Source of the DNA: Planctomycetota bacterium
GTDB taxonomy: Bacteria; Planctomycetota; Planctomycetia; Gemmatales; Gemmataceae
DNA length: 41,133 nucleotides
Assembly (NCBI GenBank): GCA_016873095.1
Contig: VGYC01000050.1
Coordinates: 1 to 41,133, forward strand
Direction of reading: 5' to 3'
Within the stretch, counting starts at the first letter, position 1. Every line of letters begins with the position of its first letter. The notes under the pieces are model-generated. The model made no database searches. It was given only the letters and a program-made list of their open reading frames with translations, and was not told the DNA's origin. The position numbers were made by a program, and so were the translations under genes. This document shows positions 1 through 41,133 of this stretch, one piece after another.

Positions 1-109
1 TCTAACTGAACATAAATTGGCAAACATGTCTAATAGACCGAGTTTGTTGAGAGGAATCTTTTTTCGCTGCTGCGTTGCTGATTTCTTCAAGTGTTAATAT
101 GTTGCAGAT
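1..109. other. AT-rich edge without a gene
   Basis: I see no gene here. The base composition is far lower in GC than the peroxidase that begins at 110, and the peroxidase reading frame stops exactly where the change occurs, so this looks like the edge of an insertion or rearrangement. Confidence 0.5.
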
Positions 110-1009
110 TTATTGCGACGGGCCATACTCCTCGTAGGTGATGATCTGCTGCTCGACGCCGACCAGCCGCCTGGCAAGCTGGTAGATCTGCTCGTCGTTG
201 AGGCTCGGGTACAGCTGGGCGATGCGGTCGGCGAGACGGTTGTGCTCGCGGACGAACAGCGTGTGCACGACTGTCAGACCGAGTTGCTCGTTGGCGCGGA
301 CATCGCCGGCCAGGAAGAGCTGATTGCCCTTGCCCAGGGCGTCGGCGTTGTCCAGTCCGGTAGATGGGTCCCACAGTGGCAGCAGCCGGCCATTGGCGCT
401 GGTGGCCAGCTTGCCGCCCACGAACGTGCGTAGCGCCGCCGCCCGCGTCGGGTCGGAGCCGTACACATGCGAGGCGTCGATATACGAGGTGATGCTGTTG
501 ACAACCTCGCGGCGCTCGCCGTTGACCCCCGTGCCCGCAAAGTACTCCGAGCGGTTGAAGGGGATGAGCGTGCCCTGCCCGAAGGGATCGCCCGCATCGA
601 GGACGGGGATGCGGAAATCGCCCGTCGTGCCGTCGGAGAGCACATTGAACTCCGGGCCGGTGCGCGTCAGGTCCATGTCGTGCGTCACCCACTGGCCCCA
701 CTGGAACGCCCAGTCGGTCAGGAGTCGATTGCTCAGGATGCTCCCCGACTGGGACAGGACGGCATTGCTGACCGAGCGCGCGTTGGGTCCGGGCGCTAGC
801 TGGTCGCCGTTGTCGTCGGGGAAGTCGTCGCCGTAGCCGAAGCGGATCTGTTCGGTCTCGGCAGCGCCCTGGTTGAGCACCGTGAGGTTATTGCTGGTGC
901 CGTCGATGGTTCGCCATTCGACAGCAGTCAGGTCGATCGAGGGGACAAGTCGAGATTCGAGTTGTTCGGATTGCAAATGTGCGCGGCGCGCACGCTGACT
1001 CCTGGCCAT
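110..1009 (-). CDS. Truncated animal-type haem peroxidase
   Basis: The predicted 299-aa protein resembles the N-terminal two thirds of a peroxidasin/myeloperoxidase-type haem peroxidase. Visible landmarks are the distal-His segment WGQWVTHDMDL (H110), the segment NSITSYIDASHVYGS (171-185), and the proximal-haem segment LFVREHNRLADRI (H256). The protein ends at IITYEEYGPSQ, where family members normally continue for well over 100 residues. The N-terminus carries QLESRLVPS (16-24), a leader-like motif common in planctomycete exported proteins. I chose the ATG at 1009 because this motif follows closely, as usual for the family. The break coincides with a sharp GC drop, so the gene is probably interrupted and inactive. 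The family assignment is firm; activity is doubtful. Confidence 0.8.
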   Translation of the reverse strand: MARSQRARRAHLQSEQLESRLVPSIDLTAVEWRTIDGTSNNLTVLNQGAAETEQIRFGYGDDFPDDNGDQLAPGPNARSVSNAVLSQSGSILSNRLLTDWAFQWGQWVTHDMDLTRTGPEFNVLSDGTTGDFRIPVLDAGDPFGQGTLIPFNRSEYFAGTGVNGERREVVNSITSYIDASHVYGSDPTRAAALRTFVGGKLATSANGRLLPLWDPSTGLDNADALGKGNQLFLAGDVRANEQLGLTVVHTLFVREHNRLADRIAQLYPSLNDEQIYQLARRLVGVEQQIITYEEYGPSQ

Positions 1010-1407
1010 GGTCGGCTCCCTGTCATGAGGTGAATTCTTCGTGATAAAGCGGACGGGAGCGCGCAACCCGGCGCAGCGTAGCATACGCGCATCGCGACCG
1101 CGGACCGTGGGCGCGGTCAACAGCAGGTTTGTTGTTGCGGGCCGGCAACCGGCCGCGAGGGCGTCATCTTCCAGGCGACGGGCTCAGCAAAGGCTGTGGT
1201 ACGACGGGGACGTCTCCTTTGCCGGGATCGGGTCATCCTTCATTGACCGGACGTACATGACGGGAGAACACGAAAGGACGAAGTGTGTATGAAGTTTAAC
1301 ACGCTACCGGCCAAATGCAAGAGCGGTTCGGTGGATTTTAGCAGAAGAGGGCGCGAATCACCGCGCCGCATCGACGCAAGAGACATGCAGCCGAGCGTGT
1401 AGAAAGC

Positions 1408-1453
1408 TCGCTCGGCGGTTTCGCGCATTGTCGCGCGCGAAACCGCCAAGCGA
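1408..1453. repeat. Family A inverted repeat, copy 1
   Basis: Arms 1408-1426 and 1435-1453 pair over 18 of 19 positions around an 8-nt loop; the core is GGCGGTTTCGCGC. Related copies lie at 7771-7855, 15534-15594, 32033-32078 (deleted form) and 37853-37911. It is the only structure I see in the gene-free stretch 1010-1500. Confidence 0.85.
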
Positions 1454-1500
1454 CGTGCAGTCACGTTAGTCAGCGTCAGGCTGTTACACGCAAGCTCGCA

Positions 1501-1737
1501 CTACTTGATCTTCGGCGTGAGCCAGATTCGCACCTGTCCCGCAGAATTGAAACCGCCAGCCGCCAGGTAGCGCCCATCCGGAGAAAAGAACAGAGCGCTG
1601 CATGATCGATTGTTTCCCGTGAGCTTCAGCTCGTCAAAAGGCGCTTTCTTGTTTACATTCCAGAGCAGAAGAGAGCGACTCATGGACATGGCGATCCTCT
1701 GCTTTTTCCTCTCGCGCCGAGTGGCCTTTTCGAGCAC
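1501..1737 (-). pseudogene. WD40-repeat remnant
   Basis: This short frame (78 codons) ends with a recognisable final WD40 blade, ALFFSPDGRYLAAGGF followed by GQVRIW, preceded by half a blade (SRSLLLWNV). WD40 proteins have at least four to seven blades, so one and a half cannot fold into a propeller. The likely reading is the 3' end of a degraded planctomycete WD40 gene. An internal ATG at 1689 would give an even shorter product. No Shine-Dalgarno supports either start clearly. Confidence 0.5.
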
Positions 1738-1865
1738 TGATTAAGGTGATCCGTGAGGCCATTTTTTCGGCTCATCCGGCAAATGCGTGGGTTGCCCACG
1801 GGTTACGATCCCACTTGGTAGATTGATCTCGTACGGATTCCTCTTCTCTGATCGAAAGGCGGGCC

Positions 1866-2183
1866 ATGCGCGGCATCGACTTTCGCGAAGTGCGAGCACT
1901 GATCTCGATGGCTGATGTGCTTGAACTTCTCGGCTTTCAAGCGCGTGAGTCGTCTGGACAACAACGCCGGGGCCCATGTCTGCTTCATGGCTCTGACGAA
2001 AGCAGCCGGGTATTCTCGGTCAACCTCGCCAAAAACGCCTTCCAGTGCTTCAAGTGCGGCGCCGTCGGAAATCAGCTTGACCTGTGGGCAGCCGTCACGA
2101 AACAGTCGCTCTACCAGGCCGCTCTCGATCTCTGTCAACGGCTGAATCGTGACGTCCCCTGGCTGAAAACGGCACAGAGATGA
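1866..2183 (+). CDS. CHC2 zinc-finger (primase-type) small protein
   Basis: This 105-aa protein corresponds to the DnaG-type CHC2 zinc-binding module only. It has CLLH (about residues 43-46) and, after a short spacer, FQCFKCGAVGNQLDLW, giving the Cys-His-Cys-Cys ligand set of primase zinc fingers that contact template DNA. No TOPRIM or helicase-binding domain follows, so it is a stand-alone module; such short proteins are usually associated with mobile elements or plasmid replication. The ATG follows AAAGGCGGG at suitable spacing. Its neighbours (a WD40 remnant and a broken peroxidase) suggest a rearranged, accessory stretch. The DNA-binding role is inferred from the domain. Confidence 0.6.
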   Translation: MRGIDFREVRALISMADVLELLGFQARESSGQQRRGPCLLHGSDESSRVFSVNLAKNAFQCFKCGAVGNQLDLWAAVTKQSLYQAALDLCQRLNRDVPWLKTAQR

Positions 2184-2296
2184 GGAACCCGTACTTGACC
2201 GTGCTCCATTCCACCGGCGGCTGCAATGCAAGACACCACGCATTTGCCGGAAGAGCCATTTTTTCTGGCAGCGTTCGACCACCCGCAACCTCGAAA

Positions 2297-2485
2297 CTAC
2301 CCTGAAGCAAGTCTGACCAGAGAGCCGGCAATTAGAAGAATGAATGCCAAGAAGAGAACAGCGAACATTCCCACGTAATGATCGCCAGTAGCGATGAGAG
2401 CAAGGATGGCAACGATCGCGATCAGCCAGACGGGTACGTAACTCCACCAGATCACGACATTTGTGAATATCAGTACGAGATTCAT
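2297..2485 (-). CDS. Small two-helix membrane protein
   Basis: From the ATG at 2485 this frame encodes 62 residues with two hydrophobic segments, IFTNVVIWWSYVPVWLIAIV and FAVLFLAFILLIAGSL, joined by a short polar turn (ATGDHY). The hydrophobic profile is regular enough to suggest a real protein, and the frame ends upstream of the DUF1549 gene stop. The Shine-Dalgarno is weak (GAAGAA region) and I recognise no family. It could be a leftover frame; function unknown. Confidence 0.35.
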   Translation of the reverse strand: MNLVLIFTNVVIWWSYVPVWLIAIVAILALIATGDHYVGMFAVLFLAFILLIAGSLVRLASG

Positions 2486-2550
2486 GGGCGCGATTCTTCG
2501 CTGCCCGTGATCGAAGGCCATGTTGCACCGCGCCACAACAGCATTGCTTC

Positions 2551-4974
2551 TCAATGATTGTAAACAAACCCGCGCGTGTTCAGCAGCGCCCACAGCACGT
2601 CCTCGACAGCCGCTTGCCGGTCGTCGCCGGACTCGGTGAAGACGCGGAGCATGACCTCTCTCTCGCGCTCGCTGGGGAAGCGCGACAGCGTACCGAGATA
2701 AAGCTCGTCGATGATGGCGGCAGGCGTCTTGTCAGACCTGGCCAGCTTGCGGGCCGTTCCCTGGCGAGCGCGGATCTTGTTCATGATCTCTTCCGAGTTC
2801 ATGAGATGCAGCGCCTGCGCGATGCTTGGCTCGTTGCTGCGCTCGCATTCGCAGACGCTGGCGCGGACCGGCCGGCCGAAGATGCGCAGGAAGTACGACG
2901 GCATGCGGTTGTCCCAGAGCTGGATGGCGCGATAGCCTTCCGGCCAGCCGTTGAACCGCTCCGCCACCCCGGTCGCCTGGCTGATAGCGTCGAGCAGCAC
3001 CTCGGCCGGCACCGCACGCGGACTGGCGTGCGAGGAATTCTGCTCGTCCACCGACCGGCCCGGTGCGAGACCTGCCAGTTGATAGAGCCGGGAGTTGAGC
3101 AGCGTCCGCGTGAACGCCTTGACGTCGAACTTCACGTCGCGCAGATGCTTCGCCAGCGCATCCAGCAACGGCTCGTTGACAGCGGGATTGGTGGCACGCT
3201 GGTCGTCGAGCGGTTCGACCAGGCCTCGGCCGAAGTAGTGGGCCCAGAGCCGATTGGCGAGGGCGCGGGCAAAGAACGGATTGTCCGGCGTCGTCAGCCA
3301 GCGGGCCAGCACCGTGCGGCGATCCGGCACGCGCGCGAAGTCCGCCTTCGTCGCGCCCAGTGCCTGCGCGGGGACCAGCTTGCCGGTGCGCGGATGTTTG
3401 AGGTCGATGCCCTCCGCCGCGAAGATCGTCTCCGACGCTCCGGCCGGCGTCTTGCGGCCGACGCCGGTGAAGAAACCGGCCAGCGCGAAGTAGTCATCCT
3501 GCGACCAGCGCTCCGAGGGATGATGATGGCACTGGGCGCACTGGATGCGCACGCCCAGGAAGAGCTGGCTGAACGAGCGGCTCATCTCCTCGGGCGTGGT
3601 GAGGGCCTTGTAGATCGCCGCCGGGCCCTCGTCGGCGACGCTGCCGCGGGCGGTGAGGATGGTGCGGGCGAACTCGTCATAGGGGCGGTTGTCGGCCAAC
3701 TGCCGCCGCAGCCAGCGCGTCATCGCCACGGCCCCGGCCGGCGTGATCGTGTCGCGATCCACGCGCAGCAGGTCGGACCAGCGCATCGCCCAGTAATCCG
3801 CATACTCCGGCCGGTCGAGGAGCCTGTCGATCAGCAGCGCCCGCCGGTTGGGCCGCTTGTCGGCCAGGAAGTCGCGGGCCTCCGCCACGGTCGGCAGCGT
3901 GCCGATCGTGTCGAGGAACGCGCGGCGCAGAAACGTGGCGTCGTCGCACAGGTCGCTGGGCGGAATCGCCAGCCGTTCGAGATGGTCCCAGGCGAGGCGG
4001 TCGATGAAGTTGGCTTCCGGCGGGCGGATGAACTTATCCTTGTCGTGCCCGGCCAGGACGGGGCGCGGCACGGTGATCCGGCACAAGGTCACGTGATCGA
4101 GATAGCGCACCAGGATGGCGGCCTGGCCGGGCACCGAGTTGGCCTGCACCCGGCCGCGAGCATCGACCTTGGCCACCGTGCCGGCGTTCGAATCGTACTG
4201 GGCGTCGGCCGTCACGCAGCGGCGCTTGCCTTCGGCATCGACGGCCGTGACGCGCAACTGCTGCGTGCCAGCAAAGCCAAGAATCTGTTCGCGCGGCTCG
4301 ACCTCGATGTGCGTGATCGGCGTGCCGGCGCTGAACTGCGCCCCCTCCTCGATCCAGCGCAGCAAGCGGCGATAGGGCAAACCATTCGGGTCGAGCCGCC
4401 GCCCGCCGCCGTGAGCGATCTGCCCCGTGCCCTTCAGGAGCAGCAGGCTGTTCTTCGGACTGCTGGGAAAGACGCGCCGGCCGCGCGTCTCCTTCATCAG
4501 CGACTCAAAATCGGCGGCCGGATCGAAGCCGAACACGCTCAACTTGAAACCGTTCTTCCCCTCGGCCTTGCCATGACATGCGCCGGCATTGCAGCCCGCC
4601 TTGGAGAAGATCGCCATCACCTCGGTCTCGAAGGCAACCGGCGCCGGCTTCTTGAACCCGGAGACTTCGACGCCAAGGCGCGCCTGCTCCGAGCCGTGGT
4701 GAGCTATGATTGTCGTGCGGCCCTCGCTGACAGGCTGCACGAGACCGGCCTTGTCCACGACGGCGATCTTCGGATCGAGCGACTCGTAAGTCGCGCTACG
4801 CGTGACATCGCCGGCCGGCCTGGCGTGGACGAGGATTTGCTGCGATGCCTCGGGATTGTCGAGAACGATACTGGCCGGGCTGACGCGCAGCCCCTGGGCG
4901 CGACACTCGGCCGCGGCGAAAGCAAGCCACGCACCCAGTACGATAGTTCCGCTTGAAACGAGCCGCTTGCCCAT
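2551..4974 (-). CDS. Secreted DUF1549/DUF1553 protein with cytochrome domain
   Basis: The 807-aa product begins with a signal peptide (residues 1-26), then a Big2/Ig-like segment (about 30-105). A planctomycete-type cytochrome c domain follows with GCNAGACHG at 127-135, the conserved KLSVFGFDP segment at 144-152, and HGGGRRLDP downstream. A second Ig-like stretch (about 222-302) precedes DUF1549 (about 320-500, with QCAQCHHHP at 478-486) and DUF1553 (about 540-800, ending in LLNTRGFVYNH). Such proteins are hugely expanded in planctomycetes and are thought to act in the periplasm or paryphoplasm in redox or polymer metabolism; the reaction is unproven. The ATG at 4974 is preceded by a GGGGG stretch; the frame stays open upstream only as a shadow of the divergent gene. 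It is divergent from the redoxin fusion at 5215. Confidence 0.9.
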   Translation of the reverse strand: MGKRLVSSGTIVLGAWLAFAAAECRAQGLRVSPASIVLDNPEASQQILVHARPAGDVTRSATYESLDPKIAVVDKAGLVQPVSEGRTTIIAHHGSEQARLGVEVSGFKKPAPVAFETEVMAIFSKAGCNAGACHGKAEGKNGFKLSVFGFDPAADFESLMKETRGRRVFPSSPKNSLLLLKGTGQIAHGGGRRLDPNGLPYRRLLRWIEEGAQFSAGTPITHIEVEPREQILGFAGTQQLRVTAVDAEGKRRCVTADAQYDSNAGTVAKVDARGRVQANSVPGQAAILVRYLDHVTLCRITVPRPVLAGHDKDKFIRPPEANFIDRLAWDHLERLAIPPSDLCDDATFLRRAFLDTIGTLPTVAEARDFLADKRPNRRALLIDRLLDRPEYADYWAMRWSDLLRVDRDTITPAGAVAMTRWLRRQLADNRPYDEFARTILTARGSVADEGPAAIYKALTTPEEMSRSFSQLFLGVRIQCAQCHHHPSERWSQDDYFALAGFFTGVGRKTPAGASETIFAAEGIDLKHPRTGKLVPAQALGATKADFARVPDRRTVLARWLTTPDNPFFARALANRLWAHYFGRGLVEPLDDQRATNPAVNEPLLDALAKHLRDVKFDVKAFTRTLLNSRLYQLAGLAPGRSVDEQNSSHASPRAVPAEVLLDAISQATGVAERFNGWPEGYRAIQLWDNRMPSYFLRIFGRPVRASVCECERSNEPSIAQALHLMNSEEIMNKIRARQGTARKLARSDKTPAAIIDELYLGTLSRFPSEREREVMLRVFTESGDDRQAAVEDVLWALLNTRGFVYNH

Positions 4975-5214
4975 GCTGCCCCCGTCCGAATCGATCAAAT
5001 GGGAGGGCGAGGCGCACCCCTCCCGCGTTTTCACCACGATTGTAGCAGGGCTGCCGGGCGCGTACAAGGATTCGCATCTGCCAGGTTGGCAGCCGGTCGA
5101 CATGGCAGCTGAAACAATCCTTGACGAGAGCGAGTAGAATAGGCGTGCCCTCTCCACGCCGTCCGTAGGTTCGGAACAGGGAGCAAATAGATAGAAAGAA
5201 GGGAGTGGCAGAAA
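4975..5214. promoter_or_regulatory. Divergent intergenic region
   Basis: This 240-bp gap separates the two divergently transcribed secreted cytochrome-containing genes and must contain both promoters. I cannot point to a convincing -35/-10 pair. A strong Shine-Dalgarno (AAGGGAG, about 5200) serves the plus-strand gene. Co-regulation of the pair is an inference from the arrangement. Confidence 0.4.
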
Positions 5215-7149
5215 ATGCGACGTGGACTCTTTGTGTTGACCGCAAGCATGGCGACGCTGGTGCTGGCTCGTCCGGCCCTGGCCGAACCGGGCACGCCCTC
5301 CAAGGCGAATCTCGACAAGAAGATCGCCAACTTCACGGTCAAGGATTCGTCCGGCAAGTCGCTTTCCCTCTATGATCTCAAGGACAAGAAGGCCATCGTC
5401 CTGGTGTTTCTGTCCTTCGATTGCCCGGTGTCGAACAGCTATTCGCAGCCCCTGGCCCAGATGTCCGCCGAGTTCGGCAAGCACGGCGTGGCCTTCGTCG
5501 GACTGACGGTCAACGAGGATGACACCCCAGCCCAGGTTGCCAGGCTTGCCAAGGATTACAGCCTGCCGTTCACGGTGGCCCTGGACACCAAGCTGGCCGC
5601 GGCCGACGCCCTCAAGGCCGAGGTCACGCCGGAAGTGTTTGTCCTCGACGGCAATCATGTGCTGCGCTATCGCGGCCGGATCGATAACGGTTACTACGCC
5701 AGACTCAAGCACAAGCCGGTCACCGAGAACAACCTGCAGCAGGTCCTGGGAGAACTGCTCACCGGCCGGCCCGTGAGCGTGAAGGCCACCGAGGCCATCG
5801 GTTGTGCGATTCCCCGGCCGGAGAAGCGTCCCATCGCCAGCGGCAACGTCACCTTTCATCGCGACGTCGTGCCAATCCTGCAGAACCATTGCCAGCGCTG
5901 CCATCGCCCCGGCGAAGTCGCGCCCTTCTCGCTGATGACCTATCGGCAAGCCGTCAACTGGGCCGAGGACATCAAGACGTTCACGCAGAAGCGCGTGATG
6001 CCGCCGTGGAAACCGTCGGAAGGCCCGGGGTTTCATAACGATCGCCGCATGTCCGACGCCGATATCGCCACGCTGGCGAAGTGGGTCGATTCCGGAACGC
6101 CGGCCGGCGATCCCGCCGACGCGCCGCCGCCCAGGAAGTTTCCCGAGGGCTGGATGCTCGGCGAGCCGGACCTGGTGCTGACCATTCCGGAAGAGTTCAC
6201 GCTCGGCCCGACAGGTCGCGACCTGTTCCGCTGCTTCGTGCTGCCGACCAACCTGCCGGAAGACAAGTACGTGGTCGCCGTCGAGGTCCGTCCCAGCAAT
6301 CCGCGCGTGGTCCATCATGCGCTCCTGTTCATCGATAGCGCTGGCCAGGGCCGCAAGCTGGAAGCCAAGGCCAGGGAAGCCAAGGCGCCGGCGGTCGATC
6401 CGGATCATCCGGCCGGGAAGAAGTACGACTTCGGCCCCGGTTACACGGTCGGCATGGGCGTCGGCTTCGTGCCGCAAGCCGGGCTGAGCGGCTGGGCGCC
6501 CGGCAACCTGCCGCGCTATCTACCCGAGGGCACCGGTTATTTCCTGCCCAAGGGAGCCGACGTCGTGATGCAGGTGCACTTCCACCGCAACGGCCTCGTC
6601 GAGAAGGAGCGCCCGAAGATCGGCCTGTACTTCGCCAAGAAGCCGGTGGCGCATCGCTATCAGGGCGGGGTGATGGCCGGCAGCTCCGGCGGACAGGGCA
6701 TCCTCCGGCTCCTGTTCGCCATCCCGGCCGGCGAGGAAAACTTCAAGCTCACCGGCGACGCCTGGGCGACTGCCGACTTCAACCTGCACTCGATCATGCC
6801 GCATATGCACCTGCTCGGCAAGCAGATCCGCGTCACCATGACGCCCCCCGGAGGCAAGGAGCAAGCGCTGATCGCCATCAAGGAGTGGGACTACAACTGG
6901 CAGGAGACCTACTTCTTCAAGGAGCCGATCCGCGTCAAGGCCGGCACCCACTTCCACGTGGAAGCCGTCTACGACAACAGCAGCAAGAACCCCAACAACC
7001 CGTTCAACCCGCCGCGCGTCATCACCTACGGCGAGCAGACGACCAACGAGATGTGCTTCGTCTTCCTGGGTGGCTACGCCGACGTCGGCCGCCGGCTGCC
7101 GCTGACGCCGAACCGGCCGAAAGCCGCTCCGAAGGCGGCGGCGCGGTGA
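5215..7149 (+). CDS. Secreted redoxin-cytochrome c-copper monooxygenase fusion
   Basis: This 644-aa protein has a signal peptide (1-23) and three modules. Residues about 35-185 form an AhpC/TSA-like redoxin with FDCPVSNSY (C70) and a TPEVFVLD strand. Residues about 213-300 carry a haem c site, CQRCH (226-230). Residues about 315-620 resemble the peptidylglycine/dopamine-type copper monooxygenase fold, with VVHHALLFID (H367, H368), QVHFHRNG (H455, H457), MPHMHLL (H530, H532) and an EMC methionine (M613), matching the two-copper ligand pattern of that family. The three-part architecture is recurrent in planctomycetes. It probably acts outside the cytoplasmic membrane as an oxidoreductase with internal electron delivery; the substrate is unknown. 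The start follows AAGGGAG. It ends before a hairpin at 7169-7213. Confidence 0.85.
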   Translation: MRRGLFVLTASMATLVLARPALAEPGTPSKANLDKKIANFTVKDSSGKSLSLYDLKDKKAIVLVFLSFDCPVSNSYSQPLAQMSAEFGKHGVAFVGLTVNEDDTPAQVARLAKDYSLPFTVALDTKLAAADALKAEVTPEVFVLDGNHVLRYRGRIDNGYYARLKHKPVTENNLQQVLGELLTGRPVSVKATEAIGCAIPRPEKRPIASGNVTFHRDVVPILQNHCQRCHRPGEVAPFSLMTYRQAVNWAEDIKTFTQKRVMPPWKPSEGPGFHNDRRMSDADIATLAKWVDSGTPAGDPADAPPPRKFPEGWMLGEPDLVLTIPEEFTLGPTGRDLFRCFVLPTNLPEDKYVVAVEVRPSNPRVVHHALLFIDSAGQGRKLEAKAREAKAPAVDPDHPAGKKYDFGPGYTVGMGVGFVPQAGLSGWAPGNLPRYLPEGTGYFLPKGADVVMQVHFHRNGLVEKERPKIGLYFAKKPVAHRYQGGVMAGSSGGQGILRLLFAIPAGEENFKLTGDAWATADFNLHSIMPHMHLLGKQIRVTMTPPGGKEQALIAIKEWDYNWQETYFFKEPIRVKAGTHFHVEAVYDNSSKNPNNPFNPPRVITYGEQTTNEMCFVFLGGYADVGRRLPLTPNRPKAAPKAAAR

Positions 7150-7168
7150 CCCGCTTGAAATGTGAAAA

Positions 7169-7213
7169 CCCGGCACAGGGCTCGAACCCTTGCGGATTCT
7201 CGCCCTTGCCGGG
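7169..7213. terminator. Convergent-gene hairpin, tRNA-minihelix-like
   Basis: Between the stop codons of two convergent genes, CCCGGCA (7169-7175) pairs perfectly with TGCCGGG (7207-7213), and a smaller nested hairpin AGGG-CTCGAA-CCCT lies inside. On the minus strand the structure is followed by TTTT, as for an intrinsic terminator of the 7238-7672 gene. Read on the minus strand, the 7-bp outer stem plus GGTTCGAG-type loop resembles a tRNA acceptor and T arm without D and anticodon arms. Confidence 0.5.
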
Positions 7214-7237
7214 GCCTCTTCGTGCTGATGGAGAGGG

Positions 7238-7672
7238 TCACAGTCGCCTGAAGAGAATCGATACGCTGCCCGATCCGGGGCGCGATTGCAGGTCGTTGGG
7301 CCGATCGCCGTTCGGGTCGGGGGCATTGTCGCAGATGCGCAGCCCGTTGCCGTTGAGCTGATACACGCCCTTCCATGTCGTTCCCTGCAACGCGTCCCGG
7401 CGGTGGACGAAGTCGATCTGCGGTGGATCGGCATCGGCGTTCAGCCGATACGTCCCGCGAAAGATCACGTCGCCCTTCTCGCCGCGAATCACGAAGCGGT
7501 CATTCAGGAAAGCAAGGCGCTGCCCCGTCAGGTAGTCCGCCTCCTCGCCGCTGCGATTGGCCAGCACAGCCAGCCAGATTCCCTGCAGCCTCTCTCTGTC
7601 TCCGGCCCCGCTGATTCCGGCCGGCTCGTTCTTGGTCGCCAGTCCGTTCGTCGAACAGGTTTCACAGATCAT
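7238..7672 (-). CDS. TIGR03067-like domain protein
   Basis: The 144-aa product has the short beta-rich pattern of the planctomycete TIGR03067 family: RERLQGIWLAVLANRSGEEA (about 27-46), then FLNDRFVIRGEKGDVIFRGTY, then IDFVHRRDALQGTTWKGVYQL and LRICDNA. The function of the family is not known; copies are often numerous in planctomycete genomes and may be extracellular or regulatory add-ons. I chose the ATG at 7672 because a strong GGAGG lies just upstream, although the frame is open further. Two Cys near the N-terminus (CETC) could bind metal. It lies downstream of RNase R on the same strand, separated by a family A inverted repeat, so it may be cotranscribed. Confidence 0.7.
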   Translation of the reverse strand: MICETCSTNGLATKNEPAGISGAGDRERLQGIWLAVLANRSGEEADYLTGQRLAFLNDRFVIRGEKGDVIFRGTYRLNADADPPQIDFVHRRDALQGTTWKGVYQLNGNGLRICDNAPDPNGDRPNDLQSRPGSGSVSILFRRL

Positions 7673-7770
7673 GGTCCACCTCCGTTTCTTGTTCTCGTTG
7701 CCTCTTCCACTGGTTCCAGCGAGGAGAGGCGACGGAAGGGGACACAGAATCCAGCCGACACGCGTCCGCA

Positions 7771-7855
7771 TCACCGCTCGGCGGTTTCGTGCGCAGCATC
7801 CCGCGCGAGTTCGGCGAACGCGCGGCAACACGTGCGCGAAACCGCCGAGCGGTGA
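7771..7855. repeat. Family A inverted repeat, copy 2
   Basis: Arms 7771-7789 and 7837-7855 form a perfect 19-bp inverted repeat (core CGCTCGGCGGTTTCG) around a 47-nt spacer that itself contains CGCGCG-rich partial pairing. It sits between the RNase R stop and the next gene on the same strand. Confidence 0.9.
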
Positions 7856-7877
7856 GAATTGACGCTTGTCCCCGGGA

Positions 7878-10004
7878 TCATGTCTTGCGCTTGGTCACGA
7901 CCCGGAAGTCGAGTTGCCGGCGTTGCAGGTCGACGCGGACGACCTTGACGTGGACCTTGTCGCCCAGGCGGTAGCGCTTCTTGGTCCGCTTGCCGAACAG
8001 CGAGTGGCTGGACTGATCGTAGTCGTAATAGTCGTCGGTGAGGGTGCTGACGTGCACCAGGCCCTCGACGGGCAGGTCGGCGGCCTGGGCGAAGAAGCCG
8101 TAGTCGGCCACGCCGGTGATGATGCCGTCCGTCTCCAGGCCGATGCGCTCGCTCATGAAGGCCAGCATCTTGACCTTGATGAGCTCGCGCTCGGCCACGT
8201 CGGCGCGGCGTTCCATCTTGCTGCAATGCTCGCCCAGGGCCGCCAGCTCATCAAAGCTGCCGCCCGCCTTGCCCGTCTTGAGCCAGCGGTCCAGCAGGCG
8301 GTGCACCGTCAGGTCAGGATAGCGGCGGATCGGCGAGGTGAAATGGCAGTAATCCTGACTGGCCAGGGCGTAGTGCCCCTCCTCCTCCGGACTGTAGACC
8401 GCCTGCTTGAGACTGCGCAGCAAGGCGTAGTTGACAGCGTGCATGTCCGGCCGGGTCGCGGCTTGCGCCAGCACGCGCTGCAAGGTGAAACGGTCGGTCT
8501 CGCGGACAATCTTGTAGCCAAGCCCGCGGGCGAACTCGGCAAACGCCTTCAGCTTCATCGGATCCGGCGCCGGATGGATGCGGCGCAGGAACGGCACGTC
8601 GATGCTGCTCAGCTGCTCGGCCACCGCCTCGTTGGCCGACAGCATGAATTCCTCGATCACCTGGTGGCTGATGTCGTTGACGGCAAAATGGGCGCCGCTG
8701 ACGCGCCCCTGGTCGTCGTACTCCAGCTCGATCTCCGGCATCTCCAGTTGCAAGGCGCCGCGCTTCGTGCGCCGCTTGCGCAGGATCATCGCCAGATCAC
8801 GCATGCGGAACAGCAGCTCGCGAATCTCCGTCGGCAACGAGGCGCCGTCGTCCTTGCCCGTCAGGATCGCCGAGACCTGTTCGTAGGCGAAGCGCTGGCG
8901 GACGCGGATGGCGGTGTTGGCGAAGCGGACGTGGGCCTTCTGCCCGGTCGGCGTGAAATCGATGAACGCGCTCTTGGTGAGCCGCACCTTCCCCTGCTGC
9001 AAGCTGGCCAGGTGATTGGAGACGATCTCCGGGAACATGGGGATGACGCGCTGCGGCAGGTAAACGCTGGTGGCCCGCTTGCGGGCCTCGCGATCCAGCG
9101 CGCTGTTCGGCGGCGCAAAGTGCGACACGTCGGCGATGTGCACGCCCAGCTGCCAGTGGCCGGACTTCGGATCCTGCGACAGGGATACCGCATCGTCAAA
9201 GTCGCGGGCATCGACCGGGTCAATGGTGATCGTCAGTTCTCCGGTGAGGTCCTCGCGGCCGTGCAGATCGTCCTCGGAGAAGGCGTCGGCGACCGCGCGG
9301 GCCTCGGCGAGCGCGTCCTCGCCGAAGGCGTCCGGCAGGCCGAAGGCGCGGATGATCGACAGCGTGTCCACGCCCGGCTTGCCGCGCGGGCCGAGGATCT
9401 CGATGATCACGCCCTCGCCGCGATCCTCCGACGAGGGGAAGCTGAGCATCTCGATGACGACCTTGTCCTGCGGCCGTGCCCCCTGCGCCCCCGGATCGCC
9501 GACAAAGATGCTGTGGCTGAAGACCGTGCCATCGACGCGCACGAACCCCTGCCCCTCGCGCTCGAAGTAGGTGCCGACGAATTGCCGGGCCGCGCGCTCG
9601 ATGACCTGCACGATCTCGCCGCTGGGGCCCAGGTTGGCGCGGCGCGGCTTGCTGCGAATGCGCACCAGCACCGTGTCGCCGCTGGACGCATCGGCGACGT
9701 ATTCCTGTCCGATGTGAATTTCCGGCCCGACCGTGCCATCCACGGCATGCGGGCGGACGAAGCCGAAGCCGGCGTCGCTCTTGCGAAAGACGCCGGTGAC
9801 CGCGCCATGCGGCGCGGCCTTGCGGACCGTCTGGTTACGGCCGATCTCCAGCCGGCCCAGCTTCACCATGCGGCGAGCCAGCGAGCAGAAGGACGCATAC
9901 TGTGCCGGGCTGATGTCGAGCTTGCGGGCCAGCGTTTTCAGTTTGACAGGCTCGTAGCGAGGGTGGGCGACGGTGTCGAGAAGCAGCTTTTCGAGTTTTT
10001 CCAT
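7878..10004 (-). CDS. rnr: Ribonuclease R
   Basis: This 708-aa protein has the full RNase R/VacB layout: an N-terminal helix-turn-helix-like segment (1-60), two cold-shock domains (about 65-205), the RNB exonuclease domain (about 255-590) and a C-terminal S1 domain (about 615-705). The catalytic metal-binding motif IDPVDARDFDDAV places the aspartates at D262, D268, D270 and D271, so the enzyme should be an active processive 3'-5' exoribonuclease that degrades structured RNA. I chose ATG 10004 over an upstream start because the upstream frame only reads through a dispersed repeat. There is no Shine-Dalgarno; TACAAT lies 6 nt before the ATG, so the mRNA may be leaderless. Given the many hairpins between cistrons here, an RNase able to unwind structure is an interesting neighbour, but no link is shown. 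Confidence 0.95.
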   Translation of the reverse strand: MEKLEKLLLDTVAHPRYEPVKLKTLARKLDISPAQYASFCSLARRMVKLGRLEIGRNQTVRKAAPHGAVTGVFRKSDAGFGFVRPHAVDGTVGPEIHIGQEYVADASSGDTVLVRIRSKPRRANLGPSGEIVQVIERAARQFVGTYFEREGQGFVRVDGTVFSHSIFVGDPGAQGARPQDKVVIEMLSFPSSEDRGEGVIIEILGPRGKPGVDTLSIIRAFGLPDAFGEDALAEARAVADAFSEDDLHGREDLTGELTITIDPVDARDFDDAVSLSQDPKSGHWQLGVHIADVSHFAPPNSALDREARKRATSVYLPQRVIPMFPEIVSNHLASLQQGKVRLTKSAFIDFTPTGQKAHVRFANTAIRVRQRFAYEQVSAILTGKDDGASLPTEIRELLFRMRDLAMILRKRRTKRGALQLEMPEIELEYDDQGRVSGAHFAVNDISHQVIEEFMLSANEAVAEQLSSIDVPFLRRIHPAPDPMKLKAFAEFARGLGYKIVRETDRFTLQRVLAQAATRPDMHAVNYALLRSLKQAVYSPEEEGHYALASQDYCHFTSPIRRYPDLTVHRLLDRWLKTGKAGGSFDELAALGEHCSKMERRADVAERELIKVKMLAFMSERIGLETDGIITGVADYGFFAQAADLPVEGLVHVSTLTDDYYDYDQSSHSLFGKRTKKRYRLGDKVHVKVVRVDLQRRQLDFRVVTKRKT

Positions 10005-10279
10005 TGTTTCATTGTACGCGTCCGTCCTGGACGCGTTTACGTTTCGCGTTCGGATACGGGCACGCCGGGACATTGGTTATCGTAGCCGTGGCGGCGGGCG
10101 TGCGCGAAACGAGAGCAAATGCACGAGCCTTGCCCGCGAATAACCTCGCGGGCCGTCAGGCGTTGCCGGGCCGCTTGACAACGGCCAGTCGCATGACTAC
10201 TTCATTTGCATCCGAAACCCCGCGCCGGCAACGGGTTAACAATTGCCGTCCGCCAACCGCTAGAGAGGCACGCGAACCC
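10005..10279. repeat. Intergenic hairpins and a family B half-site
   Basis: This divergent gap holds a perfect 8-bp hairpin ACGCGTCC/GGACGCGT (10016-10023 with 10029-10036), an adjoining single family B arm GTTTACGTTTCGCGTTCG (10035-10052), and a perfect 8-bp hairpin GCCCGCGA/TCGCGGGC (10132-10139 with 10146-10153). No gene is seen. The single arm looks like a broken family B element. Confidence 0.6.
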
Positions 10280-11134
10280 ATGGCCACCGCACCCGCCGCC
10301 AAGCCCGCCCCGCAGCCCCAGGAAATCGTCATCTACAGCCATTCCAATCTGTTCTACTGGTGGCCGGTATGGGCCTGCGGCTTCATCATGGCGATCGTCA
10401 CGGCGTTCAGCGGACAGTCGCTGGCCATCGTGCCCAATAACACCAAGCCGATGACAAGCCAGGTCGTTCCAGGTCTGGGCGACGACAAGGACCGCCGGGA
10501 CATCCTGGTTGTGCCGCAGAAAACGCAATTGCCGCGCGACAAGGACAAGCAGCCGATCGAGCCGAAGCTGCATGTCTCCAATAGCAAGAACGTCGGCACC
10601 TGGTTCTGCACCGTGCTGCTGCTGGTGATCTTCATCACCAATGTGCCGCTGCGCGGGCTGTGGTCCGTCATCGTCATCGTCACCGTGGTCTTCGTGTCCA
10701 TTATTTTCGCACTCGTGCAGATCAACGAGCAGAGCATCTGGGACCACATCTTTCATTTCCTGTTCTTCCTGGACATTCGCATCAACATGGGCGGCTACCT
10801 GTTCATCTCGATCATCCTGTTCATTCTCTGGTTCCTGGTCAGCATGTTCTTCGACAAGCAGATCTACATGGTGTTTTCACCAAGCCAGTTCAAGGTGCAC
10901 ATGGAGATCGGTGGCGGCGAGACGGCCTACGACACCATGGGCATGACCATCGAGAAACGCCGCAACGACCTGTTCCGGCACCTGATCCTCGGCTTCGGCT
11001 CCGGCGACCTCGTCGTCAAGACCACCGGCGCCCAGTCGCACACCTTCGAGATCCCCAACGTCCTGTCCCTGGGCCGCCGCGTCCGCGAAATCGAGGACAT
11101 GCTCCGCTCCAAGCAGGTGCTGCCAGGAAACTAG
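10280..11134 (+). CDS. Polytopic membrane protein with soluble C-terminal domain
   Basis: This 284-aa protein begins with an Ala/Pro-rich cytoplasmic-looking N-terminus, then has about four hydrophobic segments (around 24-45, 104-122, 126-148 and 170-192). The last 90 residues are soluble and beta-rich, beginning QIYMVFSPSQFKVHMEIG and ending LGRRVREIEDML; the pattern loosely recalls bacterial PH-like domains on membrane proteins, but I cannot confirm it. Its role is unknown. The ATG at 10280 is chosen over upstream codons because the region before it is repeat-containing and AGAGAGG precedes it. The stop codon lies 2 bp before the left arm of the IVP cassette. Confidence 0.7.
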   Translation: MATAPAAKPAPQPQEIVIYSHSNLFYWWPVWACGFIMAIVTAFSGQSLAIVPNNTKPMTSQVVPGLGDDKDRRDILVVPQKTQLPRDKDKQPIEPKLHVSNSKNVGTWFCTVLLLVIFITNVPLRGLWSVIVIVTVVFVSIIFALVQINEQSIWDHIFHFLFFLDIRINMGGYLFISIILFILWFLVSMFFDKQIYMVFSPSQFKVHMEIGGGETAYDTMGMTIEKRRNDLFRHLILGFGSGDLVVKTTGAQSHTFEIPNVLSLGRRVREIEDMLRSKQVLPGN

Positions 11135-11136
11135 CG

Positions 11137-11564
11137 ATTTTTGATTTCTGATTTTTGATTTTTGATTGCAAGAATGTATGACCGAAGCGGAGATGAAGCA
11201 GCGCACCAAGCAGTTTGCGCTCCGGGTCATCAAGCTCGTCAATGCCCTGCCCAGGACAACGGCGGGGAACACGATTGGGCGGCAGCTCGTGCGCTCGGGA
11301 ACATCGGTCGGCGCCAACTATCGTGCCGCTTGCCGAGGCAGATCGCGCGCAGACTTTGTGGCCAAGCTCGGCATTGTTGAGGAGGAAGCCGATGAATCGG
11401 GATTCTGGCTGGAACTCGTGATTGACAGCGGCCTCTTGTCGCAAAAGTTGGTCCAACCGCTCCTGAAGGAGGCTCAAGAGATAGTCGCCATCATGGTCGC
11501 ATCCCGCAAAACCGCATCAAGTCGCAAATGATCAATCAAAAGTCAAAATTCAAAAATCAAAAAT
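11137..11564. mobile_element. IVP cassette bracketed by heptamer inverted repeats
   Basis: The arms 11137-11168 and 11533-11564 are a 32-bp inverted repeat with only 3 mismatches, each built of tandem TTTTTGA-type heptamers. Between them lies nothing but the four-helix-bundle gene: the left arm ends 9 bp before its ATG and the right arm begins 1 bp after its stop. The left arm begins 2 bp after the upstream gene's stop and the right arm ends 6 bp before the next gene's ATG. This is the expected look of a small cassette with terminal inverted repeats, or of an intervening-sequence-like stem carrying its ORF. The 24 nt at 11150-11173 recur identically at 14037-14060. Mobility is inferred. Confidence 0.65.
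11178..11531 (+). CDS. Four-helix bundle protein (23S rRNA IVP / S23 family)
   Basis: The 117-aa product matches the four-helix bundle family found in 23S rRNA intervening sequences: basic helix KQRTKQFALRVIKLVNALP, then NTIGRQLVRSGTSVGANYRAA with the hallmark SGTSVGANYRAA, then SRADFVAKLGIVEEEADESGFWL and a last helix LKEAQEIVAIMVAS. Homologues form pentameric bundles, and relatives (Avd) are accessory proteins of diversity-generating retroelements. Here it lies between protein genes rather than in rRNA, yet is still framed by a long inverted repeat. I chose ATG 11178 because the family starts close to this point; the Shine-Dalgarno is weak. Its molecular role outside rRNA is unknown. No reverse transcriptase is visible in the window. 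Confidence 0.85.
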   Translation: MTEAEMKQRTKQFALRVIKLVNALPRTTAGNTIGRQLVRSGTSVGANYRAACRGRSRADFVAKLGIVEEEADESGFWLELVIDSGLLSQKLVQPLLKEAQEIVAIMVASRKTASSRK

Positions 11565-11570
11565 TCCGCC

Positions 11571-12455
11571 ATGTTGCCCCGCGACATTGTTCGTCAGATT
11601 CGGCGCTTGCACATCCGGGCCAGACGGGCGGTCGAGGATCTGCTCGGCGGCGAGTATCACAGCGTCTTCAAGGGCGCGGGCATCGCCTTCGAGGAGGTCC
11701 GCGAGTACCAGCCGGGGGACGATGTCCGGGCCATTGACTGGAACGTGACCGCGCGCATGGGGCATCCGTTCATCAAGCGCTTCGTCGAGGAGCGCGAGCT
11801 GACGGTGATGCTGCTGGTGGATGCCAGCGGCAGCCAGAAGTTCGGCAGCCGCCGGCAGAGCAAGCGCGACGTGGCCGGCGAACTGGCTGCCATCCTCGCC
11901 TTCAGTGCCATTGCCAATAACGACAAGGTCGGACTCCTCGTCTTCACCGACCAGGTGGAAAAATACGTGCCGCCGCGCAAGGGCGTCCGCCACGTCCTGC
12001 GGCTGATTCGCGACGTGCTGTTCTTCGAGCCGCACCGGCCGGGAACCTGCATCCGCGCCCCCCTCGACTACCTCAACAGGGTGCTGCGCCGCCGGACGAT
12101 TGTCTTCTTGCTCAGCGATTTTCTCGACACGGACTTCGACAAGGCTCTCAAGCGGACCGGCCGCCGGCACGACCTGGTGCTGGTCAACATCGCCGATCCA
12201 CGCGAAGAAAGCCTGCCCGACGTCGGCCTGCTCAGCATCGCAGATGCGGAGACAGAAGACGAGGCGCTGCTGGACACGTCCAGCCAGGAGGTGCGTGACG
12301 CCTTCGCCGCCGCAGCACGGCAGCGGCGCGACGCGCTGAAACAATCCGCGCGCGCAGCCAGGCTTGATACCATTGACGTATCGACCGCAGGGGGACATCT
12401 GGACGCCCTCGTACGCTTCTTCAAGCTCCGCGAACGACGATTGCGACGAATATGA
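11571..12455 (+). CDS. DUF58 domain protein
   Basis: The 294-aa protein carries the DUF58 signature EEVREYQPGDDVRAIDWNVT (41-60) followed by a von Willebrand A-like core with LLVDASGS (81-88), a MIDAS-type Asp-Ser-Ser start, and FLLSDFLDTDF further on. DUF58 proteins typically form an operon with a MoxR AAA+ ATPase and BatA-D type proteins, and are thought to act in envelope or complex assembly. Here the next gene overlaps by 4 bp (ATGA), so the pair is translationally coupled. A MoxR gene would be expected upstream, but the IVP cassette and an unrelated membrane gene are there instead. The ATG has no Shine-Dalgarno because the right arm of the cassette occupies its leader. Confidence 0.85.
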   Translation: MLPRDIVRQIRRLHIRARRAVEDLLGGEYHSVFKGAGIAFEEVREYQPGDDVRAIDWNVTARMGHPFIKRFVEERELTVMLLVDASGSQKFGSRRQSKRDVAGELAAILAFSAIANNDKVGLLVFTDQVEKYVPPRKGVRHVLRLIRDVLFFEPHRPGTCIRAPLDYLNRVLRRRTIVFLLSDFLDTDFDKALKRTGRRHDLVLVNIADPREESLPDVGLLSIADAETEDEALLDTSSQEVRDAFAAAARQRRDALKQSARAARLDTIDVSTAGGHLDALVRFFKLRERRLRRI

Positions 12456-13429
12456 GCAGCGGGTTCTGGGGACTGGCACTCGTCCTGGCGTGGCCCGGCG
12501 ACTTCGTGGAGCGGCAGCACACCGGCCCCGCGACTTTGAGCATGCGCCCTGACAAGGGCCCGATTGCTCTATCCGACGTCTTGCGCCTGCGCCTGACGGT
12601 GAAGGGCAGCGAGCAACTGGAGGTCCAGCCGCTTGCCAGCACGACGATGGAGCCAAGCTGGCGATTGAGCGCGCGCCGCGCGACAGTCAACCACCTCGCA
12701 CGAAGCAGTATCTGGGTGCAAGAGATCGAGGCCGAGCCGCTCCGTCCCGGCGATCTGACGCTGGAGTTGCCGCCGCTGCGCTACCGCGAAGCGGACGGCC
12801 GCTGGCAGGTCGTGGACTGGAAGCCGATTCCGGTGAAAGTCCGGACGGCGGCCGTCGCGGACGTCAAGGATCTGCGCGACATTGCCGACATCGAGAAATT
12901 GCCGGCGGCTGACGCCGGCTGGAACGATTGGATCGGTCCCGCGGCCGGGACGCTGGCGCTGCTTGTGCTGCTTGCGCTTGTCGTGACGGTTTGGCGCCGG
13001 CGCAGACGCCGGCGCCGCGGGCCGCTCACGCCGGAACAGATGGCGCAGCGCGATCTGGACCGGATCGCGGAGCTGAAGCTCATCGAGGCGGGTCGGGCGG
13101 CACGGCTGCACGCCATGCTGTACGATGTGGTTCGCCGCTATCTGCGCCGGCAGTATCAGATTGCAGCGCGTGCGCACACCAGCGCCGAGCTGCGCGCGCA
13201 ACTGCAAGGCGCGCCGCTCGCCGCCGAGCAGCGCGCACGTCTCGACGCGTTTCTGGAACGCTGCGAGCGCGGCAAGTTTGCCGGCGCGGCGCTGTCCGCA
13301 CCGGAATGCCTCGAAGCCGCGGAATTGGCTCGCCAAATCGTCTCCAGCGGCACTCTCAATTCCACCGGGCAGCCGCGCGAAAATGACAGTCCGGCAAGAA
13401 GCGCCGATCACGAAGGCGCTGGAAGCTGA
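12452..13429 (+). CDS. BatD/DUF4381-like membrane protein
   Basis: The 325-aa product has an N-terminal hydrophobic stretch, a beta-rich extracytoplasmic domain (about 25-135) with an LRLRLTVKG strand and LTLELPPLRY, one strong transmembrane helix (about 160-181) followed at once by eight arginines, and a cytoplasmic helical tail (about 195-300). This arrangement fits the BatD-like or DUF4381 partners encoded after DUF58 genes in MoxR/Bat operons. The stop-start overlap with the DUF58 gene supports a joint function. The extreme Arg run is a topological stop-transfer signal. Family placement rests on context and layout rather than a clear motif. Confidence 0.65.
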   Translation: MSSGFWGLALVLAWPGDFVERQHTGPATLSMRPDKGPIALSDVLRLRLTVKGSEQLEVQPLASTTMEPSWRLSARRATVNHLARSSIWVQEIEAEPLRPGDLTLELPPLRYREADGRWQVVDWKPIPVKVRTAAVADVKDLRDIADIEKLPAADAGWNDWIGPAAGTLALLVLLALVVTVWRRRRRRRRGPLTPEQMAQRDLDRIAELKLIEAGRAARLHAMLYDVVRRYLRRQYQIAARAHTSAELRAQLQGAPLAAEQRARLDAFLERCERGKFAGAALSAPECLEAAELARQIVSSGTLNSTGQPRENDSPARSADHEGAGS

Positions 13430-13585
13430 CGGCGTTGGCGAAGAATGAGAAAACTGGCCCGAGTGGGTAAAGTTAACGGGTTCCGGGACCGATTCTCTTA
13501 GTGTCGGAAACGACGACGCCAAACGCAACGCGAAACGCAAAGTGCATCGCGCCGCACCTCATCGAAGCCACTGGAGCTTGCATAT

Positions 13586-14014
13586 ATGAAACCCACCAGC
13601 ACCGGCCATCACCATAAAGGGCTCTGGATTCTTTCGGGGATGATCATCCTCGGCATCTGGGGCTGTTCGCAGGGCAAGAACGACGCCGTTGTCAAGCTCA
13701 AGCAACTCGAAGCGCAGCACGCCCGCTTGCAGGACGACCTTGAGACGGCACAGAAGGCCAGCGACAACTTCCGCAAACGACTGACCCAGGTCGAGTCGCA
13801 GCGCGCCGAACTGGCCAAGCAGGTCGCCGAACTGAAAACGGTCGTCCGGGAGCGCGACGACCTTCGCCAGCAACTCTCCACCCGCACCGGCGAGCGCGAC
13901 AGCTTCCACTCGCAACTGATCCAGTTCGGCCGCGAACTGCACACCCTCGCCGGCCGCGTCGAAGCCGCCACCAACGGCTCAGCACGACAGATCACGATCT
14001 CGTATGCCGATTGA
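13586..14014 (+). CDS. Coiled-coil lipoprotein-like protein
   Basis: The 142-aa product has a His-rich N-terminus, a hydrophobic segment WILSGMIILGIWGC ending in a cysteine at about residue 27 that could be lipidated (the Trp at -2 is unusual for a lipobox), and then a long heptad-rich helix (about 34-125: KLKQLEAQHARLQDDLE, then ESQRAELAKQVAEL, and so on). It is probably an envelope-anchored coiled coil. No family is recognised. It is followed within 22 bp by a 24-bp perfect inverted repeat that could end transcription. Confidence 0.6.
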   Translation: MKPTSTGHHHKGLWILSGMIILGIWGCSQGKNDAVVKLKQLEAQHARLQDDLETAQKASDNFRKRLTQVESQRAELAKQVAELKTVVRERDDLRQQLSTRTGERDSFHSQLIQFGRELHTLAGRVEAATNGSARQITISYAD

Positions 14015-14036
14015 AGATTTTGGAATTTTGATTTTC

Positions 14037-14104
14037 GATTTTTGATTTTTGATTGCAAGAAGTCGTCGCCCGGCACCCTGTCTTGCAATCAAAAATCAAA
14101 AATC
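14037..14104. repeat. Gene-less TTTTTGA-heptamer hairpin
   Basis: Arms 14037-14060 and 14081-14104 are a perfect 24-bp inverted repeat around a 20-nt loop. The left arm is identical over all 24 nt to 11150-11173 at the left end of the IVP cassette. It lies between the lipoprotein stop and the clpP leader. It may act as a terminator-like structure or be a deleted derivative of the cassette. Confidence 0.9.
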
Positions 14105-14158
14105 TCGAACTGCCCCCCTTCGTCCGTGACCCCTTGCTTGACCCCCGCACCTCCCCGT

Positions 14159-14222
14159 CCGTGGTTCATCGATCGGCCGCCGGGTTCACCTCCACCCGAC
14201 GCCGGCCGCCGATGAACCACGG
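14159..14222. repeat. GC-rich hairpin upstream of clpP
   Basis: CCGTGGTTCATCG (14159-14171) pairs perfectly with CGATGAACCACGG (14210-14222), with further GGCCGCC/GGCCGCC partial symmetry inside. It lies about 100 bp before the clpP start and has a sequence unlike the other families here. Confidence 0.7.
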
Positions 14223-14322
14223 CCATTTCTATTCCATGCGCCCGCTCATACAATAACTGCCGCCCACAATCGACAGGAGCGGAGTCCTGCCGCAACCAAC
14301 CGACGTGCACGAGGAGCAGTCC

Positions 14323-14991
14323 ATGTTCGATCCCTCCGGAAACTCGATGGCTGGAAACGCCGGGCCCTTGCAACCGATGGCCCAGCGCTATCGGGATTAC
14401 GCCCGGCAACGGCAGATGACGCTGGCCGATCTGTTGCTCGAAAACCGCATCGTCTTCCTGGGCAGTTCGCCCGAGACCGGCGGGCAGGCGGCCATCACCG
14501 ACTACCTCGCCAACGTCACCATCCAGAAGCTCCTGTTCCTGCAATACGAGAACAAGACCCAGGAGATTCACTTCTACATCAATTGCCCCGGCGGCTCTGT
14601 GACGGCCACGCTGGCCATCTACGACACCATCCAGTACATGGAGTGCCCGATCTCGACCTACTGCATGGGCATCGCCGCCAGCGGCGCCGCCATCATCCTC
14701 GCCGCCGGCACCAAGGGCAAGCGCTACGCCCTCCCCAATTCCAAGGTCATGATCCACCAGCCCTGGGGGCAAGTCGGCGGCCAGATCTCCGACATCGAAA
14801 TCCAGGCCACCGAGATCCTCAAGGAGCGCAAGCGCCTGAACGAGATCCTGGCCCAGCACACCGGACAATCCTTCGATCGCATGGAAATCGAGACCGATCG
14901 CGACCGCTACTTCTCCGCCCAGGAAGCCAAGGATTTCGGCCTGGTCGACGAGGTCATCCAGCGCATCACCGATGAGAAGCCCAAGACGTAG
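14323..14991 (+). CDS. clpP: ATP-dependent Clp protease proteolytic subunit
   Basis: The 222-aa protein is a ClpP serine protease subunit. The triad is intact with family-like spacing: S120 in GIAASGAA, H145 in VMIHQPWG and D194 in TDRDRYFSA. The oxyanion-strand motif reads INCPGGSV. ClpP assembles as a double heptamer and degrades unfolded proteins delivered by ClpX, ClpA or ClpC. It departs from the usual GQAASMGA nucleophile elbow: Gln is Ile and Met is Gly, which points to a divergent paralogue. The ATG at 14323 is favoured over the in-frame GTG at 14305 because GAGGAG lies between them. No clpX or tig is adjacent; the next gene is a membrane protein 31 bp downstream. Confidence 0.93.
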   Translation: MFDPSGNSMAGNAGPLQPMAQRYRDYARQRQMTLADLLLENRIVFLGSSPETGGQAAITDYLANVTIQKLLFLQYENKTQEIHFYINCPGGSVTATLAIYDTIQYMECPISTYCMGIAASGAAIILAAGTKGKRYALPNSKVMIHQPWGQVGGQISDIEIQATEILKERKRLNEILAQHTGQSFDRMEIETDRDRYFSAQEAKDFGLVDEVIQRITDEKPKT

Positions 14992-15022
14992 AAGCCGAAG
15001 TGATCGATGACGGAGCCTGCCC

Positions 15023-15472
15023 ATGCTGCCGCAACCGCTGCGCCCCGACGATGAACCGCCGCTCGATGACCTGGCCTATCCTTCTGTGCGCTGGCGCCGG
15101 CCGCGCTTCGCGACGCGCGGCCGCGTCTTGCGTTTCGCCTTGCTGGCCGGCTGCGGCTGGGCGGCGGTGCTGGCGCTGGCGACGGCGGTCGTGATGTCGA
15201 TGTTTCCTGTGCATGGCATCATCGCCGATCGCTCCAGCGACTTCCTGCCCACGTTTTTCCAGCTGTTCGCCGTGTTTGCGCCGATGCTGATCGTGGCCGC
15301 CGCGCTGGCCGCCGGCACCCAGGCCGTGCTGCGCGAGATGCGCCGCTCGGCCACCAAGAGCCGGCGAGCACTGGAAGGACTCGTCAAACGCGCGGGCGAC
15401 CAGCGCAACAGCAGCGACTCACGGGGACCGCTGCCTGAGCTTGATCTTGAGATTGACCGGCCAAGGCCATAG
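15023..15472 (+). CDS. Two-helix membrane protein
   Basis: The 149-aa product has a Pro/Arg-rich N-terminal 35 residues, two transmembrane segments (FALLAGCGWAAVLALATAVV at about 38-57 and FQLFAVFAPMLIVAAALAAG at about 79-98) and a charged C-terminal tail. It follows clpP closely and has its own GGAG before the ATG, so it may be cotranscribed. I recognise no family; a link to proteolysis is only positional. Confidence 0.6.
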   Translation: MLPQPLRPDDEPPLDDLAYPSVRWRRPRFATRGRVLRFALLAGCGWAAVLALATAVVMSMFPVHGIIADRSSDFLPTFFQLFAVFAPMLIVAAALAAGTQAVLREMRRSATKSRRALEGLVKRAGDQRNSSDSRGPLPELDLEIDRPRP

Positions 15473-15533
15473 ATTCGCGACCGGATTGCGCCTGCTAAAC
15501 CAATGGCACCCCCAGACAGGCGTGGTCCAATTT

Positions 15534-15594
15534 CGCTCGGCGGTTTCGCGCACGATGTCGCGTGCGAGCCAGTGCGCGAAACCGCAAGCGAGCG
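15534..15594. repeat. Family A inverted repeat, copy 3
   Basis: Arms 15534-15553 and 15572-15594 pair through GCGGTTTCGCGCAC and CGCTCG, with a 3-nt insertion in the right arm. It sits in the 270-bp gap between convergent genes, which otherwise holds only the terminator at 15685-15717. Confidence 0.85.
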
Positions 15595-15684
15595 CGGGCT
15601 AGTCTGTCGCCAGTTCACGGTCGGGTCTAGCGCCCAATTCGATCATCCAATCAAAAGCAACACTCGAAAACCAAAAATACAAAC

Positions 15685-15717
15685 AACCAGGCCCCGCCGT
15701 GCGGGCGGGGCCTGGTT
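15685..15717. terminator. Bidirectional intrinsic terminator
   Basis: A perfect 14-bp stem, AACCAGGCCCCGCC with GGCGGGGCCTGGTT, closes a 5-nt loop. It is flanked by T-rich sequence on both strands (TTTTC after it on plus; a TTTGTATTTTTGG run on minus). It lies between convergent genes and should end both transcripts. Confidence 0.85.
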
Positions 15718-15742
15718 TTCTCGCTGGGGCACAGGGTGGGGA

Positions 15743-17818
15743 TCACTTGGCCATCGCTGTCACGATGGGCCGTTTGCCTTCGGCAGCCCCGGCCGTCGGC
15801 GGCGTGGCGGGCTTGAGACTGCTATGCGGCCCGAGCACGGCCGGCGCCGGCGGGCAGCATGGCTGGCACACCGGGATGTACACCGGGATCTGCCGGCAGA
15901 ACTTGTAGGTCACCGTGTACGGCTCCATCCGGCAGGTCGTGAGCGGCACGCAGCGGGTCACCTCGTGCGGCACCATGCGACAGGTGACGTACGGAACCTT
16001 GCACACCTTCTCCTGCGTCACGACCTTGCACTTCTTCACGGTCACCACCTGGCAGCGTTCCTCCGGCACCATCTTGCAGACCTGGTACGGCACCTTGCAC
16101 GTCCGCGTCTCCGGAACCATCTCGCACTTCTTGCGCGTTTCCATGCGGCAATGATGCTCGGGAACCATGCGGCAGACCGTGAACGGAATCTTGACGCACT
16201 TCTGCTCGGGGACCATGATGCACTTCTTGCAAGTCATCATCTTGCAATGGTGCTCCGGGATCAACCGGCAGGTCGTGTACGGAATCTTCTTGACCTTGTC
16301 CTCGCGGACCAGGTAGCACTTCTTGCAGGTCACGACCTTGCAGTGCTGCTCGGGCAGCATCTTGCAGGTGTAATGGCACACCTTGCGAACCCGTTCCTCC
16401 GGGACCATGATGCACTTCTTGCAGTTCACGATCTTGCAGTGCTGCTCGGGGACCATGCGGCACGTCGTGTAGCAGAGCCGTTTCACCTTCTCCTCGGGCA
16501 CGACATAGCAGCGGCGGTGCACGACCATCTTCGTGTGGTGCTGCGGGATCAGCTTGCAGGTGGTGCAGGCACACTTCTTGTAGGTGGTGGCCGGGATCAC
16601 CTTGCACGTGTGGTACTTCACGACATGGCTATGCTCCTTCTGGACATAGCGGACGCAGCGGACCACGCGTACCTCTTCGCGCGGCACGAAGGTCTTCTTG
16701 CAGGTCCAGTGGCCGGGCAGCTGCACCGGGCAGCACGTCACGGGGCCCGGGCAGTATCGCTGCTGGCAGGTGCACGGGTCGAACACCCACGTGCCCGGCT
16801 GGCGGCAGCACTTCTGCACGATCGGACCGGGGCAGTACACCGGCTCGCTGTGCCAGCAACCCGTTTGCACCTTGAACTTGCGCTCGGTGTAGATCGGGTG
16901 ATAGCTGTAGCTCTTCACCACGCAGGAGCGCGGCTCCAGGACCGTCTTGTAGGTCGTCATCGGCACCTGGTACACATGCGTCGTGTACTTCGGCGAGTAC
17001 GTCGTCCAGTGGACCGGGACCTTGTACTCCTGCACCTTCTGGTGGTACACGGTGTAGCGCTGCTCGCACACATGCTTCTTGTATTCCGGATGGTACGTCG
17101 TCCAGCGGTGCGGGACCTGGTAGTCCTGATACATCGGCTTGTGCACGATGTACTTGCAATCGCGCTCGTGCTTCTCGTACACCGGATGGTGCGTGGTCCA
17201 GCGGTAGAGCACCTGGTAGGTGCTGTATGCCGGCTTGTACGTGCAGTAACGGCATTCCTTGACGTGATTGATGTACTGCGTCTTGTAGGTGGTCCAGCGA
17301 ATGGGCACCTGGTACTCCTGGAACGTCGGCTTGTACACGCAGAAGCGGTGCTCGCGGTAGAACTGCTTGTACTCCGGCCGGTAGTTCGTCCAGTGCACCG
17401 GGACCTGGAATTCCTTCCAGACCGGCTTCATGCAGGTGAAGCACTGGTCGCGGAACTTGGTCTCGTAGCACGGCCGCATGACGACGTACTTCTGCACGAC
17501 ATCATGGCAGGACCACAGCGGCACGTTGATGACGTAGCGCTGCTCCTTGAAGCGTTGCTCGTAGACCGGTCGACAGACGGTCTCCTTGCAGTGTTTCATC
17601 ACGGTCTGGTAGACCGGTTTGTAGCGGATGCAGCAGCGGTCCTCGACGACCGTCTGGTAGCAAACGCGGTAGCTGATGGCGGGCATGCAACATTGTTCGG
17701 GGCTACAGCAAACGGGGGGATAGCCGCCCGCGCCGCAGTGAGCCGCCCGCACCGACTGCCCGGGGCCCGCCAGGCCGACCAGGGCAATGAGCATGGGGGT
17801 GATCTTACGCAGCCTCAT
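15743..17818 (-). CDS. YTV-type Cys/Tyr-rich envelope repeat protein
   Basis: The 691-aa protein starts with a signal peptide (1-25) and is extremely rich in Cys, Tyr, Val, Lys and His. It has two repeat regions. Residues 138-265 hold four 32-residue units with QVPxxWTTY, PxY, and YKP landmarks, plus a partial fifth. Residues 420-611 hold six units, also of exactly 32 residues, of the different pattern TCRMVPEQHC, then CKKCIMVPE. A Cys/Pro/Gly-rich linker joins them, and the tail is Pro/Ala-rich. This matches the large cysteine-rich YTV-domain proteins of planctomycetes, considered structural components of their proteinaceous envelope, probably disulfide cross-linked. The ATG at 17818 follows GGAGG. 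A terminator closes the gene at 15685-15717. Confidence 0.8.
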   Translation of the reverse strand: MRLRKITPMLIALVGLAGPGQSVRAAHCGAGGYPPVCCSPEQCCMPAISYRVCYQTVVEDRCCIRYKPVYQTVMKHCKETVCRPVYEQRFKEQRYVINVPLWSCHDVVQKYVVMRPCYETKFRDQCFTCMKPVWKEFQVPVHWTNYRPEYKQFYREHRFCVYKPTFQEYQVPIRWTTYKTQYINHVKECRYCTYKPAYSTYQVLYRWTTHHPVYEKHERDCKYIVHKPMYQDYQVPHRWTTYHPEYKKHVCEQRYTVYHQKVQEYKVPVHWTTYSPKYTTHVYQVPMTTYKTVLEPRSCVVKSYSYHPIYTERKFKVQTGCWHSEPVYCPGPIVQKCCRQPGTWVFDPCTCQQRYCPGPVTCCPVQLPGHWTCKKTFVPREEVRVVRCVRYVQKEHSHVVKYHTCKVIPATTYKKCACTTCKLIPQHHTKMVVHRRCYVVPEEKVKRLCYTTCRMVPEQHCKIVNCKKCIMVPEERVRKVCHYTCKMLPEQHCKVVTCKKCYLVREDKVKKIPYTTCRLIPEHHCKMMTCKKCIMVPEQKCVKIPFTVCRMVPEHHCRMETRKKCEMVPETRTCKVPYQVCKMVPEERCQVVTVKKCKVVTQEKVCKVPYVTCRMVPHEVTRCVPLTTCRMEPYTVTYKFCRQIPVYIPVCQPCCPPAPAVLGPHSSLKPATPPTAGAAEGKRPIVTAMAK

Positions 17819-18402
17819 CTCGGGCCTCCGGAAGTGAAACGACAGTGAAAGGGTCACACCTGTGCCAAAGCCAGCGCGGCCTGCCGACACTCGCGGAACT
17901 GCATTGAGCGCGGCAAACCGTTCAGGAGAAATGTGCGCGATGGGGCAATCCAGGCCAAATTTTCTTTAGAGAAAATCCAGGCAATCTGACCACGACACCC
18001 CGTCCTGACAAGACTTTAGCGCAGACGTGGAGTTTTCCGCCTTGCTGGACCGGCAAAGCTGGGGCGAATGACGGGTGTAAGGAGGGAGAGGATTGTGCTA
18101 GTTCCCCGCTCGAGTTCGCCGCTCGCTAGCCCCGTGAACGGGGCTGGGCATTAGCCCGCCTTCGCCTGGCTTGCTGGTTTAGTGAGGTAATCGAGCACGT
18201 CCCGTTGCATCTCTTCGAGTTCCGTCCTGGCGAGCATTCTTGTGACTTGCTTGACCAGACAACCACGGCAAGCCAGAGAAACCCCCAGTTGCCGAAAAAT
18301 CGGTGTTGGTTTCCAACGGTATCCGTCATTAAAGTAGGGGCTACTCCTCGTTCCCAGGCTCTGCCTGAAACGAGGTCCATACACACGGAAAGGCGGTCGA
18401 TC
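17819..18402. other. Long intergenic region with small hairpins
   Basis: No gene is supported in these 584 bp. They contain AATCCAGGC as a direct repeat flanking the hairpin ATTTTCT/AGAAAAT (17959-17965 with 17970-17976), a perfect 8-bp hairpin AGCCCCGT/ACGGGGCT with 2-nt loop (18128-18145), and a further element at 18346-18375. Promoters for both divergent flanking genes must lie here. Confidence 0.5.
18346..18375. repeat. CCTCGTTCCCAGGC hairpin, imperfect
   Basis: CCTCGTTCCCAGGC and GCCTG-AAACGAGG form an imperfect inverted repeat with a TCT loop, ending about 10 bp before the Shine-Dalgarno of the gene at 18403. The right arm lacks bases that would complete the pairing, so it looks like a decayed copy. 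Confidence 0.6.
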
Positions 18403-19998
18403 ATGCGGCGGATCGGGATGGTTCTCGGACTTCTGGCGCTTCTGACGCTGGCGGGCGTCGCCCGGTCGCAAGGGGGCAAGCTGGACGGCAACTGGCAGGT
18501 CTCGCTTTACGAGAACGGCCAGAAGCTCACGCTCTGGATCCTGCAGTTCGACAGCCGCGGCGGCAAGTTGATGGGCTCCGTCAAGTCCGTCGAAGGCGTG
18601 CCCAGCTCTTCGCTGGATCGGCTCGAAGTCAAGGACGGGCAGATCAGCTTCGCCATCGGCGTCGGCAACCAGGCCTTCCAGTTCGAGGGGGATGCCGCCC
18701 CCATCAACGGCAAGGTGATCGCCGGCTCCTTCCTGGTTGGCGGGCAAATCCGGGCCGCCGTCCTGGAGTTGACGCCGGCTCGCAACTCCTTCGAGCTGGC
18801 CAAGGAACTGGTCACGCTGCATCCGAATGATCCGCGCATCTTCGAGGCGTTGCCCGAGCTGATCCGGGGAGCCACTCGCGAGAAGGCCAGCGCCAAGGAA
18901 GTCCGCGACTGGGTCGCCGCCTCGCTGAAGCTTGGTCAGCGCTTCGGCGGCCGCTGGCAGCGCGAGAACACGATGCGCCTAGCGGAAATGCTGATGAAGG
19001 AGCCGGGCCTGACGGAAGTGGCTTTTGAGACGGCGCGCTCCGCCGAGGCGCTCAAGGGCAACCTGGACTTTCAGTTGCGCGTTCTGGAGGTACAGGGAGC
19101 CGCACTCACCAGGCTAGGCAAAGGCGACCAGGCCGAGGCCGTGCTGGGTCGTCTCGACAAGCTCGAGAGCCAGGCTCACGAAGAGTATGCCAGGACCGCG
19201 CTGCCGTTCAACCCGGCGAAGTACCCGGGCCGCAAGGGCACGAGCAACCGCGCCGTCCTTGTCGAGCTGTTCACCGGCGCGCAATGTCCGCCGTGCGTGG
19301 CCGCCGATCTGGCCTTTGACGGCGTCGAGAAGTCGTTCAAGCCCTCCGAGGTCGTGCTGCTGCAGTACCATCTGCACATCCCCGGTCCCGATCCCTTGAC
19401 ATCGCCCGCCAGCGAGGCCCGGCAAAACTATTACAAGGAAGATGTGGAAGGCACGCCGGCAATCATGTTCAACGGCAAGTCGGCCGCACCCGGCGGCGGC
19501 GGCCGCGCCGGCGCCCGCGAAAAGTTCGACGAGTACTGGCGCGTCCTCAACCCGCTTCTGGAACAGCCGGCTTCCGTGAAGCTGCAAGCCGTCGCCGTTC
19601 GCAAGGGCGACAAGGTGGACATCCGCGCCCGCGTGACCGACCTCGACAAGCCCGGCGCCAAGGTGAAGCTGCGCATCGCTCTCGTCGAGGACTGGGTTCG
19701 CTATCGCGCCCGCAACGGGCTGAGCTACCACAGCCGCGTCGTCCGCGCCTTCCCCGGCGGCGCTGCCGGCGTGACGCTCGACAAGCGCGACGCCGATCAC
19801 ACGGCCACCGTCAACCTCGACGAGCTTCGCAAGAGCCTCGCCAAGTACCTGGACGATTCCGTCCGCAAGAACGAGGCGCCCTTCCCCGATGCCCAACGGC
19901 CTCTCGGCCTGCGTCGCCTGCATGTGGTCGCCTTCGTGCAGAACGATGCCAACCAGGAGGTGTTGCAGGCGGTGGAGACGCGTGTGCGCGACGAGTGA
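18403..19998 (+). CDS. Secreted thioredoxin-fold protein with CPPC
   Basis: The 531-aa product has a signal peptide (1-22), an N-terminal beta-rich region (about 25-125), a helical middle (about 130-265), and then ELFTGAQCPPCVAADLAF with C295 and C298. The CPPC motif on a strand-helix junction, followed by a TPAIMFNG cis-Pro-like segment, indicates a thioredoxin-like fold acting outside the cytoplasm, perhaps in disulfide exchange. The cysteine-rich envelope protein encoded upstream would be a plausible client, but that is a guess. The C-terminal part (about 395-531) is a separate beta-rich domain. The ATG at 18403 follows GGAAAGGCGG; upstream in-frame sequence is repeat-derived. Confidence 0.75.
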   Translation: MRRIGMVLGLLALLTLAGVARSQGGKLDGNWQVSLYENGQKLTLWILQFDSRGGKLMGSVKSVEGVPSSSLDRLEVKDGQISFAIGVGNQAFQFEGDAAPINGKVIAGSFLVGGQIRAAVLELTPARNSFELAKELVTLHPNDPRIFEALPELIRGATREKASAKEVRDWVAASLKLGQRFGGRWQRENTMRLAEMLMKEPGLTEVAFETARSAEALKGNLDFQLRVLEVQGAALTRLGKGDQAEAVLGRLDKLESQAHEEYARTALPFNPAKYPGRKGTSNRAVLVELFTGAQCPPCVAADLAFDGVEKSFKPSEVVLLQYHLHIPGPDPLTSPASEARQNYYKEDVEGTPAIMFNGKSAAPGGGGRAGAREKFDEYWRVLNPLLEQPASVKLQAVAVRKGDKVDIRARVTDLDKPGAKVKLRIALVEDWVRYRARNGLSYHSRVVRAFPGGAAGVTLDKRDADHTATVNLDELRKSLAKYLDDSVRKNEAPFPDAQRPLGLRRLHVVAFVQNDANQEVLQAVETRVRDE

Positions 19999-20076
19999 CA
20001 TCGACCTTGCAGTTGAACCGCTTGCGGCTCGTCCCGGATCTCGCGCCGGTCGCATCATGGGTCGTATCATGACCCG

Positions 20077-21519
20077 ATGCTCGATCATGCTCCGTTTGCG
20101 GACGGCCTGCCGCATCCCAGTCCCGACGAGATCCACAAGCACGCCGCGCAGATCGTGAACTGGCTGCTCGCCGATTTCACCGCGCTGCCGCAGCGTCCGG
20201 TGGGCACAATGGCGTCGCCCGCGCAGATGCAGGCATGGCTGGGCCAGCCGTTGCCGGAGGAAGGCCAGGGGCTGGACGCCGTGCTCAAGACCTTCGGCGA
20301 ACTTGTCGCCCCCTTCGCGTTTCGCCCGAATCATCCGCGCTTCATCGCCTTCATCCCATCCGCCCCGAGCTACTATTCCATCCTGGGCGACTGGCTGTGT
20401 GCCGGCATCAACCTGTTCGCCGGCGTCTGGCTGGAAGCGGCCGGCGCCACGCAGGTCGAGCTTGTCGTGCTCGACTGGTTCAAGGAACTGCTCGGCTACC
20501 CACCCGGGGCAAGCGGCATCCTCACCGGCGGCGGCTCGGAGGCCAACCTCACGGCGCTGCTGGTGGCACGTGAGTCGCTGTCCTTCGCCGATCGTGGCCG
20601 CGCCATTCTTTACGTGAATCAGCATCGCCACTGGTCCGTGGATCGCGCGGCCAGGACCATCGGGCTACACCCCGATCAGGTGCGACCCATCCCTGCGGGG
20701 ACGGACTTTCGCGTGCATGGTTCCGCACTGGCCGAGGCAAGCACACGCGACACAGACGCTGGCAAGCTGCCGTGGGCCATGGTGGCGACTGCCGGCGCCA
20801 CCAGCACCGGCATCGTCGATGACCTCGCATCCATTGCCGACGTATGCCGGCAGCACGGACTCTGGTTTCATGTCGATGCCGCTTACGGCTGGTCCGCTTC
20901 CCTTGTCCCTGCCGGCAAGGCGCTCCTTCACGGCCTTGAACGGGCCGACTCGATCACGCTCGACCCGCACAAGTGGTTCGCCCAGACCTTCGAGGCAGGC
21001 TGCGTCCTGGTCCGCGACGGCCAACGGCTGCGCGACACGTTTGCACACAGCCCGGAGTACATGCAGGACGTTCGGCCCGCCGACGATGAGGTCAACTTCG
21101 CCGACCTGGGCCTCGCCCTGTCGCGGCGGTTTCGCGCCCTCAAGATCTGGTTCTCGATCAAGGTACTGGGCATCGGCTGGTTTCGCGCGCTGATCCAGCA
21201 CACCTGCGCACTGGCGGAGCACGGCGAACGGCTGCTCCAGCAAGCGGAATGCTTTGAACGCCTCAGCCCGCGCGCCCTCAGCATGGTTTGTTTCCGTTAC
21301 AGGCCGAAGGGCAGCCGCGGAGATACAACGGAGGAAGAGCTGGATCGCCTCAACCTGGCCCTGTGCGCCGCCGTGCGTGACAGCGGCAAGGCGTTCCTGT
21401 CCTCGACGCGCCTGAACGAGCACGTCGCCCTGCGCTTCTGCTTCGTCAACTGGCGCACCACGCCGCGCGACGTCGAGGAAATTGTCGAACTGCTGGTGTC
21501 ACTCAAAGAGAAGTTGTAG
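20077..21519 (+). CDS. PLP-dependent group II decarboxylase
   Basis: The 480-aa protein has the aromatic-L-amino-acid decarboxylase pattern: HPRFIAFIPSAPSYYSILGD, GILTGGGSEANLTALLVAR (phosphate-binding region, 147-165), a cofactor-stacking His in NQHRHWS, FHVDAAYG (D267, pairing with the pyridine nitrogen), and LDPHKWF with the Schiff-base lysine K299. It should decarboxylate an aromatic or acidic amino acid to an amine; the specific substrate cannot be read from the sequence. The start lacks a clear Shine-Dalgarno, and a small GGGTC/GACCC hairpin (20059-20075) lies just before the ATG. Next comes a family C repeat. Confidence 0.88.
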   Translation: MLDHAPFADGLPHPSPDEIHKHAAQIVNWLLADFTALPQRPVGTMASPAQMQAWLGQPLPEEGQGLDAVLKTFGELVAPFAFRPNHPRFIAFIPSAPSYYSILGDWLCAGINLFAGVWLEAAGATQVELVVLDWFKELLGYPPGASGILTGGGSEANLTALLVARESLSFADRGRAILYVNQHRHWSVDRAARTIGLHPDQVRPIPAGTDFRVHGSALAEASTRDTDAGKLPWAMVATAGATSTGIVDDLASIADVCRQHGLWFHVDAAYGWSASLVPAGKALLHGLERADSITLDPHKWFAQTFEAGCVLVRDGQRLRDTFAHSPEYMQDVRPADDEVNFADLGLALSRRFRALKIWFSIKVLGIGWFRALIQHTCALAEHGERLLQQAECFERLSPRALSMVCFRYRPKGSRGDTTEEELDRLNLALCAAVRDSGKAFLSSTRLNEHVALRFCFVNWRTTPRDVEEIVELLVSLKEKL

Positions 21520-21534
21520 CATTCGCAATACTCT

Positions 21535-21626
21535 GGGTGCCATGCCCACGGCTTTGCGTGGGCATGGATGGCAAACTGATAGTTGCAAGCGAAGCATGGC
21601 CACGCAAAGCCGTGGCCATGGCACCC
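21535..21626. repeat. Family C twin-hairpin repeat, copy 1
   Basis: Arms 21535-21567 and 21594-21626 are inverted with 3 mismatches in 33. Each arm alone is also a perfect 10-bp hairpin with loop GCTTTG/CAAAGC: CATGCCCACG with CGTGGGCATG at left, CATGGCCACG with CGTGGCCATG at right. It lies between a stop codon (21519) and the Shine-Dalgarno (about 21657) of the next gene. Confidence 0.9.
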
Positions 21627-21667
21627 ATGGCACCCGATTTCGCTCTTATTCTGACGAAGGACACGTA

Positions 21668-22819
21668 ATGCGACTGGCCGCTGCACTGCTGAGTGTTGGG
21701 ATCGTGGGTTGGACCGGGACTGCGCGGCCAACTGCCGCCAACGACAAGACCGACCTGCGTGCCGACATCCGCACCGTCGCCGAGCAAGGGCGCGGCACGG
21801 ACGCCGGCCGCAAGGCCTGGGAGCGCATCAGCGCCGGCGGGGCGGAACTGGTCATTCCCATCCTCGAGGCGATGGACACCCCCGACACCGTCGCCGCCAA
21901 CTGGCTGCGCACGGCACTCGATCGCATCGTCGAGCGCGACGGCAAGAAGCTCGATGTGGACCGGCTTCTCGACTTTGTCAAGGACGCGAAGCGCCAGGGC
22001 CGCGCCCGCCGTCTTGCCCTCGATCTAATCGAAGAGCGCCGGCCGGGAACCAGCGCAAAACTTTACACCGGCTGGCTCGAGGATCCGGAGTTCCGAGTCG
22101 AGGCGGTCGGCCTGGCTCTCGACCGGGCGGGCAAGCTGCTCAAGGCAGGCGACAAGAAAGCCGCGGCGGACGCGTATCGCCAGGCATTCGCGGCTGCGCG
22201 CGATCAGACGCAATGTCGCAAGGCCGCAGCCGGCCTGCTCGAGCTCGGCACCAAGGTCAGCGTCGGCCGGCACATGGGCGTCCTGATGGACTGGTATCTC
22301 ATCGGCCCGTTCGACGGCGGCGGCATGAAGGGCTTTCATCTCTCGTATCCGCCCGAGAAGCAGATCGACCTGAAGGCCGAGTATGACGGGCAGGGAAAAA
22401 AGGTTCGCTGGCTGCGTTACCAGGCACAGGAGCCGCCGCCGAGTTCCGGCGCGCGGCATCAAGCGCTCGTCAACATCCGCGAACGCGACGCCATCGGCGA
22501 CGCCGACGACGCCGTCGCCTTCGCCTATACCGAGTTCACCGTGCCGAAGGCCCAGGAGGTCGAGTTCCGCGGCGCCGCCGACGACAACTTCACCGTCTGG
22601 GTCAACGGCAAGCGCGCCTTCGGCTTCGAGGAATATCGCAACGGCGTCCGCCTCGACCGCCACCGCTTCAAGGTCAAGCTCAACGCCGGCAAGAACACGG
22701 TGCTGGTCAAGGTCTGCCAGACGCCGGCCCCGAACACCGAGCCGAACTGGGAGTTCTTCCTGCGCATCGTCGACGCGACCGAGAAGGGCATCGCCATGGA
22801 ATGCACGCTGCCGAAGTAG
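21668..22819 (+). CDS. Secreted protein with helical repeats and sugar-binding-like domain
   Basis: The 383-aa product has a signal peptide (1-24) and an alpha-helical first half (about 28-190) with HEAT/TPR-like spacing (GGAELVIPILEAMDTPDTVAA, and later AADAYRQAFAAARDQ). The C-terminal half (about 205-380) contains a carbohydrate-binding-like beta sandwich with the motif DDNFTVWVNGKRAFGFEEYR and LNAGKNTVLVKVCQ, typical of domains that accompany glycoside-acting or envelope proteins. It is probably extracytoplasmic; no catalytic site is evident. The ATG follows GAAGGA. It lies between two family C repeats. Confidence 0.6.
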   Translation: MRLAAALLSVGIVGWTGTARPTAANDKTDLRADIRTVAEQGRGTDAGRKAWERISAGGAELVIPILEAMDTPDTVAANWLRTALDRIVERDGKKLDVDRLLDFVKDAKRQGRARRLALDLIEERRPGTSAKLYTGWLEDPEFRVEAVGLALDRAGKLLKAGDKKAAADAYRQAFAAARDQTQCRKAAAGLLELGTKVSVGRHMGVLMDWYLIGPFDGGGMKGFHLSYPPEKQIDLKAEYDGQGKKVRWLRYQAQEPPPSSGARHQALVNIRERDAIGDADDAVAFAYTEFTVPKAQEVEFRGAADDNFTVWVNGKRAFGFEEYRNGVRLDRHRFKVKLNAGKNTVLVKVCQTPAPNTEPNWEFFLRIVDATEKGIAMECTLPK

Positions 22820-22851
22820 CGACGCTGCACGAAGCAGGTGATCGAAGTTGA

Positions 22852-22952
22852 GTGCCATGGCCACGGCTTTGCGTGGCCATGTTTACCCGGTTTCCCTCAG
22901 CTTGGTCGCGGCGTGAAGCCGTCATGCCCACGCAAAGCCGTGGGCATGGCAC
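22852..22952. repeat. Family C twin-hairpin repeat, copy 2
   Basis: Arms 22852-22881 and 22923-22952 match inverted over 28 of 30 positions. Here the left arm carries the GGCC-type hairpin (22856-22881) and the right arm the CCC-type (22923-22948), the reverse of the order in copy 1. It lies between the stop at 22819 and AAGGGAG before the next ATG. Confidence 0.9.
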
Positions 22953-22984
22953 GAAACGTTCCGCTTCGATTCAAGGGAGTCCCG

Positions 22985-24148
22985 ATGCCCGGTTCAACCA
23001 TCGACATTGCCCTGCCGGACGGCAAGAAGCTCGCCTCTTACCGGAGCCTGCCGGCGTCGGGTGGCGGACCCGGGCTGGTGCTGGTGCAGGTAGGGACGGC
23101 ATACGATCTGCGGAAGGTGGCCGACCTGTTCGCCGAGGAAGGCTACCTGGCCATGACGGCCGATCTGCCCGCGGAACTCGCCGGCGACCGGCTGGATGTC
23201 GAGCGTGGCCTGGCCTGTCTGTCTGCTGTGTTGCAGGCCAGGCCGGTGGCGGCGGGCAAGGCCGGCGTCATCGGCTTCGGCCCCGCCGGAACTCTCGCCT
23301 ATCTCGCTGCCAGCCGGCTGCCCATCGACGCGGCCGGCATCTTCGACGCCGCCGATCTCGAACGCCAGCCGCCGACCGATCCGGAGCTGCGCTGTCCGCT
23401 GGTGCTGCACTTCGGCACGCGGGAACGCGCCGCTGCCGCGGCGGCGACCAGGGCCCGCGAGGCACTCAGCGGCGATGTCGCCGTCTTCGCCTATCCGGAG
23501 GCAGCGTCCGGCTTTTACCTCCCCGGCCACGCCAGCTTTCAGCACCTCGCCGCCCAGCTGGCACATTCGCGGACCATCGCGCTGCTGCGGCGGACGCTTG
23601 GCCCGCGCTTCGACCTGGAAGCGCTCTGGGAGGCGCATCTCAACTGGGAGTTCGTCAAGGTCGATGCCGAGGGGACGATGACGACGATGGTCGCGGAGCC
23701 GGTCAACCTCAATGTGCCGGTGCTGACCGGCGGCATCGGCCACGATGGCGTGCTGAGCTATTACAAGACGCAGTTCCTCGGCCAGATGCCGAAGGACGCG
23801 CATCTCGTGCCGATCTCGCGGACCATCGGCGCCGACCGCGTGGTTGATGAGCACCTGCTGTGCTTCACGCATGATCGGCAGATGGACGCCATGCTGCCCG
23901 GCGTGCCGCCGACCGGCAAGTACGTCGAGCTGCCAGTGGTGGTGATCGTGACGTTCCGCGGCGACAAGGTGGCCGGCGAACACATCTACTGGGACCAGGC
24001 CTGCCTGCTCGTCCAGGTCGGCAAGCTGGCGAAGAAGGGCCTGCCCGTGTCCGGCAGCGAATGCGCGGAGCGGCTGCGCGACGAAGGCATGACGGTCGAT
24101 GAGTTGCGAAAGCGCTGGGAGAAGGATTCTCAGCGCGATCAGAATTGA
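22985..24148 (+). CDS. Degenerate dienelactone hydrolase fused to NTF2-like domain
   Basis: Residues 1 to about 195 follow the dienelactone-hydrolase fold (PGLVLVQVGTAYDLRKVADLF, LAMTADLP, GVIGFGPAGTLAYLA, YPEAASGFY). The catalytic positions are missing: the nucleophile elbow normally G-x-C-x-G-G is GFGPAG, the Glu normally after VVVIQ is Val, and the usual GHGF histidine position reads ASGF. Residues about 205-350 form a SnoaL/NTF2-like domain with a possibly functional pocket (HLNWEFVKVDAEGTM, VPISRTIG, VVIVTFRGDKVAGEHIYWD). The first domain is probably a scaffold and the second the working part. The start follows AAGGGAG. Fusion and residue loss are seen; the role is unknown. Confidence 0.7.
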   Translation: MPGSTIDIALPDGKKLASYRSLPASGGGPGLVLVQVGTAYDLRKVADLFAEEGYLAMTADLPAELAGDRLDVERGLACLSAVLQARPVAAGKAGVIGFGPAGTLAYLAASRLPIDAAGIFDAADLERQPPTDPELRCPLVLHFGTRERAAAAAATRAREALSGDVAVFAYPEAASGFYLPGHASFQHLAAQLAHSRTIALLRRTLGPRFDLEALWEAHLNWEFVKVDAEGTMTTMVAEPVNLNVPVLTGGIGHDGVLSYYKTQFLGQMPKDAHLVPISRTIGADRVVDEHLLCFTHDRQMDAMLPGVPPTGKYVELPVVVIVTFRGDKVAGEHIYWDQACLLVQVGKLAKKGLPVSGSECAERLRDEGMTVDELRKRWEKDSQRDQN

Positions 24149-24163
24149 CTCAACGGAAACGCA

Positions 24164-24264
24164 AGGCTCCCGCCGAGCCGGCAACGCCCGGCGGGAGGGG
24201 CGAGGCTCCCGCCGAGCCGATCCTGCCGACGGCGCTACCGGCTCGGCAGGAGCCTCGCCCTCCC
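24164..24264. repeat. Family D inverted repeat (GGCTCCCGCCGAGCC)
   Basis: Arms 24193-24219 and 24239-24264 are inverted over 26 positions with one inserted G and one C/T change. An extra copy of GGCTCCCGCCGAGCCG at 24164-24179 precedes the left arm as a direct duplicate. It lies 16 bp after the upstream stop. The rest of the gap to 24431 contains no gene. Confidence 0.85.
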
Positions 24265-24431
24265 AGAGTCGTGTCACTGCATGCAGATTGCCGCGTCTTC
24301 GTTCGCAGTGAAAGTCGACGACCTGCTGGTCCGCCCAACAATTTCGTGAATTCCGCGCTCTAGCCTCGTTGGGAATACATCTAATCTTCTTGTTGGGGTG
24401 TGGCGACGATCCTTCACCGTGAGGCAAACCG

Positions 24432-26915
24432 ATGAACAAGCGTATCGCGGGGCTGCTGGGGGCGATGCTCCTCGTGCCATGGCTGGGCGGGCAACCGGAT
24501 GGGGTGAGCGCCCAGGACCCGAAGAAGGGGCCGGGATTCGGTGGGTTTGGCGGGCCGGGCGGGCCGTCGCGGCAGCTCGTCAAGCAGTTTGACAAGGACG
24601 GCGATGGCCGGCTCGACGACGACGAGCGCAAGGCCGCCCGCGATTTCATCAAGAAGGAGCGCGAAAAGGGTGGCGGCTTCGGTGGCTTCGGCGGCAAGGG
24701 GGGCAAGGGCCCCGGCGGTTTCGGCCAGCCCGGAGGCGGTTTCGCCACGTTGCTGGTCAAGCCGATCCTGGCGGCCCTCGACAAGAACGACGACGGCAAG
24801 CTCAGCAAGGACGAAGTCCTGGCCGGCGTGAAGAAATTCTTCACCGATCTCGACAAGGATGAAAACGGTTCCATCACCGAAGCCCAGCTCGCCGAAGGTT
24901 TGAACCGAATCTTTCCGCAACCGAAGGGCTTCCCCGGCGGCCCCGGCGGGCCAGGCGGCTTTCCCGGTGGCAAAGATCCCGGCGGCTTCCCGGGCGGTCC
25001 GGGCGGACCCGGTGCTGGTCCCGGCGGACCCGGTGGTTTCCCCGGCGGCCCTCCAGGCGGCCTTCCCAGGCCCGGCGAGATCCTGCCGGGTTTCTTGCAG
25101 CAGCAGCTGAAGCTCACTGCCGAGCAGCGCAAGGAACTCGAGAAACTGCAAAAGGAGATCGAGGCCAAGCTCGACAAGTTGCTGACGGAAGAGCAACGCA
25201 AGACGCTGCGTGACATGCGCCGGCGCATGTCCGGGGGATTCCCCGGCGGTCCCGGACCCGATGGCCAGCCGCCAGTTCCCGGCAAGCTGCCCAAGGGCCC
25301 CAAGGACGGTCCCTTCGGCCCTCCCGGCGGCATCGGCAAGTTCGGCCCCGGCAACATGTTCGCCGGCAACATCCGTCGCCGCGTCGATAGCAACAAGGAC
25401 GGCAAGATCACTCTGAATGAACTCAATGCCGCCACCGAGAAGGCATTCAAGGATGCAGACAGGGACAAGGACGGCATGCTGGACGAGAAGGAACTGGGCG
25501 CCGCCATCGGCCAGCTCTTCATGCCCGGCGGTTTCGGTCCGGGCGGCCCTGGCGGTTTTGGCCCGGGCGGGTTTCCGGGCGGCAAGGGACGCGAGCCCGC
25601 CAAGCCGGGACCACGCGTCAAGCCCGACGAGGTCAAGGTGCATCCCGATGCGCCCCTTTATGACCCCAATGTCCTGCGCACGCTGTTCATCGACTTTCCC
25701 AGCCAGGACTGGGAAGCGGAGCTGGCCGACTTCTATCGCAGCGACGTCGAGGTGCCGGCCACGCTCACCGTGGACGGCAAGAAATACGAGAATGTCGGCG
25801 TGCATTTTCGCGGCATGTCCTCCTTCTTCGCCGTCCCGGCCGGCTACAAGCGCTCGCTGAACCTGTCGCTCGGCTTCGTGAACAAGAAGCAGCAGCTGCA
25901 CGGCTACAAGACGCTGAACCTGCTCAACGCCCACGACGACCCCACGCTGATGCACACGGTGCTGTTTTCGCACATCGCCCGCCAGCACATCCCGGCGCCG
26001 AAGGCCAATTACGTCAAGGTCGTCATCAACGGCGAGAGCTGGGGCATCTACGTCAATGCCCAGCAATTCAACAAGAACTTCCTGGTCGAGAACTACAAGA
26101 CCGCGAAGGGCGCCCGCTGGAAGGTGCAGGGCAGCCCCGGTGCTGGCGGCGGGCTCGACTACATCGGCGATAACATCGAGGATTACAAGCGCCGCTACCA
26201 GATCAAGTCGAAGGACCGCGACAAGGACTGGAAAGCGCTCATTACCCTGTGCCGCACGCTCGACCAGACGCCCCCGGATAAGCTCGAGGCCGCCCTGAAG
26301 CCGATGCTCGACATCGACGGCGTCCTCTGGTTTCTGGCGCTGGACAACGCGGTCATCAACGGCGACGGCTACTGGACACGGGCCAGCGATTACAGCATCT
26401 ATCGCGATCCCAGGGGCGTCTTCCACGTCATCCCGCACGATACCAACGAGACGTTTCAGCCGGCCATGAACTTCGGATTTGGCGGCTTCGGCCCGAAAGG
26501 CGGCGGCAAGGACGGGGCCAGGAACGACAAGGGCGGCATCGGCGGACGAGTCCCGGCCTTCGATCTCGATCCGCTCGTCGGCCTGAACGATGCCCGCAAG
26601 CCATTGCGGAGCAAGCTGCTGGCGGTGCCGGCCCTGCGCGAGCGCTATCTCGACAACGTGCGCCGCATCGCCGAGTCGAGTTTCGACTGGGCGAAGCTCA
26701 AGCCGGTGATCGATCGTTATCGCGCCCTGATCGAGAAAGAAGTCGAGGTTGAGACGCGGAAGCTCTATTCGCTGGCGGACTTCCAGAGCAGTCACGTGGA
26801 AACCGCGCCGGCAGGCGGCGGCCGCGGCGCCAGCCTGAACCTGCGTCGCTTCGCCGATCAGCGCCGTGCCTTTCTGCTCAATCATGAGGCCATCAAGAAG
26901 GCGGGGGGCGCATGA
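24432..26915 (+). CDS. CotH kinase family protein with EF-hands and collagen-like linkers
   Basis: The 827-aa product has a signal peptide (1-27), then three EF-hand loops (54-65, 117-128, 141-152), a collagen-like FPGGPGG-rich linker (about 165-212), a charged helical segment (225-266), and two further EF-hands (319-330, 343-354) framed by more Gly/Pro repeats. From about 400 the CotH kinase-like domain follows, with YENVGVHFRGMSS, LNLLNAHDDPTLM, and the active-site-like region LDNAVINGDGYW to FHVIPHDTNETF (D670). CotH proteins are atypical kinases that phosphorylate secreted or coat proteins. It overlaps the VTC-domain gene by 4 bp (ATGA). Calcium dependence of the kinase is an inference from the EF-hands. 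Confidence 0.85.
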   Translation: MNKRIAGLLGAMLLVPWLGGQPDGVSAQDPKKGPGFGGFGGPGGPSRQLVKQFDKDGDGRLDDDERKAARDFIKKEREKGGGFGGFGGKGGKGPGGFGQPGGGFATLLVKPILAALDKNDDGKLSKDEVLAGVKKFFTDLDKDENGSITEAQLAEGLNRIFPQPKGFPGGPGGPGGFPGGKDPGGFPGGPGGPGAGPGGPGGFPGGPPGGLPRPGEILPGFLQQQLKLTAEQRKELEKLQKEIEAKLDKLLTEEQRKTLRDMRRRMSGGFPGGPGPDGQPPVPGKLPKGPKDGPFGPPGGIGKFGPGNMFAGNIRRRVDSNKDGKITLNELNAATEKAFKDADRDKDGMLDEKELGAAIGQLFMPGGFGPGGPGGFGPGGFPGGKGREPAKPGPRVKPDEVKVHPDAPLYDPNVLRTLFIDFPSQDWEAELADFYRSDVEVPATLTVDGKKYENVGVHFRGMSSFFAVPAGYKRSLNLSLGFVNKKQQLHGYKTLNLLNAHDDPTLMHTVLFSHIARQHIPAPKANYVKVVINGESWGIYVNAQQFNKNFLVENYKTAKGARWKVQGSPGAGGGLDYIGDNIEDYKRRYQIKSKDRDKDWKALITLCRTLDQTPPDKLEAALKPMLDIDGVLWFLALDNAVINGDGYWTRASDYSIYRDPRGVFHVIPHDTNETFQPAMNFGFGGFGPKGGGKDGARNDKGGIGGRVPAFDLDPLVGLNDARKPLRSKLLAVPALRERYLDNVRRIAESSFDWAKLKPVIDRYRALIEKEVEVETRKLYSLADFQSSHVETAPAGGGRGASLNLRRFADQRRAFLLNHEAIKKAGGA

Positions 26916-27625
26916 GTTCCTTGGATGCCTACGAGCTGAAGTTCCTGGTTGACACGGCGCTGGCCAGGCAGGTCGAAGCCTGGGGCCGCGACCACCTGGC
27001 CATCGATCCGCATGCCGATCCAGCGCTGGGCGGCGCCTATCGGGTCCGCAGCATCTACTGCGACACGCCCGAGCTGGACGTGTACTTTCGCAACGACGGC
27101 TACCGTCGCCGCAAGTTTCGCCTGCGCCGTTACGGCGTTGAGTCGGTTGTCCATCTGGAGCGCAAGTCGAAGCCCGGCGACCGGGTGAGGAAGAGGCGGA
27201 CGGCCGTCGCCGGCCACGAACTCTCGCGCCTCGGCAAGGATGTCGATCCTGCCTGGCCGGGCTTCTGGTTCCAGCGCCGCCTGTCGGCACGCCGCCTGCA
27301 GCCGCGCTGTCTGATCACCTACGAGCGGCACGCTCACGTCGGCATGGGCGGCGATGGGCCGATGCGCATGACGCTCGACCATGATATCCGCGCCGCCCTG
27401 GCCGGCGGCTTCGACTTTGAACCGGCAGCGCGCGACACGCTTCTCCTGCCTGGCGCCGTCGTCCTGGAACTCAAGTTTCAGTCGAGACTGCCGGCCTTGT
27501 TCCGCGCCCTCATGCACGACATGAAGCTGACGCCCAGCGGCGTGTCCAAGTACCGCATGGGCATTGAAGCATGCGGCCTGGCGGCGGACTCAGCGCCTGT
27601 GCCGCGCGTGCACAAGGCTGGATAG
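26912..27625 (+). CDS. VTC domain (polyphosphate polymerase-like) protein
   Basis: The 237-aa product matches the VTC/polyphosphate-polymerase branch of the triphosphate tunnel metalloenzyme fold: YELKFLVD near the N-terminus, RSIYCDTPELDVYF, the basic strand RRKFRLRRYG, HLERKSKPGDRVRKRR, YERHAHVG, RMTLDHDIRA and VVLELKFQSRLP. Charged residues alternate along strands as expected for a tunnel binding a phosphate chain and metal. In the yeast VTC complex this domain makes polyphosphate from ATP. Genes of this type are regularly found next to CotH and DUF4956 genes; here it overlaps CotH by 4 bp and the DUF4956 gene follows at once. Confidence 0.85.
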   Translation: MSSLDAYELKFLVDTALARQVEAWGRDHLAIDPHADPALGGAYRVRSIYCDTPELDVYFRNDGYRRRKFRLRRYGVESVVHLERKSKPGDRVRKRRTAVAGHELSRLGKDVDPAWPGFWFQRRLSARRLQPRCLITYERHAHVGMGGDGPMRMTLDHDIRAALAGGFDFEPAARDTLLLPGAVVLELKFQSRLPALFRALMHDMKLTPSGVSKYRMGIEACGLAADSAPVPRVHKAG

Positions 27626-27629
27626 ATGT

Positions 27630-28313
27630 TTGTGGTTCCGCGCAGCGCGCGGTCGAGGTGTTGCCCTGGATCCGTTCTCTCTGAATCTTGACGCACTGGG
27701 CGATCTGGCCATGCGGCTCGGCGTCGCGCTGGGGCTGGGCTGCGCGGTCGCCGTCATCTACCGCCTGACCCGGCAGCGCGACGGCGCGGTTTCGCCCAGT
27801 TTCATGACAACGCTGGTGATGCTCTCGGTGCTGATCGCCATGGTCACGCAGGTCATTGGCGATAACCAGGCACGCGCTTTCAGCCTTGTGGGCGCGCTGG
27901 CCATCATCCGTTTTCGCACCGTCGTCGAGGATACGCGCGACACGGCCTTCGTGATCTTCGCCGTCGTCGTGGGCATGGCGGCCGGCGCCAACTACGTGAC
28001 CGTCGGGCTCGCCGGCCTGTTTGTCGGCGGGCTGGCAGCCGTCATCATCCGTCCCCGGGGCGCCGGCGGCGAAGCGACCTGGCAGCTGACCGTGCGCGTC
28101 GGCCTGGGCCAGGATGCCGACCTCGCCATCGCAGCCGTTCTGGCCAGGCATTTCGATGATGTGCAGCTGCAGGCTACCGCCACCGGCCGGCAGGGGGCGG
28201 CCCTCGACCTCTCCTACCGGGCCCGCATGCAACCCGCCGGCAGTCCCATCGCCCTCGTCAACGAACTCAACCGTCTCGAAGGCGTGCAGAGCGTCGAACT
28301 GCGCCGCAGCTGA
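27630..28313 (+). CDS. DUF4956 membrane protein
   Basis: The product (about 227 aa from the TTG at 27630) has at least four hydrophobic segments: LAMRLGVALGLGCAVAVIYRL, FMTTLVMLSVLIAMVTQVIG, FVIFAVVVGMAAGANYVTVG and LAGLFVGGLAAVII. It also carries the DUF4956 landmarks RAFSLVGALAIIRFRT and EDTRDTAFVIF, and a soluble C-terminal domain (about 145-227). It completes the conserved CotH-VTC-DUF4956 set and may anchor the assembly or form a channel; the function is unproven. The start is uncertain: no in-frame ATG exists before the first helix, so TTG at 27630 (after AAGGCTGGA) or TTG at 27564, overlapping the VTC gene, are the options. Confidence 0.75.
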   Translation: MWFRAARGRGVALDPFSLNLDALGDLAMRLGVALGLGCAVAVIYRLTRQRDGAVSPSFMTTLVMLSVLIAMVTQVIGDNQARAFSLVGALAIIRFRTVVEDTRDTAFVIFAVVVGMAAGANYVTVGLAGLFVGGLAAVIIRPRGAGGEATWQLTVRVGLGQDADLAIAAVLARHFDDVQLQATATGRQGAALDLSYRARMQPAGSPIALVNELNRLEGVQSVELRRS

Positions 28314-28445
28314 GCCGCCCCGGCGGTCCCGTCCCCCGCCCCCCACACGCGTTGCCAGTTTCTCTGGCCGGGTCGCGACAAACACTTTACAATGGAGGGA
28401 CTTCGTAGACAGCACACATGGAGCCGGTCCAGCGACGGTTGATGC

Positions 28446-30371
28446 ATGTCCGAGTCTCTGCAATTGTTCCTCATCGAGGACGAAGACGACTATTCCTACC
28501 TGATGCGAAAGGGTCTGGAGCGCGCCGGGCATGTCGTCACGGTCTGCCGGACGGCCGCCGACGCCCTCATCGTCCTGGGGCACAAGACCTTCAGCCTGGT
28601 GATTCTCGATCAGCGGCTGCCGGACATGGACGGTCTCGATCTGTTGCAATCCCTCAATCGCGAAGGCATCACCACGCCGGTGCTCATGGTCACCGGCCAC
28701 GGCGACGAGCACCTGGCCACGCAGGTGCTGCGGGCCGGCGCCCTCGATTATGTCGTCAAGGACCGGGCGCTCAACTTCCTCGCCGAACTCCCCAAGCGCG
28801 TCAGCGATTCGATCACGCGGTTTCGCTTGCAGCAGATGAATCGCCTGTTGATCGAGGCGCTCGAGTCGGCCCGCGACGGCATCATGATCACCGATTTGCA
28901 GGGGACGATCCTGCACGTCAACCAGGCCCTCGAAAAGATGACCGGCTACGATCGCCAGGAATTGCTGGGGCAGAATCCGAGCCTGTTCCGGAGCGGCGTG
29001 CATGGCCCCGACTTTTTCGGCGACCTGTGGCGGACGGTGATGGCCCGGGCCAGCTGGCAGGGGGAGCTGTTCAATCGCCGCAAGGACGGCACGCTTCTGG
29101 ACGTGTCGCTGACGGTGTCGCCGATCGTCGAGCCGCGCGGGCAGCTGACGCACTTCGTCGGCATCTATCGCGACATCGGCGAGCGCAAGCAGATGGAGCG
29201 GCAACTCTTCCAGGCCCAGAAGATGCAGAGCGTCGGCACGCTGGCCGGCGGCGTGGCCCACGAATTCAACAACCTGCTGTCCGGCATTCAAGGTTATGCC
29301 ACTCTCGGCCTGCGCGAGAAAGAGCTGTCGCCCACGCTCGCACAGTTCCTGCAGCTGATCGTGGATCTGTCCGAGCGGGCAGCCAATCTGACCCGGCAAC
29401 TGCTCGCCTTCGCCCGCAAGCCCGCTCTGAGCCGGCAGCCGACTGCGATGGAAAAGCTGCTGGCCAACACTGCCGAACTGGTGCGGCATTCGCTCGCCAT
29501 CGAGGTCGATTTGCAGTTGCCGCAGCCGGGCGACGACCCGCCGCTGCTGGCCCTGGCCGACGCCAACCAGCTGCAGCAAGTGCTCGTCAACCTGGCGCTG
29601 AACGCACGCGATGCCCAGTCGGCGCCGGCCGAGATCATCTTTCGACTCGGCCGGGCCAGGCTGGAGGGCGAGTTGCCCGCTTTTCCGGAGAATGTGCCGG
29701 CCGGCGACTATGTCCTGCTCGAGGTGGAGGACCGCGGCTCGGGCATGCCTGCCGAGGTTCTGGCCCAGGCCCTCGATCCATTCTTCACGACCAAGGAAAT
29801 CGGCCAGGGGACCGGGCTGGGCTTGCCAGTGGCCTTCGGCATCGTCCACGGCCATCAGGGCTTCTTGACCATCAAGACGCAAGCCGGTGTCGGCACCTGC
29901 GTCGGCATCTACCTGCCGCTGCTGGATGATGAGGTGGCGCGGCTGGAGCCGGGCCGCTACGACGGCGAATTGCTCGAACCGGAGACCGGACCCGGCAAGG
30001 TCATCCTGGTCATCGATGACGAAGTGGCGGTCCTCAACGTCATCCAGCGCTTCCTGGAAATCGCCGGCCACCAGGTGATTCCGGTCATGAACGGGGCCCA
30101 GGCGCTCGAAAAGCTCGGTCGCGGCCTGGACGCCGACCTGGTCATCCTGGACCTCATGATCCCGCGCGAAGAGGGCGCCAGGACCTTTGACGCCATCCGC
30201 GCGCTACGCCCCGATCTGCCCATCCTGCTGTGCACCGGCCTCCTGCAAGCCGAGCAGGGCGCCGCACTGATCGCCCGCGGCGCCGTCGATCTCCTGCGCA
30301 AGCCCTTCCGCATGAATGAACTCTGGTACGCCGTCAACAAGGCCATGGCGGCGTCTGCCGATCCACGGTAG
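28446..30371 (+). CDS. Hybrid sensor histidine kinase (REC-PAS-HisKA-HATPase-REC)
   Basis: The 641-aa cytoplasmic protein has a receiver domain (1-120; phospho-acceptor D55 in [13 protein letters not shown]), a PAS domain (about 133-250), a dimerisation/phospho-acceptor helix with H272 in [11 protein letters not shown], an HATPase domain (about 335-495; N box ALNARDA, G1 EDRGSGM, G2 GQGTGLGL) and a second receiver (518-635; D569 in LVILDLMIP, with conserved K in LLRKPF). With no transmembrane segment and an N-terminal receiver, it is likely a relay node that takes input by phosphotransfer. No output DNA-binding domain is present. It starts 132 bp after the DUF4956 gene, so cotranscription is possible. 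Confidence 0.93.
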
Positions 30372-30394
30372 CTTCAGCCACTTGTACGGTTACG

Positions 30395-30400
30395 TATAAT
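30395..30400 (+). promoter_or_regulatory. TATAAT -10 box directly before a start codon
   Basis: A perfect TATAAT ends 6 bp before the ATG at 30407, which places the expected transcription start at the A of the ATG. There is no Shine-Dalgarno, so a leaderless mRNA is predicted. The -35 region (around 30372-30378) matches the consensus poorly. Confidence 0.5.
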
Positions 30401-30406
30401 CGCTTC

Positions 30407-31834
30407 ATGAAACTCCCCCGCACCGAGGACGTCTGGGCGCTGTGGATCGGCTTGCTGATCTTCGCGCTGTCGCTCGGCAATCTTGCCAGGCTGGACCTGC
30501 TGGGCTGGGCCGTCGATGCCCGCGTGTGGGTTGAATGGTCGAAGGCGCTCGGCCCCACCTCGGCGACCTACGGTCTCCCGAGCGTTGCCGGACTGGCGCT
30601 CATGTTCGGCTTCCTGCTCGCCATCCTGTCCGCCGGCGCCCGCGTGCTCGGCTATCCCGCGGGCCGCTTCGCGCTGGGATTCACGCTGGTCTTCTGGATC
30701 AGCTACGCCTGCTGGCTGCTGGGACATAATGCCTACATCGCAGCCACGCCGAGGGAGCGCGCCGACCTCGGCATCTCCTGGTCTCTGGGGCTGACGGGCG
30801 AGGCCGGCTATATCGTGGCGCTGATCGCGGGATTGACGCTGGGCAACTTCTTTCCGCGCAGCGTGGCCGCCATGCAGGAGGCCGTGCGCCCGGAGTGGTA
30901 CATCAAGGCGGCCATCGTCGTGCTGGGCGGCTCGCTGGGCGTGAAGGCGGCGGCCGACACGCGCTTGACCGAGGCGATCCTGTTTCGCGGGCTGGCCGCC
31001 ATCATCGAGGCCTATCTCATCTACTGGGCCGTCATCTACTTCATCGCCCGCAAGTTCTTCGGCTTCAGTCGCGAGTGGGCGGCGCCCCTGGCGTCCGGCA
31101 TCTCCATCTGCGGCGTGTCGGCGGCCATCGCCACCGGCGCCGCCATCCGCGCTCGCCCCATCGTGCCCATCATGGTCTCCTCGCTGGTCGTCATCTTCTC
31201 GGTCGTGGAATTGCTGGTGCTGCCGTTCGCCGCCCGTGCGTTCCTGGTGGACGAACCGATGGTGGCCAGCGCCTGGATGGGCCTGGCCGTCAAGACCGAC
31301 GGCGCCGCCGTCGCGTCCGGCCAGATCACCGAGTCCCTGATCCGCACCGCCGCCGAGCAGCAAGGCATGAACATCCCCGCCGGGCCGATGCTGATGACCA
31401 CGACCACGGTGAAGGTGTTCATCGACCTGTTCATCGGCGTCTGGGCATTCATCCTGGCGATCATCTGGGTGTATCGCGTGGACCCCAAGCCGGGCGAAAG
31501 AGTGTCGCCGCTGGAGATCTGGCAACGCCTGCCGAAGTTCGTGCTCGGCTATTTTCTGACCTTCGCGGTGATGCTGTATTGCGCGCTGAACTGGCGGGAC
31601 GTTGGCGCCGATCTGCAAGCCGCCAGCCGGCAGGGAGACATCTTTCGCAAGCTGTTCTTCGTGATGACGTTCTTCACCATCGGCCTGGTGTCGAACTTCA
31701 AGAAGCTCTGGCAGGAAGGCATCGGCCGGCTGGCGCTGGTCTACGCCGTCGGCCTGTTCGGCTTCGTCATCTGGGTGGGCCTGCTGATCTCCTGGCTGTT
31801 CTTCCAGGGGGCCCATGAAGTCTTTACGCGCTGA
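30407..31834 (+). CDS. Putative sulfate exporter family transporter (YeiH/UPF0324-like)
   Basis: The 475-aa product has about eleven transmembrane helices and the pattern of the putative sulfate exporter family: LGNFFPRSV, IVVLGGSLGVKAA, the conserved ASGISICGVSAAIATGAAIR region (re-entrant Gly/Ser/Cys-rich segment), AWMGLAVKTDGAAVASGQIT, TTTTVKVFIDLFIGVWAFIL and GLVSNFKKLWQEG. Transport of sulfate or sulfonates in this family is predicted rather than proven. It begins 35 bp after the kinase stop, with its own TATAAT box at 30395. A 56-aa single-helix protein gene follows 9 bp after its stop and may be an accessory subunit. Confidence 0.8.
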   Translation: MKLPRTEDVWALWIGLLIFALSLGNLARLDLLGWAVDARVWVEWSKALGPTSATYGLPSVAGLALMFGFLLAILSAGARVLGYPAGRFALGFTLVFWISYACWLLGHNAYIAATPRERADLGISWSLGLTGEAGYIVALIAGLTLGNFFPRSVAAMQEAVRPEWYIKAAIVVLGGSLGVKAAADTRLTEAILFRGLAAIIEAYLIYWAVIYFIARKFFGFSREWAAPLASGISICGVSAAIATGAAIRARPIVPIMVSSLVVIFSVVELLVLPFAARAFLVDEPMVASAWMGLAVKTDGAAVASGQITESLIRTAAEQQGMNIPAGPMLMTTTTVKVFIDLFIGVWAFILAIIWVYRVDPKPGERVSPLEIWQRLPKFVLGYFLTFAVMLYCALNWRDVGADLQAASRQGDIFRKLFFVMTFFTIGLVSNFKKLWQEGIGRLALVYAVGLFGFVIWVGLLISWLFFQGAHEVFTR

Positions 31835-31843
31835 ACTGGAGCC

Positions 31844-32014
31844 ATGCCGATGGAGAGCCACGACAATCAACTCGCCGAGGAACTGGCCAAACTCCCGCAT
31901 GAGCCGCTCTTGCCGGTGGAGAAGAAGCTCATTGCCGGCAGCCTGATCCTGGGACTGGCGCTGCTCGGCATCCTGGTCTGGCTGAGTTACACGTTTTTCC
32001 CGCTGGGAAATTGA
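31844..32014 (+). CDS. 56-aa single-pass membrane protein
   Basis: This short gene starts 9 bp after the transporter stop with GGAG just before the ATG. It encodes a charged N-terminal half (SHDNQLAEELAKLPHEP), then one transmembrane helix (LIAGSLILGLALLGILVWL), and ends YTFFPLGN. The tight spacing and clean helix point to a real small subunit or regulator of the transporter; no family is recognised. Confidence 0.65.
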   Translation: MPMESHDNQLAEELAKLPHEPLLPVEKKLIAGSLILGLALLGILVWLSYTFFPLGN

Positions 32015-32032
32015 GCCGTGTCGTGGCATCCC

Positions 32033-32078
32033 GTGCGCGAAACCGCAAGCGGTGGATGCGACGTTCGCTTGCGCGCAC
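32033..32078. repeat. Family A repeat, deleted form
   Basis: GTGCGCGAAACCGCAAGCG (32033-32051) faces CGCTTGCGCGCAC (32066-32078). The outer and inner stems pair, but the right arm lacks the five bases opposite AAACC, leaving a bulge. It lies between the plus-strand 56-aa gene and the minus-strand phage-like block. Confidence 0.7.
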
Positions 32079-32096
32079 CGGCTCGCGTGTGAGTTC

Positions 32097-32291
32097 TCAG
32101 TCCTTGCTCACGCACCGGCAAGCGAATCCCGGCCGGCCGTTGATTTGCCTGGCGATCAACCAGCCGCGGCAGCGCGGGCAGCGGGCAGTGAGGTAGTCGT
32201 CGTCGCGGCCACGCTCGCGGCGCCGGACACGCGGACGCAAGCGGCCGACCAACGCCGTTTCGGAGCCGAGCCATTGTCGGATGCAGACCAT
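32097..32291 (-). CDS. Small zinc-ribbon protein
   Basis: The 64-aa product is basic, with a C-terminal CPRC-WLIARQINGRPGFACRC arrangement: four Cys spaced as a zinc ribbon. The ATG at 32291 follows GGAG. It is the last gene of the minus-strand phage-like block, 22 bp after the terminase-like gene. It may bind nucleic acid; no family is identified. Confidence 0.6.
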   Translation of the reverse strand: MVCIRQWLGSETALVGRLRPRVRRRERGRDDDYLTARCPRCRGWLIARQINGRPGFACRCVSKD

Positions 32292-32313
32292 GTGGTGTCT
32301 CCAGGTGAGAATG

Positions 32314-32781
32314 TCAGCGGTGTGTTTCCTGAGATGACTGCAACGCGGCGGCGGCGCGTGCCCGCGCCTCCGGGTAGGGGGCCAGCGCCTCCAGCAGCCT
32401 GCGGCACACGTCCATGAACTCCGGCAGCTCAAAGACGTTGGGCGCAGCCGGCGCATCGTTCTCGATCGGCCGGGCGACGCCGGTCCAGCCGGGATCGCCC
32501 CGTTTCTCGCGCCCCGGACCGTGCTCGAGCCAGTCGCGGGCATGATTCTTGTAGGCATGCGCCTCGGCCAGCAGCCGGGCCTGCGCCATGGCGGCATCCA
32601 CCTGGCGCGCGAAGTCTGCGAACGACTCCGGGGCGTCGGCCGCGCGGCCCAGGCGCAGCCAGCGCCGATACTGCTTTCGCGAGACGCCCCAGGCTCGTGC
32701 CGCCACGTGGCCGTACGCCCCGGCGCGAATGCCCGAGACAATCTGGCCTGTCAACTCGGCGCTTGGAGGCGTGTCGTTCAT
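32314..32781 (-). CDS. HTH protein, terminase-small-subunit-like
   Basis: The 155-aa product begins with a helix-turn-helix pattern, ELTGQIVSGIRAGAYGHVAARAWGVSRKQYRRWLRLG (residues about 9-45), then helices containing ESFADFARQVDAAMAQARLLAEAHAYKNHARDWLEHGPG. HTH followed by an AYKNHARDWLEHGPGREK segment is characteristic of small DNA-packaging or terminase-associated proteins in planctomycete phage-like regions. No large terminase gene is adjacent in the window. It begins about 5 bp past the stop of the ATPase-GNAT gene, so the two are coupled. Function inferred from fold and context. Confidence 0.55.
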   Translation of the reverse strand: MNDTPPSAELTGQIVSGIRAGAYGHVAARAWGVSRKQYRRWLRLGRAADAPESFADFARQVDAAMAQARLLAEAHAYKNHARDWLEHGPGREKRGDPGWTGVARPIENDAPAAPNVFELPEFMDVCRRLLEALAPYPEARARAAAALQSSQETHR

Positions 32782-32785
32782 GATG

Positions 32786-33946
32786 CTACTCGAGCATGGC
32801 ACGGGACATGGTGGGCGGCAGCGCCGGGCCGACGTACTCGAAGCCGGCCGTCAGCCGCGTGGCGGCGTGCCGCAGCCGGCCTTCGCGGCCGCGCGCCATG
32901 GCCGGAACGCGATGCATCCGCCAGTGCGGCGACCGCCATCGCGCCTGGATCATCGCCGGATGCGTCGTCGTCGATAATGCCCGATAGCCCAGCCCTCGCC
33001 ACAGCGAGGCCACGAAGTCGCTGAGCGCGTTACCGATGCCGACTCCCTGATAATCCGGCAACGTCACCGTGCGATGCTCGCGCCGCCCCTTCGGCCCGGT
33101 GCCCACGAACGGCAGCCACGCGGAGAAGGCAACGGCCCGGTTTACGTTTCGCGCTCGCGCCCCCTCGTCATCGACAGGATCGACAGGATCCGCCGAACGC
33201 GAAACGCAAGCCCAGCTCGCCAGGAAGCACACCGCTCCCGGCGCCAGGGCGTGGCTCAGATAGTGATGCGGTGCGAACAGCGGCCACGCCGATGCCTGGC
33301 AGCGAACGATGTCGAGGCTGATGGGCGGCCTTCGCCGAAGCCGCCTCCGGGCAAAATGGTTCTCCGCCGGACGATACACCCAGTCCGGCTGCAACCAGTC
33401 TTCCACGTCTTCATGGCAGGTGACGGCGACGAACTGCAAGCCGCGTTGCCGCACGGTCCGCGCCACTGCCGCGCTACCCACCCGCGCCACCGTGCGGTCG
33501 ACGACGCTGGTGTATTCGTCGAAGACGACGGGCTGTCCCGGCCCCGCCGTGGCCAGCGCCAGCGCGAGCGCCACGCGAAACTGCTGGCCGGTCGACAGCA
33601 CGGCGAACGGCCGCAACCACGCCGGCGGCGCTGAGAATCCAACCGCCGACAGCAACGCGACGATGTCCTTGATCGACATCGCCGCCGGAAACAGATCGAC
33701 AACGGCCGCATGCGGTTTCGCGCTCGCCGTGTCGCAGGCCGTCTCCCCGAACCAGCGCCGGGCAATGGTCGTCTTGCCGCACCCCGACGGCCCGACGATG
33801 AGCCCGACGTTCCACGGCGACTCCGCGAGCGGCAGATTCACCTCCCATTCGACCCGGCTGCAATTCGCGGCCGGCAGGTCGAACATGCCACGCAGCTGCT
33901 GCACGCGCGGCGTGGCCGTGATCGTTGACTCAACGGATACCTTCAT
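32786..33946 (-). CDS. ABC-type ATPase fused to GNAT-like domain
   Basis: The 386-aa protein has a Walker A motif (GPSGCGKTT, 52-60), an ABC signature-like LSTGQQFR (117-124), Walker B QPVVFDEYTS (138-147) and a switch His in VTCHED. It has no transmembrane part. From about 205 a GNAT-like acetyltransferase domain follows (AVCFLASW, RAVAFSAWLPFVG, and an acetyl-CoA-loop-like YQGVGIGNALSD, 299-310). Residues 246-269 are encoded exactly by a family B dispersed repeat and interrupt the turn between two GNAT strands. Such ATPase-acetyltransferase fusions sit next to ParB-like genes in phage-like loci; the substrate is unknown. GGAGAGAG precedes the ATG. Confidence 0.75.
   Translation of the reverse strand: MKVSVESTITATPRVQQLRGMFDLPAANCSRVEWEVNLPLAESPWNVGLIVGPSGCGKTTIARRWFGETACDTASAKPHAAVVDLFPAAMSIKDIVALLSAVGFSAPPAWLRPFAVLSTGQQFRVALALALATAGPGQPVVFDEYTSVVDRTVARVGSAAVARTVRQRGLQFVAVTCHEDVEDWLQPDWVYRPAENHFARRRLRRRPPISLDIVRCQASAWPLFAPHHYLSHALAPGAVCFLASWACVSRSADPVDPVDDEGARARNVNRAVAFSAWLPFVGTGPKGRREHRTVTLPDYQGVGIGNALSDFVASLWRGLGYRALSTTTHPAMIQARWRSPHWRMHRVPAMARGREGRLRHAATRLTAGFEYVGPALPPTMSRAMLE
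33140..33211. repeat. Family B inverted repeat inside a coding sequence
   Basis: Arms GTTTACGTTTCGCGCTCG (33140-33157) and CGAACGCGAAACGCAAGC (33194-33211) pair with few mismatches; the spacer includes TCGACAGGA twice. The whole element is 72 bp, encodes 24 residues in frame, and starts and ends on codon boundaries of the ATPase-GNAT gene. Confidence 0.9.
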
Positions 33947-33972
33947 CGCTCTCTCCGGCATGATTCCGGTGC

Positions 33973-34527
33973 TCACGCCACCTTGGCCTCGCACTTGCGG
34001 CCTTCGCCCTGGAAGCGCTCCAGCAGTGCGAGCTGCTCCGGCTCGCTGCCGCACTCGATGACGATCAGGTATCGTTCCGGCAGGCCGGGCAGGTCGTCGA
34101 GCGCTTTTCTGGTCTGCCGGCCGGCTTCTTCGATCGCTTCCCAGAGTGACTTGACGGCGGCCGAGTCCTGTGCCGCGATCGTCCGCAACTCGGCGAGCGC
34201 GTCCACGTCGTAGCCGGCCATCTGCGCCAGCGGATCGATGGCCAGCAACAGCGCCCGCGCCTCGGCGTCGCTGACGTCGAGCACCTCGACCTCGACCTCG
34301 TGCTCCGGGTCCATGTCGGCGCGTAGATGGCCGTCGATCAGCTTGAGCCGGCCATCGGGCAGCTCGTACACTAGCAAACTGCGCGCGAAGCCGATCTCGT
34401 CGTAGAGATGCGCCAGCGCTTGCCGCTGCGTGTCGGAGTGCAGCCGCGGGTTCAGCTCGTGACGGACCAGCTCGCCGGCGCGGAGGCGCACATGGCGAAC
34501 GATGCGATTGCGAAGGGGCTTGGACAC
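33973..34527 (-). CDS. ParB-like nuclease-domain protein
   Basis: The 184-aa product has a ParB/Srx-type N-terminal domain: LVRHELNPRLHSDTQRQALAHLYDEIG, LPDGRLKLIDGHLRADM with the family's DGHLR motif (65-69), and VEVLDVSDAEARALLLAIDP. The rest is helical and then EYLIVIECGSEPEQ-like beta (PERYLIVIECGSE). Such proteins in phages and mobile elements are thought to have CTPase or nuclease activity and to act on DNA or as modifying partners. It lies 26 bp before the ATPase-GNAT gene on the same strand, with AGGAGA before its ATG. Confidence 0.75.
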   Translation of the reverse strand: MSKPLRNRIVRHVRLRAGELVRHELNPRLHSDTQRQALAHLYDEIGFARSLLVYELPDGRLKLIDGHLRADMDPEHEVEVEVLDVSDAEARALLLAIDPLAQMAGYDVDALAELRTIAAQDSAAVKSLWEAIEEAGRQTRKALDDLPGLPERYLIVIECGSEPEQLALLERFQGEGRKCEAKVA

Positions 34528-34547
34528 GACGTTCTCCTATTCCGGCG

Positions 34548-34600
34548 GAGCCCGAAGCGTAAGCGAGGGACACGGCCACCCTCGCTTACGCTTCGGGCTC
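34548..34600. repeat. Family F inverted repeat (CCCGAAGCGTAAGCGAGGG)
   Basis: A perfect 22-bp inverted repeat, 34548-34569 with 34579-34600, closes a 9-nt loop. It lies between the protease stop (34617) and the Shine-Dalgarno of the ParB-like gene (about 34535). The same element when read as protein gives the SPKRKRG string often seen in spurious planctomycete ORFs. Confidence 0.9.
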
Positions 34601-34616
34601 TGACGTACTGCGTCCT

Positions 34617-35309
34617 TCACTGCGTCAGCTGCGCGCTTTGCCTGGGCAGCGGCATCGCCTCTTGCTTCGGCATGTTCTTGAAGCGCGCCAGGAACGTGAG
34701 GACGGCGGCGTGGCTGACGTAGACGCCGCGGCCGTCGGGGCCGCGCTCGTAGCCCTGGACCACGCCCAGCAGCACGCGGGCGCGAACGTCGATCAGACCG
34801 CCGCCGCTGCGGCCATGCCAGGGCTTCTCGCGCGTGAACGTCGTCCAGTCGCGCGACTCGAGAATGGTGGCAACGCGTCTGGTGACCGGCCAGCGGCCGT
34901 TGTCGTAGCCGCATGACCACACGATCGGCCCCGGCTTGTGGCCGGCCAGCGCCACCGGCATAAAGTGAAACGGCCCGTGCTCGATCTCGATCAGCGACAG
35001 GTCGAGATCGTCATCCCAGCCCAGCAGCCGGGCCGTTGCCTTCTTCCGAGCCGCGTAGACCTGCACGGGAGCGTCGATGAGCAAGGGCCGCTCGCGCTCC
35101 TCCGCGGCTGGCTCGCCCCAGCCGTCGCGGAACATGTGAGCACAGCCCAGCACCCAGCTTCGCCGCGCCTCCGTGGCGATGACCGTGCCGGAAGCGCCGT
35201 GACTCCTGATGTGCACCGTCGCCAGCGCCGGATCGTCCGCCGGCGCCAGGGCATGCAACCGCGCGGCGCAGATCGCCAGACCGATGAATACCAGCGTGAG
35301 TCGCTTCAT
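34617..35309 (-). CDS. Secreted trypsin-like serine protease
   Basis: The 230-aa product has a signal peptide (1-20) and a compact trypsin/HtrA-like domain. The triad is visible: H58 in WVLGCAHMF, D103 in WDDDLDLSLIEIE and S168 in HGRSGGGLID. GASGTVIATEARR precedes the His strand as in this family. No PDZ domain follows, so it is not a classical HtrA. A secreted protease inside a phage-like block is unusual; it could be a cargo gene or could process an exported product. The ATG follows AAGGAGA. A family B repeat lies just upstream and a family F repeat just downstream. Confidence 0.8.
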   Translation of the reverse strand: MKRLTLVFIGLAICAARLHALAPADDPALATVHIRSHGASGTVIATEARRSWVLGCAHMFRDGWGEPAAEERERPLLIDAPVQVYAARKKATARLLGWDDDLDLSLIEIEHGPFHFMPVALAGHKPGPIVWSCGYDNGRWPVTRRVATILESRDWTTFTREKPWHGRSGGGLIDVRARVLLGVVQGYERGPDGRGVYVSHAAVLTFLARFKNMPKQEAMPLPRQSAQLTQ

Positions 35310-35325
35310 GGATGTCTCCTTGCCG

Positions 35326-35390
35326 GGTTTACGTTTCGCGCTCGGTGGATCGGGTCTTCGACAGCAGCCTCCGAGCGCGAAACGTAAACC
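35326..35390. repeat. Family B inverted repeat
   Basis: A perfect 20-bp inverted repeat, 35326-35345 with 35371-35390, contains GTTTACGTTTCGCGCTCG and a 25-nt loop with GGATCGGGTC. It ends 3 bp from the upstream stop codon (35394) and starts 4 bp before the protease Shine-Dalgarno. Confidence 0.92.
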
Positions 35391-35393
35391 TGG

Positions 35394-35582
35394 TCATTGC
35401 CGGTTGCCAAAATAGTGTTCCAGCTTCAGGTCGATGTGGTGGATGTAGCGTTCCAGGCTTTCGACCTTCTTCTCGATGTCGGCAACCTTGCCGACGATGC
35501 CGCAGGCAGCCAGGATGGTCGGCAGCGCGATGGCGCCAATGAACCCCGCCAGCCAGCTCTTCTTGCTTTCTGCGTTGGACAT
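35394..35582 (-). CDS. Small membrane protein, holin-like
   Basis: The 62-aa product has one hydrophobic helix (WLAGFIGAIALPTILAACGI, about 9-28) and a C-terminal amphipathic/coiled-coil helix (KVADIEKKVESLERYIHHIDLKLEH). Size and layout resemble phage holins or small membrane regulators, but no family motif is clear. GAGGAG precedes the ATG. It lies between structural-type genes and the secreted protease. Confidence 0.55.
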   Translation of the reverse strand: MSNAESKKSWLAGFIGAIALPTILAACGIVGKVADIEKKVESLERYIHHIDLKLEHYFGNRQ

Positions 35583-35598
35583 GGGAATGCTCCTCAAG

Positions 35599-35685
35599 AA
35601 AACCAGAAACTAGAAACCAGAAACTAGAAACAAAACAGCTGAAAGGTCTGAGGCGTCTGGTTTCTGGTTTCTAGTTTCTGGTTTT
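35599..35685. repeat. AGAAACC/AGAAACT-heptamer inverted repeat
   Basis: A perfect 26-bp inverted repeat, 35599-35624 with 35660-35685, is made of tandem heptamers AGAAACT and AGAAACC. The loop is 35 nt. It begins 1 bp after the upstream stop (35687) and ends a few bases before the GAGGAG of the next gene. Confidence 0.93.
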
Positions 35686-35686
35686 G

Positions 35687-36037
35687 TCACAGGTATGTTG
35701 TCGGCCAGTTGACAGCGGCGCCGGCGATGCGTTGCAGGTAGATGCGCTTGTAGTTGCCGACGCGCTCGACCCAGATGACGATGAAACGCGTGCCGTTCTG
35801 GTCCGGGACATAGACGCTGTCCTGGGAGCCGAGCAGCGACTGGGCATCGAGGCGGCCGGCGTCGCGGACATCCGTCGCTTTGGGAACGGTGAGGATGTGC
35901 GTGAACATCAGCCCGCCGCCAAGGCCCTCGCCGCGCTCCAGACCCAGGCGAAAGGCCGGCACGAGCGTGCCCGAAGCTGTCGCCGCCGGCGCCGCCGGCG
36001 GCGCCGAGCCGGACCGATAGATGGCGATGGTGGGCAT
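35687..36037 (-). CDS. Phage-block protein, paralogue 1
   Basis: The 116-aa product has a Gly/Ala-rich middle and a C-terminal beta-strand pair, QDSVYVPDQNGTRFIVIWVE and NYKRIYLQRI. The same strand pair ends the 122-aa protein at 36150-36518, so the two are tandem paralogues that diverged strongly at the N-terminus. I recognise no named family; the position after the head-tail connector suggests a small tail or capsid component. The ATG follows GGAGAG. Confidence 0.6.
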   Translation of the reverse strand: MPTIAIYRSGSAPPAAPAATASGTLVPAFRLGLERGEGLGGGLMFTHILTVPKATDVRDAGRLDAQSLLGSQDSVYVPDQNGTRFIVIWVERVGNYKRIYLQRIAGAAVNWPTTYL

Positions 36038-36046
36038 ACACTCTCC

Positions 36047-36128
36047 GATTGCAGATTGCAGATTGCAGGTTTGAGACGGCACATTGCAGACCAGCGAGAG
36101 ACGTTCTTGCTGTCGCCAATCTGCGATC
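36047..36128. repeat. TTGCAGA-heptamer repeat
   Basis: GATTGCAGATTG (36047-36058), part of a three-unit TTGCAGA tract to 36069, faces CAATCTGCGATC (36117-36128), pairing over 11 of 12 positions. A further isolated ATTGCAGA lies between. The arms are shorter and more decayed than in the other heptamer elements. It fills the gap between the two paralogues. Confidence 0.7.
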
Positions 36129-36149
36129 CGGTCACACGTTCTCCGTCGG

Positions 36150-36518
36150 TCAGGCGACGGCCGAGCCCCAGATGCGTTGCAGGTAGACACGCTTGACGTC
36201 GGCGAGGCTGCCCCAGGAGGTGCGCTCGACCCAGACGACGAAGAAGCGCGTGCCGTTGCGATCGGGAATGTAGACGCTGTCGCCATTGCCCGGGTCGTAG
36301 TTCATGCTGGCCGGCACACCGCGATCACGCACGTCCGCGTTCAGGTCCACGATCATGAGGTGGGAGCAATGCAACGCGCCGCTGCGCTCGCGTTCCTGTC
36401 CGGCCTCGAACTGTGGAATCAGCACGCACGGCACGCCGGCCACGTCCGGGGTCAGCGGCGGCAGCCGCCCGCCGCGGTAGATGTCGCAGGTGTTGTTGGC
36501 GGTCGCGGGCAGGCTCAT
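36150..36518 (-). CDS. Phage-block protein, paralogue 2
   Basis: The 122-aa product contains LIPQFEAGQERERSGALHC and ends with GDSVYIPDRNGTRFFVVWVE and VKRVYLQRIWGSAVA, matching the C-terminus of the 116-aa neighbour. Both probably fold as small beta-rich virion-type proteins; the function is unknown. GGAG precedes the ATG, and the gene starts 27 bp after the head-tail connector stop, without a repeat in that short gap. Confidence 0.6.
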   Translation of the reverse strand: MSLPATANNTCDIYRGGRLPPLTPDVAGVPCVLIPQFEAGQERERSGALHCSHLMIVDLNADVRDRGVPASMNYDPGNGDSVYIPDRNGTRFFVVWVERTSWGSLADVKRVYLQRIWGSAVA

Positions 36519-36545
36519 GAATTCTCCATTCGTGACAAGCGCCGG

Positions 36546-37415
36546 TCACACCTCGTGGCGGCGATACGGTCGCAGCAACTCGACCACGCCCGGCGGCATG
36601 GCGCCGATGATCGAGCGCGAGGCGACGCCGGGAACCGCCTCGTGCGACAGGCCGGGATCGCGCTTCGACGCCCAGAAGCAGGCGGCGACCCACTGGGCAC
36701 ACGCTTCCTGCACGTCCTCGGGCACGTGCAGGTAGCCGGCCGTGTATTGCACGCGGTAGTTGTTCACGCCGCACGACCAGCTGCCGCTGGTCATCAGCAG
36801 CCAGCCGCGCGGATCGAAGTCGTACGAGGACAGCTCGCCGACGTGGATCGTCAGCTCCGCCCAGGCCGCGCGGGCGTTGAGGGCGCCGCGCGAGGTCACG
36901 CCGTCGCCGTAGCTCGGCGGCGACCACAGGTCGAGCGCCGGCCACAGTCCGTAGTCGCCGGCAACGCTGCCGGCCACCTCCGCCGTCCAGCCGTTGCCCA
37001 GGGCTGCAATCGCCGTCGCCAGCGCCTGCAGCGTGACATGGTTCGCGTAGGTCAGGCGACTCGAGGACACGACGCCGGACGCAACGCGCACCAGCAGCAA
37101 GCAGGTGCTCTGCACGCTGATGCGCGCCTGCTGATTGGTGGCCGTGTCCGTGTTCTTCACGCGGAGCACGGTTGCCGGATGCTGGCGCACGCTCTGCACG
37201 CTGATGAGCGGGTCATTGCGGAGAAACAGCCGCAGGGCGCCGTTGCCGCTGTGCACCTCGTCGTGATCGCGGGCGACGAATTCGCGGCGGCAATGCTTCT
37301 GGACCGCCGTCGAGATGCCGGCGATGAGCGCGTCCAGCATCTGGTTCTCCGCCGCCGTCGCGGAGAGGTTGTTCAGGTTGCGGATGGCACGCTCGCGGGT
37401 GATGAGGTCGGGCAT
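36546..37415 (-). CDS. Phage head-tail connector-like protein
   Basis: The 289-aa product has N-terminal helices (ERAIRNLNNLSATAAENQMLDALIAGISTAVQ) and the strand motif CRREFVARDHDEVHSG. It ends with YTAGYLHVPEDVQEACAQWVAACF and KRDPGLSHEAVPG. This is the pattern of gp6-like head-tail connector proteins, which form the ring joining portal and tail. An inserted domain (about 90-200) makes it longer than the simplest members. No portal or capsid gene is visible upstream, so the block looks incomplete or rearranged. AGGAGT precedes the ATG. Confidence 0.7.
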   Translation of the reverse strand: MPDLITRERAIRNLNNLSATAAENQMLDALIAGISTAVQKHCRREFVARDHDEVHSGNGALRLFLRNDPLISVQSVRQHPATVLRVKNTDTATNQQARISVQSTCLLLVRVASGVVSSSRLTYANHVTLQALATAIAALGNGWTAEVAGSVAGDYGLWPALDLWSPPSYGDGVTSRGALNARAAWAELTIHVGELSSYDFDPRGWLLMTSGSWSCGVNNYRVQYTAGYLHVPEDVQEACAQWVAACFWASKRDPGLSHEAVPGVASRSIIGAMPPGVVELLRPYRRHEV

Positions 37416-37431
37416 GACAGACTCCTGTCGG

Positions 37432-37494
37432 GTTTACGTTTCGCGTTCGCGCGACCCGATCCCTGACAGGATCGCGCGAACGCGAAACGTAAAC
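37432..37494. repeat. Family B inverted repeat
   Basis: A perfect 23-bp inverted repeat, 37432-37454 with 37472-37494, has core GTTTACGTTTCGCGTTCG and a 17-nt loop containing GACCCGATCC-like sequence shared with the copy at 35326. It ends 2 bp from the upstream stop (37497). Confidence 0.93.
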
Positions 37495-37496
37495 AA

Positions 37497-37823
37497 TCAC
37501 GCGATTTCCTGTTCCAGGATCAGCTGTCCGCGCGCCAGGCTGATCTCGTTGCCGGCGTCGTAGCGGCGCAGTTCCCAGACGTAGTCCTGCGCATCGAGTG
37601 CCTGCGTGTCGGCCTTGGCGAGAGCAACCTGGCAGACGCCGCGGCCCGCGTCGCTGATGGTGATGCCGCTGCCCACCGTCTTGGTGATGCGGATCGTCCC
37701 GCCGATCGAGTCGCGCACCTGGAAGCGCATGCTCCAGCCCGTGACCTCCTGCGGCGGCGCCATGCTGAACACCAGCGTCAAATCCTGCGACCGCACGATG
37801 CGAATGGTTTGCTCGGGGGCCAT
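37497..37823 (-). CDS. Phage-type beta-rich structural protein
   Basis: The 108-aa product is beta-rich with TIRIVRSQDLTLVFSMAPP, GWSMRFQVRDSIGGTIRITK, and AQDYVWELRRYDAGNEISLARG. This is the pattern of N-terminal baseplate-upper-protein (BppU)-like domains that decorate tails. It lies upstream of the head-tail connector gene on the same strand, with GAGGAG before the ATG. The assignment is by pattern only. Confidence 0.6.
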   Translation of the reverse strand: MAPEQTIRIVRSQDLTLVFSMAPPQEVTGWSMRFQVRDSIGGTIRITKTVGSGITISDAGRGVCQVALAKADTQALDAQDYVWELRRYDAGNEISLARGQLILEQEIA

Positions 37824-37852
37824 GATCGCTCCTCATCGACACAAACAAGCGT

Positions 37853-37911
37853 CGTTGCAGCTCGCTCGGCGGTGTCGCACGCGTAGTCGCGCGCGAAACC
37901 GCGAAGCAACG
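37853..37911. repeat. Family A inverted repeat, decayed copy
   Basis: CGGTGTCGCACGCG (37870-37883) pairs with CGCGCGCGAAACCG (37888-37901) at 12 of 14 positions, and CGTTGC/GCAACG (37853-37858 with 37906-37911) pairs outside. It lies between the stop at 37917 and the Shine-Dalgarno of the next gene. Confidence 0.75.
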
Positions 37912-37916
37912 TTCCA

Positions 37917-38435
37917 TCACCCATGTCTCTGCGACACGAGGTTGAGGCGCGGCTGGTAATCCATGTTCAGGGGCAGCGTCGCCGCGTGCTGCATCGTCAG
38001 GTGCCGGCGTTGCTCGGTGGTCATGAACAGTGCCACATGACTGTCGCAGCGTGCCGACAATGCCGGCCGGTTCACCGCGTTCATCCACAGGAGCAGCCGC
38101 CTGCCGACGACGGGCATGCCCTGGCCTTCGCGGCCGGGCCTGGTGAAGAACCAGGCGCTCCGCGCCCGGCCCGGCGGCGGCACGCGATTGACGGCGCTGA
38201 TCGAACAGGGCGGCAGCCGTTCCGGATGGGGGATGGCCTCGCGGCGCGGCGGCAAGACGCTGACCCACCCGGGCGAGCGGCGCAGACGATTGACCGACAC
38301 GACGCACCGCGGCGGGATACCCCGCTGCTGCCGGCGTGGCGGCGTCGGCCAGGCCACGACGCCGCAGGTCCGCCGAAAGCGGTTCAGCCGTTCCCTGGCC
38401 TGGGTGCGGTTGCGCTGGTGGCGGTTTTGTGGCAC
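37917..38435 (-). CDS. Arg-rich protein of the phage-like block
   Basis: The 172-aa product is strongly basic (many Arg and Pro) and not similar to anything I recognise. Reality is supported by very GC-rich third codon positions and by tight coupling: a GTG start at 38435 directly follows the stop of the 38439-38888 gene, whose last codons supply GAAGAG as Shine-Dalgarno. The basic N-terminus may bind DNA. It could be a small minor virion or adaptor protein. Confidence 0.55.
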   Translation of the reverse strand: MPQNRHQRNRTQARERLNRFRRTCGVVAWPTPPRRQQRGIPPRCVVSVNRLRRSPGWVSVLPPRREAIPHPERLPPCSISAVNRVPPPGRARSAWFFTRPGREGQGMPVVGRRLLLWMNAVNRPALSARCDSHVALFMTTEQRRHLTMQHAATLPLNMDYQPRLNLVSQRHG

Positions 38436-38438
38436 GGG

Positions 38439-38888
38439 TCACTCTTCGAGATACAGGTTGATGCTGACGGTCTGGTTCTGTGCGGCCGTCACCTGGATGC
38501 CCATCTTGTTGCCGCCCTTCAGGACGATCTCCTCGCCGGGCGGGAAATACACGACCAGGCCGGTCTGCGGGTGGACCTCCCAGATCTTGAAGACGTTGCC
38601 CAGCGTCGGCTCGGCGCTGTAGGCGATCTTGCCGGTCGTCTGGATGGTCTCGCTGTCGTCCTCGTTGTTGTTGTAAAGCGTGCCGGTCGAGCCGGTGCCG
38701 TCGCTGGTGAAGCGATAGAACTGGATCTTCGCCGGCGTGTCGGTCGGACTGGTCCCCTTGAAGAAGACCTCGATGCCCTTGATCTTGACGCGATAATTCG
38801 CGGCCGCGACCACGGTGATCGGCGTCTTGGCCGTCCCCGCCGACAGCGACACCTCGCCGGACGGATAATGAAGGTTGAGGCCTGCCAT
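38439..38888 (-). CDS. Phage tail-type structural protein
   Basis: The 149-aa product is beta-rich (ANYRVKIKGIEVFFKGTSPT, IQFYRFTSDGTGSTGTLY, KIWEVHPQTGLVVYFPPGEE, NQTVSINLYLEE). This pattern is common for small structural proteins encoded near tail genes in prophages. AGGAGC precedes the ATG. It follows the truncated gene at 38960 and is coupled to the Arg-rich gene. Confidence 0.6.
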   Translation of the reverse strand: MAGLNLHYPSGEVSLSAGTAKTPITVVAAANYRVKIKGIEVFFKGTSPTDTPAKIQFYRFTSDGTGSTGTLYNNNEDDSETIQTTGKIAYSAEPTLGNVFKIWEVHPQTGLVVYFPPGEEIVLKGGNKMGIQVTAAQNQTVSINLYLEE

Positions 38889-38907
38889 GATTGCTCCTGA
38901 TGAAGAG

Positions 38908-38954
38908 TTTTCAGTTTTCAGTGTTCAGTACCAGACCGCACACTGAAAACTGAA
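38908..38954. repeat. TTTTCAG-heptamer inverted repeat
   Basis: A perfect 14-bp stem (38910-38923 with 38941-38954) lies in a tract of TTTTCAG/TGTTCAG heptamers, with a 17-nt loop. It fills the gap between the stop at 38960 and the AGGAGC of the next gene. Confidence 0.88.
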
Positions 38955-38959
38955 CACTG

Positions 38960-39349
38960 TCATGTGATGATCTGGACCACATCCGCGAGGTCGTCGTCGC
39001 TGCCTGGGGCGAATCTCGGTTTCATGCCGAGGGCGATGACGCAGGCGGGGCCGCCGGTGCTGTTGCCGGTGATGGCGCGGCCCTTGACGTAGCGCATGCC
39101 GGCCGACAGCTCGGGCGCCTTGAGGTTGATGACGATCTGCTTGTTGTCGTTGTTGGAGGCGTGGGCCGCCAGCTGCGTCGCCGCCTTGCCGCTGATGTCC
39201 GTGTAGGTGCCGCCGGAAGTCGCCGACTCCTGCAGCTTGAAGTCGATGGTCTCGGCCGCCATGTCACCCAGGAGCAGGATGAACATGACCTCTTCCCACT
39301 TCTGCAAGTGGAGAGGGAAAAAAACCATAAAAAAACCGCCAAGGTTCAT
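38960..39349 (-). CDS. Phage structural protein, probably 5'-truncated
   Basis: The C-terminal 105 residues look like a genuine virion protein: ILLLGDMAAETIDFKLQES, SGGTYTDISGKAATQLAAH, NNDNKQIVINLKAPEL, GMRYVKGRAITGNSTGGPA, and DDDLADVVQII. The N-terminus is doubtful. From about 39310 upstream the DNA becomes T-rich and low in GC, and the frame reads an unlikely FFMVFFPLHL. The ATG at 39349 gives 129 aa; the frame stays open to 39508 in sequence that belongs to the opposite-strand gene. The likely explanation is that an insertion or deletion removed the true 5' end and any upstream capsid genes. Confidence 0.55.
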   Translation of the reverse strand: MNLGGFFMVFFPLHLQKWEEVMFILLLGDMAAETIDFKLQESATSGGTYTDISGKAATQLAAHASNNDNKQIVINLKAPELSAGMRYVKGRAITGNSTGGPACVIALGMKPRFAPGSDDDLADVVQIIT

Positions 39350-39476
39350 CACACTTGTTGCCACTTTCCCCCGATAGGATTGGTAGGCGGGGTGTCCCCT
39401 TGCGGATTCCTGAAACCCTGGTACGATGCGGATAGGAGGCCGAACAAGGAACCTTTTTTCTCGAAAAGGGGGCAAG

Positions 39477-39932
39477 ATGTTTCTTGACGAATTGGCTCGC
39501 AACGCCATTGTGGACGTGGAGCGATTTTACAGCCCTGTGGCAGACATGATGGCAGAGCAGGAAAGCATGCTCCGCAGCGTTCGCAACACGATCGGGAACG
39601 TGGAGCGGTTTTCCAGCCCGTTTGCAGGAATCTTGGCACAGCGGGAAAGCACGCTCCGAAGCATTCGCAACTCGTTGGGCGGCTTGCTGGCGAAAGAGGA
39701 TCGCACCCGCCAGGCAACCGCAGCTGCTCTGCGAAGGGTCGAAGGGGAACCCGATTTCCAAGAGTACCACGGCTACTACATCACCCTGGAAGCCGCTGGG
39801 ACTGGTTGGAAAGTCATTGGGACGTGTTGCGGCTCAGAAAAGGATTTGGTAGGCGTTTTTGCGTCACGTCACGAAGCGATTGCCCGCACGAAGAAAGCAA
39901 TTGATTCCCTTGAGGGCTTTCAAATCGTCTAG
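39477..39932 (+). CDS. Unknown protein with 28-residue duplication
   Basis: The 151-aa product contains two adjacent 28-residue units (about 12-39 and 40-67) that share VERFxSP, ESxLRS and RN, followed by a short helix and a C-terminal alpha/beta domain with EYHGYYITLEAAGTGWKVIG and VFASRHEAIARTKKAIDSLEGF, which resembles small domains of phage or mobile-element origin. The ATG at 39477 follows AGGGGG, which is partly held in a CCTTTT/AAAAGG hairpin (39452-39469). Base composition is lower in GC than in the host-like genes. No family is recognised. Confidence 0.6.
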   Translation: MFLDELARNAIVDVERFYSPVADMMAEQESMLRSVRNTIGNVERFSSPFAGILAQRESTLRSIRNSLGGLLAKEDRTRQATAAALRRVEGEPDFQEYHGYYITLEAAGTGWKVIGTCCGSEKDLVGVFASRHEAIARTKKAIDSLEGFQIV

Positions 39933-39946
39933 GGAACCAAAACAAA

Positions 39947-39970
39947 CCGCCAAGGGAATGACCTTAGCGG
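39947..39970. terminator. Possible weak terminator hairpin
   Basis: CCGCCAAGG and CCTTAGCGG pair over 8 of 9 positions around a 6-nt loop, 15 bp after the stop of the 39477-39932 gene. No U-run follows, so termination is uncertain. Confidence 0.35.
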
Positions 39971-40029
39971 GTTGTACCGTCGATTGCGCTTCAGCCAAAG
40001 CGACCACAGGCTTCGCACATTCGTGACAA

Positions 40030-40560
40030 TTAATAGCCCCCTCTCCTGATTTCGCTGGTGTAGCCACGTAGTTTTGGGTTGTCCTGGGTATCTTCAACCC
40101 AATTCAAAACGCTAGCAATACGCTTCGCTAACGCCTGGCTTTCCTGAGTTGTCCGACCCAAAACGAATAATTCGAAATCCGCATAGGTCGCCCCCGGTTT
40201 CCGTTGAACGTAAACCAACGGGTGCCGTGTTCTACTGCCACTGACAGCGACGTAGAAAGAGCCTCTGTTCGCCCACTTTCGCCAGCTCTTGAAATCCTTT
40301 GTTGCATTCAAGATGCCAGCCACTCGTATCGCAACAGAGCGTGTCTGTCTCGCCGCATTCCGAGTGCTGTAGAGGTTGACGGTCAAGCCGTTCTCATCCT
40401 CGTCGTTGTCAATGTGGAAAAGTAATCGCCTGCCCCCCAGCTCATCCTTTTCCTCTTTGACGTACCAGGGCACGTTATCCTCCTTCGAATGGGGTCGTAA
40501 GACGCACAATCTCCCTGTCGAGTGGATGGTGGCGCTATCTTCCGTCCACACCATGTTCAA
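40030..40560 (-). CDS. Unknown alpha/beta protein of the low-GC segment
   Basis: The 176-aa product has regular secondary-structure spacing (RRLLFHIDNDEDENGLTVNLY, ARQTRSVAIRVAGILNATKDFKSW, FYVAVSGSRTRHPLVYVQRKPG, YADFELFVLGRTTQESQALAKRIASVLNW). It has no signal peptide or transmembrane segment. I recognise no family. The start is uncertain between ATG 40560 and 40554; no strong Shine-Dalgarno is seen. It is divergent from the HTH gene at 40656, with a tandem 19-bp repeat between them. Confidence 0.5.
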   Translation of the reverse strand: MNMVWTEDSATIHSTGRLCVLRPHSKEDNVPWYVKEEKDELGGRRLLFHIDNDEDENGLTVNLYSTRNAARQTRSVAIRVAGILNATKDFKSWRKWANRGSFYVAVSGSRTRHPLVYVQRKPGATYADFELFVLGRTTQESQALAKRIASVLNWVEDTQDNPKLRGYTSEIRRGGY

Positions 40561-40594
40561 ACTTTACCCGATTCACTCTGCAATGACCGCTTCT

Positions 40595-40632
40595 TTTTCC
40601 TCACCAAAAAACATTTTCCTCACGAAAAAACA
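40595..40632. promoter_or_regulatory. Tandem 19-bp direct repeat, candidate operator
   Basis: Two abutting 19-bp units, 40595-40613 and 40614-40632, read TTTTCCTCAC then C or G then AAAAAACA: identical but for one base. They sit between divergent genes, 24 bp upstream of the ATG of an HTH protein, where an autoregulatory operator or iteron would be expected. Confidence 0.55.
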
Positions 40633-40655
40633 CATCGTGCTGCATAGATACCTTC

Positions 40656-40889
40656 ATGATTGATCACGAATATTATTTGCTCGGCGACGTAGCCAAAATC
40701 TTGAGATGTCGGCCATCCAAGATCGTCTACCTGCTCGCCACACGTCAAGTTCCTGAGCCAGAATTGCGGATTGGCAATCGACGGGTCTTCACGACTCTGG
40801 ACCTTTTTCGGCTTTCCGAGAAGCTGCAGATCGACCTGGCCCAGGAGCTAAAGGAAAAGGAAAATCTGAGGAGGATGCATGACAGATGA
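40656..40889 (+). CDS. MerR/excisionase-like HTH protein
   Basis: The 77-aa product has a winged-helix pattern, YYLLGDVAKILRCRPSKIVYLLATRQVPEPELRIGNRRVFTTLDLFRLSE, as in MerR-type and excisionase DNA-binding domains, with a charged C-terminal helix. It has no effector domain. There is no Shine-Dalgarno before the ATG, so a leaderless start is possible. It overlaps the next HTH gene by 11 bp, indicating a small regulatory operon of a mobile element. The tandem 19-bp repeat upstream is a candidate target. Confidence 0.65.
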   Translation: MIDHEYYLLGDVAKILRCRPSKIVYLLATRQVPEPELRIGNRRVFTTLDLFRLSEKLQIDLAQELKEKENLRRMHDR

Positions 40890-41133
40890 ATATCTCAGCC
40901 AAACTGAGCTTGGCAGGCATTATGGCGTTTCGAGCCACAAGATTGGCAGCTGGCTCGTCGAACTGGGACTTCGAAATGTCCAGAAAAAGCCAAGCACCAA
41001 AGCCTTCGAGGGCGGTTTTGTGACCCAGCGTGAGAGCCGCCAGCCCGACACCTATTTTTGGGTCTGGCATGCGAACAGGACCATGCAGGCGCTGGACGAG
41101 GCGGGCAAGAAGCGAGTGGAAGCTGCGATTGGA
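40879..41133 (+). CDS. HTH protein, incomplete at window end
   Basis: The frame runs off the window after 85 codons. It begins LSQTELGRHYGVSSHKIGSWLVELGLR, a clear helix-turn-helix, then contains FEGGFVTQRESRQPDTYFWVWHA and a helical stretch. The pattern resembles the C-terminal DNA-binding part of phage antirepressor-type proteins. GAGGAGG precedes the ATG at 40879. It overlaps the preceding HTH gene and is presumably cotranscribed. Confidence 0.6.
   Translation, partial: MTDEYLSQTELGRHYGVSSHKIGSWLVELGLRNVQKKPSTKAFEGGFVTQRESRQPDTYFWVWHANRTMQALDEAGKKRVEAAIG

Follow-up and report, generated by a model that had tools for sequence, protein, structure and literature searches.

Hairpins at the gene junctions of a planctomycete phage-like block are probably gene-less insertion elements of two kinds

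Within a 41,133-nucleotide stretch of Gemmataceae DNA (the window), a minus-strand, phage-like block of genes carries inverted repeats at one junction after another, each lying between the stop codon of one gene and the Shine-Dalgarno sequence of the next. Whether this arrangement is regulatory or has some other origin is the question that the locus raises. Here we argue, with a probability that we put at roughly 0.8, that the junction hairpins are gene-less insertion elements of two kinds, which occur throughout the genome and are tolerated between stop codon and Shine-Dalgarno sequence.

All eight junction repeats listed in a preliminary description of this DNA are present, and RNA folding of each against dinucleotide shuffles shows that six are far more stable than expected, the strong folds having energies between -26 and -50 kcal/mol. 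These comprise two family B hairpins with perfect arms of 23 bp (37432-37494, z -11.4) and 20 bp (35326-35390, z -9.1), a family F hairpin with perfect 22-bp arms (34548-34600, z -9.2), two hairpins built from heptamers, one with AGAAACY arms of 30 bp at 97% identity (35599-35685, z -10.7) and one with TTTTCAG/TGTTCAG arms that separates the phrog_28483 gene from the next (38906-38958, z -6.0), and an imperfect inverted repeat of the dispersed family A (GCTCGGCGGTTTCGCGC type; 37853-37911, z -3.3). The remaining two are not outstanding: a weak, degenerate TTGCAGA heptamer repeat that contains GCAAGAA (36047-36128, z -1.4) and a weak family A-like repeat 3' of the last gene of the block (32033-32078, z -1.0). 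The description of these hairpins as unrelated is thus only partly right, since the two family B copies have arms in common and three of the junction hairpins belong to the heptamer type. Their constant placement is borne out, the block hairpins beginning 1-16 nt past the stop codon and finishing 16-20 nt ahead of the start. Of three further sites said to share this placement, those at 21535 and 22852 on the plus strand do so, but no inverted repeat was found at 18346. Searches for a known RNA family in Rfam and for tRNAs gave no match.

Highly stable folds, a constant position, a bias towards co-directional genes and local richness are all features that would be expected of functional RNA elements, such as attenuators or stability and processing sites, held by selection at the operon junctions of the block. 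However, attenuation or termination, one of the explanations first put forward, finds no backing in the sequences: five T-tract terminators were found against 4.0 in shuffles, none of them coinciding with a strong hairpin, and stem mismatches counted in the sense of the transcript are divided evenly between G-U and A-C (98 v 98). Furthermore, junction hairpins are absent from the orthologous block of six relatives (G010, G011, G022, G027, G023 and G002), and the same families accompany unrelated genes throughout the genome. We therefore consider a selected RNA function very unlikely, although protection of mRNA ends could arise as a side effect of the hairpins.

The distribution of the repeats was assessed on a sample of contigs totalling about 2 Mb, in which genes were predicted with a home-made gene caller. 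Inverted repeats in 1.6 Mb of the genome are nearly all intergenic, lie mainly 3' of stop codons and recur as families. The preliminary description had named an equal density in coding or shuffled DNA as grounds for its rejection; in 841 kb, at a score of at least 14, there are 70 intergenic repeats and 5 coding ones, and shuffled sets gave 0 and 1.4 per set. The family B arm has 29 exact copies (none for its reversed control) and the heptamer TTTTCAGTGTTCAG has 116 (control 0), so that the hairpins are not specific to the block, and the idea of a block-specific phage feature is rejected. Among gaps of at least 60 bp, hairpins occupy 87/498 co-directional and 17/92 convergent gaps but only 6/186 divergent ones. 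Locally the block is rich, with hairpins in five of its six co-directional gaps of 45-160 bp against 35/314 elsewhere (Fisher p 1.3e-4), a comparison to be read in the knowledge that the block was picked for its richness; another contig, C15, likewise has five hairpins in 7 kb. The density baseline is unaffected by a bias towards the largest contigs, mid-size contigs being alike (0.080 v 0.077 per kb). The relative G012 has no clear enrichment of its block over background (0.55 v 0.46 per kb), and the backgrounds of G020 and G026 are too small or contig-biased for this comparison. The gap left after removal of a hairpin does not differ significantly overall from ordinary gaps (p 0.09), which is neutral for the explanation.

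Comparison with relatives provides empty counterparts for two filled sites. A further family B copy lies within the ATPase/acetyltransferase gene of the block (33139-33216, minus strand) as an in-frame insertion of 22 codons, and the resulting 22 amino acids are absent from all four relatives compared. The junction filled by the hairpin at 37432-37494 is a stop/start overlap without a hairpin in G026 and G010. The relatives are too distant for an empty site to be recognised at nucleotide level for the heptamer hairpins of the window itself, and no target-site duplication is consistent among sites. Together with the genome-wide copies and the avoidance of coding DNA and of divergent, promoter-bearing gaps, empty sites support insertion tolerance, which had been among the original suggestions and which we take to be the best reading of the constant stop-hairpin-Shine-Dalgarno position.

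The first kind of hairpin consists of dispersed, multi-copy and mainly intergenic inverted pairs. For family B, family F and a third family, the arms match those found beside genes for Y1 (REP-associated or IS200-like) transposases in this genome or its relatives. Thus a Y1 gene at L196 is immediately preceded by a family B hairpin with 21 perfectly paired bp and immediately followed by a B arm, and F-type hairpins adjoin Y1 genes at L167-L170, in relatives only. The third family is represented in the window by two plus-strand REPIN-type hairpins, at 21534-21627 (GTGCCATGCCCACGGCTTTGCGTGG) and 22852-22952, and two perfect 35-bp hairpins of this family enclose a RAYT gene at L045. With the RAYT profile NF047646 the L045 protein scores 81.9 bits (cut-off 80), while those of L196 (38 bits) and L170 (23 bits) fall below the cut-off but are Y1 proteins by profile A1. 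A transposase partner for family A was looked for and none was found. A GTAG/CGTC foot tag was seen by eye in some hairpins of the genome and its relatives but is not evident in families A, B and F of the block. These three families with partners are therefore associated with Y1 (HUH) transposases, by which their arms have presumably been moved. Alternatively, inverted repeats might form locally by template switching during replication, as the frequently perfect match of arms within a copy and the differences between copies could suggest. The sharing of families across many contigs and the copies that flank transposases speak against this, the empty sites largely refute it, and we regard it as the least probable of the alternatives, although template switching may homogenise the arms of hairpins already in place.

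The second kind, made of 7-letter repeats, appears to belong, as a version without the gene, to elements in which a four-helix-bundle protein is encoded (PF05635, 23S_rRNA_IVP). One such element lies in the window itself on the plus strand (11136-11564), its gene (11166-11531; E 3.4e-17) placed between inverted GATTTTT arrays at 11136-11167 and 11536-11564, and a gene-less hairpin at 14037-14104 (plus strand) has the same GATTTTT heptamers and the same inner GCAAGAA end. That end recurs in 4 of 21 heptamer hairpins against 0.5 expected, which is suggestive only. The TTTTCAG/TGTTCAG heptamers of 38906-38958 are those that flank a PF05635 element at L181 (gene E 2.1e-33), and in the orthologous block of G029 a shortened PF05635 gene stands between GGGTGAA arrays, with a gene-less GGGTGAA hairpin in a nearby junction. 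The gene-less heptamer hairpins of the block contain no PF05635 ORF. The first four PF05635 genes found in the Gemmataceae DNA analysed all adjoin heptamer arrays. Across many phyla, 57/78 PF05635 loci have inverted flanks, against 10/170 control ORFs and 2/76 mismatched flank pairs (p 1e-21); the remaining 21/78 have none at the threshold used, and a few loci have direct arrays. A period of 7 is usual in these flanks, although period-7 arrays also occur near 23/170 control ORFs. The copies inspected lie between or within protein-coding genes rather than inside an rRNA gene, the setting from which an rRNA intervening sequence is cut out by RNase III; PF05635 elements show terminal inverted repeats with heptamers beside the ORF.

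In cyanobacterial plasmids, comparison of occupied with unoccupied sites demonstrates insertion in one piece, both for PF05635 elements and for a heptamer hairpin that lacks the gene. Filled/empty pairs were found at Nostoc plasmid cassette junctions, between cas10 and cmr3 and between nrdB and nrdA, and the gene-less hairpin sits inside a PF05635 gene of which a nearly identical uninterrupted copy exists; at a TraM site, by contrast with a clean insertion, about 40 bp are replaced. These data bear on the possibility that Y1 transposases mobilise the heptamer hairpins in trans and that the PF05635 gene is a passenger or has inserted into heptamer hot spots. Both kinds of hairpin do occupy one niche in one genome, and Y1 genes are common in relatives. 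However, no heptamer arrays directly flank any Y1 locus examined, the gene-less hairpin entered array-free coding DNA as a single unit with arrays at both ends, and PF05635 flanks are mutually inverted far above control, which together make this possibility unlikely.

According to the model that we favour, non-autonomous hairpins would insert throughout the genome and persist chiefly in the space from a stop codon to the following Shine-Dalgarno sequence, where no reading frame or promoter is disrupted; the near-constant distance to the start would reflect selection against any hairpin that overlaps the ribosome binding site. The first kind would be paired inverted arms of REPIN or terminal-inverted-repeat type, mobilised by single-strand transposases of the RAYT/IS200-superfamily Y1 (HUH) group. 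The second would be the gene-less form of PF05635 elements with the same inverted heptamer arrays, 23S rRNA intervening sequences presumably being the version of this anatomy already known from rRNA. PF05635 resembles Avd, a protein that serves the reverse transcriptase of diversity-generating retroelements, and movement through an RNA or cDNA hairpin is therefore the route we favour for the second kind. We give about even odds to the broader proposal that heptamer-array inverted repeats with a PF05635 gene are a widespread, previously unrecognised class of mobile element lacking a known transposase, with gene-less hairpins as its miniatures, 23S rRNA intervening sequences as its rRNA-borne copies and an Avd-like protein suggestive of movement via RNA or reverse transcription. 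On the favoured model, an apparently regulatory pattern is recast as a record of repeated insertion, the intergenic heptamer repeats of many bacteria are offered a testable origin, and the orphan protein of 23S rRNA intervening sequences can be placed, genome-wide, as the product of a gene that elements carry. A further caution is that a PF05635 gene met within an operon, a cas locus for instance, may have been inserted there and need not be a functional partner.

REP/REPIN sequences with RAYT (TnpA-REP) and TIR repeats with TIRYT, reported also in Planctomycetes, are small, palindromic, dispersed intergenic repeats, often in inverted pairs (PMC3733652, PMC6006769). The first kind resembles REP/REPIN-RAYT systems further in lying mostly in co-directional or convergent gaps, rarely in divergent ones, and in the presence of its own family beside each Y1 gene; it differs in the weak inner hairpins and unclear GTAG tag of families A and B, in the partnerless family A and in Y1 genes that score below the RAYT cut-off. 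For the second kind, the heptameric short tandem repeats of cyanobacteria and the TAACTGA repeats of Beggiatoaceae are likewise intergenic 7-base arrays near start and stop codons, but they are mostly direct, and as far as we searched these reports describe neither a PF05635 link nor an inverted-pair element (PMC4679880, PMC4692102). The 23S rRNA intervening sequence of Coxiella burnetii, with its S23p ORF, is closer in anatomy, combining a PF05635-type ORF of about 120 amino acids with terminal inverted repeats and tandem heptamers beside the ORF, and ORF-less rRNA insertions are also known (PMC4990558). The elements described here, by contrast, lie among protein-coding genes genome-wide in many phyla and include many gene-less hairpins; our searches found no publication that connects heptamer hairpins with PF05635 outside rRNA. 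Finally, a 23S_rRNA_IVP gene between cas10/cmr2 and cmr3 has been listed among CRISPR-Cas-associated functions (PMC3936711), whereas the corresponding site is empty in PCC 7002, which fits a chance insertion.

Dispersal, insertion as units and association with a Y1 transposase gene or a PF05635 gene characterise two kinds of hairpin element in the draft genome (8.36 Mb, 548 contigs) from which the window derives. The inverted repeats that the preliminary description reported in the phage-like block are present and lie, as it stated, between stop codon and Shine-Dalgarno site. Against dinucleotide shuffles five of the junction hairpins score strongly (z -6 to -11), the one at 37853-37911 is moderate (z -3.3) and those at 36047-36128 and 32033-32078 are weak; at 18346, where the same placement had been claimed, no inverted repeat was found. 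In the block, which was picked for its richness, 5 of 6 gaps measuring 45-160 bp hold hairpins, compared with 35 of 314 elsewhere (p 1.3e-4). It spans 32314-39352 on the minus strand, with genes for a head-tail adaptor (phrog_442) and for ParB-like, trypsin-like and ATPase/acetyltransferase proteins. Homologues of the adaptor gene were present in 23 of the 37 genomes from the same family and in 0 of 22 from outside it. As the part examined showed no integrase, the block is possibly domesticated or transfer-agent-like. Elsewhere in the window, 15743-17818 holds a gene composed of degenerate 48/96-bp coding repeats.

Genes were called with a self-trained codon-usage gene caller and inverted repeats were scored ungapped, with +1/-2 and loops of at most 80. 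Repeats scoring at least 14 number 70 in intergenic and 5 in coding DNA over 841 kb, against 0 and 1.4 in block-wise dinucleotide shuffles. Hairpins concentrate between genes, and with respect to gene orientation divergent gaps are poor in them: among gaps of at least 60 bp in 1.64 Mb, inverted repeats occupy 87 of 498 co-directional and 17 of 92 convergent gaps, and only 6 of 186 divergent ones. Most simply, the constant place between stop and Shine-Dalgarno is a zone where an insert is tolerated. Attenuation had also been suggested, and G-U mismatches would be preferred under selection for RNA pairing; in transcript sense, the stems in co-directional gaps have 98 G-U and 98 A-C mismatches, so that there is no G-U excess and no sign of RNA-level selection, and terminator-like sites are no commoner than in shuffles.

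Families A, B and F, REPIN-like families and several heptamer families are repeated between unrelated genes. The family B arm GGTTTACGTTTCGCG is found 29 times as an exact copy, on many contigs, and the heptamer pair TTTTCAGTGTTCAG 116 times in the genome; reversed-pattern controls gave 0 for each. At one Y1 gene (L196) a perfect 21-bp family B hairpin separates the preceding stop from the start of the Y1 gene, and a B arm lies in the gap from the Y1 stop to the following gene. A RAYT gene (L045; NF047646, 81.9 bits, cut-off 80) has perfect 35-bp hairpins on both sides, of the family found at window positions 21534 and 22852, and F-type hairpins adjoin Y1 genes in relatives (L167-L170). Insertion of family B is shown directly by the copy at 33139-33216, a 22-residue in-frame insert in the conserved ATPase/acetyltransferase that is missing from 4 of 4 orthologues. 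In a comparison of orthologous junctions, as proposed earlier, the phrog_1084 and head-tail adaptor genes are separated in the window by a gap of 81 bp that contains a B hairpin, and their stop and start overlap in two relatives (G026, G010). On contig C143 (L197, 1455-2787) GTTTAGCGGGGAGCC arms enclose a Y1 gene that has undergone an internal deletion, and intact hairpins occupy the junction of this truncated remnant and the next operon junction; this locus is a snapshot of decay from an autonomous to a gene-less form. The elements associated with Y1 genes are of an already known kind.

Period-7 arrays are distinctive among the short-period arrays of about 2 Mb in being intergenic (27 of 29); the period-14 signal probably reflects the same arrays. 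The PF05635 genes at 11166-11531 and at a second locus (L181) each have a period-7 array on both flanks, and their flank heptamers recur in gene-less hairpins of the same genome; such hairpins include those at 38906-38958 (TTTTCAG) and 14037-14104 (GATTTTT). Arrays flank all 4 PF05635 genes first found in the sampled Gemmataceae DNA, and most of those on plasmids of cyanobacteria, Riemerella and Azospirillum, mostly inverted, some direct and some weak. A single scan covering 84,980 genomes identified 80 PF05635 loci in many phyla, 78 with both flanks. The two 200-nt flanks share an inverted match of at least 12 at 57 of these 78, compared with 10 of 170 other ORFs from those loci and 2 of 76 mismatched flank pairs (p 1e-21). 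Flanks had 7 as their best short period in 54 cases, 8 in 8 and no other value, and period-7 arrays occupied both flanks at 12 of 78 loci against 0 of 170 control ORFs. In the orthologous block of one relative (G029) the neighbour of the head-tail adaptor gene is an antisense, truncated PF05635 gene enclosed by GGGTGAA arrays, and a nearby junction has a gene-less GGGTGAA hairpin. Genomes whose block has heptamer hairpins hold 4-6 PF05635 genes, against 0-1 where it has none (4 versus 7 genomes, grouped post hoc; Fisher p 0.003).

Filled and empty sites were found for these elements also. Two paralogous cassettes on plasmids of Nostoc sp. ATCC 53789 differ in which junction carries a PF05635 element, the junction filled in one cassette being empty in the other, and an element between cas10 and cmr3 in Picosynechococcus PCC 7003 is missing from PCC 7002. 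A plasmid TraM junction occurs with the gene-bearing element, with two different gene-less heptamer versions, and empty, the empty form differing over about 40 bp. At one locus (L298) a PF05635 gene is split by a gene-less heptamer hairpin of 182 bp, and a nearly identical copy of the gene (L296) is uninterrupted. Arrays and hairpin thus move together as one unit, which does not need a gene of its own. A further palindromic stretch is nested in the L298 hairpin (506-675). On cyanobacterial plasmids (L208, L200) PF05635 genes lie within CRISPR-Cas operons, at cas10|cmr3, with its empty site, and at cas6|cas4. The 23S_rRNA_IVP genes described from cas loci (PMC3936711) are probably insertions of PF05635 elements, and their association with Cas function in the literature may be an artefact of insertion.

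Y1 transposases would move the first kind of element, and PF05635 may help to move the second. The PF05635 proteins match 2gsc, a solved five-bundle protein, and their kinship with Avd of diversity-generating retroelements comes from a published comparison (PMC10053308); this match and kinship suggest a reverse-transcription route for the heptamer elements, as a lead and not a result. In a search that covered open-access papers and a minority of preprints, we found none that connects heptamer inverted repeats outside rRNA with PF05635. The hairpins show the downstream-of-gene bias published for REP elements (PMC3733652), and the heptamer elements resemble the intervening sequence of Coxiella 23S rRNA, which likewise combines an S23p ORF, terminal inverted repeats and tandem heptamers (PMC4990558).

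Follow-up and report, generated by a model that had tools for sequence, protein, structure and literature searches.

The window analysed here is the whole stretch of 41,133 nucleotides that makes up contig C50 of a planctomycete genome (G000; 8.36 Mb in 548 contigs, a metagenome-type assembly). Its minus strand contains a phage-like gene block (32314-39349) with terminase small subunit-like, ParB-like and head-tail adaptor genes, which houses three of the four window copies of a palindromic repeat. Within the block, the gene at 32786-33946 (minus strand) encodes an ABC/AAA-type ATPase fused to a GNAT domain and belongs to the phage family phrog_11143 (E 3.7e-85); relatives of this protein occur in 67 phage records and in at least 587 viral-contig stretches, and its nearest homologues with named records are from planctomycete metagenome genomes. 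The gene is intact as judged from its profile match, its invariant columns and its AlphaFold2 model: it retains all 57 columns that are invariant in 51 homologues, and the model has a pLDDT of 88.8. Among the matches listed by Foldseek against the PDB there were mainly ABC-type ATPases, and the GNAT half was not separately visible. Pairwise comparisons yielded dN values of about 0.19-0.26 versus dS values of about 1.0-1.1, that is, a dN/dS of about 0.2 that spans the whole divergence of the gene and not just the time since it received the insert described below. We infer that the insert-bearing protein continues to function.

One copy of the repeat lies inside this gene, at 33140-33211 (minus strand). 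As proposed in the first-pass annotation, and as coordinates and translation confirm, it is 72 nt long, it starts and ends on codon boundaries of the gene read from 33946 to 32786, and it corresponds to residues 246-269 counted from the ATG at 33946 (249-272 if counted from 33955). Read on the gene strand as GCTTGCGTTTCGCG...CGCGAAACGTAAAC, it encodes 24 residues, ACVSRSADPVDPVDDEGARARNVN, flanked by LASW and RAVAFSAW; its coincidence with codon boundaries carries no special weight. The two arms differ, one ending in GTTTAC and the other in GCTTGC, which are the ends of two subfamilies that are both present elsewhere in the genome. The copy retains 16 outer base pairs as a hairpin, predicted to be strong as RNA, and contains a CGCGAG motif. 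Some of its interior bases are peculiar to it, and the 72-nt sequence gives a single full match in the genome.

Two further copies, both near-perfect palindromes of 63 nt, are intergenic: one lies between two co-directional genes (35327-35389) and the other directly after a stop codon (37432-37494). They had been described as sharing the arms of the in-gene copy, and the arms indeed match; the coordinates of the second were also correct, but the first had been placed at 35326-35390. The fourth copy, an unpaired single arm (GTTTACGTTTCGCGTTCG; 10035-10052, plus strand), was detected in repeat and 14-mer/18-mer searches and had been missed previously. Other palindromic structures also occur in the window. 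A second family of similar style, CGCTCGGCGGTTTCGCGC and its complement, is found at 1388-1442, 7771-7855, 15513-15567 and 37842-37928; an inverted repeat, CGGCGGAGCCCGAAGCGTAAGCGAGGG / CCCTCGCTTACGCTTCGGGCTCTGACG, lies beside the ParB-like gene (34543-34605); inverted repeat pairs with the core CATGSCCACGCAAAGCCGTGGSCATG are located at 21534-21627 and 22847-22957; and a 97% inverted repeat of AAAACCAGAAACTAGAAACCAGAAACTAGA sits between phage-like genes (35599-35685). Additionally, diverged repeats spaced at 24/48/96 nt (families D1-D4) form long runs at 16017-17344, within a predicted minus-strand gene.

The repeat is dispersed throughout the genome. Its 14-mer, GTTTACGTTTCGCG, has 91 exact copies (46 forward and 45 reverse; none for a reversed-pattern control), and 18-mers with up to one mismatch number 168 (control, 0), far more than chance would give. 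From the genome stretches around each match we collected 74 elements, 44 of which form inverted pairs that measure 46-130 nt and have modal lengths of 63 and 48 nt. Family copies have sharp ends, GTTTAC or a second type, GCTTGC/GCAAGC, and mixed-arm copies are also found elsewhere in the genome; neither GTAG nor GTGG was present as a tetranucleotide at the foot of the repeat. Intergenic copies fold as near-perfect hairpins, and DNA folding z-scores ranged from -2.9 to -8.9 for the five strands tested. None of the 44 paired copies showed three or more identical flanking bases and, therefore, there is no target-site duplication, which is as expected for Y1 enzymes and led us to reject a MITE of a DDE transposon; the flanking sequence shows a weak CTT/AAG preference. 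The same 14-mer also occurs in other genomes, with 131 copies in G029, 45 in G026 and 15 in G036. The 130-nt element at L147:3008-3137 has a loop with a short tandem expansion of GATGCCCC.

Most copies lie between genes: 87 of the 90 examined were intergenic, and 64 of these were between co-directional genes, with the caution that these counts are approximate because they come from a home-made gene caller retrained on codon use. The median distance from a copy to the 3' end of the neighbouring gene was 8.5 nt, placing copies just past stop codons. Insertions that break genes would be lost, so that the surviving copies would cluster after stop codons. Only three copies were called inside genes, and the one in the window is the sole convincing case (1/90); in the other two (L138 and L292), Pfam domains begin only after the element, and these are probably start-site miscalls. 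Other stop-to-stop ORFs spanning copies were likewise discarded as in-gene insertions, as their Pfam domains, where there are any, all lie downstream of the element, and several resemble antisense shadows of genes.

Comparison with about 120 homologues, an estimate that allows for records shared between alignment sets, indicated that the repeat did enter coding DNA, as had been suggested. In 27 of the first 28 homologues aligned, two codons or thereabouts make up the turn between the two GNAT strands, and 13 further homologues have the same short turn. In the set of viral and genome loci, 82 of 88 rows share the same 21-residue segment, with the window gene and L040, a homologue from genome G029, as the two large exceptions. 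Homologues thus nearly all lack the segment, which is therefore an insertion, instead of carrying an alignable stretch of unrelated nucleotide sequence at this position. The turn in homologues consists of two codons, often CGC GAG, between TGG and a strand starting R/Q-P-V-A-F; since these two codons are replaced by 24, the net gain is of 66 nt and not 72. The proposed surface-turn location agrees with the AlphaFold2 model, which puts the inserted residues between beta-strands 242-248 and 273-283, with pLDDT below 50 for nearly all of residues 253-269. The insert is thus predicted to form a low-confidence, disordered loop in a GNAT beta-hairpin turn.

The gene in L040, which scored highest among the homologues in the first search, has its hairpin turn occupied by another insert, a copy of a different dispersed palindrome, that codes for SGVPPHPQPLSPEGRGESVA. 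The core of this insert, CCTCACCCCCAACCCCTCTCC, has 52 copies in G029 and is present in 13 of the 59 genomes searched. The two inserts have no sequence in common, and neither was found in any other aligned homologue. The genes with inserts are placed in different groups of the phylogenetic tree, and every bootstrap tree requires two changes, which indicates that the inserts arose separately. This double hit is most simply explained by a permissive turn. It is also conceivable, if rather unlikely, that the GNAT hairpin is a preferred landing site, with two unrelated families having independently entered the same two-codon turn in two genera through either favoured target DNA or an unusually permissive turn; if so, this turn would be a natural reporter for REP mobility.

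A candidate for the mobilization of the repeat is encoded on another contig (C101:20345-20929). This gene, whose product of 194 residues is a REP-associated (RAYT/TIRYT-type) Y1/HUH transposase, is bracketed by copies of the repeat at 20301 (plus strand) and 20967 (minus strand). The protein contains the motifs HVH and Y-x3-N-P and matches two profiles with scores under their curated cut-offs, NCBIfam REP_Tyr_transpos (E 1.4e-9) and Pfam Y1_Tnp (E 6e-4); a sequence search against solved structures retrieved weak matches, mostly annotated as transposases. Most homologous transposases in related genomes have variant palindromes of their own on their flanks. For instance, GTTTACGTTTAGCG lies on both sides of a related transposase gene in G012 and has 68 copies in that genome and 0-3 elsewhere. 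This locus (G012:C163:1438-1842, L181) is a RAYT-like match over only part of the query and has a TAG stop, yet its cognate repeat reaches that copy number; this mobiliser may have decayed recently. An intact related transposase in G029 is flanked by a different palindrome, though this genome contains 131 copies of GTTTACGTTTCGCG, so there the link between repeat and transposase is not one-to-one. The window genome also contains a second, distant RAYT-like gene, flanked by GTTAGCCGCGACGCGGAGTC palindromes (C245:2195-2779, L184). The first-pass annotation had argued for mobility from the presence of a copy within a gene, and this argument gains strength from the transposase bracketed by the same repeat and from the mostly cognate repeats of its relatives. 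Judging from these associations, the C101 transposase is likely the mobiliser of the GTTTACGTTTCGCG family, and we infer that it also moved the in-gene copy.

Short dispersed palindromes, mostly extragenic and often arranged as hairpin-forming inverted pairs, are characteristic of the REP sequences and REPINs associated with RAYT (TnpA-REP) transposases, with one repeat type flanking the Y1/HUH transposase gene to which it is linked (Bertels and Rainey 2011, PMC3116915). The elements described here share these properties but, unlike those, they form a planctomycete family, lack a GTAG/GTGG foot and are associated with a transposase that scores under the curated REP_Tyr_transpos cut-off. Lacking a GTAG foot, the GTTTACGTTTCGCG family falls outside the canonical GTAG REPs and is REP-like or TIR-type. 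It resembles TIRtrons, in which a RAYT-like gene (TIRYT) lies between non-GTAG inverted repeats (TIR) that are moderately abundant genome-wide (Di Nocera 2013, PMC3733652); R. baltica was named as rich in TIRYT-type genes and repeats (PMC3733652).

We consider it probable that the in-gene copy belongs to a planctomycete REP/TIR family of REPIN-like, non-autonomous repeats and that it landed in frame in the GNAT turn, most likely through mobilization in trans by the C101 transposase. Under this model, a single strand of the element would fold into a hairpin and the transposase would recognise the GTTTACGTTTCGCG arms; its tyrosine would cut, and the element would be rejoined at another site without target-site duplication. 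It would thus have entered the GNAT beta-hairpin turn of the phage-type gene in a stop-free frame, with the loss of two codons, and the inserted residues would be tolerated as a disordered loop. Entry into a surface turn, in a stop-free frame, would account for its survival. Some observations do not fit this model easily: a 6-nt loss at the target departs from the textbook picture of a Y1 insertion, the termini lack the GTAG/GTGG tag of canonical REPs, and repeat and transposase are not paired one-to-one in G029.

Because two codons were lost, the main rival is that another copy gave rise to the in-gene one through recombination or template switching, with short homology such as CGCGAG guiding the event and explaining the loss. 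The replacement of two homologue codons, the occurrence of CGCGAG both in the element and in the turn of several homologues, and arms drawn from the GTTTAC and GCTTGC subfamilies are all consistent with such an origin. However, mixed-arm copies exist elsewhere in the genome, the in-gene element has the same sharp family ends as other copies and a repeat-bracketed transposase is present in the genome, so we regard recombination as improbable. An assembly artefact, with repeats mis-joined inside the gene, would be conceivable in a genome split into so many contigs, but both flanks continue one intact gene in a single frame and the 72-nt sequence, with its own interior bases, is fully matched only once, which makes it hardly credible.

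Selection might instead have kept the hairpin or its peptide, either to regulate translation or transcription in the phage operon or through a function added to GNAT by the 24 residues. This would agree with the strong predicted RNA hairpin in an intact gene and with the finding of another insert at this turn in a second genome; nevertheless, the loop is predicted to be disordered, the other insert shares no sequence with this one and neither occurs in any other homologue, so there is very little likelihood that selection explains the insert. Lastly, an ancestral segment lost from all other homologues is ruled out by the homologue alignment and the tree, given its near-universal absence, and its DNA is moreover a high-copy repeat of the host genome.

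Palindromes inserted in frame within genes are already known, and the window provides a clean new example with a notable double hit at the same site. Intragenic, in-frame REPs have been described in several species, many of them coding for 20-30 residues (PMC3733652; Corneloup 2018, PMC6006769), including palindromes inside tnpA-REP genes (PMC6006769), and different REPs were found at about the same recB site in two Xanthomonas species (PMC3733652). Our case is likewise an in-frame palindrome inside a gene, but it differs in that the host gene is of phage type and in that the two same-site inserts come from unrelated families and different genera. The Rickettsia RPEs are also in-frame palindromic inserts at tolerated positions of protein genes; unlike the present family, with about one in 90 copies in a gene, they are best known for the copies they have in genes (PMC3733652).

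As a rule, REP-like repeats are encountered in intergenic DNA alone, a setting that makes their spread difficult to tell from shared regulation. A copy within a gene that has many insert-free homologues instead gives a directional insertion event. In all, the in-gene copy, the bracketed transposase and the second family inserted at the same site offer a planctomycete system for RAYT-driven mobility and for the protein cost of in-frame inserts.
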